A program made the translations under genes and the position numbers. The notes below the pieces were generated by a model, which saw nothing but the letters and a program-made list of their open reading frames with translations, was not told the origin of the DNA and searched no databases. From Planktothrix agardhii NIES-204 (GTDB lineage Bacteria > Cyanobacteriota > Cyanobacteriia > Cyanobacteriales > Microcoleaceae): a stretch of DNA of 64,000 nucleotides. Shown here in pieces: positions 1-64,000 of this stretch. Position 1 is the stretch's first letter. Each line of letters starts with the position of its first letter. Where the stretch lies: positions 4,017,001-4,081,000 of the forward strand of contig AP017991.1 in NCBI GenBank assembly GCA_003609755.1, in the 5' to 3' direction.

Positions 1-383
1 TGAGCGATTTGCCATAACCAATTCAGTTGGCGCATTGCCGTTGCATCGGGCCACAGAGCCGCCAGTGTGGGCATTAGGGTTTCCCCATGGTCTGCAATCG
101 GCCCTTTTTCTAAAAGGATGATCGGTTTATTAATTCCTCCCTTAGCTGGGGAGATAATTCCATAGACCTGCGGAATGTGCAACCGATAGGCAAATAATTT
201 TAGATAGGGAGAAATCTGATCAGAAATCTCACTGGGTATTTCCGGCAACAGTTCTGGTCGCGTATCTACTACAATTCGATTGGTTTTGACCAGGTAGCGA
301 TCTGCGATCATCGTTCCCGAAGGCTGATCTTCGATCCCCTCGCCTACCGTCCACAGATATTGTTTTGCCACAGGATTTTGCAT
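1..383 (-). CDS. Probable PP2C-type Ser/Thr phosphatase family protein, N-terminal part (runs off left edge)
   Basis: Only the first 127 codons lie in the window. The ATG at 383 has GAGGA just upstream and an in-frame TGA 12 nt upstream, which fixes the start. The product opens with KQYLWTVGEGIEDQPSG, continues with DRYLVKTNRIVVDT, and carries MRQLNWLWQIA at the edge. This resembles the segment that precedes the catalytic PP2C domain in a cyanobacterial family of protein phosphatases. The metal-binding Asp motifs would lie beyond the edge, so the assignment rests on N-terminal resemblance only. No CxxC zinc ribbon is seen at the N-terminus. Confidence 0.5.
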   Translation of the reverse strand, partial: MQNPVAKQYLWTVGEGIEDQPSGTMIADRYLVKTNRIVVDTRPELLPEIPSEISDQISPYLKLFAYRLHIPQVYGIISPAKGGINKPIILLEKGPIADHGETLMPTLAALWPDATAMRQLNWLWQIA

Positions 384-654
384 TTGGGTTCCTCACGCCT
401 GGCGTTGCCACTCAAAAGTGATCTTCTAAAATTAGGATGGTTTATCGTTGTTATCTACCCCATGGGTTGGGGGCGATAACACCAGAACCACAATAGATGT
501 CCAGTCCTGTCCAATTTTGATAACTCACCCTAAAAATTAGCACCAATTGGCAATCAAGATCAGGTAATCTGAACTATTGTAGCCTTTGAACATCACCATC
601 TGCTTGACCATTTGTTGTTAATTTTTCTTGGCTCTGGGCAAGGATGCTTACAGC
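384..654. other. Intergenic region with a short hairpin
   Basis: A 270-bp divergent gap between the phosphatase-like gene and the small + strand gene. It should hold both promoters, but no convincing -35/-10 pair could be fixed. A 31-bp hairpin with arms GTTATC (450-455) and GATAAC (475-480) encloses an inner C/G-rich pairing. No further gene was seen. Confidence 0.4.
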
Positions 655-915
655 ATGAGTGATTCTCCCCCTAACCCCTCCGATGACCCTAATTTATTAC
701 CTTATTTGGAAATTAATGAACGCTTGACTCAACTCAAAAAGTCTCACGGTCACTATTACCAGATGATTAATTTAGAGGTTTGGGCTTTAATTGAAACCAT
801 GGATCAGTTTTTTCCAGGTTCTTGGAATCGATTTATGAATAACCGTCAACTTTCCATGAAACAATTCTTACGGCGTCAGCGATCGCAAAAACAATCCCCA
901 GCACCCGATGAGTAG
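655..915 (+). CDS. Conserved hypothetical protein (86 aa)
   Basis: The ATG at 655 is preferred over an upstream TTG at 628; AAGGA lies about 12 nt upstream. The protein is soluble, small and rich in charged and aromatic residues, with a helical core (LEINERLTQLKKSHGHYYQM, then LEVWALIETMDQFFPGSW) and a basic C-terminus (MKQFLRRQRSQK). I recognise it only as resembling short cyanobacterial proteins of unknown function; there is no signal peptide or membrane segment. It converges with ndhM, and a hairpin separates the two 3' ends. Function unknown. Confidence 0.7.
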   Translation: MSDSPPNPSDDPNLLPYLEINERLTQLKKSHGHYYQMINLEVWALIETMDQFFPGSWNRFMNNRQLSMKQFLRRQRSQKQSPAPDE

Positions 916-965
916 GCTGATTTGAGGGTGATCATAAGGTTTAGGGTATATACAAACTCACCATC

Positions 966-996
966 AAGAGTCTGTATATGGTGAGTACAGACTCTT
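966..996. terminator. Bidirectional terminator-like hairpin
   Basis: Perfect 11-bp arms AAGAGTCTGTA (966-976) and TACAGACTCTT (986-996) around a 9-nt loop. It sits between the convergent 3' ends of the 86-aa gene and ndhM, so it could end transcription in both directions. No strong U-tract follows, so factor-independent function is inferred from position. Confidence 0.55.
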
Positions 997-1012
997 AATG
1001 GTCATAATTTTA

Positions 1013-1345
1013 CTAATTGCCGACTCGGGGTAATCCCATACTATAGTTTACCGCCCGACAGTCGAGGTTATAGCTAATTTCACCTTTTTGGATCAGCGAT
1101 CGCACTAAATGCTCTAAATCTGATCCAATTCGACGTAAATTATATTCGGTGAGGTCTTCGCCACTGAAAGCCTCGACTAACTCATCAAATTTACGATAGA
1201 CTTTTTGCACAGCCTGATCATTCCAGTTAAATTCGTTATCGGGATCAATATCCAAGGTCAATACTTGTTCATTGTCCACTAACTCCTCATCTTTAATTTC
1301 CGCCGTATAAATATGAATATGGCGAGTTGTTGATTTCAGCAGCAT
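1013..1345 (-). CDS. ndhM: NAD(P)H-quinone oxidoreductase subunit M
   Basis: The 110-aa protein matches the cyanobacterial/plastid NdhM subunit along its whole length. It begins MLLKSTTRHIHIYTAEIKD and contains LDIDPDNEFNWND, KVYRKFDELVEAFSGEDLTE and ISYNLDCRAVNYSMGLP. NdhM is a peripheral, oxygenic-photosynthesis-specific subunit of the NDH-1 complex. That complex drives cyclic electron flow around photosystem I, respiration and CO2 uptake at the thylakoid membrane. It has the family's usual length with no missing segment. It stands alone, divergent from the inositol-monophosphatase-family gene across 64 bp, so it probably has its own promoter. Confidence 0.96.
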   Translation of the reverse strand: MLLKSTTRHIHIYTAEIKDEELVDNEQVLTLDIDPDNEFNWNDQAVQKVYRKFDELVEAFSGEDLTEYNLRRIGSDLEHLVRSLIQKGEISYNLDCRAVNYSMGLPRVGN

Positions 1346-1409
1346 AAGCGGTTTAACTGAATAGATTTTATCTGGATTGTTTTTTATTTTGCCATTACTT
1401 TAGGAAATA

Positions 1410-2207
1410 ATGACTAATTTTTGGGATCAAATTTTTGACTTTGCACTTACCACGGCTACCGACGTTGGACAACAGTTAATCCTCGATTTTGGCACAGTCC
1501 AAGCCTCGGAAAAAGCCGATGGTAGTTTAGTTACCCAGTCTGATCAGTGGGCTGATCAGGAAATTCGCACGCGCATTGCTGATACTTTTCCTGATCATGG
1601 GGTGATTAGTGAAGAAGCTGAACATATTTTTCCCAATACGGACTGGTGTTGGGTGATTGATCCTTTAGATGGTACAACTAATTTTGCCAGAGGTATTCCA
1701 ATTTGGGGGATTTCTCTAGGATTACTTTATCAAGGTACTCCGGTTTTTGGTTTGATTCATTTACCGCCTCTACATCAAACTTTTCATGGGTTTTGGTATG
1801 GTGCATCGGGATTAACTGGCCCAGAAGGAGCTTTTTTAAATGGTAAACCCATTCATGCTAGTTCTGATACCTTGAGTTCTAATCACTTTTTTAACCTCTG
1901 TTCTCGAAGTATTGCGATCGCGCCCCAAATTCCTTGTAAAATTCGGATGTTAGGCATGGCGGCTTATAATTTCCTCACGGTTGCCTTCGGTGCAACATTA
2001 GGGGGAGTGGAAGCGACTCCTAAAATTTGGGATATCGCCGGAAGTTGGGTCATTGTTAAATCGGCGGGTGCGGTTTGGTGTCCTCTGTCTCCCGAACCCT
2101 TTCCCTTAGAAGTGAGTCGAGATTATGGTACTCAATCCTATCCTACATTAGTTGTCAGTCAGGCTGAATTATTATCGGTATTTCAACCCTTAGCCCAATA
2201 TTTATAG
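1410..2207 (+). CDS. Inositol monophosphatase family protein
   Basis: The 265-aa protein of the Mg2+/Li+-dependent phosphatase superfamily shows the ordered signature residues: the metal-binding pair in ISEEAEH, the core motif WVIDPLDGTTNF at about residues 83-94, and the C-terminal motif KIWDIAGSW near residue 206. Family members dephosphorylate inositol-1-phosphate, histidinol phosphate or related sugar phosphates; the substrate cannot be read from sequence. The start follows TAGGAAAT. The gene ends in front of a short hairpin (CCGCT..AGCGG near 2232-2247). A 32-bp internal segment (1950-1981) recurs downstream at 2479-2510. Confidence 0.9.
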   Translation: MTNFWDQIFDFALTTATDVGQQLILDFGTVQASEKADGSLVTQSDQWADQEIRTRIADTFPDHGVISEEAEHIFPNTDWCWVIDPLDGTTNFARGIPIWGISLGLLYQGTPVFGLIHLPPLHQTFHGFWYGASGLTGPEGAFLNGKPIHASSDTLSSNHFFNLCSRSIAIAPQIPCKIRMLGMAAYNFLTVAFGATLGGVEATPKIWDIAGSWVIVKSAGAVWCPLSPEPFPLEVSRDYGTQSYPTLVVSQAELLSVFQPLAQYL

Positions 2208-2683
2208 GAGTTTCAGTCGGATAATCTATATCCGCTTAAACTAGCGGAGCTTTACATTATCTTTATAAACAAGCTGGGAAAATTAAAGATTTGGTAAAAC
2301 TTCTCTGGTAGCTATTGTGCTTTTTTAGGGGGGAGTTAATAATGGGGTCAGTTACAAAAACTTAGTGAAACTTCTCGAACAAGACTTTAACTTGATCAAG
2401 AGATGTCTAATAACTAAGGAGTTAGATCAGTGGAACAAGCTAACGTCAGCTGTTATTCATTTATACGTTTCTTGACTATTAGGCATGGCGGCTTATAATT
2501 TCCTCACGGTCGCCTAATGTAATCCTTAGTGCTATAACTGGACTCTTCAGAAATCCCCTTGTCTTCAGAATGGGGAAGCCTAACCTTCCCTTTTCAACTT
2601 TTTGTTACGATCCCTTCCCAAAATGCCCAAATTAGTTGACATTAGTTAACGATTATCTCAATTTATGAAGGAGCTATTCAACA
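2208..2683. other. 476-bp intergenic region upstream of psaM with gene and repeat fragments
   Basis: It holds a short hairpin after the phosphatase gene (about 2232-2247), an exact 32-bp copy of part of that gene (2479-2510), and, on the minus strand at about 2513-2541, a sequence (ttatagcactaaggattaca) resembling the left end of the repeat element at 22232. The stretch just before psaM contains TTGACA (2636-2641), but no well-spaced -10 could be assigned. No other ORF was found. Confidence 0.55.
2479..2510 (+). repeat. Exact 32-bp duplicate of an inositol-monophosphatase-gene segment
   Basis: Positions 2479-2510 are identical to 1950-1981 inside the preceding gene, in the same orientation and 529 bp further on. 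Similarity continues for about five bases after one mismatch. It lies in non-coding DNA and keeps no useful reading frame. Confidence 0.9.
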
Positions 2684-2779
2684 ATGGCATTAACAGATAC
2701 TCAGGTGTACATTGCCCTGGTTGTTGCCTTGATCCCCGGAATTTTGGCCTTCCGTTTGGCGACCGAACTGTATAAATAG
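2684..2779 (+). CDS. psaM: Photosystem I reaction centre subunit XII (PsaM)
   Basis: A 31-residue [23 protein letters not shown] followed by [11 protein letters not shown], matches PsaM in length and sequence. It is essentially one transmembrane helix with a short N-terminal extension. PsaM is a small thylakoid membrane subunit at the periphery of photosystem I that helps stabilise PSI trimers. The start is supported by AAGGAG (2668-2673) 10 nt upstream. It lies alone between two long non-coding stretches, so it is probably transcribed singly. It is too short for ordinary ORF cut-offs. Confidence 0.95.
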
Positions 2780-3030
2780 AAACTTTCAAACTTATTAGTG
2801 AAAATTCACTGATAACGGGTCAATTTATAAATCTGTCTCGACAAAAACAACCCAAATAGCAGACAATTAACCCCAAATGGGATAGAGTATTGTGTGTTAA
2901 CTCGGTAACGGTGTCGGGACAGTTTTTTTTGGAATCCGCATCGGATGTTAATTCTTAACCCGTTTTGGGGAAAGCTAGAACCCTCTCCTGCTGTTGGTGT
3001 TCCGTTGGTTGTGACGTTAGTAAAAAGATC

Positions 3031-3471
3031 ATGTCTGCGATTCGACCTGTTCCCCAAATTATTCCATCTATTTCCCCTTCTCGCCGTCCCCGTGCGCGTC
3101 GAGCCGCCAAACGACGAACAATTCATAACCCGGGTCTACTTACGATTGAAACGACCGTCAAGTTAGGTGTTAATCTAATTTTATCTGCTTTTGCCCTCTC
3201 TGCATTAATTCAGATTTTGCCCCAACATCGTTCGGCTTCAGAAAAACTTCAGGATATTCGGGCTGAGGTGAAAATGACAGAAGAAAGAGTAATCAAAGAA
3301 AGGGAAGAATTTACTCGCTATTTTGATCCCCAGCAAACTAAAAGTATTATGCAGGAACAGGGGAATCTGATTGATCCCACTCAAAAGCCGATTATTTTCT
3401 TAGAAAAACGTCCAAGCACCATCGCAGAATCAACGGAGGAACCAACAACCACTTACGCAGGTTTAGAATAG
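3031..3471 (+). CDS. Single-pass membrane protein with coiled coil (FtsB/DivIC-like layout)
   Basis: Start chosen at MSAIRPVPQI because the N-terminal extension of the longer frame is cysteine-rich and unlike a real N-terminus. The 146-aa product has a basic, Pro/Arg-rich cytoplasmic head (residues 1-32), one hydrophobic helix (about 43-63), a charged coiled coil (about 68-95) and a C-terminal region with FDPQQTKSIMQEQGNLIDP. This order resembles bitopic septum proteins such as FtsB/DivIC, but sequence identity to them is not evident. I infer a cell-envelope role only. It is followed by another small membrane protein, perhaps co-transcribed. Confidence 0.65.
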   Translation: MSAIRPVPQIIPSISPSRRPRARRAAKRRTIHNPGLLTIETTVKLGVNLILSAFALSALIQILPQHRSASEKLQDIRAEVKMTEERVIKEREEFTRYFDPQQTKSIMQEQGNLIDPTQKPIIFLEKRPSTIAESTEEPTTTYAGLE

Positions 3472-3516
3472 AACCTAGAAAAACTTTGTGCGGTGAAAAT
3501 AGGGAGAATCAGATTT

Positions 3517-3747
3517 ATGGAACGTTCAAAAATTGTTGCGTATATTACGGGTGGGATTTCAATTATTTTAGCGTTGGCTTATTTATTACTTGTCTCTGTA
3601 TTAGATTTCCGAGGTGAAATGTTACCCGCACCCGTAAGTCAAATTCCATCGACTGTATTAGTTGAAAATATAGTAGGGAATCTAAGTGTCCACTTCCAAT
3701 CTGTTATAGCAACCGCCAAGGCAGTTAGGACACCAGACGGACATTAG
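3517..3747 (+). CDS. Small single-pass membrane protein with repeat-derived C-terminus
   Basis: ATG at 3517 chosen; the upstream start at 3493 would add eight residues. The 76-aa product has one clear hydrophobic helix in its first 30 residues (YITGGISIILALAYLLLV) and then LDFRGEMLPAP, which looks like the conserved core of a short cyanobacterial protein. From about residue 63 (position 3704) the frame runs into a dispersed repeat element, which supplies the last 14 codons (VIATAKAVRTPDGH) and the stop. The tail is therefore probably not ancestral. Function unknown. Confidence 0.6.
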   Translation: MERSKIVAYITGGISIILALAYLLLVSVLDFRGEMLPAPVSQIPSTVLVENIVGNLSVHFQSVIATAKAVRTPDGH

Positions 3748-3860
3748 AACCCAGACGGTGAAGTATTTCCCCCCTGTTCCCTGCGCGGCCTGTTCCGGCG
3801 TTCCCTCCCCCCCTAGCCCTGCGTGCACGGGGGGTTTGGGGTGGCTGTTCCGGTGTTCCC
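3704..3860 (+). repeat. Dispersed GTTCC/CCCCCGTGCACGGGGG element, copy A
   Basis: It starts TTATAGCAACCGCCAAGGC, runs through GAACCCAGACGG and AAGTATTT, then a C/G-rich palindromic part (..TGCGTGCACGGGGGG) flanked by GTTCCGGTGTTCCC motifs. The same order of segments appears inverted at 20542-20681. Related shorter copies lie at 22232-22378 and 37250-37312, and a tandem form at 32085-32361. It overlaps the 3' end of the preceding small gene. Confidence 0.85.
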
Positions 3861-3900
3861 GATTCCCGGTTCCCTGTTCCCTTATTTGTCCCACTTTAAC

Positions 3901-4107
3901 TTAGTTTAATTTTAAAGCACTCACAGGGACATCATCCCAAGATTCAACGCTTCTTAGCACAGCAACCCAACCTTCTTGTTTTTGGGTTTCGGTTAGGTCT
4001 TTTTGAAAGGATTCATGACAGTCCTGAGCTTGCTTTTCATCGGAACAAGCAATACAAGAGTAAACAATTCCCATCGGATCAAGTTGTTCATTTACCCAAA
4101 TTATCAT
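3901..4107 (-). CDS. Conserved hypothetical protein (68 aa)
   Basis: Start placed at MIIWVNEQLDP (4107); the six-residue basic extension from 4125 looks spurious. The product is small and soluble with two cysteine-containing segments (IVYSCIACSDE and AQDCHESFQKDL) and ends EGWVAVLRSVESWDDVPVSA. No known catalytic motif is visible. It resembles short cyanobacterial unknowns. It is transcribed in the same direction as, and 68 bp downstream of, the GNAT gene. Function unknown. Confidence 0.65.
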   Translation of the reverse strand: MIIWVNEQLDPMGIVYSCIACSDEKQAQDCHESFQKDLTETQKQEGWVAVLRSVESWDDVPVSALKLN

Positions 4108-4175
4108 TGTAAATCTTCTTCTCACCCCATATTAGTAAATTGCTTTCATTTTATATTAAATTGGGAAGAATTTGC

Positions 4176-4664
4176 CTATTTATTTTTTCCATATTGTGTT
4201 AAGGATTCTCCCGTTAAACGACAAATCCGCCAGTCGGGTAAAATTTTAGCTCCTATTTTTTGATAAAAATTAATAGCGGGTTGATTCCATTCTAAAACCG
4301 ACCATTCTAAACGCCCATAGCCTCTGGATACTGCTAATTCTGCTAGATAGGTAATTAAGGCTTTCCCAATACCTTGACGACGATATTCAGCAAGTACAAA
4401 TAAATCTTCTAAATACATTCCAGGTTGGGTTAAAAAGGTAGAATAATTATTGAAAAATAGAGCGAAACCCACGGTTTTCCCTTGAATTTCAGCTAAGATA
4501 GCTTCCGCATAACAAGGAGAACCAAATAAATGTTGTTTTAATGTTTCCGCATTTCCTGTTACTTCATGGGATAATTTTTCATATTCGGCTAAGGCTTGAA
4601 TTAACTCAAATAAAACAGAAATATCCTCAATAGTTGCGGGTCGTAAAGTTGCGGATTTAGACAT
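4176..4664 (-). CDS. GNAT family N-acetyltransferase (diamine acetyltransferase-like)
   Basis: The 162-aa protein has the GNAT fold order: LRPATIEDISVLFELI at the N-terminus, the central strand MYLEDLFVLAEYR, the acetyl-CoA loop RRQGIGKALI (motif A) and the C-terminal ARYDVLEWN-equivalent LEWSVLEWNQPAINFYQKIG. This arrangement, in particular EDLFV followed by WNQPAINFY, is typical of the spermidine/diamine N-acetyltransferase-like branch. The substrate is inferred, not shown. It lies downstream of the sigma-factor gene, separated by a hairpin at 4690-4708. Confidence 0.88.
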   Translation of the reverse strand: MSKSATLRPATIEDISVLFELIQALAEYEKLSHEVTGNAETLKQHLFGSPCYAEAILAEIQGKTVGFALFFNNYSTFLTQPGMYLEDLFVLAEYRRQGIGKALITYLAELAVSRGYGRLEWSVLEWNQPAINFYQKIGAKILPDWRICRLTGESLTQYGKNK

Positions 4665-4689
4665 ATAAATATTGAAGGTTTGACAATGA

Positions 4690-4708
4690 CAAGAGAACGA
4701 TTCTCTTG
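4690..4708. terminator. Hairpin downstream of the sigma factor gene
   Basis: Arms CAAGAGAA (4690-4697) and TTCTCTTG (4701-4708) with a 3-nt loop. It sits between the 3' end of the sigma factor gene and the GNAT start, both on the minus strand. Probably a terminator or attenuator. Confidence 0.5.
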
Positions 4709-4747
4709 CTCATTATTGTACCACAATTTTAATCAATAATCAATTGA

Positions 4748-5746
4748 TTATCTTATCCAACCTTTTAAGCGTTCAGCAACATTAGGACGGCGTAATTTTC
4801 GCATGGCTCGGGCTTGAATTTGTCGAACTCGTTCCCGGGATAAATTATAGACTGCACTGACTTCTTCTAAGGTGTAAGGAACGCCTGTAACTAATCCAAA
4901 ACGCAGGGCTAAAACATCTTTTTCCCGTTCAGTTAAAACTGTTCCTAAAACCTCTAATAAATCCTGTCGCATCATCATTTCATTCATTTGAGCTTCAGGG
5001 GTTTGGGTTTCTTGATCTTCTAAAATATCCATTAATTCCGAGGTTTCTTCAGAACCAATTCGATGATTTAAAGATAGGGATTTACGGTGAACTTGTTCGA
5101 GTAAAATCACTTGTTCGGGGGTAATTCCCATCGCCTCCGCTAGTTCTGCTTGGGTGGGTTTTCGACGGAGCGATTGCTTTAAATCTCGATAGGTTAACTT
5201 CATTTTATTCAACTGTTCAACAATATGAACAGGTAAGCGAATTGTTCTCCCTTGATTAGCAATTGTGCGGGTAATTCCTTGACGAATCCACCAATAGGCG
5301 TAGGTCGAGAATTTATAGCCTTTATCGGGATCAAATTTTTCGGTGGCACGGTTGAGTCCCAAGGCTCCTTCTTGAATTAAATCTAATAATGGAACTCCTC
5401 GATTAATATAACGTTTAGCAATAGATACGACTAACCGTAAATTAGAACTAATCATCCGGTTTTTTGCAGCATTTCCTGATTGTAAACGATGTTTTAGTTC
5501 TGTTTCAGTTACTCCCACTAAAGTTGCGAGTTCTGGGGGAGTAGGTAAACGTCCTAATTCCAGGGTAAGTTGAGTTTGTTGGGCTTCGATTTTAACTAAA
5601 CTTTGAATATGACGAGCGAGTTCGATTTCTTCATCGGGTTTGAGTAAAGGATAACGCGCCATCCGTTTAAACAGTGCGGCGATGGCGTCATCTCCAGATG
5701 CAGTCGCTTCTATAATCGGGAAAAATGTGGCATTCTGTGGATTCAT
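4748..5746 (-). CDS. Group 2 sigma-70 family RNA polymerase sigma factor
   Basis: Start set at MNPQNATFFP (5746) because GGAGG lies seven bases upstream; a start at 5773 would leave that site inside the gene. The 332-aa protein lacks region 1.1 and has all other parts. Region 1.2 includes DDAIAALFKRMARYPLLKPD. Region 2 includes LRLVVSIAKRYINRG and FSTYAYWWIRQGITRTIANQ. Region 3 follows, and region 4 carries LTEREKDVLALRFGL and the helix-turn-helix LSRERVRQIQARAMRKLR. This is the layout of the non-essential SigB/C/D/E-type factors of cyanobacteria that retune transcription under stress, light or nutrient change. The exact paralogue cannot be named. Confidence 0.93.
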   Translation of the reverse strand: MNPQNATFFPIIEATASGDDAIAALFKRMARYPLLKPDEEIELARHIQSLVKIEAQQTQLTLELGRLPTPPELATLVGVTETELKHRLQSGNAAKNRMISSNLRLVVSIAKRYINRGVPLLDLIQEGALGLNRATEKFDPDKGYKFSTYAYWWIRQGITRTIANQGRTIRLPVHIVEQLNKMKLTYRDLKQSLRRKPTQAELAEAMGITPEQVILLEQVHRKSLSLNHRIGSEETSELMDILEDQETQTPEAQMNEMMMRQDLLEVLGTVLTEREKDVLALRFGLVTGVPYTLEEVSAVYNLSRERVRQIQARAMRKLRRPNVAERLKGWIR

Positions 5747-5946
5747 TGTATCCTCCAGGTTAAGATTCGCCATGACAGAATGGTTTTGACGATCTAGAAT
5801 TCGAGCAGTCTACTTTTAGTTGTCCCCATCCTTCAAATCTTGAGTCCGATTTAAAGATCAGGAAATACTATCCATCACTACTTGATGCTGGTTCTATTAT
5901 AGAAGACTTGTTGAAAAGACAGGGAAATCCTTGGTATGGTTATAAT

Positions 5947-7251
5947 TTACTCATTCATATTTCTTAATGTTGCTACCGCAGAAGGGGAAATTCGACTGAG
6001 GTAACGGAAAATCCAATATTTCATAATGGTATCCAAAATCACGGGAAAAGTGGCAATGAACAAAAAGATAAAGCTACGATTCGGCGCAATTCCAAGGTGA
6101 TTAGAAAATCCTTCTAATAGAACTTCCCAACCATGGGGAGAGTGAAAACCGACAAAGATATCCGTGAGTAAAATAATAATAAATGCCTTAGCACTATCAC
6201 TCAAATCATACATGACCGTATCCAGCAAGGATTTTAAGGCGGCTAACCCTTGGCGATTGAAAGCAATGACTAAAGCAAAGGCAATTAATCCCACGAAATC
6301 CGCAAAAATATTACTAATCGCTTCACTGCTTCTGTGATTAAAGTCTTGGGCAATTTCCTCGGCTTTTTCCGCCATTTTCTTTTCAACTTCTTCGGCTTCA
6401 ATAGCGGGAGTTTTGTAAAGTAAACTGCTCATTTGCAGTTCTTCTTGATATGATTTTAACTCATGAAGGGCTTCTTCTTTCATTTCTGGGTTAAGAAATA
6501 AAGTAACTTCATGGGTTTGTCGATAGTGTTCTACTAGGGGAATAAAGGCAAAATTTTTAGATAGTTGTTGTGATAAAAGGGGAATTAAAATAAGCAGCAA
6601 TAGGAAATTAATCGCTAATTTTGTTTTTTTTCGGGATGCTCGGTAACTATTCATTAACCGTTCTTCGGAACTATCATCTAATTCCGTTTGGATCTTTTGA
6701 AACGTGCGTCCAATCGAACGGGGTAAAGTCCCACTTTTTTTTCCTTTAAACATTTCTCCAGAGGCTTGAACTTCTACAAAATCCAGAGGGGATAAACCCG
6801 ATGGGTCATTAGATTTTCCGTTGTTTAGTTTGTTTTCAGATGTAAACCGAGAGTCATCAGATGATAAGGGGAAACCGGGAGAATCATATTGATATTTATC
6901 AACAACTTCATCAATAAATCTTAATTTATCAATAAATTCTATGTTTCCCGAATTGTCTAAACTCCGGGTTAGTTTGAATTCATTTAGTTTGAATTTAATC
7001 GTGTTCAAATGCCGCTCAACATCCTTAATAAAGCACTCTAAAACACTGGGACTATATTGGGGTGCGTCTTCGGAAACTTTTCGACCCCCAAAACGCTGAT
7101 CTTCTATGGTTTTTATCGCTAAAGCAGCTTGATAGGCTTGTTCTAACGCCCGTTCTGGGGTTTTATGAAACCATTGATTACTGGATTTAAACACATTCGA
7201 GAATCGAGTGCCTAAACTACCTTTTTGAACTTTGATAATAGAATTACTCAT
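5947..7251 (-). CDS. pxcA: Proton extrusion protein PxcA (CemA homologue)
   Basis: The 434-aa protein has a long hydrophilic N-terminal half and a C-terminal CemA domain. Membrane segments fall at about 213-230 (LAINFLLLLILIPLLSQQL), 310-330 (ADFVGLIAFALVIAF), 355-375 (AFIIILLTDIFVGFHSPHGW) and 395-415. FHSPHGWE and the C-terminal RYLSRISPSAVATLRNMNE are characteristic. PxcA is required for light-induced Na+-dependent proton extrusion, which affects inorganic carbon uptake and acid tolerance. It is inserted in the cytoplasmic or chloroplast-envelope-equivalent membrane. Its 5' side is the eroded PII-like/carbonic-anhydrase locus. Confidence 0.93.
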   Translation of the reverse strand: MSNSIIKVQKGSLGTRFSNVFKSSNQWFHKTPERALEQAYQAALAIKTIEDQRFGGRKVSEDAPQYSPSVLECFIKDVERHLNTIKFKLNEFKLTRSLDNSGNIEFIDKLRFIDEVVDKYQYDSPGFPLSSDDSRFTSENKLNNGKSNDPSGLSPLDFVEVQASGEMFKGKKSGTLPRSIGRTFQKIQTELDDSSEERLMNSYRASRKKTKLAINFLLLLILIPLLSQQLSKNFAFIPLVEHYRQTHEVTLFLNPEMKEEALHELKSYQEELQMSSLLYKTPAIEAEEVEKKMAEKAEEIAQDFNHRSSEAISNIFADFVGLIAFALVIAFNRQGLAALKSLLDTVMYDLSDSAKAFIIILLTDIFVGFHSPHGWEVLLEGFSNHLGIAPNRSFIFLFIATFPVILDTIMKYWIFRYLSRISPSAVATLRNMNE

Positions 7252-7289
7252 CTGGATGGTGTTGGCTAGAACAGAATGATAACAGGACT

Positions 7290-7938
7290 TTAACTTGGAT
7301 TTATTATCGCCAAGAGGTCAGGGACGGGAAAGGGTTCTTGTTCAAGAGGAACAAACTGATTTTGTTTAACATCATACGCTAAAATTCGTCCCGTTTCAAT
7401 TTCATAAACCCAAGCATGAAGGTGGAGTTTTCCAGCGTGTAACCTAGACCTAACAACTGGATAGGTTTCTAGGTTGGCAATTTGATTTAAAACATTAGTT
7501 TGGGTGGCAATACTTAACAATTCTTCTCCCGAATATTCTGAATAATTCTCTCCAATGATCCGACGAATTGATTCTCCATAAACTTTTAACCAATCATAGA
7601 CTAATGGCATTTGATCATACAAATTTTGGAGTTGAAGCAATCCTTTAATACTACCACACAGGGAATGTCCACAGATGATAATTTCTTTCGACTTTTTTGA
7701 GTAAAGGTGTGATGAACTCAACCAGGACATCAAGTTGTTTTTCATTGATACAAACGGTCATGATATAGCTGCTCGTAAAATTGCAGTCTAAATCAGAACA
7801 GTAAATACCCCGATCCCCTTTACCAGAGGTATCTTTAATCACGGTATATCCAAAGACTTTGACCTGATCTAAAATATCCAGGGCATCCTGAACATGAAAT
7901 GTATCAATGATGATTTCTACTTTTCTGATATCTTGCAT
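7290..7938 (-). pseudogene. PII-like gene fused out of frame to a headless beta-carbonic anhydrase
   Basis: Two overlapping minus-strand frames. The 5' frame (7938-7651, ATG at 7938) encodes a PII-like protein similar to SbtB/carboxysome-type PII: VEIIIDTFHVQDALDIL, then the T-loop-like GYTVIKDTSGKGDRG, ending near ITPLLKK. The final strand is missing. The 3' frame (to 7290) encodes the second half of a beta-carbonic anhydrase: KEIIICGHSLCGSIKGLLQL (zinc ligands His and Cys), MPLVYDWLK, LETYPVVRSRLHAGKLHLHA and WVYEIETG. The N-terminal half with the CxDSR zinc/active-site motif is absent. The frames meet around 7690-7712. This looks like a deletion that removed the end of one gene and the start of the next, so neither product should be a working enzyme or sensor. 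Confidence 0.75.
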
Positions 7939-8110
7939 ACTAAATTAACAATTCTAGTAGTGAATCCAAGTCCTAGGGGAATTATTAAGATTTTTTACAA
8001 TTGACAATGATCGTCACCTTTACTTATTTAATGATTAGGTGTTGTCAACAGTTAAACATCCAGACTCATTGAGTTGAAAACTTTCCTCAATCTAAGGAGC
8101 ATCCAGTTTT

Positions 8111-8452
8111 ATGACAAGCAGCGCAACAGCATCACTGCTGTATTTTAACGGTACAGACGATAAGATTGATGTTGGCTACAACAATGAATTAAATCCCCAA
8201 ACTTTTACAATTGAAGCTTGGGCATATTCCCGCACCTCAAATACAGGAATTGAACGCTCTGTATTAACTTCCCGTCCCGATAGTTATCGGTGGGGGTATA
8301 TGTTTTATCAATCTTGCTATCAAGATAATTGGGAATTATGGCTGTTACCTCCAAATGGTGATTATCAAAAAATTCGCGGGCCAAAAGTTCAAGCCAATGT
8401 CTGGACTCATTTAGCCGCCACTTATGACCCAGGGCTGTGGGTTTATTATTAG
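8111..8452 (+). pseudogene. Truncated LamG/concanavalin-like domain protein
   Basis: The 113-codon frame starts at an ATG 7 nt after AGGAGC. It shows the beginning of a LamG-like jelly-roll domain: ASLLYFNGTDDKIDVGYNNE, LNPQTFTIEAWAYSR, SVLTSRPDSYRWGYMFYQ and NVWTHLAATYD. In intact domains TYD is followed by more strands; here it is cut by PGLWVYY and a stop, exactly where the next frame (polyprenyl synthetase) begins. The N-terminus lacks an obvious signal peptide. The frame overlaps the next one by 16 bp. I read it as the 5' remnant of a larger gene cut by a deletion. Confidence 0.65.
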
Positions 8453-9156
8453 AAAATCTATCTTTCTTGGGAGTGACAAAAACCCTAAATATTCTCCATG
8501 AAATTGAAGTTATGGCACAACAATCCGTTGAAGGACAGGCAATGGAATTAGATTGGGTAGCCGATAATGCCGCCTATTTAACGGATCAAGATTATTTTAC
8601 CATGTGCGTTAAAAAAACCTGTTGGTATTCGTTCATGACCCCTTGTCGAATTGGGTTGATTATTGGAAATCCTAATGCTAACGCTAGTGAATTAATCAAA
8701 CCTTTAGCCGAGTTAACTCGATTTGGAATGCTACTAGGAATTGCCTTTCAAATTCAAGATGATCTCTTAAATCTAGTGGGAGAAATCGAAACCTATGGCA
8801 AAGAAATTGGAGGAGATATTTATGAGGGAAAACGCACGGTAATGTTAAATCATGTTATTACCCATAGCAAACCCCAAGAAGCAGAAAAAATTCTCAATAT
8901 TTTAGCAATTGATAGAGAAAAGAAAACTCCCGATCAAATTGAGTTTATTTTGCAATTGATGCGAAATTATGGCAGTATAGAACATGGTTGGGATTTAGCT
9001 CGTTCCTATGCGAATCAATCCGCAGAACTGTTCGAATCTCTGGATTTCCTTCAAGCTGAAACTCCCGTCCATCCAGAGGAAAAATTAATTTCAGAATATC
9101 ATGATCGACGATTCTTAGAAGAATTGATAAATTATGTAATTTATCGCAATTTATAA
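8437..9156 (+). pseudogene. Polyprenyl synthetase, C-terminal part (first DDxxD missing)
   Basis: The frame opens at a GTG that is probably not an original start. It shows the second half of an isoprenyl diphosphate synthase: EVMAQQSVEGQAMELDW, KKTCWYSFMTPCRIGLIIG, GIAFQIQDDLLNLVGE (second aspartate-rich motif) and GGDIYEGKRTVMLNHV. The first aspartate-rich motif and roughly the first 100 residues of a normal synthase are absent, and the frame begins at the LamG break. Intact relatives condense IPP with allylic diphosphates; this copy should be inactive unless complemented. It is followed after 22 bp by the repeat-protein gene, suggesting a former operon. Confidence 0.75.
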
Positions 9157-9178
9157 TCAATAAAAATAGGATAAAATC

Positions 9179-10750
9179 ATGAATTTAGAATTAAAACAAA
9201 CTGACAATTTCCCGATATTAATTCAGGGTAAACTCGGATTAAATGTGATCCTGAATTTATCCTGTTGTAATCATCAGTCGGAAACCTTACTCATTCGTCC
9301 GATTTTAGAAGATGGGTTCACCGATCAACAACAGGTCGTATCTTGTCATTATCAAGTTAATCCAGCCTATCTTTATTTATTATCAGGAAAAACGGCAAAT
9401 CTGACTTTAACCTTCCAAATTCCCGAAACTATTCCTGATCATCCGGTGAAAATCGGGTTAAGATTTCCAGGGATAGAAGCAGAAGCGATTCCCATTCTCA
9501 TCACTCCTGTATCTCCTCAACCTGATTCTGAAACGAACTCAATTCAGATTTATCTTCAAGTCACCTTTCCTTTTTCTAACCAGAATATTCAATCCCCAAC
9601 TCATTTTTCTAGTCAAAAAACAGGCGCAATTTGGGGATTAATTTCAGGGTTAAACGATTTAGATACAATTCCCTCTCGTTGGTTTATTGCTGAAATTATT
9701 ACGCTTTTAGCGATAATTGGAAATGATTATTCTCAGACTAAATTTGGAAATAAAATACTTCATAAACTTAAAAAAACAGATTTTTTCAAAGTAGGTATAA
9801 AGGCATTTAATTCAGCTAATATTTCTCACTGGCTGATCACAAGTTTATCTACGATTCAAACTTATTTAGGTAAAAAATTAGGATTAGAAGTTTGGGAACA
9901 GTGGTTATATAGTTTGGAAAAAACTGATTTAGAAACGGAAAAAAAATCAGAAACTATTTTAATTTCTCCCCTGATATCTTCTGATGGGGTTTCTCAACAG
10001 AATATCCCAACAGAAGACTGGTTTTGTTATATTATTTTGGGTTTAAAACAGATTTCTCCCACTTTTTCTAATCAATTAGAAACTCTAATTTTTCCAGCTT
10101 CAGCACAGCTTAACAATTCTTCTTTTGGGTCGAGGTTATTCAAGTTTATTCCCCCTAAAACTAACCCAGAAAACCAAGCTATTACCCTCGAAAAAATTAT
10201 CATTTTAACCACAGGAATATCTAATTTTGATACCTTACCTGCTCGCTGGTTTATTGTAGAAGTGCTTTTGATTTTAGCCGATCATGGAAATCAGTATTCA
10301 ACCCAAAAACAGGGGATAGAATTATGTTCTAAACTACAACGGACTCGATTTTTTAAAAATGGGGTTATTGCTTTAGCTTCCGCACAATTTCCCCGGTGGT
10401 TAATTGTCAGCCATCAAGCAGCATCAGCCTTTCATACCGATACAGGAGAAAGCTTAGAAACCCAAGGATTACTCTATTTTTGGGAAAAATGGTTATGGAG
10501 TTTAAATTCTCAGCCCTTGCCAAATATTTTAAATTATCATACCCTAACGGAAAACCTAATTCAAAAAAATGGGATGAATGCTGAAAAATGGTTCGTTGAT
10601 ATTATTTTAGGACTGACTTTAATTTCGCCTAGAATAGCAGCATTTGTCCATTCCATGGCCGAGACAGCACCAGCAATTTCCCTCGAATCCGCAAGTGTTA
10701 AAACTCCATTAGAAAATATTCTCAATTCTAATCTATCTTTACAACGATGA
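9179..10750 (+). CDS. Unrecognised protein with two internal repeats (523 aa)
   Basis: I cannot name this family. Residues 1-130 look like a beta-sandwich (VNPAYLYLLSGKTANLTLTF, IPDHPVKIGLRFPG). Then come two homologous, largely helical units of about 145 residues. Unit 1 (about 152-296) has LDTIPSRWFIAEIITLLAII, KLKKTDFFKVGIKAF, SHWLITS, WEQWLYSLE and TEDWFCYIILGLKQISP. Unit 2 (about 342-484) has FDTLPARWFIVEVLLILAD, KLQRTRFFKNGVIAL, PRWLIVS, WEKWLWSLN and AEKWFVDIILGLTLISP. There is no signal peptide. The stop overlaps the next start (ATGA at 10747-10750), indicating translational coupling with the CrtC-like gene; the prenyl synthetase remnant is 22 bp upstream. A role next to isoprenoid chemistry is inferred from context only. 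Confidence 0.75.
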   Translation: MNLELKQTDNFPILIQGKLGLNVILNLSCCNHQSETLLIRPILEDGFTDQQQVVSCHYQVNPAYLYLLSGKTANLTLTFQIPETIPDHPVKIGLRFPGIEAEAIPILITPVSPQPDSETNSIQIYLQVTFPFSNQNIQSPTHFSSQKTGAIWGLISGLNDLDTIPSRWFIAEIITLLAIIGNDYSQTKFGNKILHKLKKTDFFKVGIKAFNSANISHWLITSLSTIQTYLGKKLGLEVWEQWLYSLEKTDLETEKKSETILISPLISSDGVSQQNIPTEDWFCYIILGLKQISPTFSNQLETLIFPASAQLNNSSFGSRLFKFIPPKTNPENQAITLEKIIILTTGISNFDTLPARWFIVEVLLILADHGNQYSTQKQGIELCSKLQRTRFFKNGVIALASAQFPRWLIVSHQAASAFHTDTGESLETQGLLYFWEKWLWSLNSQPLPNILNYHTLTENLIQKNGMNAEKWFVDIILGLTLISPRIAAFVHSMAETAPAISLESASVKTPLENILNSNLSLQR

Positions 10751-11814
10751 CTTTAGATCTTTCACTGATTAACCAGATTGAATCTTTACGGATTCCTTTA
10801 GATGATCCTGAATCTCCTTTAGATTGGAAAGATTGGTATCATTATATTCTGATTCATCCTAAAACCGGGATGCGAATTTTAGTGAATATTACTCTCATGG
10901 GTAGACCCCAACGGGGAGAAATTCAAGTCAGTTTGATTATTAATAGTCCCAATTATTTATTACCCCTATCCCTACAAACACCGGATTTAATTGCGACCTT
11001 TGCTGCGGCTGTTTCTATTCCTTGGAAATCTAATCAGGTCTGTTCTCAACCCTTAGAAATTCAAGTCAAAGGGGTACATTTACAAATTAATGGTGAACAA
11101 TCTAAAATCCGAGTTTTTGACGAGCCATCGCAACTTTCTATTGATTTTAAAACTCAAGCCAAGGCTACTCCTTTATTAGTTACAGAAGATGCTCAATTTG
11201 GCAGTGGTTTTATCGGCTGGGGATTAATTCCTGGGTTAGAAGTTGTAGGAGAATTAGACGTTGGTGAAACCAAATTTAACTTAAATTCCGATTGGTTTTG
11301 TTATCACGATCGCAATTTTGGCCGATTCCGATGGGGAGAGGATATTGGTTGGGAATGGTTTGTGATTTTTGCTCAAACTGAAACTAAAATTCCCCTCACC
11401 CTAATCTTAGACTGGAGAACCAATAAAACCCATAGTCAAGGCGGTTTACCTTATATTTTTATCTATCAAAATCATCAGTTAAGGAAAATCTTTTTAGGGG
11501 AAACCTTACGCCTTAATTGGAATTGGTCTACAGTTTCCTATCAACCCTTACGTTTACCCGGAATCATGGCTTCTTTATTTAGCGATCGCTCCCTAAAAAT
11601 GCCCCAAAGCTTGCAAATTGAAGCCCAAGATGAACAGGATCATTTGTTGTTAAATCTCAACTTTGATGCTACCCTAGAACTGATTGTCCCCGATAATCAA
11701 TCCCGTCAATATACTTTTATTGAAGAACTCTCTGGAACTGTTGAAATGCACCTAAACCTTAACGAAACCCAATTAACAGCCGAAGGATTTGTTTATGCAG
11801 AATATGTGCAGTAA
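10747..11814 (+). CDS. CrtC-like (hydroxyneurosporene synthase/lipocalin-like) family protein
   Basis: The 355-aa, beta-rich protein carries the motif YHDRNFGRFRWGEDIGWEW at residues 186-204. It resembles the YHDHNWG motif of the CrtC/AttH lipocalin-like superfamily, in which CrtC adds water across the terminal double bond of acyclic carotenoids. Other matching pieces are FGSGFIGWGLIPGLE before the motif and VIFAQTETKIPLTLILDWRT after it. No signal peptide or membrane helix is seen. The start overlaps the previous stop (ATGA), so it is co-translated with the repeat protein. With a polyprenyl synthetase remnant upstream, hydration or cyclisation of a terpenoid is a plausible but unproven role. 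Confidence 0.65.
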   Translation: MTLDLSLINQIESLRIPLDDPESPLDWKDWYHYILIHPKTGMRILVNITLMGRPQRGEIQVSLIINSPNYLLPLSLQTPDLIATFAAAVSIPWKSNQVCSQPLEIQVKGVHLQINGEQSKIRVFDEPSQLSIDFKTQAKATPLLVTEDAQFGSGFIGWGLIPGLEVVGELDVGETKFNLNSDWFCYHDRNFGRFRWGEDIGWEWFVIFAQTETKIPLTLILDWRTNKTHSQGGLPYIFIYQNHQLRKIFLGETLRLNWNWSTVSYQPLRLPGIMASLFSDRSLKMPQSLQIEAQDEQDHLLLNLNFDATLELIVPDNQSRQYTFIEELSGTVEMHLNLNETQLTAEGFVYAEYVQ

Positions 11815-11826
11815 ACAGGTTTCAGG

Positions 11827-11868
11827 TTTCGGCTTTCGGCTTTCGGCTTTCGGCTTTCGGCTTTCGGG
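11827..11868. repeat. Heptanucleotide tandem array (TTCGGCT)n
   Basis: About six tandem copies of the 7-bp unit TTCGGCT directly after the CrtC-like gene. It belongs with the other 7-bp arrays here (GGGTAAT, CAGTAAT, CAGTTAT, AACTGAT). Such short tandemly repeated repetitive sequences are known from filamentous cyanobacteria. Confidence 0.9.
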
Positions 11869-11935
11869 TTCTAGCTAATATTCCATCCTTTAATATTTGC
11901 TACAAATACTTGATCGGGTGGGTAATAACTTTTTT

Positions 11936-12008
11936 CTATTCCCTATTCCCTATTCCCTCCTGTTCCCAGATCCGGCGTTCCCTGTTCCCTTGCGCGTAGC
12001 ACTATAAC
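11936..12008. repeat. Heptamer array and GTTCCC-family repeat fragment
   Basis: CTATTCC heptamers (11936-11959) run into GTTCCCAGATCCGGCGTTCCC and end in TAGCACTATAAC (about 11992-12003). The ending resembles an end of the element at 22232-22378. It fills the gap between the convergent CrtC-like and glycosyltransferase genes and is probably a degraded copy of that family. Confidence 0.6.
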
Positions 12009-12057
12009 AATAATATCGTTGATTTCCCAAATCTATTCCCCTGACACCCGACATCTA

Positions 12058-13365
12058 TTAACGGGAATTCAAATAGGTTTCTAGGACATCAATGGCTTTG
12101 CAGTTTCCCTGTTCAGCTTGAATATAATTGCTGACTTCAGCAACACGGGTAGCATAATTTGGATCACCTAATAACACTTTAAGTTCTGCTAAAACCCTAG
12201 ACGCTTGATAAAGATTGCGGTCTAATATTCGTCCAACTCCCATTTTTACCACTCGCGCCGCATTCTCCGGTTGATCATAATTAAAAGGAACAATCAACAT
12301 CGGATGCCCTGCGCGTAAGGCTTCTGCCGTTGTTCCCATCCCCCCATGATGGACAATTGCGGCCGCATGGGGAAAAATAGCAGCATGGGGCGCGTAGTCA
12401 ACAGCAATGATTCCTTCGGGTAAACCCAAAGCGTTCAATTGGTGTGCCGCCTTTCCCATCATCAAAATTGCCCGATATCCTAACTCTTGGGCGGCTATCA
12501 TCCCCTCCTGATAAAAGTTGCCAGGAGCTAAAACAGCCGTTGACCCCAAGGTAAATACAATCGCAGGTGGCCCATCATCCAAAAAGGCCTGAAGTTCTGG
12601 GGATAACCCCGGCCCAGAATTGGGACGGTAAAAGGGAAAACCCGTAATCTGGGTTTGTGGGGGCCAATCTGGTTGGGCCGTGGCGAAGGTTGGGGAAAAT
12701 AAACCTAATACCAGCGGCGCAAATTGTCCTTCAAACAAAGGATCAAGCCCGCCTTCTAACCCTAATTCTGCCTGTAATTGTTCCAAAGGAGCACTCCTAA
12801 GTCGAGCATTCGAGCGCAATAGACGCATGAGTGAATCTCTAGCCACCACAGCCATTGCCTGTTGATGGCGAGATTGAGTGCTTTTTTCCTGGGCGGTATC
12901 ATAGACTGAGATCAAAGCACTGGGAGATAAAATCGTAGAAACCCAGGGAATTGCTATTTTTTCAGCGACTAAAGATGCCACTAAAATTAAAGGATGGGTT
13001 AAGAGTAAATCTGCTCCTTGGCAGGCCTTAATTAAGTCACAATAACTGGTGCGTAAATAGGGCATTAATAAATAATTGATAATGTATTCTACGCCCCTTT
13101 GGGAGTCCATCATCATTGAAATAAATTCTGCCTCATTGGGATCTTGGGGTAAACCATTGGGTCTGAGGGGATGAAATTCTATTCCTGCTGTTTCTAGGGT
13201 TTGTTGATATTGTTCACAGCTGGCAATACTGGGAGAATATCCTCGACTTTGCAATTCCTGAGCCAACGCCATATAGGGATATAAATCCCCTAAAGATCCA
13301 AAGGTTGCTAAAACAATTCTCTTTCCAGAGCCGTTTGAAGTTTGATCTTTTAATCTACTGTCCAT
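12058..13365 (-). CDS. GT1-family (UDP-glycosyltransferase/MGT-like) glycosyltransferase
   Basis: ATG at 13365 chosen over a GTG at 13395. The roughly 434-aa GT-B protein has the N-terminal acceptor-side start RIVLATFGSLGDLYPYMALA and, in the C-terminal donor domain, FTLGSTAVLAPGNFY, AAIVHHGGMGTTAEALRAG and PMLIVPFNYDQPENAARV. The HHGGMGTT segment is the nucleotide-sugar binding signature shared with macrolide, sterol and MurG-like glycosyltransferases. Family members glycosylate lipids, sterols or natural products; the acceptor is not deducible. It is followed on the same strand by nothing close, and lies 3' of the polysaccharide deacetylase. Confidence 0.88.
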   Translation of the reverse strand: MDSRLKDQTSNGSGKRIVLATFGSLGDLYPYMALAQELQSRGYSPSIASCEQYQQTLETAGIEFHPLRPNGLPQDPNEAEFISMMMDSQRGVEYIINYLLMPYLRTSYCDLIKACQGADLLLTHPLILVASLVAEKIAIPWVSTILSPSALISVYDTAQEKSTQSRHQQAMAVVARDSLMRLLRSNARLRSAPLEQLQAELGLEGGLDPLFEGQFAPLVLGLFSPTFATAQPDWPPQTQITGFPFYRPNSGPGLSPELQAFLDDGPPAIVFTLGSTAVLAPGNFYQEGMIAAQELGYRAILMMGKAAHQLNALGLPEGIIAVDYAPHAAIFPHAAAIVHHGGMGTTAEALRAGHPMLIVPFNYDQPENAARVVKMGVGRILDRNLYQASRVLAELKVLLGDPNYATRVAEVSNYIQAEQGNCKAIDVLETYLNSR

Positions 13366-13445
13366 GGGATTGAATTTACAAATACCTGATTCCACATTAT
13401 TAAATGTATCATGAGCTAATAAAATATTTTGCCTTGAATTAAGTT

Positions 13446-14336
13446 CTAAAACATAGTGACTTTTTTTAAGGTTGTTGCTCTTTTGGCAATTCTGATCAAA
13501 TTCCTAGGGGAATTATCACGATTAACTGTGATTCGAGAAATTCGATATTTATTGGTATAGCGATTAATTCGTGTCATATTTCCATCATAGATATATCCGG
13601 TTAAATAATAGGGAGGTAAGGATTTTTCCACTCTCCGGTTAACTTTTCCAAAGGGATAAGCAAAATGAGCAGCCACCCATTTATTTTTATCTAAATCTTC
13701 CATACAGGTTCTTAGATCGAGTTTAGCTTGTTCGAGTTCAAATTTTAAATCTTTCCCTTTGATTAAGGTTAATTGTTTATGGGTTTGACCATGGGATTGA
13801 ATATCATAATATCCGCGTTTATAGCCATCCCGTAGTTCTGCACAACTCACATGGGGTAAAAAATCCTTTAACCTCACTCCCATTAAGCCTGGATTTACAA
13901 ACCAGACAATTTTGATTTTTTTGTTGTATTCTTTTTCTAAGTCTTTTAAAATCGGTAAAACATTCTCGTGAACACCATAATAACCATCGTCAAAGCTAAT
14001 CATTATAGGTTTTTGCCCGATTTTTTCTGAAGGAATGGGCTGGGATTTTTCAATAAAATAGATAAATAAATCTTGAGTTGTTAAAAACCAATAGTTATTT
14101 TTAGCTAAATAATTAAGAAAAGTATAGAAATCTTTTTTTAAATAATCATTCTCAAATTGGGTTCTTCTTTCAGGACTTTGATCAATATTAGATTCGTCAA
14201 TAATATCATGTAATCCAAAAATGGGGATTCTGATACTGGCGGTTCTGTAGGTAGCTCCCAGGGCGGGAATACTTAACAAAATCACACAAAGTAAGCCAAT
14301 TAGGAAACTAAGCAAAATCCGATTTTTTTTTGCCAT
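13446..14336 (-). CDS. Polysaccharide deacetylase (CE4/NodB domain) family protein
   Basis: Start set at MAKKNRILLSFLIGLL (14336), which begins a proper signal peptide/anchor ending near SIPALGA; the longer frame adds an unlikely hydrophobic N-terminus. NodB motifs are present in order: ISFDDGYYGVHENVLPIL (catalytic and metal Asp), QSHGQTHKQL (two metal His) and HFAYPFGKVNRRV. CE4 enzymes de-N- or de-O-acetylate cell-wall or extracellular polysaccharides, so an exported enzyme acting on the envelope or slime is likely. The mature protein is about 270 residues. It lies 77 bp downstream of the gamma-carbonic-anhydrase-like gene. Confidence 0.88.
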   Translation of the reverse strand: MAKKNRILLSFLIGLLCVILLSIPALGATYRTASIRIPIFGLHDIIDESNIDQSPERRTQFENDYLKKDFYTFLNYLAKNNYWFLTTQDLFIYFIEKSQPIPSEKIGQKPIMISFDDGYYGVHENVLPILKDLEKEYNKKIKIVWFVNPGLMGVRLKDFLPHVSCAELRDGYKRGYYDIQSHGQTHKQLTLIKGKDLKFELEQAKLDLRTCMEDLDKNKWVAAHFAYPFGKVNRRVEKSLPPYYLTGYIYDGNMTRINRYTNKYRISRITVNRDNSPRNLIRIAKRATTLKKVTMF

Positions 14337-14361
14337 TTTTGTTGTATAATACAGAGAGTAA

Positions 14362-14386
14362 AACCACAAAGACACAAAGACACGAA
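14362..14386. repeat. Dispersed CCACAAAGACACAAAGACAC repeat
   Basis: An A-rich repeat unit in the leader of the deacetylase gene. Related stretches occur after the C5 methyltransferase (about 38283-38310, accacaaaggcacgaagaca) and after the ABC ATPase gene (46311-46326). It is an interspersed short repeat, not a gene. Confidence 0.7.
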
Positions 14387-14412
14387 CAAAGATAAAGAGA
14401 ATAATTTTAATT

Positions 14413-14952
14413 TTAACTGAATCCGATTTCTGTCCCCTTTCCGGCATGAACCAGGGCTAATTTTTCATAGCGTTTGGCGTGTTCAATTAAATCTGACGCA
14501 GCTTCTGGGGACACATCCCGCAGACGTTTAGCAGGAACACCCACAACTAGGGAAAACGGTGGCACATCTTTGGTGACCACCGAACCAGCCCCAATTATAC
14601 TTCCGGTTCCCACCCGTACCCCATCTAATATAACGGCTCCAATCCCAATTAAACTGCCCCGTTCGATATGGGCCGAATGAATCACCGCCCGATGACCCAC
14701 CGTAACATAATCTTCTAAAAGGGTAACTTTCCCCGGATCTCCGTGCACAATTGCACCATCCTGTATATTAGTTTTGGCTCCAATCACAATTCGTTCCACA
14801 TCCCCCCGAACCACCGCCCCATACCAAATACTCGCCCCCGCCCCAATTTCTACAAACCCCATAACAACTGCATTGGGGGCAACAAAAGCAGCCTGGGAAA
14901 TATCAACATCGGGCCAGTAAGGTTGATCATTTTGTAGAGATGGATAAGACAT
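14413..14952 (-). CDS. Gamma-carbonic anhydrase-like hexapeptide-repeat protein
   Basis: The 179-aa left-handed beta-helix protein is built of hexapeptide repeats from about residue 20 to 140 (FVAPNAVVMGFVEIG, ASIWYGAVVRGDVERIVIG, GSIIGAGSVVTKDVPPFSLV). The three zinc ligands of gamma-class carbonic anhydrases are recognisable: His in DGAIVHGD, and two in VTVGHRAVIHS. It ends with a short helix region. Family members (YrdA/PaaY/CcmM-N type) are trimeric; some are active carbonic anhydrases, others only bind metal. The start ATG at 14952 is clear. It is transcribed towards the deacetylase gene. Confidence 0.9.
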   Translation of the reverse strand: MSYPSLQNDQPYWPDVDISQAAFVAPNAVVMGFVEIGAGASIWYGAVVRGDVERIVIGAKTNIQDGAIVHGDPGKVTLLEDYVTVGHRAVIHSAHIERGSLIGIGAVILDGVRVGTGSIIGAGSVVTKDVPPFSLVVGVPAKRLRDVSPEAASDLIEHAKRYEKLALVHAGKGTEIGFS

Positions 14953-15051
14953 CGGTGTTAAATTCCCTCAAAAACGAACAAACCAGAATTAACAAGAAAG
15001 GTTAAAATTCCTATAGCTATAATATAAGCCTTGGTCTAACACCATTTAATA

Positions 15052-15558
15052 ATGAATTCTGCCTTGCAGTACCCAATTTTTGGCCCGGAAATTAATTGTC
15101 CCCATTGCCGTCAGCCTATTCCCGCCCTGACGCTAACGGATACCTATTTGTGTTCCCGTCATGGGGCTTTTGAGTCTGACCCGAATACGGGGGAGTTGGT
15201 TCACCTGCAATCTGGCCGTCATTGGCGACGATGGCAAGACGAATGGTATCGACAACATACCCATCCCGACGGGATTCGGTTTGAAATCCATGAAGCCCTA
15301 GACCGACTCTACACCCAGGGCTATCGGGCAACCCGTGTAATTATTGCTAAACGCTATCACGATTTAATTAGTAGCTATTTAGAAGGGAACACTCCCTGGT
15401 GCAATCCGACAGAGGGAAACGAACCAAAATTGTATGGTTTACCTGTGGAATTTAGTCCCGATATTGGGGATGAACCCCGTTGGGATGTGATTAATTTTGA
15501 TTTGGAAAAAGAACAGGGCGCTCCTGTACGTTATCCCTATTTTCGATTATTTGAGTAG
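15052..15558 (+). CDS. Conserved cyanobacterial protein with N-terminal Cys pair (TIGR02652-like)
   Basis: The 168-aa protein opens with INCPHCRQPIPALTLTDTYL and a second cysteine in CSRHGAFESDP, which gives a zinc-ribbon-like head. Then follow LVHLQSGRHWRRWQDEWYRQ, GYRATRVIIAKRYHDLISSY and a C-terminal part ending RYPYFRLFE. I recall this as a cyanobacteria-restricted family of unknown function (TIGR02652), from memory only. The gene ends 11 bp before the VOC-domain gene on the same strand, so the two likely form an operon. Confidence 0.75.
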   Translation: MNSALQYPIFGPEINCPHCRQPIPALTLTDTYLCSRHGAFESDPNTGELVHLQSGRHWRRWQDEWYRQHTHPDGIRFEIHEALDRLYTQGYRATRVIIAKRYHDLISSYLEGNTPWCNPTEGNEPKLYGLPVEFSPDIGDEPRWDVINFDLEKEQGAPVRYPYFRLFE

Positions 15559-15569
15559 GGGGAAATTTT

Positions 15570-16001
15570 ATGCACCATGTCTCAATTCGTACCGCTAATA
15601 TTCATCGCGCGATCGCATTTTATGAAATCCTAGGATTTACGGTTTGTGAACGTTTTACAACTGGATATACTTTAGCCTGTTGGATGGAAGGTTTAAATGG
15701 CAGGATTGAATTAATTGAAATTCCCCAACCCCAACCCGCCCCCGATGCTTTTGGCGATGAACATTATGTCGGTTACTATCATATTTCTTTTGATTTAACG
15801 AATCAGGTTTCTGATCTAGTTAGTTGGTTAAATCATCTCAAATATCAGTTTGATCAAGCTATTATAGAAAGGCCTAATTTATTGCAACCCTTAAATATTT
15901 TATTAGAACCGATGCAACAAATGATCGGAGATCAAGTTTATGAAGTCATGTTTATTGCCGATTCAGATGGTTTACCCTTGGAATTTATTCGGATTTTGTA
16001 G
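15570..16001 (+). CDS. VOC (glyoxalase/bleomycin-resistance fold) protein
   Basis: The 143-aa protein has the beta-alpha-beta-beta-beta VOC pattern: HHVSIRTANIHRAIAFYEIL at the N-terminus, GFTVCERFTTGYTLACW, GRIELIEIPQ, and the second module starting YYHISFDLTN. It ends with VMFIADSDGLPLEFI, where Glu is a usual metal-ligand position. VOC proteins include glyoxalase I, dioxygenases and metal-independent binders; the substrate is unknown. It starts 11 bp after the TIGR02652-like gene with GGGGGAAA as ribosome site, and is followed by a heptamer array. Confidence 0.85.
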   Translation: MHHVSIRTANIHRAIAFYEILGFTVCERFTTGYTLACWMEGLNGRIELIEIPQPQPAPDAFGDEHYVGYYHISFDLTNQVSDLVSWLNHLKYQFDQAIIERPNLLQPLNILLEPMQQMIGDQVYEVMFIADSDGLPLEFIRIL

Positions 16002-16019
16002 GAATTACGAATTACGAAT

Positions 16020-16082
16020 GGGTAATGGGTAATGGGTAATGGGTAATGGGTAATGGGTAATGGGTAATGGGTAATGGGTAAT
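16020..16082. repeat. Nine perfect tandem copies of GGGTAAT
   Basis: 63 bp made of nine exact 7-bp units, preceded by two GAATTAC-like heptamers. It lies downstream of the VOC gene and upstream of the lipoprotein gene, about 85 bp before its start. It is of the cyanobacterial heptanucleotide STRR type. Confidence 0.97.
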
Positions 16083-16168
16083 TTAAGTTTAAACCTAGTT
16101 TCCCTTGTGCAAACAAGTCAGCTTAACGGTATATTAATATTTCGTTGATTTAGTTTAAGGAGATTAAA

Positions 16169-16450
16169 ATGCAATCCAAAACCATTCAGTTATTTCTCGC
16201 CGTTGGTTTAGCCACAACTTTAGGAGCCTGTGGTGGAGGCAATCAAGAAGAAGGTGTCAAACCCGGAGAAACCCCAGTGACTGCACCCGCACCCCAAGTG
16301 CCAGCTAATTCCGCTCCAGCAACGGCACCTCAAGCCCCGGCAACTTTCGCGCCATCACCATCTTCAGACAATAACGAAGATGATAAAAATGATAATGACA
16401 AAGATGATAATAACAAAGATGACGATGGCGGAGAAGGCGGAGAAGGTTAA
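16169..16450 (+). CDS. Small putative lipoprotein with Pro/Ala linker and acidic tail
   Basis: The 93-aa product has a lipoprotein signal: IQLFLAVGLATTLGAC, with cysteine at position 21 as the probable lipidation site. After a GGG spacer come a Pro/Ala-rich low-complexity linker (about 35-70) and a C-terminal run of Asp/Asn/Lys ending in EGGEGG. No globular domain is apparent. The acidic tail could bind divalent cations, which is inference. AAGGAG lies upstream of the ATG. A hairpin separates it from convergent panB. Confidence 0.75.
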   Translation: MQSKTIQLFLAVGLATTLGACGGGNQEEGVKPGETPVTAPAPQVPANSAPATAPQAPATFAPSPSSDNNEDDKNDNDKDDNNKDDDGGEGGEG

Positions 16451-16462
16451 TTAAAGCTAGGC

Positions 16463-16493
16463 CAGAGATATTTTAGAGACTATTTTATCTCTG
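16463..16493. terminator. Bidirectional terminator-like hairpin
   Basis: Arms CAGAGATA (16463-16470) and TATCTCTG (16486-16493) lie between convergent lipoprotein and panB genes; flanking TTAAAG and CTTTAA extend the stem imperfectly. The left arm with its loop, CAGAGATATTTTAGAGAC, occurs again at 19903-19920. Confidence 0.55.
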
Positions 16494-16502
16494 CCTTTAA
16501 GA

Positions 16503-17288
16503 TTAATTCCCCGGAGGAAATTTTCCCTCCCTAACTTCGGTACAAAACTCCTGCACAGCCTGGGTAATAGTTTGTTGTAAATTAGTGTAGGTTTTAGCAA
16601 AGGGGGGTTGCCGCGCAGATAACCCTAAAATATCAGAAGTCACTAAAACCTGGCCATCGCAACCGCCCCCCGCCCCGATACCAATGGTTGGAATTCCTAA
16701 TTTTTGGGTGATATTTTGGGCCAAATCCGAGGGAATATGTTCTAAGACAATACTGAAGGCTCCAGCTTGCTCTAAAGCGATCGCCTCTGCAATAATTCGT
16801 GCAGCCTGATCCGATGTTTTTCCCTGTTTGCGATATCCACCAAATTGATGCACCGACTGTGGGGTTAATCCAACATGACCCATCACCGGAATTCCAACTT
16901 GGACTAACTGACTAACGGTTTCTGCCATCGCCGGATATCCGCCCTCAAGTTTTACCCCTTGAGCGCCCGTTTCTTTAAGAATTCGTCCAGCCGAATGAAT
17001 CGCCTGTTGGGGACTTTCTTGATAGGTTAAAAAAGGTAAATCAACCACCAATAAGGCTTGTTTTACCCCCCGTCGCACCGCCTTAGCATGATGAATAATT
17101 TCATCTAAAGTCAGGGGTAAAGTGGTATCGTAGCCTAACCCAACCATCGCCAGAGAATCCCCGACTAAAACAATATCAATTCCGGCTTGATCAATCAATT
17201 GAGCGATCGCATATTCATAAGCTGTTAATACCGTAATCCTTCGGCTCTGTTGTTTCCATTGACTTAATTGTTGCGTTGTAACTGACAT
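16503..17288 (-). CDS. panB: 3-methyl-2-oxobutanoate hydroxymethyltransferase
   Basis: The 261-aa protein catalyses transfer of a hydroxymethyl group from 5,10-methylene-tetrahydrofolate to alpha-ketoisovalerate, making ketopantoate, the first committed step of pantothenate/CoA synthesis. The TIM-barrel signatures are present: [35 protein letters not shown] (metal Asp), [10 protein letters not shown] (second metal Asp), [24 protein letters not shown] and VLEHIP with the catalytic Glu. Length is normal. It appears monocistronic, ending at the hairpin at 16463-16493. Confidence 0.96.
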
Positions 17289-17498
17289 TTACCAATTTTA
17301 GATAATTTAATCAACTGATTGAATAGTATGCAATTTGAGTTTAGAATAAAAGCAGAGTTGATCGGCTTCAATTTAACTCCCTACAATTCCCTATACCTTC
17401 CACCGGATAACACCCAGACTTTCTCAGTAATCGGCTCTTGGAGGGAGAAGTTTTGCCCATAACCATAGCCGTCAAAAAAATCTATAGGGAGAATTTTT

Positions 17499-19328
17499 AT
17501 GAAAATTTTATTAGTGGAAGATGACCCACTCACCCGCACCACCTTATCGGAAATTTTACTCGCTCATCAATACACCGTAAATACTGCCACCGATGGACTA
17601 ACAACCTTGGAAATGGCTGGATCCTTTCTCTATGACTTAATTCTATTAGATATTGGCATTCCTAAGCTAGATGGAATCAGTGTTTGTAAACAGTTACGCA
17701 GCAAAGGATATCAAAATCCGATTCTACTCTTAACAGCCAGGGATAGCAGTACCGACAGGGTGATGGGATTAGATGCAGGAGCCGATGATTACGTCGTTAA
17801 ACCCTTTGATATTAACGAATTAATGGCAAGAGTCCGGGCTTTATTACGCCGAGGAAAATCCGTTTCTACGGCGGTAATGACCTGGGAAAATCTGAGTTTT
17901 GATCCGATTAATAACGAGGTAAAATCTGGAGACAGATTAATACATCTGACCTCAAAAGAATACTGTTTACTGGAATTATTTTTACTCAATCCTAAACGAA
18001 TTTTTAGCCGGAGGGCAATTTTAGATCGCCTATGGGATTTTGCCGAATCTCCAGGGGAAGAAACCGTCAGTACCCATATTAAATGTTTACGACAAAAACT
18101 CAAAGCTGCTGGCAGTGCTGACCCGATTGAAACGGTACATGGTTTGGGCTATCGTTTACGATCGCCAGTTAGCCCATCCGCCTCCGATGCTACCGAGTCC
18201 CAAACCGCAACCAACTCTAGTAACTCTCGACAAGAAATCGCCCAGATTACCTCTAGGATTTGGGAAAATTTTAAGGACAAGGTGAAAGTCCAAATTGAGA
18301 TTTTAGAACAAGTCGCCCCAGCCTTACTCCAAAGAAAGCTGACTCCCGAACTCCATCAACAAGCCAGAAACGAAGCCCATAAATTAGCGGGATCTCTAGG
18401 GATTTTTGGTCTGCGGGAAGGTTCACAAGTGGCCAGAGAACTGGAATGTTTACTGGAATTGCCCAAAATAGAGGTTAATCAAGCTCAGTTAATTTCGGAT
18501 TTAGTCGTTAGCCTGAGTCTTGAAGCCAGTCGCGAAACCCTATTAACGCCCCTGTCTTCCGAACCTGTAGCCTATTCCCCCTTAATTTTAATTGTCGATG
18601 ATGACTTAATGCTGGCGGAAAGAATTAGGATAGAAGCGATCGCCTGGGGATTAAGAATTGAAATGGCGACGGATCTCTCGGTTGCCCGTAAAATGATTGC
18701 TCAAAACCCTCCTAATATTATTCTACTGGATTTGACCTTTCCCAGTGTCTCTACCGAAGATGGTATCACCCTGCTCAAAGAACTCAGGCCTATGATTCCT
18801 CAGATTCCAGTTATTACTTTAACCGGAAGACAAAGTTTAAGCGATCGGGTCACTGTCGCCAGTTTGGGAGTTAAGAGGTTTTTACAAAAGCCTTTACCTG
18901 CTTATGAAATCCTGAAAGCGATCACCGAGGTCTTATCCCAGTCTCGGTCAGTCCAAGGGAATCGGGTTTTGATTGTGGATGATGATCCTACGCTTTTGAT
19001 CTCTGTTTCTAGCTTGTTAGAAGCCAAGGGATTAAGTGTAACTACTCTACAAAACTCAGAACAATTTTGGGATGTGTTACTCGATTGTCGTCCCGATCTA
19101 TTAATTTTGGATTGGGAAATATCGGGTTTCACTGGCTTAGATCTCTGTCAAGCGGTGCGAACTGATCAACGGTGGTGTCATCTCCCGATCATCTTTTTTT
19201 CTGTACATACGGAGGAAAGCTCTATTATGCAGGCCTTTGCTGTGGGCGCTTCAGATTACCTCAGCAAAACAACAGCCCCAGAAACCCTAATTACTCAAGT
19301 TTTACGTCGCCTGCAACCCGTTGAGTGA
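17499..19328 (+). CDS. Multidomain response regulator: REC, winged helix, HPt, REC, REC
   Basis: The 609-aa protein has five modules in order. A receiver (1-118) carries the phosphoacceptor Asp51 in LILLDIGIPKLDG. An OmpR-type winged-helix DNA-binding domain (about 125-223) has LTSKEYCLLELFLLNP and THIKCLRQKLKAAG. An HPt domain carries the phosphorylatable His in EAHKLAGSLGIFGL near 290. A second receiver (about 352-470) has IILLDLTFPS. A third (about 484-605) has LLILDWEISGFTG. It can thus bind DNA and also act in a multistep phosphorelay. No kinase gene is adjacent. A long 210-bp upstream region precedes it, with ribosome site TAGGGAG. Confidence 0.9.
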   Translation: MKILLVEDDPLTRTTLSEILLAHQYTVNTATDGLTTLEMAGSFLYDLILLDIGIPKLDGISVCKQLRSKGYQNPILLLTARDSSTDRVMGLDAGADDYVVKPFDINELMARVRALLRRGKSVSTAVMTWENLSFDPINNEVKSGDRLIHLTSKEYCLLELFLLNPKRIFSRRAILDRLWDFAESPGEETVSTHIKCLRQKLKAAGSADPIETVHGLGYRLRSPVSPSASDATESQTATNSSNSRQEIAQITSRIWENFKDKVKVQIEILEQVAPALLQRKLTPELHQQARNEAHKLAGSLGIFGLREGSQVARELECLLELPKIEVNQAQLISDLVVSLSLEASRETLLTPLSSEPVAYSPLILIVDDDLMLAERIRIEAIAWGLRIEMATDLSVARKMIAQNPPNIILLDLTFPSVSTEDGITLLKELRPMIPQIPVITLTGRQSLSDRVTVASLGVKRFLQKPLPAYEILKAITEVLSQSRSVQGNRVLIVDDDPTLLISVSSLLEAKGLSVTTLQNSEQFWDVLLDCRPDLLILDWEISGFTGLDLCQAVRTDQRWCHLPIIFFSVHTEESSIMQAFAVGASDYLSKTTAPETLITQVLRRLQPVE

Positions 19329-19459
19329 AATTTAGTGAAAATCAGGGATCAGAAATAGTTCACGCCTTTGAATTGTCACCCCAAACCTGATACATGATAT
19401 GATCAAAGATCCTTGCTTCTAAATTCAGAAGCCCCGTTGTCCACAAGGAGAATAACAGC

Positions 19460-19807
19460 ATGAAGCCTTTTGTTTACGAAACAACGTATATTTTGCGCCC
19501 CGACCTCAACGATGAGCAGGTGGGTCAGTCTATCAGCAAATACGAAACCCTCCTCAAAGACCAAGGCGGACATAATATCCAAATCCAAAATCGGGGTAAA
19601 CGACGTCTAGCCTACGATATTGACAAGCATCGGGAAGGAGTTTATGTCCAGATGAATTATGAAGGCCCTGGAGCCCAAATCGCTGTTTTAGAAAAAGCCA
19701 TGCGAATTAGCGATGAGGTTATTCGTTATCTAACGATTAAGGAAGAAGTAACGATAGAGCCGACCGAAGCCACGGAAGCAGAACCCGAATCTCAAGAAGT
19801 TGAATAA
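19460..19807 (+). CDS. rpsF: 30S ribosomal protein S6
   Basis: The 115-aa protein matches bacterial S6 throughout: [40 protein letters not shown] and [15 protein letters not shown] short acidic tail ([16 protein letters not shown]) is a usual S6 feature. It binds 16S rRNA with S18 in the platform of the small subunit. AAGGAG lies 10 nt before the ATG. Unusually for many bacteria, no ssb or rpsR gene follows; cyanobacteria often encode rpsF alone. Confidence 0.96.
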
Positions 19808-19958
19808 ATTGGGCAAACAGGGGGAAGGATAGAAGCAAATTCTACTCTTGACCCCTGTTATTGTTGTACCCGGTTTTCTTAGCTATTGCCGATTGGGAAC
19901 AACAGAGATATTTTAGAGACACATATACAAAATAAATTTATAGGAGCCGTTAGTCACC

Positions 19959-20513
19959 GTGAGCCAACTCAAAAGTCAAACGCCACAGGAGTTACAAGCT
20001 GAAGTTACTCGTTTGAACGAGGAGCTACAAATGCGGGAACAGTTGATTCAACAGTTATCTCAGGAACTATTCCGTTTGGTCAAAGGAGATGCTAACTTAT
20101 TACCCAGTCCAGAGGTTTCTGAGCGTCATCAAGCTCAAATGGTAGCCTTGCGAGAACAACTTCAAGAGATGGAGCAGCAAGTTAAGTTTTATCAAGGACA
20201 AATAGCCGAACGAGATACGGAAGCCTATCAACTCAGACAGTCAGTTGAGGAGTTAACAGACCGTTCTCGAATGTTGGAACAGGTAGTTCAGGAGTTACCC
20301 GGAGTCTATCGTCAGAAGTTCTCAGAACGTCTGAATGAAGTCATGGAAAAAGTTGAATTACTCCAACGGGAAAATAAACAACTTAATGCAGAATTACAAA
20401 GTGTGAGCTATCGTTTAGCTCAGAAAAGTCGCCGTCCCAGTGGCTTAGATTTACCCAGTTTTCAGAATCGAGCTTCGGGCTCTGTTGAGATTCCAACTTT
20501 GGGTAATGCTTGA
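19959..20513 (+). CDS. Coiled-coil protein of unknown function
   Basis: Start GTG at 19959, preceded by TAGGAG 12 nt upstream. Nearly all 184 residues are predicted helix with heptad character: LQAEVTRLNEELQMREQLIQ, ALREQLQEMEQQVKFYQGQI and EVMEKVELLQRENKQLNAEL. A short PGVYRQKF turn sits near residue 115, with a Ser/Arg-rich C-terminus. No membrane segment or enzyme motif is present. It may be a structural or scaffold protein (coiled-coil-rich proteins shape filamentous cyanobacteria), but this is inference. It is followed by a repeat element. Confidence 0.7.
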   Translation: MSQLKSQTPQELQAEVTRLNEELQMREQLIQQLSQELFRLVKGDANLLPSPEVSERHQAQMVALREQLQEMEQQVKFYQGQIAERDTEAYQLRQSVEELTDRSRMLEQVVQELPGVYRQKFSERLNEVMEKVELLQRENKQLNAELQSVSYRLAQKSRRPSGLDLPSFQNRASGSVEIPTLGNA

Positions 20514-20541
20514 TTATTGATAGCTTAAAAATTATCCCCTA

Positions 20542-20681
20542 TTATAGCGGGGAACACCGGAACAGCCCCCCCAAACCCCCCGTGCACGCAGGGCTAGGGG
20601 GGGAGGGAACAGGGGGAAAATACTTAACTGTCTGGGTTCCAAGATCCGTCTTTATCCTAAATGCCTTGGCGGTTGCTATAA
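20542..20681 (-). repeat. Dispersed GTTCC/CCCCCGTGCACG element, copy B
   Basis: Read on the minus strand it follows the same order as copy A at 3704: TTATAGCAACCGCCAAGGC, a TTAGGA segment, GAACCCAGAC, AAGTATTT, then the C/G-rich palindrome and GTTCCGGTGTTCCCC. It ends in TTATAGC on one side (20542-20548) and GCTATAA on the other (20675-20681), so 7-bp terminal inverted repeats are visible. Confidence 0.85.
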
Positions 20682-20684
20682 AAT

Positions 20685-20720
20685 TTAAGGGGCTATTCTT
20701 GGTCAAGAATAGCCCCTTAA
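20685..20720. terminator. Perfect 17-bp-stem hairpin
   Basis: Arms TTAAGGGGCTATTCTTG (20685-20701) and its exact complement (20704-20720) enclose a 2-nt spacer and are followed by TTGTTTTT. It lies between the coiled-coil gene and the convergent PEP-CTERM gene, just outside the repeat element. A very strong terminator or a recent inverted duplication. Confidence 0.75.
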
Positions 20721-20809
20721 TTGTTTTTCAGTCATATCAGTTGAAAGCATCAAAGTTGCACCCGAATTCACCTAATCTTAATTCAAGTATCAACCTCCGT
20801 TCTGATTTA

Positions 20810-21676
20810 TTAAGATTGACGTTTGCTCAGTCGGCTACCACCGAGTAAAGTTAAACCAACCAAAGCTAAACCAGCAAGACTACCGGGTTCGGGAACAGAA
20901 ACTCCGCCAGCGAGAGAAACACCATCATTCCCACATTCTAGGAACAGACTGGCCATATAGTCATAGTTGCCATCGGCGAGCCCTAAATCGGCTTTATTGA
21001 GGCTAAAACCAAGGGTTTGTGTTCCACTAGCACCTAAGAATCCAAAATCAAGTCCTTGACCCGTTAAGGCTTTGGCGGACAAATTTTGAATACCACCTAA
21101 TTTGGTCGCACCGGAGTCAATCACATTCAGGATTGTTCCTTGACCGAAATAATTGTAAGCAGCAGCTTTTGTAGCAATGTCAGTACCTTGGGTGTTGGCT
21201 TTATCAAATCCAGAATCGTAATACTGTTTTAAGCTGCTATAGCCATGATTTACATTTGTAACGCTGGCTCCTTTGACGTTCCCATATAGCCCGGTTGTGG
21301 CAACTTGGGAGTCATTTGTTCCAGCAAAACGAACTCCTAATAAGCTTTTTTGATTACTAGCGGTTGTGAAGTTTTTGCCAGTGAAATTTAAGAATAAATC
21401 TCCCCAACCAATATTTCCATCGGCTGCTCCCCCGTAAGCCACACCCGTCAGAGGTGTTCCACCTGTGAGAGCAACAAAAATACTATCGCTGGTTTCTTTA
21501 ATCGCAATTCCTTTAATATTAAAGGATTCACCGCCAGAGCCATCGTTAAAGGAATCAATTCCATAATTCCATCCATTATGTAATTGTCCAGCCATCGCCG
21601 GAAGACCGCTCACGGATATTAAGGAAAGACTGGCTAATGTCGTTCCGATTAATTTTTTCAGTGTTGAAGTTTTCAT
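20810..21676 (-). CDS. PEP-CTERM (XDD3-type, exosortase-dependent) surface protein
   Basis: The 288-aa exported protein has an N-terminal signal peptide (LIGTTLASLSLISVSGLPAMA), a Gly/Asn/Ser-rich beta-type body beginning HNGWNYGIDSFNDGSGG and containing ASLFLECGNDGVSLAGG, and a C-terminal sorting signal: VPEPGSL, then a hydrophobic helix, then SRLSKRQS. This is the exosortase recognition pattern. The body resembles the XDD3 family of cyanobacterial surface proteins (from memory). It probably ends up cleaved and displayed at the cell surface. No exosortase gene is in the window. It has its own 190-bp upstream region. Confidence 0.87.
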   Translation of the reverse strand: MKTSTLKKLIGTTLASLSLISVSGLPAMAGQLHNGWNYGIDSFNDGSGGESFNIKGIAIKETSDSIFVALTGGTPLTGVAYGGAADGNIGWGDLFLNFTGKNFTTASNQKSLLGVRFAGTNDSQVATTGLYGNVKGASVTNVNHGYSSLKQYYDSGFDKANTQGTDIATKAAAYNYFGQGTILNVIDSGATKLGGIQNLSAKALTGQGLDFGFLGASGTQTLGFSLNKADLGLADGNYDYMASLFLECGNDGVSLAGGVSVPEPGSLAGLALVGLTLLGGSRLSKRQS

Positions 21677-21866
21677 AAGTTTACTCCTGGGTGGTTCGGG
21701 TTTAGTCTTTTTCTTTTCGATAAATACACTATAGTGGATGGGTGTTAAAGATATGATGTTAAAAACGCCTTAATTTGTAAAGTATTTGTAAAAGGTTTAA
21801 AGCCTGATTTTATAAGTATTTTTACTTTTAGTAACCTACTTAAAATATATAAAACCAGCAAAAATT

Positions 21867-22379
21867 ATGAATCTGGATGACGTTGCTATTTGGTTACAAA
21901 ATGCTTTAAAACAGGATAATCAACCTAATTTGCGGTTAGTGCGACAATCTCCTAATTTTATTCGTTCTGTTGATCCGAATTATGCTGTTAATATTAATAA
22001 TCAGGTGAGTTTTGCCGACGGTTATCCTTGTTTATTAACTAATACTGCTTCCTTAGTTGAATTAAACCGAAAACTGACAGAAATCTATCCAATATCATCA
22101 CAAGAAGTTCCGATGAATAGATTTAGACCTAATCTTGTGATTGATACAGATCAACCTTTTATTGAAGATCAATGGAAAGTGATATTAATTGGAGAGGTTT
22201 ATTTTGATTTAGTCAAACCCTGTAGCCGTTGTATAGCACTACGCATTACAGTTAGGACATTTCTAAATTCTGAAACCATTTCACAGCTTACTGTTCCGGT
22301 GTTCCCTCCCCCCCAAGCCCCCCGTGCACGGGGGGTTCGGGGGGCTGTTCCGGTGTTCCGGTGTTCCCTAGCACTATAG
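21867..22379 (+). pseudogene. MOSC-domain protein fragment cut by a repeat element
   Basis: The frame encodes the middle of a YcbX-like MOSC protein: LRLVRQSPNFIRSVDPNYAV, NQVSFADGYPCLLTNTASLV, EVPMNRFRPNLVIDTDQPF and YFDLVKPCSRC. CSRC normally carries the conserved cysteine implicated in molybdenum/sulfur binding and is followed by about 60 more residues. Here the frame runs straight into a repeat element at 22232 that supplies a nonsense tail and stop. The N-terminal beta-barrel domain (about 100 residues) is also missing. It is therefore broken at both ends and most likely inactive. Confidence 0.8.
22232..22378 (+). repeat. Dispersed GTTCC/CCCCCGTGCACGGGGG element, copy C
   Basis: It begins TATAGCACTACGCATTACAG and TTAGGACAT, then GTTCCGGTGTTCCC, the perfect palindrome CCCCCGTGCACGGGGG, GTTCCGGTGTTCC repeated, and ends TAGCACTATAG. 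It interrupts the MOSC frame immediately after its CSRC codons. Confidence 0.85.
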
Positions 22380-22533
22380 TGAATTTTTGTTACAAGTGCG
22401 AGTCAGAAATACTGAGACTAATCTGATAGAAATGGCTAATCCTAGGTAACTTAACGCCCTATTGAACTTGAAATTATGGAAAAAATTGGGTAAAATTTAA
22501 TACTAAATATTGCGTTGGTGGGATGCTACCCAA

Positions 22534-23265
22534 ATGACCTATAGCCTGAGAATTGCTGATTTACCCAGTGATGAGCGTCCACGGGAACGATTAATGGCCA
22601 TTGGTTCCAGAAATTTAGCCACGGCTGAATTGATTGCAATTTTGTTGGGAACAGGTCAGGGAAAAGGAAAATTATCCGCCGTTGGTTTAGGACAATATAT
22701 CTTAAATCAGTTGGGTCAACATCAACGAGATCCCCTAGCGGTATTGCGGGATATTGGGGTTCATGAATTGACTCAAATTCATGGTATTGGGCCAGCAAAA
22801 GCCACCACAATTCTAGCGGCCATTGAGTTGGGAAAACGGGTTTTTCAGTCCAAACCCCCCGATTTAGCAGTTATTGAGACCCCCCAAGCCGCCGCAGATG
22901 CCTTAAGCCATGATTTGATGTGGCAACCCCAAGAACGCTTTGCAGTGTTGCTATTAGACGTTAAACACCGTCTATTGGGAACTCAAGTAATTACGATTGG
23001 AAGTGCAACGGAAACCATCGCCCATCCTAGGGATATTTTCAGAGAAGTCTTAAAAAGCGGCGCAACCCGGGTGATTGTTTCCCATAACCACCCATCGGGG
23101 AATGTTGAACCCAGTGCGGCAGATATTACTTTAACTCGTCAATTGTTGCAAGGGGCACAACTTTTGTCTATCCCGATTTTAGATCATATTATTTTAGGAA
23201 ATGGTAATTATTTAAGTTTAAGAACTACCACATCTTTATGGGAAGAATATCCCCAAGCGGAGTAA
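22534..23265 (+). CDS. radC: RadC/JAMM-domain DNA repair-type protein
   Basis: ATG at 22534 ([20 protein letters not shown]) chosen over a TTG eight codons upstream. The 243-aa protein has a UPF0758 N-terminal part with a helix-hairpin-helix segment ([20 protein letters not shown]) and a C-terminal JAMM metalloprotease-like domain with VSHNHPSGN followed by [11 protein letters not shown] (zinc ligands His, His, Asp). RadC was named for DNA repair, but its real role is unclear. Family length is normal. It converges with the HPt protein gene. Confidence 0.93.
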
Positions 23266-23290
23266 AAATTTACCCTTTTGTTGCTTTTTT

Positions 23291-24244
23291 TTAGGATTTA
23301 ACGTGCTTAATTAACAACTGAGCGATCGCTTGTAATTGTTGTTTATTAAAGGTTTTTAATAGAACTTTAACTACCTCTTTCGGATCAGCCGGAATTGTGA
23401 TTTCTTGAGTCGCGGGTTTAGCAGCAGCTTTTGCACCCGCCAAGGAAGATAAAGCCGCACTGGGGGCAATCGTACTGGCTTTTCCTGCTTGTAAGAGTTC
23501 GGCTCCTTGCTTTAACTCATTAATAATTGGGGTCGCTAAAACTTTAAAAGAATTTTTAGGATTTGCGATCGCACCATGGGCCGTTTTCACTAATGTTTGC
23601 CAAGGTTCAATTCCCACCCCAATTTTTGTTAATCGAGCGCATAAACCCGCCAATTGTTTACGAGTTTCCGGGGATTCAGCTTGTTTAAATCCCTGTAACA
23701 TTGGTTTGAGAACCGTCATCACTTGATTAACGGCATTGGCAACCCCAGGTGTTGCTGTAGCTGTTGGTGTTGTCGCTTTTGGAGTTGCCACGGCTACCTT
23801 ACCACTAATTAAATCCTTCAAGTGGTTTTCTAACTTGTCATACAGTGGAAGAGAAGCCCGGAGAATTTTTTCCCCTATTTCCTCTGAAAGTCCAGCCGGA
23901 CTGGCTGCTCGATCAATTAAATTTTTCAATACCTCAAACCCTTTACTATAAAGGTTTTGAGTTGTGGCATCAATTTTTAAAGGCGTGTCTTTAACCAGCT
24001 TAAAACAATCTTCTAGGCGTTTAGACACCTTATTAATACTAGCCAGACTGGGCATATTCTCCATCAACATCGCTGCCGCCCCCTTAATGGAGTGAGCCGC
24101 CCGATAAATAGAAGCTACTTCTTCCCTGTCTGGATCGGCCATAATTGCGGGGAGCTTTGTTACCCCCATTTGCAGGGTTTCGAGACGCTCCTCCGCTTCT
24201 TCCATGAAGATAGCAAATATTTTTTGGTCTTGGTTTGTTGGCAC
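23291..24244 (-). CDS. HPt-domain protein (CheA P1-like)
   Basis: The 317-aa protein has an N-terminal HPt domain, residues about 5-110: IFMEEAEERLETLQMGVTKL and the phosphohistidine motif YRAAHSIKGAAAML. A second helical segment follows, then Ala/Thr/Pro-rich linkers (TPKATTPTATATPG, ASTIAPSAALSSLAG) and more helices to the end. Kinase and receiver domains are absent, so it could accept or relay phosphate in a phosphorelay or CheA-like pilus signalling system. The partner is unknown. It lies downstream of ftsI on the same strand; a heptamer array separates them. Confidence 0.85.
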   Translation of the reverse strand: MPTNQDQKIFAIFMEEAEERLETLQMGVTKLPAIMADPDREEVASIYRAAHSIKGAAAMLMENMPSLASINKVSKRLEDCFKLVKDTPLKIDATTQNLYSKGFEVLKNLIDRAASPAGLSEEIGEKILRASLPLYDKLENHLKDLISGKVAVATPKATTPTATATPGVANAVNQVMTVLKPMLQGFKQAESPETRKQLAGLCARLTKIGVGIEPWQTLVKTAHGAIANPKNSFKVLATPIINELKQGAELLQAGKASTIAPSAALSSLAGAKAAAKPATQEITIPADPKEVVKVLLKTFNKQQLQAIAQLLIKHVKS

Positions 24245-24264
24245 AGCAGCCCTCCTAAACCCTT

Positions 24265-24300
24265 GAATCAGTAATCAGTAATCAGTAATCAGTTATCAGT
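24265..24300. repeat. Heptamer array (AATCAGT)n reaching into the ftsI stop codon
   Basis: About five copies of AATCAGT/AGTTATC. The last codons and the stop of ftsI (minus strand, ending at 24289) lie inside this array, so the array provides the C-terminal residues YTDN and the stop. Confidence 0.9.
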
Positions 24301-26244
24301 GTAAGAGTTGATCTGTGATTGGTCAACCGGAATATCTGAAGGGGGGAGTTTTTCCAGATGAATGAGCGCTTCCATCACCGATTTTACAATGGGTGCAGCC
24401 ACAATTCCTCCGACGCGACCTTCTAAGGGTTCATCCACCACTGCCACAACCACATAACGGGGATGGTCAACACTTAAAATTCCGACAAAACTGGTAATGA
24501 GGGCGTTAGGAGAATAGCCTCCATCAGCCGATGCTTTTTGAGCCGTCCCGGTTTTGCCAGCAACCCGATAATTTTCTATGGCGGCTTGGGTTCCAGTTCC
24601 TCCTTCTTTAACCACAGTTTCCATCATCTTTAAAACGGAATTAGCTGTTTCAGATGAAAACACTTGTTGGGGTTCACTCAGGGGTAATTTCCAATATAGT
24701 TGGCTTTTGCTGTTATATAACCCTTGAACAACGTGGGGAGTTACCAGTTTACCGCCATTAGCTAAAAGGCTATGGAGTTGGGCTAACTGAATGGGAGTAA
24801 TGGAAAATCCTTGGCCAAAAGCTGTGGTTGCGGGTTCAATTGGGGCGGAAACAAATTGTTCTTTAGATTTTAGGGTACTGGTGGCGGCAAAGGGTAAATC
24901 AATGCCCATGGTTGTTCCTAACCCCAAACGTTTTAAGCCTTCATAAAATACCTCCGGCTCCATCCGTTGCATAATTCGCACCATGCCCACGTTACTGGAA
25001 TATTTGACCACATCGCTGATATTAATTTCGCCTCGAGCGGAACCATCGTAATTTTGAATCGGCCAACCCCCAACTTGAATATGACCCTCATCATTAACAA
25101 CAGTATCCGGTTGAATTGCTCCCGCTTCTAAGGCTAAAGCAATGTTAATGGGTTTGAAGGTTGAACCGGGTTCATAAAGATCCGTTAAAGCCCAATTTTT
25201 AAACCGTTCTAAGTCAAATTTATAGTATTGATTCGGATTATAGGTCGGTTCATTGGCCAGGGTTAGTACGGAGCCATCGGTGGCATCCATGACAATTACT
25301 GTTCCCCGTTTGGCTTTGTATTCTTTAAGGCTTTTCTGGAGGGCTTGATGGGCAACTCGTTGTAGGGAGGAGTCAATCGTTAGCCTTAATTCTAAATCAT
25401 CAATGGGGATAAACCCTGTGGCGATTCGTTCAGGAACCCAAGCACCATTAGCAGCCCGTTGAAAGGACAAGGAGGGCATGGTACGTTCTAGTAAGTTTTC
25501 CTGACTATATTCAATTCCAGCTTGACCTTTACCTTCAAGATTGACATGACCCACAACATCTGAGGTGTTTTCCTGTTGCGGATAAAGTCGTTGACGACTT
25601 TCTAATAGTTCTAATCCATCTAATCCCAAATTTTGGATATGATTGGCGACTTGTTCGGAGATTGAATCTGCAACTTTAATTCCACTTGGAGATGTACCAA
25701 ATAGGGTTAAAAGTTCGCTCTTGAGTGGGGTAGTTGAATCTTCTCGCAATAATACAGGGGCTAACTTTTCGGCAATTTCATTGGGAGTTTGTTTAAAGAG
25801 TTTAGGGTGAACATAAAGGGTATAAACTCGCTGATCTAAAGCCAGAATATCTCCTTTGTGATCGGTAATTGAACGTCTGGGAACAAACGGTAGGATTTTT
25901 TGTTGTTGTTGAGATAAAGCCTGTGCTTTTAGGAAGGAAGATTCTTGACCTATTTGTAAGCGGAATAAATTCAGGGACAGACCAACAATTCCCCCTAATA
26001 TTAATAACCAAACTAATATTAAACGCCTGCGATCGGCTCTTACTGGGGCAGAGCGATCGCGCTTTCTAGGATAGGCTACAAAGGGAAGATCAACCGAGCT
26101 TTTCCTTAAAGGAGTAGAACCTGAATTCCGAGATGGGGAATTTTGACCTTTACCTCCCCAGACGGTTCTTTTTCGCCCACGCTGACCAGGAGAAGAACGC
26201 TGTCGTTGAAAACGAGAACCCGAAGAATAGTCTGAAGAAGCCAT
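24289..26244 (-). CDS. ftsI: Peptidoglycan D,D-transpeptidase FtsI/PBP2-like (class B penicillin-binding protein)
   Basis: The 651-aa class B PBP has a basic, Ser/Arg-rich cytoplasmic head (1-72) and one membrane helix (about 74-93, LILVWLLILGGIVGLSLNLF). A dimerisation domain follows, then the transpeptidase domain with STFK at 361-364 (catalytic Ser), SSN at 416-418 and KTGT from 564. It crosslinks septal peptidoglycan. The upstream gene on the same strand encodes an FtsL-like protein 99 bp away, a usual division-gene pairing. The extreme C-terminus is formed by a heptamer repeat and may vary between strains. Confidence 0.93.
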   Translation of the reverse strand: MASSDYSSGSRFQRQRSSPGQRGRKRTVWGGKGQNSPSRNSGSTPLRKSSVDLPFVAYPRKRDRSAPVRADRRRLILVWLLILGGIVGLSLNLFRLQIGQESSFLKAQALSQQQQKILPFVPRRSITDHKGDILALDQRVYTLYVHPKLFKQTPNEIAEKLAPVLLREDSTTPLKSELLTLFGTSPSGIKVADSISEQVANHIQNLGLDGLELLESRQRLYPQQENTSDVVGHVNLEGKGQAGIEYSQENLLERTMPSLSFQRAANGAWVPERIATGFIPIDDLELRLTIDSSLQRVAHQALQKSLKEYKAKRGTVIVMDATDGSVLTLANEPTYNPNQYYKFDLERFKNWALTDLYEPGSTFKPINIALALEAGAIQPDTVVNDEGHIQVGGWPIQNYDGSARGEINISDVVKYSSNVGMVRIMQRMEPEVFYEGLKRLGLGTTMGIDLPFAATSTLKSKEQFVSAPIEPATTAFGQGFSITPIQLAQLHSLLANGGKLVTPHVVQGLYNSKSQLYWKLPLSEPQQVFSSETANSVLKMMETVVKEGGTGTQAAIENYRVAGKTGTAQKASADGGYSPNALITSFVGILSVDHPRYVVVAVVDEPLEGRVGGIVAAPIVKSVMEALIHLEKLPPSDIPVDQSQINSYTDN

Positions 26245-26343
26245 ACTAACTTACTCAATACCAATCAATAACTGATTACTGTTAACTGTTAACTAATGAC
26301 TGTTACAGACGCGCCAGGGCAGCGTCCCTACACTGATGACCAT

Positions 26344-26925
26344 TTAATATCCTAAAGGTCTTTTTACTGTGGACACCGGAACAGGATCTAATTCGATCAC
26401 AGTATTGGGTTCTGGAGAGGGGTGGGGACGGGGTTTCGCCGGTTCAACATAAATCATATCACCAGGTTGGGGAACCACAAGACCTGTGGTGGGCTCGTCG
26501 GCGGTGATTGCAATTTCATTTTTTAACATTTCTTGAGCCGTCCGTAGTTGTTGTTCCGTGGCTCGTAACTTTTCTAATCTGGGATATTCCTGTGTCCAAC
26601 TCGACTCTCCATAAACCGTTAACCCATAAACTGTTAAAGTTGAACCAATAATCAAAGAGGTGATAACCGATGAAACCTTTTGTACCGCAATTATAGAACC
26701 AAGCCATAAAGGTTTGGGTTGAGGTTTAGGGAGAGCTTTAACAACAGTTGATCTCGGCAGGGAAGAAGGGGGATTAACCAAAGGTACAGCATTTGTCAAG
26801 GAGGCTTTAACCCGTTTTTTCCGAGCCTGATCAAAGGGAACAACCTTACTTTGTACCCAAGGAAGATCAACGGGACTAGAAGTTCTGCGTCTAGGAGAAG
26901 GTGTCGATTTGAACGCAACAGTCAT
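26344..26925 (-). CDS. FtsL-like bitopic membrane protein upstream of ftsI
   Basis: The 193-aa protein has a basic Pro-rich cytoplasmic part (1-78), one hydrophobic helix (about 85-107, VSSVITSLIIGSTLTVYGL), a short coiled coil (YPRLEKLRATEQQLRTAQEM) and a Pro-rich periplasmic tail (PAKPRPHPSPEP). Position directly upstream of ftsI plus this topology suggest the cyanobacterial counterpart of FtsL, which recruits FtsI with FtsB/FtsQ. Sequence similarity to enterobacterial FtsL is not visible, so the name is an inference. Confidence 0.75.
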   Translation of the reverse strand: MTVAFKSTPSPRRRTSSPVDLPWVQSKVVPFDQARKKRVKASLTNAVPLVNPPSSLPRSTVVKALPKPQPKPLWLGSIIAVQKVSSVITSLIIGSTLTVYGLTVYGESSWTQEYPRLEKLRATEQQLRTAQEMLKNEIAITADEPTTGLVVPQPGDMIYVEPAKPRPHPSPEPNTVIELDPVPVSTVKRPLGY

Positions 26926-27137
26926 ACTAAATTTACCTATCTTGACTTGAGATCAACGGTGGAGGGAAAGGGAACGGCGAGGGGGATCGGAAAGTCGGCG
27001 TCGTTAGGAATCATCCTCAGCCAAAAAATCTAACCTTTAAATGATCAATCTAACTTAGTAACTATCTAATCACAAAAAAACCTAAAATATTGTTAAATTT
27101 CAGTTTTGTATATTAATTCAATCCATTTTAGTTTTTT

Positions 27138-27809
27138 ATGCTCCTATTGCAGTTTAGTACGTCCCATTATTGTCGAAAAGCCCGTTTAGCATTGGGGTAT
27201 AAAGGGATTTCTTATCAAGTGGAAAATCTCACCCCCGGACTTCATACCCTGAAACTCAAACCCCTAACGGGACTGACAACGGTTCCGGTTTTATTACCCC
27301 AAATAGAAGGTCAACCCCAGGCGATCGCCGACTCCACTGAAATTTTTAAGTATTTAGAGCATAATTATCCTGATCCCCCCTTATTTTTTGTTGATCCCCA
27401 CCTACAAACCCAAGCCGCATTATTAGAAGATTGGTTAGATGAAAGTATTGGCACAGCCACTCGATTTGTTTATTATCAGTTTCGGTCTGGAGATGGGAAA
27501 CAAATTGATCCGTCCCTATCGAGTTTATTGGTAATTCGGGTTGTGTGTTGGCAATATCAGATTAATACGGCTGCCGTTGAACTGGCTAAAACTCGCTTAA
27601 AAACGGCTTTTGAGGTGTTGGAAGTCTGGAAAGAACGGCCCTATTTAGTAGGCGATCGCATCAGTATTGCGGATATTGCTGCGGCGGCCTTGCTCAGTCC
27701 CCTGGCCTTAATTCCCGAATACCGCCAAAGTTACCCCTGGATATTTGACCGTACTACCGAAATTCACAATATTTGCGGTGAACTTTTACCGCCGGGATTA
27801 GGAGATTAG
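27138..27809 (+). CDS. Glutathione S-transferase family protein
   Basis: The 223-aa protein has an N-terminal thioredoxin-like domain: LLQFSTSHYCRKARLALGY, with the Ser/Cys region that activates glutathione; LTTVPVLLPQ with the cis-Pro; and ADSTEIFKYLEHNYPDPPL for gamma-glutamyl binding. An all-helical C-terminal domain follows, with RPYLVGDRISIADIAAAALL, the N-capping box of GSTs. Substrates are unknown; roles in detoxification or oxidative stress are typical. It stands alone upstream of glgB. Confidence 0.88.
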   Translation: MLLLQFSTSHYCRKARLALGYKGISYQVENLTPGLHTLKLKPLTGLTTVPVLLPQIEGQPQAIADSTEIFKYLEHNYPDPPLFFVDPHLQTQAALLEDWLDESIGTATRFVYYQFRSGDGKQIDPSLSSLLVIRVVCWQYQINTAAVELAKTRLKTAFEVLEVWKERPYLVGDRISIADIAAAALLSPLALIPEYRQSYPWIFDRTTEIHNICGELLPPGLGD

Positions 27810-28016
27810 GGGAAGTGAGGAAGTCGGAAATGGGGAAAGTGCGAATATACGTTCAAAATCTAGTACCATTATCCCAAATCTAAACCTCGCGTCAGCGTAG
27901 GATTTTCCTGAAAATGCGGAGGGTAGGGGGGAGGTTTCCTCGCCCTAAAAATGTAAGTTGAAGCACCATTCCCATCCGTATTAGACCTGTTTTGTAATCG
28001 TAGAGCAGTAGAATCC

Positions 28017-30335
28017 ATGACGACCATCGCAATTGATCAGATTGATAAGATTGTTTGGAACCATCACCAAGATCCCTTTGAAGTGTTGGGTTCCCATCAA
28101 ATTGAACACGAGGGTAAAACGGTATGGGTAGTAAGAGCATACCTCCCTAATGCGGAGGCGGCATGGGTTCTGTTGCCCGAACAACGACAGGAATACCCCA
28201 TGCAGTCCGTCCATAATCCCCATTTCTTTGAGTGCATCATTGAGACTCATGAACTCTCCAACTATCAACTGCGACTCAAAGAAGGGGAACATGAAAAGGT
28301 GGTTTATGACCCTTATGCTTTCCGTTCTGCCCAATTTACCGATGTAGATGTCCACCTGTTTGCAGAAGGAAACCACCACCGGATTTATGAAAAATTAGGT
28401 GCCCACCTAATGACTGTCAATGAGGTGGCTGGGGTGTATTTTGCCGTTTGGGCACCGAGTGCACGGAACGTTTCGATTATTGGTAACTTCAACAATTGGG
28501 ATGGCCGCCAACACCAAATGCGGAAATTGGGCAATGGAGTTTGGGAAATGTTTGTCCCAGGACTCGGAGTGGGCGAACATTACAAATATGAAATTAAAAA
28601 CTGGGAAGGACATATCTATGAGAAAACTGACCCCTACGGGTTTTATCAAGAAGTTCGCCCTAAAACCGCTTCCATTGTTGCCAATTTGGATGCCTACCAA
28701 TGGCGCGATCAAGATTGGTTAGAAGAACGACGTCATAAAGATCCACTAAAATCCCCGATTTCAGTTTATGAATGCCATTTAGGGTCTTGGAACCGCGCTC
28801 CCTTTGATCAACCCCATGTTTTACCCGATGGCACTGTTGAACCTGCCGTACAAGCCTGTGAGCTTGATCCAGGGGGTCGTTTTTTAACCTATCGGGAACT
28901 CGCGGATCAGTTAATTCCCTACGTCAAGGAATTAGGCTTTACCCATATTGAATTATTGCCGATCGCGGAACATCCGTTTGATGGATCTTGGGGATATCAA
29001 GTCACCGGATATTATGCTCCCACCTCCCGGTTTGGCAGTCCCGAAGATTTCATGTATTTTGTCGATCAATGCCATTTGAATGGTATTGGGGTGCTTGTGG
29101 ACTGGGTTCCGGGACATTTTCCTAAAGATGGACATGGTTTGCCTTTCTTTGATGGAACCCACCTCTATGAACACGCTGACCCCCGCAAAGGCGAACATAA
29201 AGAATGGGGAACCTTAGTCTTTAACTATGGTCGCAACGAAGTTCGTAACTTCCTGGTTGGTAACGCCCTATTTTGGTATGACAAGTATCATATTGATGGA
29301 ATTCGGGTGGATGCGGTCGCCTCGATGCTGTATCTGAACTATTTACGTCCCGATGGTGAATGGGTCGCCAACGAATACGGCGGTAGCGAACATATTGAAG
29401 CGGCGGATTTCCTGCGTCAAACTAACCATGTTCTGTTTAGTTACTATCCGGGGACGTTATCCATTGCGGAAGAATCAACTTCCTGGCCGATGGTGTCCTG
29501 GCCTACTTACGTTGGTGGGTTAGGGTTTAACCTGAAATGGAATATGGGATGGATGCACGATATGTTGGATTATTTCAGCATGGACCCTTGGTTCCGTCAG
29601 TTCCATCAAAATAACGTTACCTTTAGTATTTGGTATCACCACAGCGAGAACTTTATGTTGGCGCTCTCCCACGATGAAGTGGTGCATTGTAAGAGCAATA
29701 TTGCTAACAAAATGCCGGGGGATGATTGGCAGAAATTTGCTAATGTCCGGTGTTTGTTTACCTATATGTTTACTCACCCGGGTAAGAAAACTTTGTTCAT
29801 GGGAATGGAGTTTGGTCAGCGTCAAGAGTGGAATGCTTGGGGGACTTTGGAATGGGAATTGATGCAATATCCCGCCCACCAAGGAATTAAACGGTTATTC
29901 CAATCTTTGAATGGACTGTATCGCAGTGAACCTGCATTGTATGAACAGGATTTTGCTGAAGCTGGGTTCCAGTGGATTGATTGTACGGATACTCGTCACA
30001 GTGTGGTGTCGTTTATTCGACGGGCAAAAGATCCAGAAGAATTTGTGGTGGTGGTCTGTAATTTTACGCCCCAACCCCATAGTCATTATCGCGTGGGTGT
30101 TCCTGAATTGGGATTCTATACCGAAATATTCAATAGTGATTCCGGTGAATTTGGCGGCAGTAATATGGGGAATTTAGGGGGTAAATGGACGGATGAATGG
30201 TGGTTCCATAATTATCCTCATTCCTTGGATTTATGTTTACCACCTTTGGGAGTTTTAGTGCTCAAATTAGACCGACCGAAAACGGAAGCCGCCCTCCAAG
30301 CTACTGCGGTGGAAGTTCCTGCTTTAGAGGCATAG
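28017..30335 (+). CDS. glgB: 1,4-alpha-glucan branching enzyme
   Basis: The 772-aa GH13 enzyme makes alpha-1,6 branches in glycogen by transferring cleaved alpha-1,4 chains. An N-terminal carbohydrate-binding region (about 10-115) is followed by a CBM48 module ([20 protein letters not shown]). The catalytic barrel has region [14 protein letters not shown], region [14 protein letters not shown] with the nucleophile Asp, region [15 protein letters not shown] with the acid/base Glu, and region [14 protein letters not shown]-terminal beta domain completes it. Length is normal for cyanobacterial GlgB. A hairpin made of two HIP1 octamers follows. Confidence 0.97.
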
Positions 30336-30362
30336 TTAGCTTGAATTAAGTTGATGAAAAAC

Positions 30363-30395
30363 AGCGATCGCTATTTTTTAAAAGTGGCGATCGCT
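30363..30395 (+). terminator. glgB terminator built from two HIP1 octamers
   Basis: Arms AGCGATCGC (30363-30371) and GCGATCGCT (30387-30395) form a stem over a 15-nt loop, followed by TCAATTTTTT. Each arm is a GCGATCGC octamer, so two HIP1 sites act together as an intrinsic-terminator-like structure. Confidence 0.65.
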
Positions 30396-30505
30396 TCAAT
30401 TTTTTATATATGGGGAACAGGGAACAGGTAATAGGTAATAGGGATAAAGCATTTTTATAAAAATAAATTCTTAAATTATATCAATTTTAAATTAGGTTAT
30501 ATATC

Positions 30506-30616
30506 CAGGACTTACGCACCCAACCAAAGAAACCGGGTTTTTTTACGAAAATACTTTGTTGTCACCGACATATTATCTAAAACACCCGGTTTCTGGGTCA
30601 ACCTGCGTAAGTCCTA
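30506..30616. mobile_element. MITE-like element with CAGGACTTACGCA ends and ATATC target duplication
   Basis: 111 bp with inverted ends CAGGACTTACGC at 30506-30517 and GCGTAAGTCCTA at 30605-30616 (one mismatch at the outermost base), flanked by the direct repeat ATATC (30501-30505 and 30617-30621). The interior carries AAACCGGGTTT and CCCGGTTT. It has no coding capacity. The same family is at 57529-57630; degraded copies lie near 39806 and 44808. Confidence 0.85.
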
Positions 30617-30675
30617 ATATCGTTATTTTAATTGAATTTCTATTATAATATAATCAGCTTATTTAAAATCTTACA

Positions 30676-31599
30676 ATGTCAATTCATGCAACTTCAGGAC
30701 GATGGCGATTAGGGTTAGGTTTAGCACTATTAACAGCATTTTTATGGGGGATTCTACCGTTAGCATTAGCGATTATTTTACAAGGTTTAGATGTTTATAC
30801 CGTAACTTGGTATCGATTTTTCATTGCTTTTGTCCTGTTAGGCGGATATTTAACCATTCGTAAACAACTTCCTAATCCAGAAACAATCCGTTTAATTCCT
30901 TGGGGTCTATTAGGAATCGCCGCAATATTTTTAGCAGGTAACTATATCCTATTTGTGCAGGGTTTAGCCTTAACTTCTCCCACTAATGCTGAAGTTTTAA
31001 TTCAAACATCTCCGGTTTTAATGGGATTAGGAGCATTAGTTATTTTTAAAGAACATTATACTCGCTTACAATGGTTAGGGTTAGGGGTATTAACCTTGGG
31101 ATTTAGTTTGTTTTTTAATGAACAATTAAAAGTGCTAGTTACTGCTTCCAATCAATATTTATGGGGAAGTTTTTTACTAGGAGTTGGAGCTATATGCTGG
31201 GCAATTTATGCCTTAGCTCAAAAACAACTGTTACAATCCCTTTCCTCCTCTCAAGTTATGGCATTTATTTATGGAAGCTGCACAATTTTATATTTACCCG
31301 TAGCCACGCCCACCGCAATTTTTAGCCTCACTCCATTTCAGGTATTAATCCTACTATTTTGTGGAATTAATACCTTAATTGCTTATGGGTGTTTTGCCGA
31401 ATCTTTAGAACATTGGGAAGCTTCAAGGGTCAGTGCTGTTTTAGCCTTAGCTCCGATTATTACTCTAATTTCTGTTGATAGTATTGCGGTATTATTTCCC
31501 CATTTAATTGAACCGGAAAATTTAACTATTTTTGCTGTGATAGGAGCGATTATTATAGTTACAGGTTCGATGATGATTGCATTAGGAAAAAAAACATAA
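30676..31599 (+). CDS. EamA/DMT-superfamily transporter
   Basis: The 307-aa protein has about ten hydrophobic helices in two EamA repeats. The first begins LGLALLTAFLWGILPLALAI, with YRFFIAFVLLGGY and the characteristic LTSPTNAEVLIQTSPVLMGL. The second begins LLGVGAICWAIYALAQK and ends VIGAIIIVTGSMMIAL. DMT proteins export metabolites such as amino acids or purines; the substrate cannot be inferred. It converges with msrB over a hairpin. A MITE-like element lies just upstream, between it and glgB. Confidence 0.9.
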   Translation: MSIHATSGRWRLGLGLALLTAFLWGILPLALAIILQGLDVYTVTWYRFFIAFVLLGGYLTIRKQLPNPETIRLIPWGLLGIAAIFLAGNYILFVQGLALTSPTNAEVLIQTSPVLMGLGALVIFKEHYTRLQWLGLGVLTLGFSLFFNEQLKVLVTASNQYLWGSFLLGVGAICWAIYALAQKQLLQSLSSSQVMAFIYGSCTILYLPVATPTAIFSLTPFQVLILLFCGINTLIAYGCFAESLEHWEASRVSAVLALAPIITLISVDSIAVLFPHLIEPENLTIFAVIGAIIIVTGSMMIALGKKT

Positions 31600-31612
31600 T
31601 AGGAAATTATTA

Positions 31613-31649
31613 AACCGGGTTGGGTGAATATTTCCCAAAAAACCCGGTT
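31613..31649. terminator. Hairpin between convergent eamA-type gene and msrB
   Basis: Arms AACCGGGTT (31613-31621) and AACCCGGTT (31641-31649), with an inner TGGG/CCCA pairing. The flank TATTATTT on one side gives some U-richness. It probably terminates transcription from both sides. The arm sequence resembles the CCGGGTTT interior of the MITE-like elements. Confidence 0.6.
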
Positions 31650-31661
31650 ATTATTTCAGAA

Positions 31662-32063
31662 TTAACCTTCTGATTTCTCGAAATTTAACGCGGCAGAATT
31701 CATACAATAGCGTTGTCCGGTGGGTTTAGGGCCATCATCAAAAACATGACCTAAATGGGCATCACAAGCCGCACAAAGAACTTCAGTTCGACGCATGAAG
31801 AAACTGACATCACTTTTGCAACTAATATTATCTTCTTTGATAGGTTGCGAAAAACTCGGCCATCCGGTTCCCGAATCAAATTTTGTTTCGGAAGTAAATA
31901 ACTCCGTGCCACAACAAACGCATTTATAAATACCCTTTTCTTTATTATCATGGTATTTTCCTGTAAATGCGCGTTCCGTGCCTTTTTTGCGAGTTACAGA
32001 GAACTGTTCATCGGTTAATTGTTGTTTCCATTCGGCATCGGTTTTCTTGATTTTATCCATCAT
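31662..32063 (-). CDS. msrB: Peptide-methionine (R)-S-oxide reductase
   Basis: Start set at [16 protein letters not shown] (32063), with AGAGG upstream; the longer frame runs through repeat DNA. The 133-aa protein reduces methionine-R-sulfoxide in oxidised proteins using thioredoxin. Zinc-binding cysteine pairs are CVCCGTELF and [15 protein letters not shown]; the catalytic cysteine is in [18 protein letters not shown] and FFMRRTEV are conserved. All functional residues are present. Its upstream region is filled by a G/C-rich tandem array. Confidence 0.95.
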
Positions 32064-32084
32064 TAAGACCTCTAGTAAAGTAAG

Positions 32085-32361
32085 CTGTTCCGGTGTTCCA
32101 GTGTTCCTTATTCTCTCCCCCCCAACCCCCCCGTACACGGTGGGGGTTAGGGGCTGTTCCCTATTTAGCCCCCGTACACGGGGGGTTGGGGGGCTATTCC
32201 CTATTTAGCCCCCGTACACGGGGGGTTGGGGGCTGTTCCCTATTTAGCCCCCGTACACGGGGGGGTGGGGGCTGTTCCCTATTTAGCCCCCGTACACGGG
32301 GGGGTTGGGGGGCTATTCCCTATTTAGCCCCCGTACACGGGGGGTTGGGGGGGCTGCTCCC
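32085..32361. repeat. Tandem array of 39-41-bp units (CTATTTAGCCCCCGTACACG...)
   Basis: One divergent unit (32085-32160) and five near-identical units (32161-32200, 32201-32239, 32240-32278, 32279-32319, 32320-32360). Each has CTATTTAG, then an imperfect palindrome CCCCCGTACACGGGGG, then a G-run and CTGTTCC or CTATTCC. It is the tandem form of the dispersed GTTCC family. It occupies the space between the DUF2996 gene and msrB, hence the msrB promoter region. Open frames across it are repeats, not proteins. Confidence 0.93.
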
Positions 32362-32367
32362 TACTAT

Positions 32368-32826
32368 TTAGTTACGAGTTAACCATTTTTGTGCATTTAA
32401 ACGCTGAACTACGCCAAACACTAATAAATCAAGATTGATTTTTCGTTCATCTCCTAAAAATGGCTCAATTGTAGAGGGTTTAATTCCATTTAAAGCACAG
32501 GTAAATAACTTTAAAGAACTAATATCTTCATTGGGAAAATAGACATTAAACTGTCGTTTTCCCTGTTGCCATTGACCAACTACTTGCCAACAATCTTGAT
32601 TTTCTCCTAAGCTAGAAGGCAATTTTTCTTTGGCAAATTTGAGGTCTAAATTCTCAACACCTTGACTATTTAATGCTTTTTGTAAGGCGGGAATATAGTC
32701 CTGTTGGATAAACTCACCGAAAGGTTTATCTTCTAATGCCGGGGCTTTGGCTTTTTTCTGGGCTTCAGGTTTTTCGCCTGGTGTTTCTGGGGTGGCTTCA
32801 GGGTTGGGTTTTGTTTCTTCAGACAT
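32368..32826 (-). CDS. DUF2996 family protein
   Basis: The 152-aa protein has a disordered, Pro/Glu/Lys-rich N-terminus (about 1-32) and a conserved domain: ALEDKPFGEFIQQDYIPALQ, LDLKFAKEKLP, CWQVVGQWQQGKRQFNVYFP and DERKINLDLLVFGVVQRLNA. I recognise this as the cyanobacterial/plant family DUF2996, whose function is unknown. No signal peptide is present. The 3' end abuts the tandem array. It is transcribed in the same direction as the next gene upstream (32939-33829), 112 bp away. Confidence 0.85.
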   Translation of the reverse strand: MSEETKPNPEATPETPGEKPEAQKKAKAPALEDKPFGEFIQQDYIPALQKALNSQGVENLDLKFAKEKLPSSLGENQDCWQVVGQWQQGKRQFNVYFPNEDISSLKLFTCALNGIKPSTIEPFLGDERKINLDLLVFGVVQRLNAQKWLTRN

Positions 32827-32938
32827 GGAGACTTCCTTACTTTAATTTCAACAACAATTTACCAGAATATTCAAGCTATTTTAACGGATGATTGATTGCT
32901 GTGCAGGGGAGGGAAAACCCTACCCCTGATTTTTTTCG

Positions 32939-33829
32939 TTAAATTTCGGCGGCGGCTCGTTCAATTAAACGACGGGCTAAGGTTTGAGTTCCGGTATGGG
33001 TATAATAGTTAGTAGTCATGTCCAAAAATGCGGCAACATAATCTAACTTATCATTGGTAATATCGACAAATCCTTGTAGATTTGTAACTACTTTTTCCGG
33101 GGTTAAATAGTGTTGAGAAACAAAATCTCCCATCCAACCCTTAACCGAATCAAAACTTCCTTGAATAAATTGTAATTTTCCTTCAGAATTATCCCCAGGA
33201 ATGACATCATTAATCTTTTTAAAGCCTTCATTTTGTTCTAATTCTTTCGGGGTTAAGTTTCCAATTGTTGATAACGCCGAACTAATAAAATCTGGCCCCA
33301 AAGGAATTAAACCATCCAAACAAACTAACGCCGTCATCCGCATTAAAGATTCTCCGCCATAATCTCCTAATGCGGCTAAAAAGTCCCCAATACTATCACC
33401 TGGGATACCATTAATTAAACAAAATCCGACTAATTCTGTAACTAATTTCAGAGATAAATCAATCGCTTGGGCTTTATTTGGTTTGGGGGTTAATTGATTT
33501 AAGAAGCCTAAAAAGTTGACACTTTCTCCGATTTTATTGGCTAAAGCGGCTGCTCCTAAAGCTGTTCCAGTGCTATCAATAGTTTGATATAACCACAGTG
33601 CCCGTTGATAATCCTTTTTGTCATTATAGAGCCACAAAGCCCGTTCACTGACCTGTTGAATATAGGCGGGGTCATCTTCTCCGGTAATGGTTTTAACCGT
33701 ATTTTCAAACCCAACTAAATTATTCCATTGACCCGGAATTACAAAATCTAACCCGCGTAAAACCATGACGGTAACGCCACCTGTCGGTAATTCATCAACT
33801 AATTGAGTGATAGGTTTACTCACAGTCAT
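32939..33829 (-). CDS. Conserved hypothetical helical protein (296 aa)
   Basis: I do not recognise a named domain. It begins MTVSKPITQLVDELPTGGVT and is mostly helical, with hydrophobic but not clearly membrane-spanning stretches (AAALANKIGESVNFLGFLNQ, DLSLKLVTELVGFCLINGIP). The C-terminus DMTTNYYTHTGTQTLARRLI is amphipathic. No signal peptide or catalytic motif is present. Codon use is like its neighbours, so it looks native. It sits between a lipoprotein gene and the DUF2996 gene on the same strand. Confidence 0.7.
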   Translation of the reverse strand: MTVSKPITQLVDELPTGGVTVMVLRGLDFVIPGQWNNLVGFENTVKTITGEDDPAYIQQVSERALWLYNDKKDYQRALWLYQTIDSTGTALGAAALANKIGESVNFLGFLNQLTPKPNKAQAIDLSLKLVTELVGFCLINGIPGDSIGDFLAALGDYGGESLMRMTALVCLDGLIPLGPDFISSALSTIGNLTPKELEQNEGFKKINDVIPGDNSEGKLQFIQGSFDSVKGWMGDFVSQHYLTPEKVVTNLQGFVDITNDKLDYVAAFLDMTTNYYTHTGTQTLARRLIERAAAEI

Positions 33830-33875
33830 TCTCCTAGAATAGTACAGTTATTGTTGCTAGAAATGCTAACTAATA

Positions 33876-34382
33876 TTATTTGATTCGGGATAACCCATTC
33901 AAATTGAATTTTCCCAGCCATTCTTCTCGGTCATTGGCGGTAAAAGATTCTGCCCGAGATTGGACTTTGACTTGATGGCGGTTTGCCACTAAAATAGCAG
34001 TAGTATTTTTACCTTGAGTAACGGCTGGATATCCACTAATAGTTTTACTACTTTGTTGATATTTTGTCGCCGCACTGGGATTATTCGCTAGGTCATTAAT
34101 TGAAAGCATGGCTACATTTTTCCCACCTTGATTCAATTTGGCTTCGGCAAAACCTGTTTTTTCCTGAGCAAAAACAACCTGATAACCGTCTTGACTTTTG
34201 GGGAAAAATTTATTAAATTGGCTGCCAGAAACAGGTTTTTGGGCAACGGTTGTTTGGCCAGAATTATTAGTAGATTGATTCCCCGACGGAGGTGTAGAAT
34301 CTTTGCCCCCGCAAGCCGATATTAATAACGACATTGCTAGGGTTAAGGCGATTAAAACTTTAGGTAATTGTTTAAAATTCAT
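33876..34382 (-). CDS. Putative lipoprotein
   Basis: The 168-aa product has a lipoprotein signal: VLIALTLAMSLLISAC, with the lipobox cysteine at residue 24. A Ser/Thr/Asn/Gln-rich linker (about 25-55) and a globular part of about 110 residues follow (FNKFFPKSQDGYQVVFAQEK, GYPAVTQGKNTTAILVANRH). No enzyme motif is visible. It probably faces the periplasm, tethered to a membrane. Function unknown. It is upstream of the 296-aa hypothetical on the same strand with a 46-bp gap. Confidence 0.75.
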   Translation of the reverse strand: MNFKQLPKVLIALTLAMSLLISACGGKDSTPPSGNQSTNNSGQTTVAQKPVSGSQFNKFFPKSQDGYQVVFAQEKTGFAEAKLNQGGKNVAMLSINDLANNPSAATKYQQSSKTISGYPAVTQGKNTTAILVANRHQVKVQSRAESFTANDREEWLGKFNLNGLSRIK

Positions 34383-34493
34383 ACTTTAGGCAAAAAAAAG
34401 GTAAAAATCGGCGATTATTCCCCTATAGTTGGGGAAAATAACCCTTATTTCCCCTAGTATAAGCTTTTTAGAGGAAAGGAGAAGCCAGAAGTT

Positions 34494-34913
34494 CTACAAG
34501 TTTGACTTCATAAAGGATTGAAGATATTTATACCATCGGGCGGCTAGAGAAATTTCAGTAAAGGGAATTTGGACAATTTTAGCAGTATCGGTGAATCTAA
34601 ATTCTAACGCGATCGCTTTTCCTTTTTCTGGGGGAATATTCGGGTCAACGGCCTGATTTTCCACTAATAATCCCAAGGACTCCACCTGTTTGAGAGAAAA
34701 GGTTTCTAAATTAATCGGGCCTTTGCGGGTAGGTTTTCCCCAGGTTAGGTCGGTTTCCTTGAGGCCCAAGACCGCATAAATGTCATATTTAGCCTTATCA
34801 AAATCCGTTGCCCAGGCTTGATAGGCCTCCAATTTTTGGTATTCATTCCAACCCGACCAAGCTAAACCAATAAATATCGCCAGCAGGGGAAGCCATAATA
34901 AACCACGTTCCAT
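34494..34913 (-). CDS. Membrane-anchored hypothetical protein (139 aa)
   Basis: An N-terminal hydrophobic segment (LLWLPLLAIFIGLAWSGWNE) is followed by a soluble domain of about 115 residues: VLGLKETDLTWGKPTRKGPI, ETFSLKQVESLGLLV and IALEFRFTDTAKIVQIPFTE, ending WYKYLQSFMKSNL. It resembles conserved cyanobacterial proteins without known function. The anchor could be an uncleaved signal. It is divergent from the subtilase gene across 153 bp, which contains a fragment (cccaagaaacccggtttct) of the MITE-like family. Confidence 0.7.
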   Translation of the reverse strand: MERGLLWLPLLAIFIGLAWSGWNEYQKLEAYQAWATDFDKAKYDIYAVLGLKETDLTWGKPTRKGPINLETFSLKQVESLGLLVENQAVDPNIPPEKGKAIALEFRFTDTAKIVQIPFTEISLAARWYKYLQSFMKSNL

Positions 34914-35066
34914 AATAGTTTTTTCTGTGTGTTAATTTAGGATCTATGATCCTCTATTTTGAGGATGATAGATAGAATAGAAACAAGATTGTATGTTCTG
35001 ACCCAAGAAACCCGGTTTCTCCGGTTTAGATGTTAACCTATTATCAACCTTAACCGTTGAAAAACG

Positions 35067-36899
35067 ATGAAAAAATTTTTCCTATTCTGCTTATTTTTAA
35101 TTGGTTTGGGCTGGGCAGTTTCTAACTTCTCCGGTCTTGCCAATCAAGGCAGTTATGACAGTATTGTACTTGATTTTAGAGAATCTTTAGGAAAACAAGA
35201 AATTGCCAATCAAGTTCGGATAATAGCCGAAAAATATCAAATTGTTCCCTATCTCAATAGTGAATTTTCCCAAGCGGATAATGTTTATGTTGTTAGAGGG
35301 GATGCTAAATTACTCAAATCCTTGAGAAAATCTTTGGGTAAACAAACAGAATTTATTGAACCCAATTATATCTATAGTGCTGACGAAATCCCAGGAGTAA
35401 ATTCTCAAGCTGCGATTATTTATGATACGGCAAATGCAATTCCCAATGACCCTTTATATGGAAAACAATGGAACTTTCGCAGTATTAATTTAGAAAGAGC
35501 CTGGAGTGAAACCCAGGGAGAAGGAGTTACCGTTGCCATTATTGATAGCGGAGTTAGTCTAGTTCCCGATTTAGAACAGACCCAATTTGTGGAAGGCTAT
35601 GATTTTGTAAATGATAAAATTGAAGCCTTTGATGATAACGGACATGGAACCCATGTTGCCGGAACTATTGCCCAATCAACTAATAATAATTATGGTGTAA
35701 CAGGCATTGCTTATAAAGCCAAAATTATGCCCTTAAAAGTATTAAGTTCCGGGGGCGGAGGCACGATTTCTGATATTGCCGAAGCGATTAAATTTGCTGC
35801 TGACCATAACGCCGATGTGATTAACATGAGTTTAGGCGGTGGTGGCGAAAGTAACTTAATGCAAGAAGCCATTGATTATGCCTATTCTAAAGGAGTTGTA
35901 ATTATTGGCGCGGCGGGAAATTCCGGGGAAAATTGCGCCGGATATCCTGCCCGTTATCCTAAAGTTTTAGGTGTGGCTGCGTTAGATGCGGCCGGAAATA
36001 AAACCCCCTATTCTAATTTTGGGGCTGGGGTTGATATTGCCGCCCCAGGAGGATTAATTGAAGGGGAAAATCAAGTCGGAGGTATCCTACAAAATACCAT
36101 TGACCCGGCAACGGGTGAGGCGGTTTTTGCAGCTTTTCAAGGTACAAGTATGGCGGCGCCGCACGTTGCTGGGGTAGCTGCATTAATTAAAGCTAGTGGA
36201 GTTACCGAACCAAATCAAGTGATTAATATTCTCAAAGAATCTGCCCGCAAAGTTGCAGAAGACCCCCTAAATCATTTTGGGGCGGGTCATTTAGATGCAA
36301 CAAATGCCGTGCAAATGGCATTAAAAGGACAAATTACTTTCCGAGATTTCTTTCGTTGGTTACGCGATAATGGCTATCTGAGTCCTCGATTTTGGGTTGA
36401 TGGCGGGGCGGTAGCATTATTACCTAAATTAGCGATGGTTTTGGGTTCCTATTTATTAGCTTGGTTTCTGAGAAATTATTTTCCGTTTCAATGGGGTTGG
36501 TCTTTGGCTGGAGGATTAGTTGCTGGAAGTAGTGGTTTATTTTTTCTGCGGGGTTTCTATATCTTTGATTTACCCCAATGGCCGATGCGAATGATGGGTA
36601 GTTCTCTCCCCGAATTAGGGGGAGCAATTCAAGGAAGTTCTACCTTAAATCCCATTTTTGCTAGTGTATTAATTCCAGTAATTTTAATCCTATTATTCCT
36701 GGGACATCCCCAGTGGAAATGGGTAGCGATTGGAATAACAATTGGAACAGCAAGTTGTTTAGGAATTAGTGCAATAGTCTCTCCTACTGTTTGGGGATTA
36801 GGCACAGGTTTCGTCTCTCAATTGTTTTTAGTTACCAATGCTTTGTTATGTTTTGGGTTAGCTCGTTTAGCGATTAAAACTCAGGTGAACGCAATATGA
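35067..36899 (+). CDS. S8-family (subtilisin-like) serine protease with C-terminal membrane region
   Basis: The 610-aa protein has a signal peptide (FFLFCLFLIGLGWAVSNF), an inhibitor-like propeptide (about 27-105) and the catalytic domain. Its triad is Asp160 in VAIIDSGV, His193 in NGHGTHVAGT and Ser361 in GTSMAAPHVAG; the oxyanion Asn is in GAAGNSGEN. After the protease domain (to about 415) come four or five hydrophobic helices (LAMVLGSYLLAWFLRNYF and others), unusual for secreted subtilases and suggesting a membrane-anchored periplasmic protease. The stop overlaps the next gene (ATGA), so they are translationally coupled. Confidence 0.92.
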   Translation: MKKFFLFCLFLIGLGWAVSNFSGLANQGSYDSIVLDFRESLGKQEIANQVRIIAEKYQIVPYLNSEFSQADNVYVVRGDAKLLKSLRKSLGKQTEFIEPNYIYSADEIPGVNSQAAIIYDTANAIPNDPLYGKQWNFRSINLERAWSETQGEGVTVAIIDSGVSLVPDLEQTQFVEGYDFVNDKIEAFDDNGHGTHVAGTIAQSTNNNYGVTGIAYKAKIMPLKVLSSGGGGTISDIAEAIKFAADHNADVINMSLGGGGESNLMQEAIDYAYSKGVVIIGAAGNSGENCAGYPARYPKVLGVAALDAAGNKTPYSNFGAGVDIAAPGGLIEGENQVGGILQNTIDPATGEAVFAAFQGTSMAAPHVAGVAALIKASGVTEPNQVINILKESARKVAEDPLNHFGAGHLDATNAVQMALKGQITFRDFFRWLRDNGYLSPRFWVDGGAVALLPKLAMVLGSYLLAWFLRNYFPFQWGWSLAGGLVAGSSGLFFLRGFYIFDLPQWPMRMMGSSLPELGGAIQGSSTLNPIFASVLIPVILILLFLGHPQWKWVAIGITIGTASCLGISAIVSPTVWGLGTGFVSQLFLVTNALLCFGLARLAIKTQVNAI

Positions 36900-37114
36900 G
36901 TATTACAGTAACAGGTACAATTGAACGCAAGGGATTTGGTTCTGGAACCTTGGCATTGGTCAGCGAGAGCAAAACCTATGAACTCCATAATCCTCCTCAA
37001 GATTTGCAAAAATCTGGGTTAAAAGTCACCATTACAGGTCAAATTCGAGAGGATATTATGACGATGGCAATGATTGGCCCTGTGTTAGAAATAGAATCTT
37101 TTGAAACGGCTTAA
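36896..37114 (+). CDS. Small beta-rich protein coupled to the subtilase gene
   Basis: The 72-aa protein is short and soluble: SITVTGTIERKGFGSGTLAL, TYELHNPPQDLQKSGLKVTI and TGQIREDIMTMAMIGPVLEI. The alternating strands suggest a compact beta-barrel (OB-like) fold; no named family is certain. The start ATG overlaps the subtilase stop, so it is co-expressed with it and may act with that protease; this is an inference from coupling only. Confidence 0.75.
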   Translation: MSITVTGTIERKGFGSGTLALVSESKTYELHNPPQDLQKSGLKVTITGQIREDIMTMAMIGPVLEIESFETA

Positions 37115-37249
37115 TTATTGAGCCATAGCAGGGAAATCCTCCTGATTTTAATTGGGGAGTTAGTGACCTAATATTTGGGAGGATTTTCAAAGAAACTGAA
37201 CATGGAAATTAGTAAGTACCTAAACAAAATTAATTACACATCCTCCACC

Positions 37250-37312
37250 CTATTCCCTCCCCCCCTAGCCCCCCGTGCACGGGGGGTTAGGGGGGCTGTT
37301 CCGGTGTTCCCT
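37250..37312. repeat. Dispersed GTTCC/CCCCCGTGCACGGGGG element, copy D (short)
   Basis: TATTCCCTCC, then AGCCCCCCGTGCACGGGGGG, then GTTCCGGTGTTCCC. It is the shortest copy, lacking the TATAGCA end segments. It lies between the 72-aa gene and the C5 methyltransferase gene. Confidence 0.85.
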
Positions 37313-37348
37313 CTCTCAACTAGGTAATTTATTTTGTGCAACTACTTA

Positions 37349-38284
37349 ATGAGATATATTGATTTATTTTGTGGAATTGGAGGATTTAGAATTGCAATTA
37401 ATCAAGTATTAACTGCTAAAAATATTAATCCAAAATGTGTTTTTTCCTCGGATATTGACCCCGATGCTCAAAAAATATATCAGATGAATTTTGGGGAACA
37501 ACCCGCCGGAGATATTACTCAAATTGAAGCCAAAGATATTCCAGAACATGATCTTTTATTGGCGGGGTTTCCCTGTCAACCCTTTAGTATTTGTGGACAA
37601 CTTAAAGGGTTTGAAGATACCAGAGGAACATTATTTTTTGATATTGCTCGAATTTTAGCTAATAAAAAACCCAATTATTTTATCCTAGAAAATGTTAAAC
37701 AATTAGTCGGACATAACCAAGGAAAGACTTTAAAATCTATTATTGAAGTTTTAGAAAAATTGGGTTATACTGTTGAATATAAAGTATTAAATGCTTTAAA
37801 TTGTGGATTACCCCAAAAGCGAGAACGGATTTTTATTGTCGGTTATCGTCAATCTTTACCGTTTCGCTGGGATATTCAAAAAATACCGATGAAACCCTTA
37901 ACAGAAATCTTAGAACCGCAGGTTTCAGACTTTTATTATGCTTCTGAGAAAATCCGTAATAGTCGTTTAATTAAATATCAAGGAAAAACCCATACTGAAC
38001 CGACAATTTGGCATGAAAATAAAGCTGGTCATATTAGTGCTTATCCCTATTCCTGTGCCTTAAGAGCCGGAGCATCCTATAATTATTTATTAGTCAATGG
38101 AGAACGACGGTTAACGGAACGAGAAATGCTACGTTTGCAAGGGTTTCCCGACGAGTTTAAAATATTGGGTTCCTATTCGACTTTTCGCAGATTAATTGGC
38201 AATAGTGTGGCCGTTTCTTGTGTAGAAATTGTGATGAATTGCTTATTAAATACGATAGAAAATTTTGCTATAGATTTGAAGTGA
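37349..38284 (+). CDS. C5-cytosine DNA methyltransferase
   Basis: ATG at 37349 (MRYIDLFCGIGGFRIAINQ) chosen over an upstream TTG. The 311-aa protein has all main m5C methylase motifs in order: I DLFCGIGGF (SAM binding), IV GFPCQPFSICG with catalytic Cys76, VI ENVKQL, VIII QKRERIFIVGY, a short target-recognition region, IX RLTEREMLRLQGFP and X IGNSVAVSC. It is short but complete. No restriction endonuclease is adjacent, so it is probably an orphan (regulatory or mutational) methylase. The recognition sequence is unknown; HIP1-related CGATCG is one possibility to test. Confidence 0.92.
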   Translation: MRYIDLFCGIGGFRIAINQVLTAKNINPKCVFSSDIDPDAQKIYQMNFGEQPAGDITQIEAKDIPEHDLLLAGFPCQPFSICGQLKGFEDTRGTLFFDIARILANKKPNYFILENVKQLVGHNQGKTLKSIIEVLEKLGYTVEYKVLNALNCGLPQKRERIFIVGYRQSLPFRWDIQKIPMKPLTEILEPQVSDFYYASEKIRNSRLIKYQGKTHTEPTIWHENKAGHISAYPYSCALRAGASYNYLLVNGERRLTEREMLRLQGFPDEFKILGSYSTFRRLIGNSVAVSCVEIVMNCLLNTIENFAIDLK

Positions 38285-39797
<1,513 letters not shown>

Positions 39798-39805
39798 ATC
39801 AGTTT

Positions 39806-39947
39806 AGGACTTACGCCAAGAAACCGGGTTTCTACGAAAAATATGAATGTTTTTCGCGCTTATATCTAAGAAGAAATCCGGTTTCTGAGATAGATTTTTA
39901 AGCCACCCTTTAAACCGGGTTTCTGAACCTGAAGCCCGGTTTTTGAA
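39806..39947. repeat. Degenerate CAGGACTTACGC-family element
   Basis: Left end AGGACTTACGC (39806-39816), then AAGAAACCGGGTTTCT; further CCGGTTTCTGAG and AAACCGGGTTTCTGA segments follow. The right inverted end is not recognisable, so the copy is decayed. It fills the ahcY-dedA gap. Confidence 0.6.
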
Positions 39948-39976
39948 TGACTGAAAACTTAATTTAAGAAAAGATT

Positions 39977-40585
39977 ATGGTTGAATGGATTACTAATACC
40001 ATGAGTTCCTTGGGGTATCTAGGAATTGGTTTATTAATGTTTTTAGAAAATCTATTTCCGCCTATTCCTTCTGAGTTAATTATGCCCTTAGCTGGTTTTA
40101 CGGTATCCAGAGGAGAAATGCAATTTTTTCCGGCGGTTTTAGCGGGAGTTGTCGGAACAATATTAGGGGCGTTTCCTTGGTATTATGCGGGTAAATTCTT
40201 TGGGGAAGAACGGTTAAGAGATTTAGCCGACAAATACGGAAAATGGATTACAGTGACCGGAAAAGATATTGATAAAGCCAATAATTGGTTTACTCGATAT
40301 GGCGGAATGGCGGTTTTTTTATGTCGTTTAGTTCCCGGGGTGAGAACCTTAATTTCTTTACCTGCGGGTCTAAATCATATGCCGTTAACTCCTTTCATTA
40401 TCTATTCTACCATTGGTACAACCCTTTGGGTGACTTTTTTAACCGGAGCCGGGTATTTGTTAGGAGACCATTATGATTTGGTTGAAGAATATATAAGCCC
40501 TATTTCTAAGATTGCGTTATTAAGTTTAGTCATTGGTTTTGGTCTTTGGGTACTGCGTAAAAATATGAGAAAAAGCGCCGAGTAA
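39977..40585 (+). CDS. DedA/VTT-family membrane protein
   Basis: The 202-aa protein has a VTT (SNARE-associated) domain with the re-entrant-loop motifs FLENLFPPIPSELIMPLAGF near the N-terminus and CRLVPGVRTLISLPAGLNHM in the middle, plus at least four hydrophobic helices (GVVGTILGAFPWYYAGKFFG, TIGTTLWVTFLTGAGYLLGD). DedA proteins are inner-membrane proteins, some shown to flip undecaprenyl phosphate or phospholipids, supporting envelope synthesis. The convergent neighbour is the lipid II flippase gene murJ, so two envelope lipid transporters meet here. The stop adjoins a heptamer array. Confidence 0.9.
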   Translation: MVEWITNTMSSLGYLGIGLLMFLENLFPPIPSELIMPLAGFTVSRGEMQFFPAVLAGVVGTILGAFPWYYAGKFFGEERLRDLADKYGKWITVTGKDIDKANNWFTRYGGMAVFLCRLVPGVRTLISLPAGLNHMPLTPFIIYSTIGTTLWVTFLTGAGYLLGDHYDLVEEYISPISKIALLSLVIGFGLWVLRKNMRKSAE

Positions 40586-40629
40586 TCAGTTATCAATTAT
40601 CAATTATCAGTTATCAATTATCAGTTATC
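40583..40629. repeat. Heptamer array (CAGTTAT/CAATTAT)n between dedA and murJ
   Basis: About six units of TCAGTTA/TCAATTA. The array begins at the dedA stop and reaches the murJ stop codon (minus strand, 40625-40627), so the two genes' ends bracket it. Confidence 0.9.
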
Positions 40630-42265
40630 TTTGAAACCGTTGGCGAATTCGGGAGACTAATAAATCCACTTCGGGTAATTTGAGAAATAGAATTAATACC
40701 ATAAAAACAATTAAGCCGATAATCCCCGGAAGCACTAATTCTAGTAATAAAAACCCAAAATTATCACCGGGGGCTAAAATTCTTAAGCCTTGTAATGTTC
40801 CCCAACTCACCAACCCAGAAATTAGACTAATTATTGTTAATCCCAAAAAGGGTAAACTCCATTCCCGCCAGGGTAAACCATTTAATTTTATATGTAATAG
40901 CCATAAAAACATCCCCATGGAAACAACATTGACTAAAACCGTTGCGAAGACTAAACCCGGCGCACCCCAAGATTTAACCAACATAAAATCTAATACCCCA
41001 TTTAAGAAAATATTAAAAATACTAACTTTAAATGGAGTCTGTCCATCTCCTAACCCATAAAATACCCTAACTAATACATCCCGTCCTAAATAAAAGAACA
41101 TCCCCACGGAATAGGCAACTAAAACCGAAGCCACAAACTCCGATGCTGCTAAATTAAAGGCATAACGTTCGTAAACAATTCTGACTGTGGGTAAGGCTAA
41201 AGCCACCATTAATGTACTTAATGGTAACATCGTAATAGCTGTTAATATTAACGCCTGACGAATCCGATCTTTTAATTCCGGCCATTGTTCAGGATCTCTT
41301 AAACGAGCAAATAAAGGTAAAAACGGAACCAAAATCATATTAGAAATGATTCCTAATGGAGTTTGAACTAATAATCCAGCATAGCCCATAGCCGAGGCAG
41401 CTTGAGGAATATAAGAAGCGAAAAATAAATCTGTATACACATTAATTTGTAACATTCCTGATGATAAAGTCGCGGGTAACATGACTTTCATCACATCTCT
41501 TAATCCCGGTATTTTAAAATTAAATCGTAGTCTTAAAGTTCCTAACCCCGATTTCCACATCGCCGGAACTTGAATAATCCATTGTAAAACCGCCCCCGCC
41601 AAAGTCGCCCAAGCTAATACTTCCCCTCCTAAAACCATATATTTAGGACTATCAACATCATCTCCTAAAATCCCAATTAAAACCCCTAATCCTAAAATTA
41701 AAGCCGCACTAGAAAACAAAGGACTAATAGACGGCAACCAATACATATCCGCCGCATTCAGTGTACCAAATCCAATCCCAATTAACCCCGCAAATAAAGC
41801 CATCGGAGCCATAATTTTTAACTGTTCAATGGCAATATTTCGGGTGGCTATGCCTTCGGGAGTTGAACTTAAACCCGGAGCCATTAAATCAATTAATGGC
41901 GTGGCAAAAATTACTAATCCTACTGTTACTACTAATAAAACCATGCCGACTAAAGTAGAAACAGTTTCAACTAAAGCCTCGGCATCTTTGCGCTCTCTAT
42001 TTGCTAAAGCACTAACAATGGCACTATGAAAGGGGCCGTTAATTCCACCTAATAAAATTAATAAAAATCCGGGGATAACATAAGCAAAATTATAGGCATC
42101 AATGGCTGGCCCCACACCAAAAGCCGCCGCCATTACTTGTTGACGGATTAAGCCAAATACTTTACTAATTAGGGTAGCAACTGCAACAATAGTGGCAATT
42201 CCTACTAATGAACGAGAGGGTTTAGGTTCTTCTGACACGGAATATCCACAGGGGTTAAAATCCAA
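40625..42265 (-). CDS. murJ: Lipid II flippase MurJ (MviN)
   Basis: The 546-aa polytopic protein of the MOP/MVF superfamily has about 14 hydrophobic helices. The start region is LVGIATIVAVATLISKVFGL followed by IRQQVMAAAFGVGPAIDAYN, and a strongly conserved stretch runs GILLGGINGPFHSAIVSALA-like (LLGGINGPFHSAIVSALANR). RVFYGLGDGQTPFKVSIFNI matches the conserved TM12-13 region. MurJ moves lipid II across the cytoplasmic membrane for peptidoglycan synthesis. A GTG eight codons in is an alternative start. It converges with dedA and is divergent from sfsA. Confidence 0.94.
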   Translation of the reverse strand: MDFNPCGYSVSEEPKPSRSLVGIATIVAVATLISKVFGLIRQQVMAAAFGVGPAIDAYNFAYVIPGFLLILLGGINGPFHSAIVSALANRERKDAEALVETVSTLVGMVLLVVTVGLVIFATPLIDLMAPGLSSTPEGIATRNIAIEQLKIMAPMALFAGLIGIGFGTLNAADMYWLPSISPLFSSAALILGLGVLIGILGDDVDSPKYMVLGGEVLAWATLAGAVLQWIIQVPAMWKSGLGTLRLRFNFKIPGLRDVMKVMLPATLSSGMLQINVYTDLFFASYIPQAASAMGYAGLLVQTPLGIISNMILVPFLPLFARLRDPEQWPELKDRIRQALILTAITMLPLSTLMVALALPTVRIVYERYAFNLAASEFVASVLVAYSVGMFFYLGRDVLVRVFYGLGDGQTPFKVSIFNIFLNGVLDFMLVKSWGAPGLVFATVLVNVVSMGMFLWLLHIKLNGLPWREWSLPFLGLTIISLISGLVSWGTLQGLRILAPGDNFGFLLLELVLPGIIGLIVFMVLILFLKLPEVDLLVSRIRQRFQR

Positions 42266-42309
42266 ACCCTAGTTTAATCGGAATTGACCACTATTCAAAC
42301 CTATTGCTC

Positions 42310-43068
42310 ATGGATTCTTATTTGTATCGCTATGGGCCCCTAGAGTCAGGGGTTTTGCTCAAACGCTATAAACGATTTTTAGCGGATATTCAGTTAACCT
42401 CTGGGGAGGTAATTACCGCCCATTGTCCGAATACTGGGCCGATGACCGGGGTTTGTATCCCAGGAAACCCGGTGATGGTGTCCTATAGCCCTAGTAAAAC
42501 CCGCAAATATCCCTATACTTGGGAGTTAATTCAGTTAAATTCGGAGGTTGACCCCCCCATTAGTAAGGGGGGGCTGGGGGGGTTAATTTGGACTGGAGTT
42601 AATACGGCTTTACCGAATAAAATAATTAATTTAGCTTTAACAGAAAAGTTATTTCCCTCATTAGGAAATTATAGCGAAATTAGGAAAGAAGTTCCCTATG
42701 GAATGAATTTAAAAAGTCGGGTTGATTTTCTGTTAAAAGGAAAAGATAAACCGATTTATTTAGAAGTTAAAAATACTACTTGGTCTGATGGGAAAATTGC
42801 TTTGTTTCCCGATACGGTAACTGAAAGAGGACAAAAACATCTCAAGGAATTAATTGAAGTTGTTAAACAAGGTGATCGCGCAGTTATGTTATATTTTATT
42901 AATCGAGGAGATTGTACAGAATTTGCCCCTGGAGATACCGCCGACCCGGTTTATGGTCAACTGTTAAGAGAAGCAATTTTAGTAGGTGTGGAAATCTTAC
43001 CCTGTCGATTTGAAATTACCCCGGAAGGTATTAAATACTTAGGGTTAGCACTTCCGTTGTTGCGATGA
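42310..43068 (+). CDS. sfsA: SfsA family protein with an in-frame repeat insertion
   Basis: ATG at 42310 (MDSYLYRYGPLESGVLLKRY) chosen over a TTG two codons upstream. The 252-aa protein shows SfsA family features: VITAHCPNTGPMTGVCIPGN, GVNTALPNKI, KSRVDFLL, IYLEVKNTTW, ALFPDTVTERGQKHL and FEITPEGIKYLG. SfsA has an OB-like N-domain and a nuclease-like C-domain; its role (named for sugar fermentation stimulation) is uncertain. Residues about 79-92 (EVDPPISKGGLGGL) are encoded by a palindromic C6/G6 repeat inserted between YTWELIQLN and the usual WxGVNTxLPN. The insertion keeps the frame and probably extends a surface loop. Confidence 0.9.
   Translation: MDSYLYRYGPLESGVLLKRYKRFLADIQLTSGEVITAHCPNTGPMTGVCIPGNPVMVSYSPSKTRKYPYTWELIQLNSEVDPPISKGGLGGLIWTGVNTALPNKIINLALTEKLFPSLGNYSEIRKEVPYGMNLKSRVDFLLKGKDKPIYLEVKNTTWSDGKIALFPDTVTERGQKHLKELIEVVKQGDRAVMLYFINRGDCTEFAPGDTADPVYGQLLREAILVGVEILPCRFEITPEGIKYLGLALPLLR
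42541..42588. repeat. Palindromic C-run/G-run repeat inserted in sfsA
   Basis: GACCCCCCCATTAGTAAGG continues as a G7 run, CT and another G-run. The C-run and G-runs can pair around ATTAGTAA. Repeats of this kind are scattered in cyanobacterial genomes and, as here, can be translated. Confidence 0.7.
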
Positions 43069-43280
43069 AGCCCATCCTAATCATCTAACCCTCTTCTATC
43101 ACTCTCCGAGAGGTCAATCCCTAGAAGCTTTATTAGTCAGTCAATACAAGCTATCCTATTACAAAAACTAGGTTGTTGTATTTGTTGTTAGAAAGAAATA
43201 GCAGCGATCTTTTAATAGTTAGGCAGTAGGACGACGATACTGATACAATCATCGGCCATTACAAAATTTAGTAAGGCTAT

Positions 43281-43739
43281 ATGGCAAACAAATCGCATTT
43301 CAATAGTGGACACATAGCAATAAATCAATTGAAAAAAAAGGGGGTATTGCATAGCTCAATAATCGCCGGAATTTCAACGCTACATACGATTCATGGTGTT
43401 TTTATTCAAGATGCAGTTGAATTTTTGAAAACATTACCTGACTCATCGGTGCAACTAATTATTATAGACCCACCCTATAATCTTGACTTGGACAACTGGG
43501 ACACCTTCGATAACTATCTCGAATGGGCGAAAGGATGGCTAGACCAAATCTATCGTGTTTTATCTGATTCAGGTAACTGCGTTATATTTGGAGGTTTTCA
43601 ATATCAGGATTTAAAGAATGGCGACCTTCTTGAAATCCTACATTATAGTCTAATGAAAGACTCCAGCCTTGATGACGTACTTGAAGAAATTGCTTCTGCG
43701 AATCAACTGACAAACGATTGGGAAAAACCCTTTTTGTAA
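43281..43739 (+). pseudogene. Truncated N4/N6 DNA methyltransferase
   Basis: The 152-codon frame starts as a beta-class DNA methyltransferase: THHGVFIQDAVEFLKTLP-like IHGVFIQDAVEFLKTLPDSS, LIIIDPPYNLDLDNWDTF (catalytic DPPY), YLEWAKGWLDQIYRVLSDSG and CVIFGGFQYQDLKNGDLLEI. After LHY the expected continuation, including the C-terminal SAM-binding FxGxG motif and the target region, is replaced by SLMKDSSLDDVLEEIASANQ and a stop. At least half of the enzyme is missing, so it should be inactive. The new tail may be the 3' end of another deleted gene. No restriction partner is adjacent. Confidence 0.75.
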
Positions 43740-43771
43740 AAGATTCAAACTCAAACGTTATATCGACGAGT

Positions 43772-43832
43772 GCGATCGCTGATCTTGTAGTGCGATCGCC
43801 TAAAAATCACGGCTTATAGTAATAGCGATCGC
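43772..43832. repeat. Cluster of three HIP1 octamers
   Basis: GCGATCGC at 43772-43779, 43792-43799 and 43825-43832 within 61 bp of non-coding DNA between the broken methyltransferase and the Uma2 gene. This is the densest HIP1 cluster in the window. Confidence 0.9.
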
Positions 43833-43919
43833 ATTGACCTATCGCTTTAGATATACGCCAACGTCAATAACTTGCTAGGATTGGAGTAATAAGGCAAACC
43901 CACAGGAGTATAGAGTCCC

Positions 43920-44636
43920 ATGCTTGCCGAGGAAATTTTTACACCCCTGCCCGATCACACCCAACTTCCCTGTGAAGACGGTACTTTCGTGAAGAATTTT
44001 CAGGAACATCCCCAAAGTATTTTACTTACCAGTACGATTCGCCCGATCTTCGATCAAATTCATCCCGACGGACAGTACACGATTGGTCAAGATAGCGGCA
44101 TTTATTGGCGTTTAACCGAACCACCGCAGAGGGGAGCCGAAGCCCCAGACTGGTTTTATGTGCCGAATGTGCCGCCGTTACTCAATGGCAAAGGCAGACG
44201 ATCCTATGTGTTATGGCAGGAAATTATCCCGCCGCAGATAGTTTTAGAGTTTGTTTCTGGTGATGGATCTGAGGAACGCGATCGCACCCCTTGGAGTGGC
44301 AAATTTTGGATCTACGAAACGGTGATTCGTCCGGCATATTACGGGATCTACGAAGTGGAAAAAGCGAGTGTTGAACTATATCACTTGATCGGTAGCCACT
44401 ATGAATTAATGACTCCTAATGTTCATGGACAGTATGAAATTCCAGAATTACAAGTTGCGTTAGGTATTTGGCAGGGAAGCTATCAAAATATGGAATTGCC
44501 TTGGTTACGGTGGTGGAATTTGCAAGGAAAACTGTTGCTCAGTCCTGAAGAAAAAGTGATTCAAGCTCAACAGAAAGCCGAAAAATTTGCGGCAAAATTG
44601 CGGGAGTTAGGTATTGATCCAGAGACTCTTGATTAA
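43920..44636 (+). CDS. Uma2 family (DUF820) endonuclease-fold protein
   Basis: The 238-aa protein has the DUF820/Uma2 PD-(D/E)xK-like core. Segments are YTIGQDSGIYWRLTEPPQRG, EAPDWFYVPNVPPLLNGKGR (the acidic residue before the strand), PPQIVLEFVSGDGSEERD (strand with Glu) and the Lys region SGKFWIYETVIRPAYYGIYE. A helical C-terminal tail LSPEEKVIQAQQKAEKFAAK is typical of the larger Uma2 forms. Uma2 genes are numerous in cyanobacteria, with no established function. A second, shorter Uma2 gene is at 58979-59554. Confidence 0.88.
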   Translation: MLAEEIFTPLPDHTQLPCEDGTFVKNFQEHPQSILLTSTIRPIFDQIHPDGQYTIGQDSGIYWRLTEPPQRGAEAPDWFYVPNVPPLLNGKGRRSYVLWQEIIPPQIVLEFVSGDGSEERDRTPWSGKFWIYETVIRPAYYGIYEVEKASVELYHLIGSHYELMTPNVHGQYEIPELQVALGIWQGSYQNMELPWLRWWNLQGKLLLSPEEKVIQAQQKAEKFAAKLRELGIDPETLD

Positions 44637-44807
44637 CTGGTCAATTCTGGCGTGAAGGGCGATCGGCATTAGTGGGGGAAGTTTCACAAATAAGACTTTA
44701 AGGTGTTCAGAAGCGATGGTGAGAAGAACAATAGCTCGATTATTGACTTTAATTTATGACCACCTACTTATTGTCTGTTTTTAAATTGTTCAGTTGGGTT
44801 CCATGCC

Positions 44808-44874
44808 CAGGAGTTAGAAAACGCGATTTTCCATACAGTGCTACGCTACTCATAGTGTAGCTGCGTAAGTCCTG
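44808..44874. repeat. Shortened CAGGACTTACGCA-family remnant
   Basis: Right end TGCGTAAGTCCTG (44862-44874) is intact; the left end CAGGAGTTAG (44808-44817) matches the family TIR with two changes. Inside is a hairpin with arms GCTACGCTA and TAGTGTAGC (one mismatch). No target duplication was seen. Confidence 0.55.
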
Positions 44875-44893
44875 GGAGGGTTAATTGAAGATA

Positions 44894-45262
44894 ATGCAAG
44901 AAGCCAGAAATGTTTTAGGCGGAAAACTGGAAATGTGTTGCTCCGATCCGATGACCGGATTTTATCGGGATGGGTTTTGTTACACTGGAGGGCAAGATTT
45001 TGGTGTTCATGTAATTTGCGCCCAAGTCACCCCGGCATTCCTCGAATATACAAAAGCCCAAGGAAATGACCTTAGCACCCCCGTCACCGCCTTTGGGTTT
45101 CCGGGGTTAAAATCGGGGGATCGGTGGTGTTTGTGTGCCTCCCGTTGGCAAGAAGCCCTGGATGCGGGAGTCGCGCCCCCGGTGGTGCTAGAATCAACCC
45201 ATGTTAGAGCGTTGGAAGTGGTTGATCTGGATCAGTTGCAACAATATGCCGTTCAGGGTTAG
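44894..45262 (+). CDS. DUF2237 family protein
   Basis: ATG at 44894 chosen over an upstream TTG. The 122-aa protein matches DUF2237 throughout: QEARNVLGGKLEMCCSDPMT, GFYRDGFCYTGGQDFGVHVI, CAQVTPAFLEYTKAQGNDLS, FPGLKSGDRWCLCASRWQEA and APPVVLESTHVRALEVV. The conserved Cys and His residues suggest metal or redox involvement, but the function is unknown. It is found in many bacteria and algae. It lies on the same strand as the next two genes with short gaps and may share a transcript. Confidence 0.9.
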   Translation: MQEARNVLGGKLEMCCSDPMTGFYRDGFCYTGGQDFGVHVICAQVTPAFLEYTKAQGNDLSTPVTAFGFPGLKSGDRWCLCASRWQEALDAGVAPPVVLESTHVRALEVVDLDQLQQYAVQG

Positions 45263-45313
45263 CTGAAAACGATATAGTAAGAAATTGAAATTATTAACGG
45301 TTTTTGAGATCCT

Positions 45314-45583
45314 ATGTTCACCGTAGACATTATTGTTAAATACACTCCCACCCCCTTATCGATTCAAAAAAAGTCTGCTGAGGATGCCCAAGGAGCTTAC
45401 AATCAGATTTTAGATGCACTGCGGGGAGGAAATGCCCAGGTCTTAGAATTTACTTGCGATAAAATTACAGATAAAAAACTGGCAATTCTCAGTAGTGAGA
45501 TTTCTGCGGTACAAATTTCTGATAAAACCGGAGGAAATGCCGCAGGAAGACCTCCTGGTTTTGTTGGTGCAAAGGCAGAATAG
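45314..45583 (+). CDS. Conserved hypothetical protein (89 aa)
   Basis: The small soluble protein MFTVDIIVKYTPTPLSIQKK continues with SAEDAQGAYNQILDALRGGN, VLEFTCDKITDKKLAILSSE and ISAVQISDKTGG, ending in a Gly/Pro-rich tail. It has a beta-alpha-beta pattern reminiscent of proteins that carry a small UPF-type ligand domain. I recognise it only as a cyanobacterial unknown. The stop is 5 bp before the ABC ATPase start, indicating an operon. Confidence 0.7.
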   Translation: MFTVDIIVKYTPTPLSIQKKSAEDAQGAYNQILDALRGGNAQVLEFTCDKITDKKLAILSSEISAVQISDKTGGNAAGRPPGFVGAKAE

Positions 45584-45588
45584 AGGGA

Positions 45589-46281
45589 ATGACAACGAGC
45601 ATGGAATCTTCAAGTCCAGCGATACGGGTACAAGAACTATGCTTTAGTTGGCCAAGCGGGGCGCAGGTCTTAAAATCCTGTTCCCTGGATGTTCCTAAAG
45701 GAGAGTTTTGGATGCTTTTGGGAAGCAATGGTAGTGGAAAATCCACCTTATTGAGATTATTAGCTGGGTTATTACAGTCGAAATCGGGAGAAATTCAACT
45801 CCAAGGAAGGGTGGGGTTTGTGTTTCAAAATCCTGATCATCAGTTAGTCATGCCAACGGTAGGGGCAGATGTAGCCTTTGGATTAGTGGAGGATAAGTTA
45901 CCCTGGATTGAAGTGAAACAACGGGTAGAAGATGCCTTAACTGCGGTGAAATTATTGGAGTTACAACGACGTCCGATTTATGCCTTAAGTGGGGGTCAAA
46001 AACAAAGAATTGCGATCGCTGGAGCCTTAGCCCGACATTGCCAGGTATTATTATTAGATGAACCCACAGCATTATTAGATCCCGATAGTCAAAATGATTT
46101 AGTGATTGAAGTGCAACGGTTAGTGAAAACCAGAGGCATTACAGCCCTATGGGTAACACACCGTTTAGAGGAATTAAACTATAGTGATGGGGCGTTTTTA
46201 TTAGAAAATGGTCAGGTAGTAGGTCAAGGTGATCCTGAACCGTTGAAACGGCGATTAATGCAAAAAGAGTTAAAGGGTTAA
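45589..46281 (+). CDS. ABC transporter ATP-binding protein (ECF/CbiO-like)
   Basis: The 230-aa ATPase subunit has Walker A GSNGSGKSTLLRLLAGLL, Q-loop VGFVFQNPDHQLVMPTVGAD, signature YALSGGQKQRIAIAGAL, Walker B VLLLDEPTALLDPDSQ and H-loop WVTHRLEEL. The FQNPDHQL Q-loop with ADVAFG is characteristic of energy-coupling-factor (CbiO/EcfA-type) ATPases that power vitamin or metal uptake. No membrane T or S component is adjacent, so it must act with subunits encoded elsewhere. An alternative start is four codons later (45601). Confidence 0.92.
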   Translation: MTTSMESSSPAIRVQELCFSWPSGAQVLKSCSLDVPKGEFWMLLGSNGSGKSTLLRLLAGLLQSKSGEIQLQGRVGFVFQNPDHQLVMPTVGADVAFGLVEDKLPWIEVKQRVEDALTAVKLLELQRRPIYALSGGQKQRIAIAGALARHCQVLLLDEPTALLDPDSQNDLVIEVQRLVKTRGITALWVTHRLEELNYSDGAFLLENGQVVGQGDPEPLKRRLMQKELKG

Positions 46282-46368
46282 CCAGTCTAATCAATTTTAG
46301 TTAATTTAACCACAAAGACACAAAGAAGTTCTAAAAACGACGGATGATAGAAAAGATCGAGATCCCGA

Positions 46369-47049
46369 TTAAGATGGAGACACCCCGATAAAATCGATCA
46401 TTTGATGTAATGATCCCGGTTTAGTCACAATTAACACAGTAGACCCAGGTTCTAAAACCGTGCTCCCATTTGGAATCATCAAATCATCATGGGGGTGAGG
46501 TTGATAACCGACAATCAGAGAACTCTCAGGAAACCTTGCATCCTGAGCAATTTCCGCCACACTCCGACCCGCCACACGACAACGATCTGGAATTGGCAGT
46601 TTGAGAACCTCAATTTGTCCTTGCTCAAAGTGCATCATAGATTCTACTTGCGGATACTCAATGGCATTCACCATTGTAGATACCCCTAATTCCACGGTAC
46701 TAACAATATGATTTGCCCCGGACAAACGCAAAGGTTCGGCAAAATCAGGGTGGCGCATCCGGCTTAAAATATGGGGAACTCCGTAATGTTTGGCGAGGGT
46801 GACCATGGCTAAATTCAGGGCATCACTTCTGAGCATCGCCGCCAAAGAAGTCGCTTTCCGAATTCCGGCTTCTAATAATACATCCGTACTTACCGCACTA
46901 CCTTCAAAGGCCATGGCCCCAATTTTTTCCCTGGCATAGCTACAGGCGGTGGGGTCAGTATCAATAACTGCCACCGTATGCCCAAGTTCTAACAATTTTT
47001 GGGCTAAACTCAACCCAACTAATCCCCCGCCACCAATCAAAACATACAT
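46369..47049 (-). CDS. TrkA-type RCK-domain (NAD-binding) regulator
   Basis: The 226-aa protein has an N-terminal Rossmann RCK domain: MYVLIGGGGLVGLSLAQKLL with the GxGxxG-type loop, VAVIDTDPTACSYAREKIG and GSAVSTDVLLEAGIRKATSL. A C-terminal TrkA-C domain follows (about 145-220, VLKLPIPDRCRVAGRSVAEI). Such proteins gate K+ channels or antiporters in response to NAD(H), ATP or c-di-AMP. It is a stand-alone subunit, divergent (61 bp) from a CPA1-type antiporter, which is its likely partner by position. Confidence 0.9.
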   Translation of the reverse strand: MYVLIGGGGLVGLSLAQKLLELGHTVAVIDTDPTACSYAREKIGAMAFEGSAVSTDVLLEAGIRKATSLAAMLRSDALNLAMVTLAKHYGVPHILSRMRHPDFAEPLRLSGANHIVSTVELGVSTMVNAIEYPQVESMMHFEQGQIEVLKLPIPDRCRVAGRSVAEIAQDARFPESSLIVGYQPHPHDDLMIPNGSTVLEPGSTVLIVTKPGSLHQMIDFIGVSPS

Positions 47050-47110
47050 AGCAATACCTTAATTTTGGATTGATAATTAATCTTACCGTGTGGCAAGATT
47101 AACTGATAAT

Positions 47111-48697
47111 ATGAAGACTAATTATTCAGCAGTATCGAGAGTGGATGTTACCGAATTAGTCAGGATTTCAATTATTCTCCTACTGGTTTCGACGGGAGTG
47201 GCACTATTTTCCCGCAAAATTGGGATTCCCTACGTTACAGGTTTAGTGCTCGCAGGTTTGCCCTTCTCAGAATTTATGTCTCAATCGGTGGGTTTAGATC
47301 CGGTTTTAGTTTTGAATCTATTTTTACCTATTCTCATCTTTGAAGCCGGGATTAATACCGATGTTAGTCGTCTTAGGAGTACCTTTAAACCCATTGCCCT
47401 TTTAGCTGGCCCTGGGGCGATTTGTTCCGGTGGAATTATTGCAGTTTTATTAAAATTTGGCCTAGGACTCGATTGGATACCTGCCATCTTTATGGGGGTG
47501 ATGTTAGCCAATACCGATACGGTTTCCATGATTGCGGTATTTAAGGAAATTCCAGTCCCTTCGAGACTTTCAACTATTGTGGAAGGAGAAACCCTGTTTA
47601 ACGATGCGGCGGCTTTGGTTTGCTTTAATCTAATTTCACAATTTTATACCACAGGTTCCCTTACTGTCCTAGAAGGCTTTCAACAACTGCTGTTTAGCTC
47701 CGTTGGCGGGAGTCTGGTGGGGTTGGTCTTAGGCTACTTAACTATCCCTATCTTTGCCCGTTTAGATGATCCCCTGAATAGTCTATTACTCACCGTAGCC
47801 GTGGCATTAGGAACTTTTCAAGTGGGGCAATGGCTAGGGGTATCCGGTGCGGTGGCGGTGGTCGTAGCGGGATTAATTTTTGGAAATCTGGGACTGTCTC
47901 GCCAAACCTCAGCTTCAAGTCGAATTACCCTATTGAGTTTCTGGGAATATGCGGGTTTTACCGTTAATACTTTTATTTTTCTATTAATTGGGGTAGAAAT
48001 CAACTTAGTAACATTTTGGCAAACCTTACCTGCGGTTTTGTTAGCGGTTTTAGTTTACCAAGTCGCCCGGGGTTTAACGGTTTATCCCTTATTAGCGGTT
48101 GCGAGTCGGTTTGACCGTGTAATTCCCCTGCGTTGGCAACATTTGTTATTTTTTGGGAATATTAAAGGCTCCCTATCCATGGCTTTGGCTTTAAGTTTAC
48201 CAACCACACTCCCGGGACGGGATATTTTAATTACCTTGGTTTTTGGTAGTGTTCTAGTTTCCTTAGTCGGGCAAGGTTTAAGTTTACCTTGGGTGGTTAA
48301 ACGCTTAAAGTTATCAACGGTTTCCTTGACACAGCAACGGGTGGAAGAATGGCAAGCGGAATTAATTACCGCCAAAGCTGCCCAGGATGAATTGGATAGT
48401 TTATTAAAGTCTGGAATTTTACCTAAATCTGTCTATGAAGAAATGCGTTCCACCTATCAATTAAAAATAGCGGGGGCCGAAAAGTCTTTGCGAGAATTTT
48501 ATAATCGGCGTCCGGCAGATTTTGAACATTCTCAGGGAGATTATATTAGTAAATTAGACGCGATTCGTCGGCGTTTACTATTAGCGGAAAAAGGGGTTCT
48601 TAACGAAGCAATGCGGAAACGAATTTTATCGGAAACTATTGCCCAAAAGCGTATTCAAATCCTTGATCAACAATTACTGAAACTAGAGGATGATTAA
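47111..48697 (+). CDS. CPA1-type Na+/H+ (cation/proton) antiporter
   Basis: ATG at 47111 (MKTNYSAVSRVDVTELVRIS) chosen over a GTG seven codons upstream. The 528-aa protein has 11-13 membrane helices and a C-terminal cytosolic, helical tail of about 130 residues. Ion-site motifs are VMLANTDTVSMIAVFKEIPV, LSTIVEGETLFNDAAALVCF and the conserved NIKGSLSMALALSLP region. The FNDAAALV motif carries the essential Asp pair region of NhaP/NHE-type exchangers. It should extrude Na+ (or K+) for protons at the cytoplasmic or thylakoid membrane. It shares a divergent promoter region with the TrkA-like gene. Confidence 0.92.
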   Translation: MKTNYSAVSRVDVTELVRISIILLLVSTGVALFSRKIGIPYVTGLVLAGLPFSEFMSQSVGLDPVLVLNLFLPILIFEAGINTDVSRLRSTFKPIALLAGPGAICSGGIIAVLLKFGLGLDWIPAIFMGVMLANTDTVSMIAVFKEIPVPSRLSTIVEGETLFNDAAALVCFNLISQFYTTGSLTVLEGFQQLLFSSVGGSLVGLVLGYLTIPIFARLDDPLNSLLLTVAVALGTFQVGQWLGVSGAVAVVVAGLIFGNLGLSRQTSASSRITLLSFWEYAGFTVNTFIFLLIGVEINLVTFWQTLPAVLLAVLVYQVARGLTVYPLLAVASRFDRVIPLRWQHLLFFGNIKGSLSMALALSLPTTLPGRDILITLVFGSVLVSLVGQGLSLPWVVKRLKLSTVSLTQQRVEEWQAELITAKAAQDELDSLLKSGILPKSVYEEMRSTYQLKIAGAEKSLREFYNRRPADFEHSQGDYISKLDAIRRRLLLAEKGVLNEAMRKRILSETIAQKRIQILDQQLLKLEDD

Positions 48698-48821
48698 AGC
48701 AGACTTGTGAATACTTACCCACCATTAAAAATCCGTCCGGCGGTCAGATTAAATTCTGGAAAAACTACGGATTTCACTGTTTCATTATAAAATTTAAGTT
48801 ATTGTGGAGAAATAAAATTGC

Positions 48822-51686
48822 TTATCTATCTTCAAGCATTTTGACGCAATCGTGTGTGATAAAATCCTGATAATTTGTTACAAATGGAGGTAGTCCAGGT
48901 GGTACAACAAATTCTCCCGACGCTTCTCTATTTGCCACTTCTAAATTGAGTTCAAACAAAAATCCCAGAGAATCTTCATCTGGATTCATCCCATAACCTA
49001 AACGTACTGCTAGATCAAGATTAGCATGAGCTTTATGTAATGGTGTATCCCCTGGTTGATCTAATGTTTGATACAATTCTCGTAAACTCCAATTATTTTT
49101 TATCATTGTTTTGCGACGAACTTCTCTTAATTTTATAGCTGCATCTGCAATACTTCTAACTTGAGATATTGTCGGATTTTGAGGCCAGGGAAAAGTATTA
49201 AATACCGATTCAGAAGTATACCGTGAATCTCCTTTTAAACTCGAACACTTTTCAGTAAACCAAAGCCAATGAATACCAGATTGTAAAATACCAAAAGAAT
49301 AATCATCAGCTAAACTAAAAACTTGCAGAGCATCATTAGGACGGATATCAAAACTGACAAATTCAAATATTGATCTTTTAGTTACTCGACTACAAACAAT
49401 ATAACGGGGTAAAGATTCAATTTTTTCAATCATTTCAGGACGATATCTCCAATATTTCCACCAACGACGGAAATGTGTTTGGCGAGGGCCAGTTTCTTTA
49501 CCAGTTTTCTTTTTTTCATCTTCAGCATTAGCCTGTATTGTAGGCATAACATACTTTTTTACATGAGCAAATGCTTGACTATATTTCATGGCTAAAGATG
49601 GATCAGCACATTTGTTTAAGTCAATGGCATAACGAGAAGGGAGACTTTGGGGATGGCTTAAGATATCATCACCAGTTAAATAAGGGTAAATGACTGGTTT
49701 GGATTTACGATCTTGTAAAAATACAGCGGCTTCTTCTGGCGATAGCAAAAAACCTTCATGTCCATGAGTTTGTCCCTGATAACAAGCTTCTGAATTAGCA
49801 TTGGCGATAATTTTTTTAGCTTGAGTAACATCAAATCCCGCAGAAAGAGCCGAATTAATCCGATCTAATTCTAAAACTTGCCAAGGACTATCTAACGAGT
49901 CTCCTAACTGAGTGTAAAGTTTCTTTTTGCCCTGATATTCACCTTTTACCCAATTAACAATCGAAACATGAACGGCAGCATCACCCGACCAAACTTGACT
50001 AGATACAGCTTCAGTAATAGTGCCATTATTAGCAACAATATAGTCTAAACCACCTTCGCGGGAATAATTTTTACTAATTGTCTTAGTACCAACTAAACCC
50101 GCCCGACCGCCTGTTGTTAATTGATCATGGGTTTTGCGAAACCAATAAACACAGTAATCAGCACGTCCTGGAATATCTGGATATTTTTCTCTGAGTTTTC
50201 TGACATAATTATTACCAAATTCTTGCTGCATTTTATTCTTAGATTGAAAAGGAGGGTTGCCAATAATTGCATCAGCTTTAACCCAATCTTCAAATAAAGC
50301 ATCTTTACAAACGATATTTTTATCTAGTGTATCTAAAGGAAGTGGGTTTTCATGTAACCCTAATTTATCAATAGCCACTTTCCGAGCAATTATTAATGTT
50401 ACCCGTGCTAACTCTATGGCAAAAGGATTATTGTCAATTCCATAGAATTGTTCTGGAGTAACAAATCCTATACTTAACTGAGAAGTGTCTGATTTTTCTG
50501 CTATTTTATCGAGTAATAATTGTTCGGATTGTTTGAGTTCCTGGTAAGCCATATACAAAAAATTACCCGATCCACAAGCCGGATCTAATACCCGATAGTT
50601 TTGTATTTCTAGTCGCAAAGAGTTTAATTCTTCAATTGTATTGGCTTGCTCAATTTTATCCTCCCAATGTTTACTAATTGTTGGTCGGACAATTTTCATA
50701 ATATCGTTTTCTGAGGTATAATGAATACCCCCGATGTGGCGAGTTTCTTCACCAACTGTACTTTCAAATATACTACCAAAGATAGCTGGACGGATCTTAC
50801 TCCAATCTTCAGAAGCAGATGCGGCTAAAAATTCTAATTCTTCCCTATCTAACTCAAGCGGGGGAATGGTCGAAAATAATCCGCCATTAAAATAATCCAC
50901 GTCTTTATAACGACCATAAGGTGTAATTCCTTGGGTATTCATTTCCCGAAACAAACCATTATATAAAATATCGTATGTACTTTCGCCTTCTAAACATCGT
51001 TGAATACAGTTAGTAAAAAGGTTCGGGGGTAACATCCCTCTATACTGAGCAAACATTGCGATTACACATTGAAGCACAAATCTTTGAGCATCTAAATCGG
51101 TAAAATTATTTCTCTTATTTCTCTGACTTCTAGCCTTAAGTCTTTGAAATAACTCACCCATTCTTTGAGCCGCTCTTTTTGTTACTTCTATGATTTGCTG
51201 ATTCCGAAAATTAGGACGCTGAGTGCTAAACTCCATAAAAGTAAAAGCGTCTAATCGTTCCGGTAATTCTACTAAACGAATAATATCAACTGGAGTATCA
51301 ATGATTTTTTCAAAATCATAAATCCAAAACTCATCAAAATTACATAAAATTACATATTTTGGTCTGGGTGTTAAATTTCTGGAATATTCCCAGGCTTGAC
51401 CATAATGTTGATCCAGTTTTTTTTCTTTCTTTGATTTCATTTCTATTAATACAGAATCTAAGGGCTCACGTCGCCAAAAAAGATCAGCGAATCCTGTATT
51501 ACCTTTCCTGCTACCATCAGGAACAACTGCATCACATATTGCTCCAGCCTCTCTTAAACCTTCTTTATAGCCAAATGCTTGAAAGAATCGATCCAGAAAT
51601 ATTTGCCCTTCTGCTCTTTCTCTACCAGTGATATATTGCTGGCAATAATTAAGAAAATGATGAATAGTTTCAGGTGTTGCTGGCAT
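48822..51686 (-). CDS. MmeI-like Type II(G) restriction enzyme/adenine methyltransferase
   Basis: The 954-aa single polypeptide combines nuclease and methylase. The N-terminal domain has a PD-ExK-like site: Asp68 in FADLFWRREP and Glu82-x-Lys84 in IEMKSK. A helical linker follows, then the gamma-class N6-adenine methyltransferase with SAM motif DPACGSGNF at 368-376 and catalytic NPPF at 477-480. A target-recognition region (about 640-830, with RWWKYWRYRPEMIEKIESLP and VCSRVTKRSIFEF) and a C-terminal helical domain complete it. This is the MmeI architecture, in which one protein modifies and cuts. It appears intact. No separate specificity or helper gene adjoins it. Confidence 0.9.
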   Translation of the reverse strand: MPATPETIHHFLNYCQQYITGRERAEGQIFLDRFFQAFGYKEGLREAGAICDAVVPDGSRKGNTGFADLFWRREPLDSVLIEMKSKKEKKLDQHYGQAWEYSRNLTPRPKYVILCNFDEFWIYDFEKIIDTPVDIIRLVELPERLDAFTFMEFSTQRPNFRNQQIIEVTKRAAQRMGELFQRLKARSQRNKRNNFTDLDAQRFVLQCVIAMFAQYRGMLPPNLFTNCIQRCLEGESTYDILYNGLFREMNTQGITPYGRYKDVDYFNGGLFSTIPPLELDREELEFLAASASEDWSKIRPAIFGSIFESTVGEETRHIGGIHYTSENDIMKIVRPTISKHWEDKIEQANTIEELNSLRLEIQNYRVLDPACGSGNFLYMAYQELKQSEQLLLDKIAEKSDTSQLSIGFVTPEQFYGIDNNPFAIELARVTLIIARKVAIDKLGLHENPLPLDTLDKNIVCKDALFEDWVKADAIIGNPPFQSKNKMQQEFGNNYVRKLREKYPDIPGRADYCVYWFRKTHDQLTTGGRAGLVGTKTISKNYSREGGLDYIVANNGTITEAVSSQVWSGDAAVHVSIVNWVKGEYQGKKKLYTQLGDSLDSPWQVLELDRINSALSAGFDVTQAKKIIANANSEACYQGQTHGHEGFLLSPEEAAVFLQDRKSKPVIYPYLTGDDILSHPQSLPSRYAIDLNKCADPSLAMKYSQAFAHVKKYVMPTIQANAEDEKKKTGKETGPRQTHFRRWWKYWRYRPEMIEKIESLPRYIVCSRVTKRSIFEFVSFDIRPNDALQVFSLADDYSFGILQSGIHWLWFTEKCSSLKGDSRYTSESVFNTFPWPQNPTISQVRSIADAAIKLREVRRKTMIKNNWSLRELYQTLDQPGDTPLHKAHANLDLAVRLGYGMNPDEDSLGFLFELNLEVANREASGEFVVPPGLPPFVTNYQDFITHDCVKMLEDR

Positions 51687-51721
51687 ATAAGAATCAATAT
51701 TTATGAGGTTCTAACATTTTT

Positions 51722-51771
51722 ATCTAACACATTCCAAATTAAAACATCTTGAATTAAAAAGCGTTTTCCAC
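51722..51771 (-). repeat. Exact 50-bp duplicate of a MEKHLA-gene segment
   Basis: 51722-51771 is identical to 51922-51971 inside the MEKHLA gene, 200 bp apart and in the same orientation, lying 3' of that gene. In the gene it encodes GKRFLIQDVLIWNVLD; the duplicate is non-coding, in the leader of the MmeI-like gene. Confidence 0.93.
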
Positions 51772-51780
51772 ATTCCCGAT

Positions 51781-51857
51781 CACGGATTTAAGAGGATGAC
51801 GCAGATGAACACAGATTAAAATCCGTGAAATCCGTGAAATCCTCTTAAGTCTGTGAT
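51781..51857. mobile_element. Small palindromic element flanked by CCCGAT direct repeats
   Basis: A 77-bp element with inverted arms GGATTTAAGAGGAT (51784-51797) and ATCCTCTTAAGTC (51839-51851) and inner tandem ATCCGTGAA units. It is flanked by CCCGAT at 51775-51780 and 51858-51863, a possible 6-bp target duplication. It resembles widely dispersed bacterial 'aatccgtgaaatccgtgaa' repeats. Confidence 0.65.
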
Positions 51858-51864
51858 CCCGATT

Positions 51865-52329
51865 TCAAATATACATATATTTAGAATAAACCGCCGCTTG
51901 TCCACAATATTGCTCTTGTTCATCTAACACATTCCAAATTAAAACATCTTGAATTAAAAAGCGTTTTCCACTACTAGAAATTCTCACCCCTTGATAGTTT
52001 TTAACAAATCCTTTAGCCGTAGTTTCTGCTAACAAGCGATCGCGTTCCTCCTGTACCATCGGTTCGGCGGTTTTTCGAGAGGGCATTTGAGTTAATTCTT
52101 CCCAGGTTAACTCCCACATTTTCAAGGCTTTTTGATTGCCATAATTAAAAATTGGATCGGGCTCAATTCCGTGGGAAACTAACACAAAGGGTGAGTAAAA
52201 TAAGATTTCTGCAACCTCCTCCGGGGTGTCATTTAAATTTAACAGGATTTCCCCTGTCCAATGTTGATAACTCCTCAAAAGTCTTTGAGTATGAATAATA
52301 ATTCTCTCTTGTTTCCAGGGTGAAATCAT
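51865..52329 (-). CDS. MEKHLA (PAS-like) domain protein
   Basis: The 154-aa protein is almost entirely one MEKHLA domain: IFNYGNQKALKMWELTWEEL, TQMPSRKTAEPMVQEERDRL, VKNYQGVRISSSGKRFLIQD and VLIWNVLDEQEQYCGQAAVY. MEKHLA domains share ancestry with PAS sensor domains and occur alone in cyanobacteria; the ligand and partner are unknown. The internal segment GKRFLIQDVLIWNVLD is duplicated downstream at 51722-51771. It is divergent from the alpha/beta hydrolase gene with only 37 bp between start codons. Confidence 0.88.
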   Translation of the reverse strand: MISPWKQERIIIHTQRLLRSYQHWTGEILLNLNDTPEEVAEILFYSPFVLVSHGIEPDPIFNYGNQKALKMWELTWEELTQMPSRKTAEPMVQEERDRLLAETTAKGFVKNYQGVRISSSGKRFLIQDVLIWNVLDEQEQYCGQAAVYSKYMYI

Positions 52330-52366
52330 CTATGATACAAAGATAGTGTTTACAAATCTTAATAAA

Positions 52367-53266
52367 ATGACAACCACAACTTCCCCCCAAATCACAACCC
52401 CCTTTGAACCCCAGACCTGGACATGGAAAGGTCATCAAATCCAGTATACCGCCACTGGAAGCGGACAGCCCTTAGTGCTGATTCATGGGTTTGGTGCATC
52501 CATTGGACATTGGCGTCATAATATCCCTATTTTAGCCCAAGGAGGATACCGGGTTTTTGCTTTAGATTTATTGGGATTTGGGGCATCCGCAAAACCTAAT
52601 CTCGATTATAGTTTAGAATTGTGGGAAGAATTACTAACGGATTTTTGGGCAGAAAAGATTCAACAACCCGCTATTTTTATCGGCAATTCTATCGGGGCAT
52701 TATTGGGTTTAATCATGGTTGCTAACCATCCTGAAATATCAGCAGGAGCGGTATTAATTAATTGTGCAGGAGGGTTAAATCATCGCCCCGAAGAATTAAA
52801 TTTACCCCTCCGGTTGATTATGGGATTATTCGCAAAAGTTGTGAATAATCCTATTATTGGGCCGTTTATGTTTAATCAAATTCGGCAAAAACACCGCATT
52901 AGAAATACTTTACATCAAGTTTATGGCAATAAACAAGCCATTACCGATGAATTGGTAGAGCTATTATATACTCCTTCAAATGATATTGGTGCTCAACAGG
53001 TCTTTGCTTCGATTTTAACCGCTCCTCCCGGCCCCCAACCCTCAGAATTATTACCCCAAATTCAACAACCGTTATTAATTATTTGGGGAGAAACTGACCC
53101 TTGGACACCGATTACAGGGGCAAAAATTTATCAAGATTTAGCGGAAATAAATCCATCTGTTGAATTTATTTCAATTCCAGATACAGGTCATTGTCCCCAT
53201 GATGAACGTCCCGAACAGGTAAATGCTATGATTTTGAATTGGTTAAATCAATTAAGTCTAAAATAA
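52367..53266 (+). CDS. Alpha/beta hydrolase
   Basis: ATG at 52367 (MTTTTSPQITTPFEPQTWTW) chosen over an upstream GTG. The 299-aa hydrolase has the oxyanion region VLIHGFGASIGHWRHNI, the nucleophile elbow IGNSIGALLGL (Ser), the acid in IIWGETDPWTPITGA (Asp) and the catalytic His in PDTGHCPHDERPEQV. A helical cap lies between strands 6 and 7. It resembles the cyanobacterial/plant pheophytinase-like and haloalkane-dehalogenase-like branch, but the substrate is unknown. It is followed by a short hairpin. Confidence 0.9.
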   Translation: MTTTTSPQITTPFEPQTWTWKGHQIQYTATGSGQPLVLIHGFGASIGHWRHNIPILAQGGYRVFALDLLGFGASAKPNLDYSLELWEELLTDFWAEKIQQPAIFIGNSIGALLGLIMVANHPEISAGAVLINCAGGLNHRPEELNLPLRLIMGLFAKVVNNPIIGPFMFNQIRQKHRIRNTLHQVYGNKQAITDELVELLYTPSNDIGAQQVFASILTAPPGPQPSELLPQIQQPLLIIWGETDPWTPITGAKIYQDLAEINPSVEFISIPDTGHCPHDERPEQVNAMILNWLNQLSLK

Positions 53267-53276
53267 ACTCTTGTAG

Positions 53277-53293
53277 GGTGAGCCTAGCTCACC
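53277..53293. terminator. Short hairpin after the hydrolase gene
   Basis: Arms GGTGAGC (53277-53283) and GCTCACC (53287-53293) with a 3-nt loop, inside a GTAGGGTGAGC...GCTCACCTAA context common in cyanobacteria. A similar TAGGGTGA/TCACCCTA pair is at 57644-57672. Confidence 0.5.
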
Positions 53294-53319
53294 TAATTAA
53301 TAAAAAAGCATAAAATATT

Positions 53320-54537
53320 ATGGGAATAGGAAACTACGAACGCCAAAGCCAATATTTTAATAGTCCTGAAATTTATAAATCCTTAGAGGAAATTTATTCT
53401 GATTTAGATAGCTGGACTAATGAAATTTTTGAACAAGAATCTGACCGTTTTGAAAACGTAAATTTTCATATTTTACTCCCGCCTTTGTTTTATGAAGGTA
53501 AATTTATTAAAGGATTATATTTTAGTGAATCTGTAGATTTATTAAATAAACTTTTACCTCAACTTTCTGAGGTTTTCTTTTCGATGGCTGATTCCCTTTG
53601 GTGTGCTTATCCTTGGTCTAATACGGCTGATGCCTATTTTTGTTTATATGATAATCCCTCCCGTGCAGATTGGTTTAAAAAAACCTATCCCCAACGGGCA
53701 AATAAAATTTTAATTCCGGCTGCTAATGCCGATTTTATTAATGAATATTTGATTGCACCTCAACCTATAAATATTAAAGATATTGATATTATATGTGTGG
53801 CTAAATTATCTCCTGTTTATAATTTACCGATAATTGCCCAGGCATTAAATATTTATCAAAAAAAATATAATAAACCTTTAAAAATGACTCTAATTTTAGA
53901 GGATAATTTTGATTTTAATTCTATTGAATTACTAAGTAATGAAGCTCAATTAGAATGGCGAAAAATTCAAACTATTTTAGTTAACAATTTAGATAATATT
54001 AAAATAGTTTCTCAAGTTGACTATTATCAAGAAATGCCTCTGTATTATTCTCGGTCTAAAGTTTGTCTTTTGGGTTCTCTTTTAGAAGGAAAAAATCGCA
54101 GTCTTTCAGAAGCGATGAGTTGTAATATTCCGGTGATTTGTTTTGGGCAATTCAATCAATATGTCAGAGGTAAAGCTGAATTATTCCCTACGGGATCAGG
54201 GTTATTATCGGAATTTGATCCTGAAGCTCTAGCTGATAATATTCATACTACTTTAGATAATTTAACGGTTTTTCAACCCCGTTTTAATTATTTAAAATAT
54301 CAAGGTCGCAAAAACTTTTTTAATACTTGTTTAGATAGTTTTCCCCATTATTATAACACAGTTCCTGATTATATTAAAGGACAATTATATAATAATTTAT
54401 GGTTAGATTTAGCCCTACAATATAACTATCAAATCAGTCTGCATGATTTTTTATATGGACGTTCTCCGCGATCGCATTTACAAGGATTAGTTAATATTTA
54501 TAAAATTCTGAATCAATGGATTAAAATTAAAGGTTAA
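53320..54537 (+). CDS. GT4-like glycosyltransferase
   Basis: The 405-aa protein begins MGIGNYERQSQYFNSPEIYK. Its second half has a GT-B donor-domain pattern: DIICVAKLSPVYNLPIIAQA, LKMTLILEDNFDFNS, IKIVSQVDYYQEMPLYYSRS and the E-x7-E-like donor motif LLEGKNRSLSEAMSCNIPVI. This places it with retaining GT4-type transferases. The N-terminal half is less conserved and the acceptor unknown. Codon use is very A/T-rich. No other polysaccharide genes adjoin it. Confidence 0.8.
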   Translation: MGIGNYERQSQYFNSPEIYKSLEEIYSDLDSWTNEIFEQESDRFENVNFHILLPPLFYEGKFIKGLYFSESVDLLNKLLPQLSEVFFSMADSLWCAYPWSNTADAYFCLYDNPSRADWFKKTYPQRANKILIPAANADFINEYLIAPQPINIKDIDIICVAKLSPVYNLPIIAQALNIYQKKYNKPLKMTLILEDNFDFNSIELLSNEAQLEWRKIQTILVNNLDNIKIVSQVDYYQEMPLYYSRSKVCLLGSLLEGKNRSLSEAMSCNIPVICFGQFNQYVRGKAELFPTGSGLLSEFDPEALADNIHTTLDNLTVFQPRFNYLKYQGRKNFFNTCLDSFPHYYNTVPDYIKGQLYNNLWLDLALQYNYQISLHDFLYGRSPRSHLQGLVNIYKILNQWIKIKG

Positions 54538-54542
54538 TGGTA

Positions 54543-54598
54543 GGGGCGGGTTCGAGTTAGTCTATAATATACACAAAAAATATCTATAAACCCGCCCC
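54543..54598. repeat. Inverted repeat GGGGCGGGTT...AACCCGCCCC
   Basis: Perfect 10-bp arms at 54543-54552 and 54589-54598, with further TCTATA/TATCTATA pairing inside. It fills the gap between the glycosyltransferase and cyclase-family genes. It is a common cyanobacterial palindromic repeat type and could also act as a terminator. Confidence 0.75.
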
Positions 54599-54620
54599 CA
54601 CGGGTTCTATAATCACAATT

Positions 54621-55322
54621 ATGAAAACAATTAATTACCGCAGAATTATTGATTTAACTCATAAAATTGATCCTGATATTCCTTTATGGCCAGGTGATCC
54701 GGTTGTGGAATTAGAAACTATAGCAGATTTTTCGACATCGGGATATTATTTAAGACGGTTTTCTATGGGAGAACATAGTGGAACTCATTTGAATTCGCCG
54801 AAAAGTTTTTATCAAGATGGAATGGGAATTGATGATTATTCTCCAGAGTCTTGTATTCTTTCCGCCGTTGTAATTAATATTAGAGAAAAAGCCAGTCAAA
54901 ATCCCGACGCTATTTTAACGGTGAATGATATTAAAGATTGGGAAGAACAGCATGATATTATTCCTGCAAATAGTATGATTTTACTTTATACAGGGTGGCA
55001 GGAAAAATGGCATAATCCCATTGATTTTTTAAATATTGATACCGAGGGAAAACTGCATTTTCCGGGGTTTGGGAATGAAGCAACTCAATTTTTAATCGAA
55101 CAGCGCCATATTATGGGAGTTGGAATTGATACCCATGGAGTTGATCCGGGTTTTGATCATAGTTTTAATACTAATAAAATAATTTTGAAAAATAATGGTT
55201 TTGTGTTAGAGAACTTGACCAACCTTGATCAACTTCCCGCCACTAAAATTACCTTAATTATTGGTATTTTAAAATTAACAGGAGGTTCGGGATCACCTGT
55301 TTCTGTGTTAGCATTAATTTAA
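54621..55322 (+). CDS. Cyclase family (kynurenine formamidase-like) protein
   Basis: The 233-aa protein has the cyclase/KynB fold: IIDLTHKIDPDIPLWPGDPV, FSMGEHSGTHLNSPKSF, LSAVVINIREKA, ILLYTGWQEKWHNP and GVGIDTHGVDPGFDHSF. In metal-dependent formamidases the motif is HxGTHxDxPxHF. Here the metal-ligand Asp is Asn (THLN) and the second His is Ser (PKSF). Either a distinct subfamily with altered metal site or a non-canonical activity is possible; I recall similar HSGTHxN proteins in other cyanobacteria. Heptamers follow the stop. Confidence 0.85.
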   Translation: MKTINYRRIIDLTHKIDPDIPLWPGDPVVELETIADFSTSGYYLRRFSMGEHSGTHLNSPKSFYQDGMGIDDYSPESCILSAVVINIREKASQNPDAILTVNDIKDWEEQHDIIPANSMILLYTGWQEKWHNPIDFLNIDTEGKLHFPGFGNEATQFLIEQRHIMGVGIDTHGVDPGFDHSFNTNKIILKNNGFVLENLTNLDQLPATKITLIIGILKLTGGSGSPVSVLALI

Positions 55323-55340
55323 GCTGATTCTTAACTCTTA

Positions 55341-55367
55341 AACTGATAACTGATAACTGATGACTGA
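55341..55367. repeat. Short heptamer array (AACTGAT)n
   Basis: Three to four units of AACTGAT/GACTGAT between the cyclase-family gene and ftsH, of the same type as the other 7-bp arrays. Confidence 0.85.
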
Positions 55368-55396
55368 TTCTCGTTGGAGCGTTACACTAGATCTAC

Positions 55397-57340
55397 ATGA
55401 GCGTAGCAACAGGAAAAGGTAGAATGAATAGGTCTTGGATCAAAACCTGGATGGGAGGGTCAAATCCTAAACAGATAGTCCCCCAAAAAACGAAGATCGG
55501 GAAACGACTGGGGCGGCTTTTGGGAAGTTGGATGATCGCCCAGGGGGTACTGTTGGGAACTCCAGCATTTGCTGATAACACCCCAAAAACCCTAACCTAC
55601 AGTCAACTGTTGCAGAAAATTCAAGCCGGGGAAGTTCAAAAAATTGAAGAAGACCCCTCACGACAAATGGCGAAAGTCACTTTGAAGGGAGAGAAAGATA
55701 AAAAGGCTGGGTCGATATATTTTGTCTCCCTGTTTGCCCAAAACCCGGAATTGATGGGAGAAATTCGGGCAAATAATGTCGAGTATGGAGTTAGCCCTTC
55801 GGCGGATAATAGCATGGCTATGGGGCTGATCGTCAATATGCTGATTATTTTTGGCCTATTGGCGATTTTATTAATGATTCTGCGACGGTCTACCCAAGCA
55901 TCGGGCCAAGCGATGAATTTTGGCAAATCCAAGGCCAGATTTCAAATGGAAGCAAAAACTGGCATCTTATTTGAGGATGTGGCGGGAATTGAGGAAGCTA
56001 AGGAAGAATTGCAGGAAGTTGTCACATTCTTGAAGCAACCCGAACGTTTTACCGCGATTGGGGCTAAAATTCCCAGAGGAGTATTGTTAATTGGGCCGCC
56101 AGGGACGGGAAAAACCCTCTTAGCCCGGGCGGTGGCTGGGGAAGCCGGAGTCCCGTTTTTTAGTATTTCTGGGTCGGAATTTGTGGAAATGTTTGTCGGG
56201 GTCGGCGCTTCCCGGGTGCGGGATTTATTTAGAAAGGCGAAGGAAAATGCCCCCTGTTTGGTGTTTATTGATGAAATTGATGCAGTCGGACGTCAACGGG
56301 GCGCGGGTATTGGTGGGGGAAATGATGAGCGCGAACAAACCCTAAACCAATTATTAACGGAAATGGACGGGTTTGAAGGCAATACGGGGATTATTGTGAT
56401 TGCGGCGACTAACCGCCCCGATGTTTTGGATGCGGCTTTATTACGTCCGGGTCGATTTGATCGGCAAGTTATGGTGGATTTACCTAGTTTTAATGGCCGC
56501 TTGGGGATTTTGGAAGTTCATGCTCGGAATAAGAGGTTATCGGAGGATGTTTCTTTAGATGCGATCGCCCGTCGGACGCCGGGATTATCGGGGGCAGATT
56601 TAGCGAATTTACTCAATGAAGCGGCAATATTAACCGCCCGACGTCGTAAGGAATCAATTACTCCTTTAGAAATTGATGATGCGATTGATCGGATTACGAT
56701 TGGGTTAGCTTTAACGCCGTTATTAGATAGTAAGAAAAAGCGTCTGATTGCCTATCATGAAATCGGACACGCTTTGTTAATGACGTTGTTGAAGAATTCT
56801 GATCCTTTAAATAAAGTTACCATTATTCCGCGTTCGGGAGGAATTGGCGGTTTTGCTCAACAAATGTTTAATGAGGAAATGGTCGATAGTGGATTATATA
56901 CAAAATCCTGGTTAATTGATCAAATTACGATTTGTTTGGGCGGACGGGCGGCGGAAATGGAGGTTTTTGGGGATTCGGAAGTTACGGTTGGGGCGAGTAA
57001 TGATATTCAAACGGTGACGAATTTAGCCCGGGAAATGGTAACTCGTTATGGAATGTCGGAATTGGGTTTAGTTGCTTTAGAAAGTCCCTCGGCGGAAGTG
57101 TTTTTAGGTCGAGGATTTCCTTCTCAATCGGAATATTCGGAGGAAGTAGCTACCCAAATTGATCATTTAATTCGAGATCTGGCTTTTGACTGTTATGAAA
57201 AAGCTCGAAAACTGGTTCGTGAAAACAGAATGTTAATGGATCAGTTGGTAGAATTACTGTTAGAAATTGAAACCTTAGAGGGGGAACAATTTCGGAAATT
57301 AGTGGCGGAACATAATCCTTCTGCTGTTAAGGTTAGTTAA
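55397..57340 (+). CDS. ftsH: ATP-dependent zinc metalloprotease FtsH
   Basis: The 647-aa membrane AAA+ protease has a basic N-terminus, a first hydrophobic segment (about 41-59), a periplasmic/lumenal domain, a second membrane helix (about 142-163) and the AAA module. Walker A GPPGTGKT is at 233-240, Walker B VFIDEID near 289-295, and the second region of homology includes RPGRFDRQ. The zinc protease site is HEIGH at 454-458. Cyanobacterial FtsH complexes degrade damaged D1 and other membrane proteins. Which of the four paralogues this is cannot be settled by eye. ATG at 55397 or 55424 are both possible starts. Confidence 0.95.
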
Positions 57341-57421
57341 GTTTTTAAGCACCCCAAGCTAGATTTTTGATTAAAAAAGCGATCGCCTCTGATAAAATTA
57401 GCAAGCGATCGGTAGCTTGAG

Positions 57422-57528
57422 CAGTTAGTTCAATATCAGCACCGTGCCGAAACGGGTAAATTGTACGCTAAGGCTGAAAGTGTGATGGAGTAAGCTTTTC
57501 AAGAAATGCTTTCTACAGTCAGATTAGT
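57422..57528 (+). pseudogene. Decayed coding remnant next to a MITE-like element
   Basis: A frame reading QLVQYQHRAETGKLYAKAES and VME is followed by an in-frame TAA (57491-57493), then AFQEMLSTVRLV, and is cut at 57529 by the element. The composition looks like real coding sequence, but I cannot name the parent. It lies within the 373-bp gap after ftsH, with two HIP1-like sites upstream. Confidence 0.4.
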
Positions 57529-57630
57529 CAGGACTTACGCACAAGGGGTTAAAAAACCCGGTTTCTCATTCATGCTAAGAGCGACAAGCTTGATTTTGGG
57601 TTCAGAAACCGGGTTTTTGCGTAAGTCCTG
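57529..57630. mobile_element. MITE-like element with perfect 13-bp ends and TTAGT target duplication
   Basis: 102 bp with terminal inverted repeats CAGGACTTACGCA (57529-57541) and TGCGTAAGTCCTG (57618-57630), flanked by the direct repeat TTAGT (57524-57528 and 57631-57635). The interior has AAAAAACCCGGTTTCT and GAAACCGGGTTTTT. It has no ORF. The best-preserved copy of its family in this window. Confidence 0.92.
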
Positions 57631-57643
57631 TTAGTAAAAAAAC

Positions 57644-57672
57644 TAGGGTGATGCCAAGTCTGACTCACCCTA
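57644..57672. repeat. TAGGGTGA/TCACCCTA inverted repeat
   Basis: Arms TAGGGTGA (57644-57651) and TCACCCTA (57665-57672) downstream of the C2-like gene (minus strand), where it could serve as its terminator. Confidence 0.55.
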
Positions 57673-57713
57673 CAACAGATTTTTAGTGTGACACTTACAT
57701 AAGTCCTATGTAG

Positions 57714-58601
57714 TTACCACTCTTCTTCTGCCACAACGTATGCGACTAAATAGATAGACGCTTCACTAGCACTTGTGACTGTTTTTACATAAGTACCTGG
57801 CTCTGTATCTTTCTCAATTGCAAAACTTCCGAGGTGATCGTCTCCAGAACCATAATCGTATTCCCAAAGGGTGATATCTAGAGGCTGAGTGAGAGGATAA
57901 CGCAATTCATCAAACCGTACAATTTGACCTGCTAAAATTTCATCGTATTTACCGGGTTGTGGCCAAAACCGCTTGTCAATTCCCGGTTGATTACTAAAAG
58001 TCATGTACACTTGATCTGGGTAATTTCCTGCCTTAGCAATTGCATCTACCAAGCCGGGAATTTGTTTCAAAACTTTTGCACCTGCCTCCAGAGCTTCTCC
58101 AACCAATTGAGCTTTAGGGTTGGGAGTTTTACCCAGGACTTTACCCGCCGCTTCTGCAACGGCACCCGACAAACCGGCAGCCTGGTTAACGAGATCGGAA
58201 TTAACACTCTCTGACATCGCTATACACTTGGTAGAGTGAATTCTGGCGACTTTTATCTTAGCTGGTATGTAATCATAACCCAATTCATAGATATTCCCTT
58301 CTTTGGGATCGGATAGCACTATCTTTCCTGAACCTGAACCCGTGGCAGAAAATATATAAGCGCCCATGTAGTCATCCGATGAAGTCGAATCGTATTCCCA
58401 CAACTCGATCTTCAAATCTTTTTGAAAACTAAATGTTTGGTTGATGTATTGTTCATCCCCCCTGTTCATATCAACATCACCACGCATTGGCCATCTTCCG
58501 ACCTGCTGGCCATCTACAAAAAACTTTGCATATACATCATCTGCACCACCACCACCAGATGTTTGTATACATTTTAGTTTGGTTAATACGATCTTAGTCA
58601 T
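57714..58601 (-). CDS. Unrecognised protein with two C2-like (WEYD..DD) motifs and a central helical segment
   Basis: Start set at MTKIVLTKLKCIQT (58601), with AAGGA upstream. The 295-aa protein has two beta-rich halves. The first (about 2-112) carries LWEYDSTSSDDYMG at 67-80; the second (about 196-290) carries LWEYDYGSGDDHLG at 245-258. The repeated Asp pairs resemble calcium-binding loops of C2-type sandwiches. Between them residues about 133-192 form an Ala/Gly-rich hydrophobic helical region (LVNQAAGLSGAVAEAAGKVL). No signal peptide is present. Ca2+-dependent membrane binding is plausible. I do not recognise a named family. It is monocistronic, bordered by repeat elements on both sides. 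Confidence 0.75.
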   Translation of the reverse strand: MTKIVLTKLKCIQTSGGGGADDVYAKFFVDGQQVGRWPMRGDVDMNRGDEQYINQTFSFQKDLKIELWEYDSTSSDDYMGAYIFSATGSGSGKIVLSDPKEGNIYELGYDYIPAKIKVARIHSTKCIAMSESVNSDLVNQAAGLSGAVAEAAGKVLGKTPNPKAQLVGEALEAGAKVLKQIPGLVDAIAKAGNYPDQVYMTFSNQPGIDKRFWPQPGKYDEILAGQIVRFDELRYPLTQPLDITLWEYDYGSGDDHLGSFAIEKDTEPGTYVKTVTSASEASIYLVAYVVAEEEW

Positions 58602-58687
58602 TCTGTTCTTTCCTTGGTTTTGGATATTTAGCAAGGTATTTACCCTACGTATTCAAAATACCATGTCTCCACCATAAAATCAACCCC

Positions 58688-58827
58688 AAACCTAAGTAAG
58701 TAGGCGGGATTAATTTTCCATGTAACAATACGTAAAGAATGCTTAGATCATCCATTAGAAAGCGTTACAACGATTTACAATCGTTTACATAGGAAGATTT
58801 TATAGAGCCTACCTACTTAAAAGGTTT
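58688..58827. mobile_element. 140-bp MITE-like element with AAACCTAAGTAAGTAGGC ends
   Basis: Left end AAACCTAAGTAAGTAGGC (58688-58705) is inversely repeated by GCCTACCTACTTAAAAGGTTT (58807-58827) with small differences. There is no ORF inside and no clear target duplication. It lies upstream of the C2-like gene in the 377-bp gap to the Uma2 gene. Confidence 0.65.
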
Positions 58828-58868
58828 AAGACGCAAAAGACCGAGATAAATAACCTTGTAAAAGTAAA

Positions 58869-58892
58869 CCAAGTTGTTCGATCTTTAATAAA
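58869..58892 (-). repeat. 24-bp duplicate of a cruA segment
   Basis: Identical to 59906-59929 inside the CruA-like gene, same orientation, about 1.04 kb away and 3' of that gene. Similarity extends over roughly 50 bp with several mismatches. It is non-coding here. Confidence 0.85.
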
Positions 58893-58978
58893 CGTTTCGG
58901 CGATCGCTATCTAAATAATTAACTGAAAAAGGGATAAACTAGCTCTAGTTGATTACTTTGGTTATGATTCCAAATAAA

Positions 58979-59554
58979 CTACCAAATTTGTTCCAGATTT
59001 AGCACAAAATCTGGCAAGACATCTTCACCTGAAATACTATTAGGAATATCTAAAACTTGTATTTCTTTACCAATCCTGTAAATCTCAACTTGTTGATTTT
59101 TGCAATTAATTAACCAACCCAGCCGACAGCCATTTTCCATATATTCTTGCATTTTGTCTTGAGTTTTTTTCAAACTATCATTAGGAGAAAGTAACTCAAT
59201 CACAAAATCAGGACATAAAGGAATAAACTTTTCTCTTTGTGCAGAAGTTAAAGCCAGCCAACGAGATTTTTCTAACCAAGCAACATCAGGCGATCGATCT
59301 GCTTTATTTGGTAAAGTAAAACCAGTGGATGAGTCAAAAACTTCACCTAATTGAGTACGTTCATTCCAAATTCCTAATTGTAAATTAAGTTTAGAATTGC
59401 GTTTTCCTGTTTCTCCGACCGTGGGTGGCATAACAATTAATTCTCCCTCAGCATTACGTTCTAATTGTAAATCTGGATTAGCTGCACACAGTTGATAAAA
59501 TTGATCATGTGTGAGTTTAATAATCGGATTGAGATTTAAAGTAACTGTATTCAT
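58979..59554 (-). CDS. Uma2 family (DUF820) endonuclease-fold protein
   Basis: The 191-aa protein is the standard short Uma2 form: LTHDQFYQLCAANPDLQLER, GELIVMPPTVGETGKRN, FDSSTGFTLPNKADRSPDVA (active-site Asp), LCPDFVIELLSPNDSLKKTQ (Glu/Lys strand) and MQEYMENGCRLGWLINCKNQ. The pattern D...E-x-x of PD-(D/E)xK folds is recognisable. Biological role unknown; such genes are highly multiplied in cyanobacteria. It lies downstream of the CruA-like gene on the same strand. Confidence 0.92.
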   Translation of the reverse strand: MNTVTLNLNPIIKLTHDQFYQLCAANPDLQLERNAEGELIVMPPTVGETGKRNSKLNLQLGIWNERTQLGEVFDSSTGFTLPNKADRSPDVAWLEKSRWLALTSAQREKFIPLCPDFVIELLSPNDSLKKTQDKMQEYMENGCRLGWLINCKNQQVEIYRIGKEIQVLDIPNSISGEDVLPDFVLNLEQIW

Positions 59555-59614
59555 TTTCCCCTCAAATTAATTGTTATAATTGATGACAAGTTGAAATTGA
59601 GATTAATTGAGTTT

Positions 59615-61654
59615 TCAGGTGTTAAAATGTGGAGTTTGTGGTTTTCCCATTCCGTCAGTTAAAGCATAACTGGTTGTTAATAACCACATCCAAAGTTTAG
59701 GATAACGGGGTTCTAACCAGGGTTGAATTTTGCGACTGAAATTAGGAAGCCAACCGCAAAGGAAACTAATTATAGATAATAGCATAAATTGAATAAAATT
59801 CTTCATCCATCTTAAAACTTCTCCCAGATTTACAAAGTCTAAAATCCAAACTAATAATAAAGGATTCATCCGGGCTGCTTTCAGGGCTAACCGCGTAAAA
59901 ATCCACCAAGTTGTTCGATCTTTAATAAAGGTTTCCGCAATTTCTTGAGATTCTGTTGCTAAAACCCCAAAAAAAGTATTTAAAATTGAGTTAATTTTTT
60001 CTGGGGGCAAATATTTACCCGTGGGTACCATCATCCCTTTAGAAAATAACCAGGTAACAGAAACATTAGTTTGATACGCCCGAATTTGATCTAGGGATTT
60101 TGCGGTTAATAAATCATGTTTTAAAGCGGTATTTAATAGGTCTGTTAATCGAGATAAATTCCGCACTAAAGACCCAAATCCAGTAAACACTAAGGGAGAT
60201 TGTAAAGAAGCAGCATCGCCGATTAAAATTAATCGATCAACACTAATTTTGCGATCGCTACTTCCGGTACTAAAATGCCCCGGAATATAGCCAAAAGTGG
60301 GTTTTTTCCAGACTAATTTATCCATGTCACAGCGACGATATTCGGGTAAAATAGTGAAAAAGTCTTCATACATTTCTAACAGAGAACCGGGGTTTTTAGG
60401 ATTAACTTGATGATAGTGAAATAGATAAAAAGTTAACTCATTGCCCGCCCCCGGAAACAGTTCCCAAATTAACTGTCTTCCCCTAGAAATATCCCCATGA
60501 CTATTTAAAACATCTCCATATTTGGCATCCCAAACCCCCGATTCAAACCCGCCATCAATTACCGCCCCAACGGTCGGACAAACGCTATCAAAAGCCCGTC
60601 CTCCGTTCAATTGCCACGCAATAGGAGAAGCCGTTCCCATCGCATCTACTAATAGCTTTCCGGTGGCTGTGCGTTCGGTTTGGCTGGGAATATGTAGGGA
60701 ATTAATAGTAACTTGATTAGGGTTAATATTCGCTTGTAAAAACTCCGTTTCATCCCAAATATCTCCCCCAGCTTCTTTGAGTTTTTCCCCGGATAATTTT
60801 AATAAAATTTCAGCATTTAAAGCAACATTTAAAACCGTTGGAGTATGGAGAATTTCAGCTTGAGCAATTTTAGGATTATAAGCATCAAAAAACTTATGAA
60901 ATCCATCTTTATATTCTCTGGCGATAAAACTTTCGATTTCCGTCGGGGTAAATAATTTTAAATCAATTAAACTCTTTAACTCACTCCGAGAAATATTCCA
61001 TTCTCGGTTCATCCGACCAAAAGGCAACCGTTCAATTAATAATACTTTATAGCCTAATCTTGCCATAACTGCCGCATGAATCACCCCTAAGGCACCCCCG
61101 ATATAAACTAAATCATAATTGGGGGAATCATCGGTCTGGGAATCATCGGTTTTAAAAATAACTTGCTTCGGAGTTTGCGGATTTCTTACCCCTTCTCGCC
61201 AGCGTTTTTCCCACCAATAAACCCGTTTGAGATCAAATTCTCCATTAGGCATTTTTTTGAAGTATTTAACCGTTAACGGATAATCTTTTTCTAATCCTTC
61301 AAAAATAGATTGTTGAGATAAATTAATCTCTGGAGGTTCGGGATATTGATGGGGAAATGCGGTTCTAATTTCGGTTTCTAAATGCTTTAAAAATAGTTTT
61401 TCTTGGGTTTTGGGCGGTTGACCGATGCGAAATACTTTTAAATAAGTTGTCCGTTGCACTGACCAAACAAAAATTGAAAGTTCATGACATTCTGTCGTGT
61501 TTTCCTGCTGGGGAGAAAACCGCAACCTAAAACCATCGGGGGTGATAAATTTTTCCCCCATTTCTGCTTGAAATTTTTCTTGCAACCAAGTACAAACCTG
61601 TTGAGTACCGGGAGTGGGAACTTCAAGATATAAAATTTCTTTGATGTTTGCCAT
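59615..61654 (-). CDS. CruA-type lycopene cyclase-like FAD-dependent oxidoreductase
   Basis: The 679-aa protein has an N-terminal region of about 180 residues, then an FAD-binding Rossmann segment (LVYIGGALGVIHAAVMARLG, YKVLLIERLPFGRMNREWNI). Conserved stretches are LVDAMGTASPIAWQL, RQLIWELFPGAGNELTFYLF, LILIGDAASLQSPLVFTGFG and a hydrophobic C-terminus with several possible membrane helices (FIQFMLLSIISFLCGWL). This fits the CruA/CruP family, in which CruA cyclises lycopene ends to beta-rings. CruA is favoured over CruP by length. It is divergent from an aldehyde dehydrogenase gene (90 bp). Confidence 0.8.
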   Translation of the reverse strand: MANIKEILYLEVPTPGTQQVCTWLQEKFQAEMGEKFITPDGFRLRFSPQQENTTECHELSIFVWSVQRTTYLKVFRIGQPPKTQEKLFLKHLETEIRTAFPHQYPEPPEINLSQQSIFEGLEKDYPLTVKYFKKMPNGEFDLKRVYWWEKRWREGVRNPQTPKQVIFKTDDSQTDDSPNYDLVYIGGALGVIHAAVMARLGYKVLLIERLPFGRMNREWNISRSELKSLIDLKLFTPTEIESFIAREYKDGFHKFFDAYNPKIAQAEILHTPTVLNVALNAEILLKLSGEKLKEAGGDIWDETEFLQANINPNQVTINSLHIPSQTERTATGKLLVDAMGTASPIAWQLNGGRAFDSVCPTVGAVIDGGFESGVWDAKYGDVLNSHGDISRGRQLIWELFPGAGNELTFYLFHYHQVNPKNPGSLLEMYEDFFTILPEYRRCDMDKLVWKKPTFGYIPGHFSTGSSDRKISVDRLILIGDAASLQSPLVFTGFGSLVRNLSRLTDLLNTALKHDLLTAKSLDQIRAYQTNVSVTWLFSKGMMVPTGKYLPPEKINSILNTFFGVLATESQEIAETFIKDRTTWWIFTRLALKAARMNPLLLVWILDFVNLGEVLRWMKNFIQFMLLSIISFLCGWLPNFSRKIQPWLEPRYPKLWMWLLTTSYALTDGMGKPQTPHFNT

Positions 61655-61744
61655 TCTCAGCTTGACCTCAGTTGCAATAACTTTACCAGATCAAGTTGTA
61701 CCATAAAAGGGTATCAACTGTTCGAGTAATTTGGAGAAACAAAA

Positions 61745-63121
61745 ATGACTGAAAAAACGCCAATTCAGGGTTTAATTGGGCAACAGCGAGACTTTTTTGC
61801 CACTGGACAAACCCAGGATATCCAGTTTCGCCTTACCCAACTTCAGGGTTTGAAACAGGCGATCGCATTCCATGAAACAGCCATTATTAATGGGATAAAA
61901 GCCGATTTATGCCGTCCTGACCTGGAATCATGTTTTGAGTTTTCCCCCGTTGCTGAACTCAATTATGCCATTAAACATCTCAAATCTTGGGTTAAACCCC
62001 AAAAAATTCCCGCCTCTTTAGGTCAACTTCCCGCCTCAACATTTATTTATCCTCAACCTTTAGGAATTATCCTAATTATAGGCCCTTGGAATTATCCCTT
62101 TCAACTATTGATTTCTCCTTTAATTGGAGCGATCGCGGCGGGCAATTGTGCAATTTTAAAACCTTCGGAAATTGCTGTTAATACCTCTAAAATTATTAGT
62201 GATATTATCAGCAAAACCTTTAATTCTGAATATATTGCCGTGGTTGAAGGCGGAGTCGAAACCAGTCAAGAATTATTGGCCGAAAAGTTCGATCATATTT
62301 TCTTTACCGGGGGGCAAAAAGTCGGTCAAATTGTCATGGAAGCCGCAGCTAAACATTTAACCCCAGTTACTTTAGAATTAGGAGGAAAAAGTCCCTGTAT
62401 TGTCGAGGATGATATTCAATTAGATTATACCGCAAAACGGATTATTTGGGGTAAATTAATTAATGCGGGTCAAACTTGTATCGCCCCCGATTATTTATTA
62501 GTGAATTGTCTAATAAAATCGGAATTAATTATCGCGTTGCAAAAATGGATTAAAACTTTTTTGGGCGATAATCCCGAAACCAGTCCCGACTATTCCCGGA
62601 TTATTAATCACTTTCATTTTAACAGATTACAGCAATTTTTAAAAGCGGGCAATATTATCACTGGAGGCAAAACCAACCCAGAAACAAAATATATTGCTCC
62701 CACTTTAATTGATAATATTTCCTGGGATGATTTAATTATGCAGGAGGAAATTTTTGGGCCGATTTTACCTATTTTAGAATATCAGGATTTAGGAGAAGCG
62801 ATCGCAAAAATCAACAGTCGTCCCAAACCTTTAGCATTATATTTATTTTCTAACGATAAAAACAAACAAAACCGAATATTACAAGAAACCTCATCAGGAA
62901 CCCTCTGTTTTAATGATACCGTACTGCAAATTGGGGGGAAATCTTTACCCTTTGGCGGTGTTGGAGAAAGTGGGATAGGAAGTTACCATGGAAAAACCAC
63001 CTTTGATCAATTTTCCCATTATCGCAGTGTATTAAAACAAACATTTTTATTAGATTTACCCCTACGTTATCCACCCTATAAAGGCAAAGAATGGTTAATA
63101 AAAAAAATTCTAATGCAATAA
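61745..63121 (+). CDS. Aldehyde dehydrogenase (class 3-like)
   Basis: The 458-aa enzyme is of the short ALDH form. It shows LGIILIIGPWNYPFQLLISP, AGNCAILKPSEIAVNTS, FFTGGQKVGQIVMEAAAKHL (NAD site), the general base Glu in VTLELGGKSPCIVEDD, the nucleophile Cys in NAGQTCIAPDYLL and MQEEIFGPILPILEY. It oxidises aldehydes to acids with NAD(P)+. Cyanobacterial relatives act on fatty aldehydes or apocarotenals. The divergent CruA-like neighbour makes a carotenoid link attractive but unproven. A hydrophobic C-terminal tail may touch membranes. Confidence 0.93.
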   Translation: MTEKTPIQGLIGQQRDFFATGQTQDIQFRLTQLQGLKQAIAFHETAIINGIKADLCRPDLESCFEFSPVAELNYAIKHLKSWVKPQKIPASLGQLPASTFIYPQPLGIILIIGPWNYPFQLLISPLIGAIAAGNCAILKPSEIAVNTSKIISDIISKTFNSEYIAVVEGGVETSQELLAEKFDHIFFTGGQKVGQIVMEAAAKHLTPVTLELGGKSPCIVEDDIQLDYTAKRIIWGKLINAGQTCIAPDYLLVNCLIKSELIIALQKWIKTFLGDNPETSPDYSRIINHFHFNRLQQFLKAGNIITGGKTNPETKYIAPTLIDNISWDDLIMQEEIFGPILPILEYQDLGEAIAKINSRPKPLALYLFSNDKNKQNRILQETSSGTLCFNDTVLQIGGKSLPFGGVGESGIGSYHGKTTFDQFSHYRSVLKQTFLLDLPLRYPPYKGKEWLIKKILMQ

Positions 63122-63180
63122 TGCGGTTAAGAAATAGATATAAAATCGCTCTCAAAGCATTTTTAGGAATGTCGGATTAA

Positions 63181-64000
63181 TTAATCTAAAAATAAAGTTT
63201 TAAAGCTGTGGCGACGATATCGGGGGGAGTCGGGAGTGAAATAACTCCACAGGGTTTCCCAATAAAAAAATGAGATTCCATCAAAGCCGCGATCGCGCAC
63301 AACCTTCATTTGTTTTTCAATTTGTTCCATCGGAACAGGATGTCGCAATGTTCCACTTAATAACCCAATCATCACCGGAACTTTTTGCCTAGCAATTTGA
63401 ACCGATTCATGGTCTAATTCTGAAATAAATTTTACCATACTATCTCGATAAACTTGTAAAATAATTTCATCTACTAATCCTTGATTGACCCAGGTTAACC
63501 AATCTTGTAAATACATTTCATAGGTATATTCATAAGGATTAGGGGATAAAGAAATAAGACAATTAGGTTTAGATATTTTAACTTTTTTAACAATTCTTTC
63601 AACTAATTTAGTAATTTTATTTGCTCTCCAACTTCGCCATTCTTGATCATAATAATCATTAGGGGGAGACTGACCATTATGTTCTTTTTGATAGAGTTTA
63701 ATGGTATATTCATCATAGCCAAATTCCACGGGAAGACCGAAATGATCATCCAGTTGAATCCCATCAATATTATATTTCATCACTACTTCTAAAATCAAAT
63801 CTTCAATAAACTGCTGGACTTGCGGATGAAAGGGATTTAACCAGACATTTTGAATCGTCATCGCTTCTAAAATTTGATTCACAATCCAGTTTTTAACTTT
63901 AGTTTGATAGGAAACATCCTCAGAACTCCTTAAAGGATCTAACTCTTTTTCTCCTTTTTGAGTTTGGGCGATCCAGTCGGGATGTCGTTGGACAATAGCA
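63181..64000 (-). CDS. GHL10-family glycosidase-like protein (partial, runs off right edge)
   Basis: The C-terminal 272 codons are visible; the frame is open to the right edge (about AIVQRHPDWIAQTQ at the end of the window). A barrel-type fold is suggested by VWLNPFHPQVQQFIEDLILE, VVMKYNIDGIQLDDHFGLP, ISLSPNPYEYTYEMYLQDWL, VDEIILQVYRDSM and GFDGISFFYWETLW. IDGIQLDD carries the usual acidic residues of glycosyl hydrolase-like family 10 (PF02638). These are predicted exported glycosidases of unclear substrate. An internal GTG at 63882 is not taken as the start because similarity continues upstream. Confidence 0.85.
   Translation of the reverse strand, partial: AIVQRHPDWIAQTQKGEKELDPLRSSEDVSYQTKVKNWIVNQILEAMTIQNVWLNPFHPQVQQFIEDLILEVVMKYNIDGIQLDDHFGLPVEFGYDEYTIKLYQKEHNGQSPPNDYYDQEWRSWRANKITKLVERIVKKVKISKPNCLISLSPNPYEYTYEMYLQDWLTWVNQGLVDEIILQVYRDSMVKFISELDHESVQIARQKVPVMIGLLSGTLRHPVPMEQIEKQMKVVRDRGFDGISFFYWETLWSYFTPDSPRYRRHSFKTLFLD

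Follow-up and report, generated by a model that had tools for sequence, protein, structure and literature searches.

Do three neighbouring same-strand genes of Planktothrix agardhii NIES-204 form a cassette for an isoprenoid product, and why is the prenyl synthase among them "headless"? We addressed both questions in a window of 64,000 bp (the whole stretch of DNA analysed; contig AP017991.1). Its ORF reading gives frames of 239, 523 and 355 aa on the + strand; the first two are separated by 22 bp (9157-9178) and the last two overlap by ATGA (10747-10750), as an earlier note on this DNA had described, and the YHDRNFGRF string that it reported is present in the third frame. The first frame, taken there for a piece of a prenyl synthase, is one indeed (Pfam polyprenyl_synt, E 3e-29; DDLLN motif kept), while its position 8437 is no real start. 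The features of the locus, numbered by window position, are the following.

8111..8452, + strand: remnant of a LamG (concanavalin-like) lectin-type gene (Laminin_G_3, E 1.1e-10)
8433..8434, no strand: deletion junction, where positions 2899 and 7775 of the P. rubescens PCC7821 locus (L019) are joined and 4,875 bp are gone
8437..9156, + strand: C-terminal remnant (residues 127-365) of a trans-isoprenyl diphosphate synthase (polyprenyl_synt)
9179..10750, + strand: P523 (523 aa), an N-terminal part of about 147 aa followed by two homologous halves (profile and alignment comparison)
10747..11814, + strand: CrtC-like protein with putative proton donor D188 and with Y186, W202 and W204 (CrtC alignment, motif scan)
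12058..13395, - strand: GT1-type glycosyltransferase (EryCIII/UDPGT-like), 95 % identical to its PCC7821 homologue

Relatives in 29 further genomes of the sample from the order rule out chance ORFs. Identity to relatives is 31-92 % for P523 and 52-87 % for the CrtC-like protein; the synthases of relatives are 73-99 % identical to that of PCC7821.

What is left of the prenyl synthase is the scar of a gene fusion. PCC7821, whose copies of the window genes are 99 % identical, differs by a clean 4,875-bp deletion in the window (seen in one assembly, without reads), which brought a lectin-type gene into fusion with the synthase immediately ahead of residue 127; no microhomology was seen at the junction. 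The LamG remnant (99 % identity to residues 1-108 of a PCC7821 protein of 380 aa) equals its relative up to 8433 and carries foreign residues thereafter to the stop, and the synthase remnant has 99.6 % identity to residues 127-365 of a 365-aa protein. The real break is at 8433/8434, and the upstream LamG remnant belongs to the same event. The match to polyprenyl_synt is limited to profile positions 102-250 of 251, and therefore the window has the C-terminal part only, whereas the relatives are full-length. The first aspartate-rich motif (DDxxD; DDIED in relatives) is missing and the second (DDLLN) is retained; both occur in all 27 synthase sequences from relatives, including a contig-cut partial one (L020). 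A genome search found no second cassette-type synthase copy elsewhere in the same genome. Compared with PCC7821 and two more Planktothrix genomes, the lectin-type genes, the SCP2-like gene and the synthase head have been lost here. The suggestion that this strain carries a decayed version of a system complete elsewhere is supported by the deletion and by the full synthases of relatives. Synonymous/non-synonymous changes between the window and PCC7821 (synthase remnant 6/3, P523 3/5, CrtC-like gene 6/3) are too few to read.

The genes behave as a unit in other cyanobacteria. In a sample of 388 genomes of the order, with dense coverage of the window's own family, P523 was matched in 30 and the CrtC-like gene in 30; both occurred in 29, vs about 2.3 expected by simple multiplication (same search settings both times). 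Seven families are involved, and 17 of the 30 P523 genomes represent the six families other than the window's. The cassette is not widespread, because only 2 of 388 class-wide genomes carry the pair. A cassette-type synthase was found in 13/61 family genomes, namely the 12 with a CrtC-like match and one that lacks it and is 55 % complete (G001). The order synthase, P523, CrtC on one strand is kept in 23 of the 24 loci that hold the full trio, which together with the co-occurrence supports the operon-like unit proposed earlier. The earlier note had called for a search of the P523 flanks in cyanobacterial genomes and had named the occurrence of these genes without any prenyl synthetase as a finding against its reading: a CrtC-like gene or its remnant is kept in 29 of the 30 P523 genomes, and the single contrary case is G032, where P523 has neither a CrtC-like match nor a cassette-type synthase. 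Distance matrices over 18 loci correlate at 0.95 for P523 and the CrtC-like protein and at 0.55-0.57 for both with the synthase, with no housekeeping control, so this is no proof. Because the profiles used (A1, A2, A3 and A5) derive from loci detected via P523, CrtC-like or synthase relatives that stand alone may be undercounted.

Nothing was found to support an origin from a virus or mobile element: viral contigs held no relative, and plasmids gave no match to the CrtC-like protein. Neither is a known defence system supported (0 PADLOC matches among 7 proteins). No published description of the cassette was found in titles and abstract starts among the matches listed.

The likeness of the third protein to CrtC, claimed in the earlier note, holds for the active-site core and fails at the family level. 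The core Y-x-D...W-x-W is kept, with Y186, D188, W202 and W204 invariant in 21/21 members. Judged from the motif and from alignment with CrtCs other than the Rubrivivax sequence itself, these residues correspond to Y266, D268, W283 and W285 of RgCrtC; PMC4717167 describes Ala mutants of D268 and Y266 as dead, and the two tryptophans are treated in PMC12402844. The pattern Y.D.N[FW]G-(5-14)-W.W, written after both families had been seen, occurs once in each of the 25 cassette loci scanned and nowhere else in 392,328 ORF residues including 16 control stretches; it is present in 5/7 plasmid-borne CrtC sequences, and a looser pattern in 7/7 (five annotated as carotenoid 1,2-hydratase, one as hydroxyneurosporene dehydrogenase, one without annotation). 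On the other side, the Pfam CrtC model (PF07143) matches none of the 21 members even at E up to 10, nor does it match the window protein, and His239, essential in RgCrtC, lies opposite Ile156 (Ile in 21/21) in a weak alignment that makes this position approximate. In the same weak alignment CrtC Trp241 (Rubrivivax numbering, essential in mutants) falls opposite a gap beside W158, which is Trp in 21/21 and may tentatively be regarded as a further counterpart. When the CrtC-like profile was compared by hhalign, ranks 1, 2, 3 and 5 out of 292 went to PF07143 proteins, which form two pairs of close relatives, at low significance (best single E 0.0011 at probability 20 %; profile against the 7 CrtCs, E 0.064). 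Other Pfam families gave three single weak matches over 21 members, and the only PDB match of the profile (E 0.3) was not counted as real.

P523 consists of halves that are homologous to each other (hhalign E 5e-58). The window copy has no match in Pfam, NCBIfam or PADLOC, and nothing was found for its profile among PDB sequences; HTH_45 (7/23 members, best 0.0025) and four other single weak Pfam matches were not counted as real. AlphaFold2 gave uninformative models both for P523 (3 sequences, mean pLDDT 36.5) and for the CrtC-like protein (2 sequences, mean pLDDT 31.4); for the latter, the lipocalin-like fold suggested in the earlier note, a two-barrel one in CrtC, is putative.

Other genes recur around the trio. 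An SCP2-like protein is encoded at 21/28 cassette loci and its gene is absent from the window; its assignment is weak, since 11 of 15 such neighbours (c2) match PF02036 at E up to 10 (best 2.1e-4) and the PCC7821 copy does not. GT1 glycosyltransferase homologues are present at 18/28 loci, and that of PCC7821 matches EryCIII-like_C (5.6e-19; 69 bits, cut-off 31.7) and UDPGT (1.4e-10; 41 bits, cut-off 19.5). Lectin-type genes were detected at 21/25 cassette loci vs 1/16 controls (L101) in a search whose seeds were drawn from cassette loci themselves. The Pfam tallies are less biased: they cover 140/152 neighbour genes of 19 loci (10 genes of L027, where the cassette is absent, and two very large proteins were dropped) and 140/150 control genes from stretches of the same genomes that we chose ourselves (16 fetched; the dropped 10 include the whole last stretch). 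As far as the list of 25 families shows, no lectin family exceeds two members in the control set. The lectin companions are varied: LamG, ricin-B, jacalin, PA-IL, ILEI, DUF642 and perhaps H-type. The earlier reading of the locus had overlooked the recurring SCP2-like protein, glycosyltransferase and lectins.

We consider it fairly probable that these genes represent a cassette, decayed in this strain, whose product is an isoprenoid of C20 type that is protonated (to a hydrated or cyclised form) and probably also glycosylated. An intact GGPP-type synthase, often with a hydrophobic N-terminal stretch, would make the prenyl diphosphate; the CrtC-like enzyme would protonate a terminal double bond via D188, and the cation would be quenched by water or by an internal double bond, giving a hydrated or cyclised isoprenoid. 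The GT1 enzyme may then glycosylate it and the SCP2-like protein may carry the product. P523 would be an almost constant partner to the CrtC-like enzyme. We infer the substrate, chain length, reaction and glycosylation, as well as the roles of P523 and the lectins; an intact cassette probably makes an undescribed sugar-decorated isoprenoid. A bolder version, which we regard as unlikely, is a system of two parts that has not been described before. A prenyl synthase tethered to the membrane would produce a glycosylated isoprenoid together with a protonating enzyme of CrtC fold and with P523, a new partner and possibly a new cyclase or prenyl-chain scaffold, and fast-changing co-encoded lectins would bind this glycolipid for strain-specific surface recognition or defence.

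The same residues may serve a cyclase rather than a hydratase: the proton donor of the CrtC-like protein would trigger class II-type ring closure in GGPP or a compound derived from it, with P523 helping and the glycosyltransferase decorating the ring. The loss of the His239 equivalent while the Asp, Tyr and W-x-W set is kept agrees with this, the CrtC site is compared with that of squalene-hopene cyclase in PMC4717167, and lipocalin-like Diels-Alderases suggest that such folds can serve cyclisations. Since the product is as yet putative and the His239 assignment comes from a weak alignment, we see cyclisation as possible but doubtful.

The adjoining glycosyltransferase and the pigmented cyanobacterial hosts may instead point to a carotenoid branch, where an acyclic C40 carotenoid would be hydrated at its end by the CrtC-like protein and then glycosylated by the glycosyltransferase to an oscillaxanthin- or myxoxanthophyll-like pigment; oscillaxanthin occurs in Oscillatoria rubescens. 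Such a role is improbable, considering that the cassette has its own prenyl synthase, a distribution too patchy for a core pigment, lectin companions and no Pfam CrtC match, and that reading the gene tables by eye revealed neither a phytoene synthase nor a desaturase. The lectins themselves, together with the glycosyltransferases, an FkbM-type gene near one cassette (L026) and the hydrophobic N-terminal stretch on 17/25 synthases, are what a surface-glycan system would display, one where a glycan would use the isoprenoid only as its membrane anchor or carrier and where the CrtC-like protein and P523 are structural or binding proteins, not enzymes. This is rather unlikely, given that the catalytic-type residues of the CrtC-like protein are invariant and the closest relatives of the synthase are GGPP synthases of the trans type rather than a cis-polyprenyl carrier synthase.

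The proposed isoprenoid cassette includes two genes that travel together, yet both lack a convincing Pfam/NCBIfam family; this suggests a terpenoid-type pathway likely to escape searches by known families. Its connection with lectins is testable, and the Planktothrix pair (one intact, one deleted strain) offers a natural metabolomics comparison.

Among known systems, the intact synthase resembles GGPP synthases most closely: its two best PDB relatives are 1wmw (E 1.3e-50) and 1wy0 (E 1.6e-34), which we take to be from Thermus and Pyrococcus. Like these it is a trans-isoprenyl diphosphate synthase, carrying DDIED and DDLLN; unlike them, it has in many cases a long linker and an N-terminal end that is hydrophobic, and the window copy lacks its head. 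For the cassette synthase of L025, whose N-terminal extension is long, the top NCBIfam match is the family 2 encapsulin cargo polyprenyl transferase (NF041169, E 9e-48), below the cut-off (163 vs 450 bits); no encapsulin gene was recognised by eye in the gene tables. Kievitone hydratase also hydrates a prenyl double bond, and its database relatives were annotated as CrtC or peptidase, according to PMC5805349; that enzyme is fungal and secreted. The carotenoid 1,2-hydratase CrtC of purple bacteria (PF07143) shares the Y-x-D...W-x-W core, while the cassette protein, with Ile at the His239 position and no Pfam match, stands beside its own prenyl synthase and P523. A parallel in architecture is a natural CrtC-polyprenyl synthetase fusion of 747 aa in two genomes (G449 and G466), which are absent among the 30 P523 genomes and may lie outside the 388-genome sample. 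Its G466 copy (L089) has both domains significant in Pfam, with real PF07143 and Lipocalin_9 matches unlike the cassette protein, and the synthase part belongs to another subfamily (cassette-synthase profile only E 1.9e-10 and 2.3e-7). In both systems CrtC-type and synthase domains are coupled, in the fusion within one chain, so the cassette would be a further case of CrtC-type chemistry tied to a dedicated prenyl synthase.

The cassette locus of the window comprises the following features.

Features of the cassette locus in the window (coordinates, strand, feature)
8111-8452, +, LamG remnant
8437-9156, +, headless prenyl synthase
9179-10750, +, P523, the 523-aa protein
10747-11814, +, CrtC-like protein (355 aa)
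12058-13395, -, GT1 glycosyltransferase (GT) gene

A short tandem run of GGCTTTC-like units (11820-11870) lies directly past the CrtC-like stop codon. With a threshold of E 1, neither P523 nor the CrtC-like protein matched a family in Pfam or NCBIfam.

The locus was compared with L019, taken as P. rubescens PCC7821, where the gene order is LamG, two lectin-type or pentapeptide-type ORFs, a second LamG, an SCP2-like gene (opposite strand), the 365-aa synthase, P523, CrtC-like and GT (opposite strand). Since the same core genes, with similar lectin-type genes upstream, are found at two other Planktothrix loci (L021 and L022), the L019-type layout is probably the older state. According to this assembly comparison, the match ends at window 8433 (L019 2899) and restarts at window 8434 (L019 7775), the window missing 4,875 bp at a junction without visible microhomology. 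The deletion removed synthase residues 1-126 with the first Asp-rich motif DDIED, and for this reason the remnant should, judging from its family, be devoid of synthase activity; DDIED and DDLLN occur in 27/27 synthase sequences of relatives (the L020 one being a contig-cut partial). A search of the window’s genome gave no further cassette-type synthase; the other synthase-profile matches (E 2.9e-16 and weaker) fall in 318-aa and 324-aa open frames. Both the cassette and its decay in this genome are well supported.

The two strains also differ near the locus: an additional P-II-like gene and a gene for the bicarbonate transporter Sbt_1 are present in PCC7821 (L019 459-2120) but lacking in the window (7651-7938, 7964-8045). 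No Sbt_1 match over the cut-off was found in the window genome, and therefore the P-II-like gene stands without its transporter. It is overlapped by a carbonic anhydrase frame (7290-7745, - strand) that covers only positions 53-156 of 156 of Pro_CA and looks N-terminally truncated.

The P523 and CrtC-like profiles each match 30/388 genomes of the order, 29 of them in common. The P523 genomes include 13 in the window’s own family and 17 across six others. One of them, G032, has no CrtC-like match; its locus (L027) has P523 alone, as a 493-aa open frame, and the genome has no cassette-type synthase. The one CrtC-like match without P523, in G673, is a 67-position fragment with a stop codon. In the class-wide sample both profiles match the same 2/388 genomes, one being the window’s. 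Within the family, P523 and the CrtC-like gene are each found in 12/61 genomes, and the cassette synthase (E up to 1e-40) in 13/61, namely the 12 CrtC-like genomes and G001, which is 55% complete and shows it at a contig end. G054 represents a second instance of decay: all three genes are reduced to fragments with stop codons, at about 1-1400 of contig C189 (L086).

Among 29 fetched loci, 28 have a core gene over the score limit (the decayed L086 was dropped), although these counts are not all independent because some loci are near-duplicates (e.g., L079 and L080). All three core genes occur in 24/28; 23 of these 24 read synthase, P523, CrtC-like along a single strand, and L085 has the CrtC-like gene inverted. 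Lectin-type genes stand between synthase and P523 in L072, L076 and L085. Contig ends cut L020, L024 and L069, the genomes of the latter two having the synthase on another contig, and L027 has P523 as its only core gene. SCP2-like and GT genes accompany 21/28 and 18/28 loci, respectively.

Pfam analysis of 140 non-core neighbour genes from 19 loci gave Laminin_G_3 (16), ricin-B (9), ILEI (6), jacalin (4) and DUF642 (3), compared with at most 2 for each lectin family in 140 control genes. A PA-IL domain over the cut-off and H-type lectin matches below threshold were also seen. In the seed-based count, lectins were found in 21/25 loci (missed in L026, L029, L070 and L075) vs 1/16 controls. Lectins are thus genuinely associated with the cassette. 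Other neighbours include a P450-like gene, by our own reading, in one genus (L026 3577-4974, L029 3289-4686) and a patatin-like gene (Pfam; L083 7113-8195), with a similar-looking gene in L084.

The nearest two solved relatives of the synthase are GGPP synthases. A strongly hydrophobic stretch (Kyte-Doolittle mean >1.6 over 19 residues) occurs within the first 80 residues of 17/25 synthases, where linkers reach several hundred residues; it is absent from full-length Planktothrix synthases. The stretches 148-330 and 335-505 of P523 are homologous to each other (E 5e-58); the N-terminal 147 residues have no detectable relation to these halves. Our best guess, from the alignment and a low-confidence model, is a beta-rich head together with helical repeats; no known relatives of P523 were found.

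The CrtC-like protein of the window is 52-87% identical to 20 other sequences. With its profile in hhalign, PF07143 (CrtC family) proteins rank 1, 2, 3 and 5 of 292, with E of only 0.001-0.006 and probabilities of 6-20%; they represent two pairs of close relatives, and all four alignments span the stretch around 166-219. In the reverse comparison, a profile of seven plasmid-borne CrtC separated 26 CrtC-like proteins, not independent of each other, from the other 288 with an AUC of 0.97, although single scores were poor (best E 0.016; profile vs profile 0.064). The motif Y.D.N[FW]G-(5-14)-W.W occurs once in each of 25/25 cassette loci scanned, in none of 16 control stretches, and in 5/7 CrtC sequences (7/7 in a looser form). 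In the Rubrivivax enzyme RgCrtC, replacing H239, W241, Y266 or D268 with Ala abolishes activity, and D268 is put forward as the proton donor, according to one study (PMC4717167); W110, W283 and W285 are likewise critical according to another (PMC12402844). Y186, D188, W202 and W204, invariant in 21/21 sequences, line up with the Tyr, Asp and W-x-W of CrtC; the CrtC His falls opposite Ile156. The Trp two residues past the His falls on a gap beside the invariant W158, which is why W158 is only tentatively its counterpart. This alignment pattern leaves room for a cyclase instead of a hydratase.

The most likely reading, which we hold with moderate confidence, is that the cassette makes a protonated, probably glycosylated isoprenoid. 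Two genomes of one other family (G449 and G466), not among the P523 genomes of the order search, encode a 747-aa protein that carries CrtC and Lipocalin_9 domains ahead of a polyprenyl synthetase domain; the Pfam assignment was made on L089, the copy of G466.

Genes of the CrtC-synthase fusion protein (747 aa)
L089 1384-3624, fusion gene (sequence and Pfam)
L090 352-2592, fusion gene (sequence)

This fusion is an independent link between CrtC and prenyl synthase.
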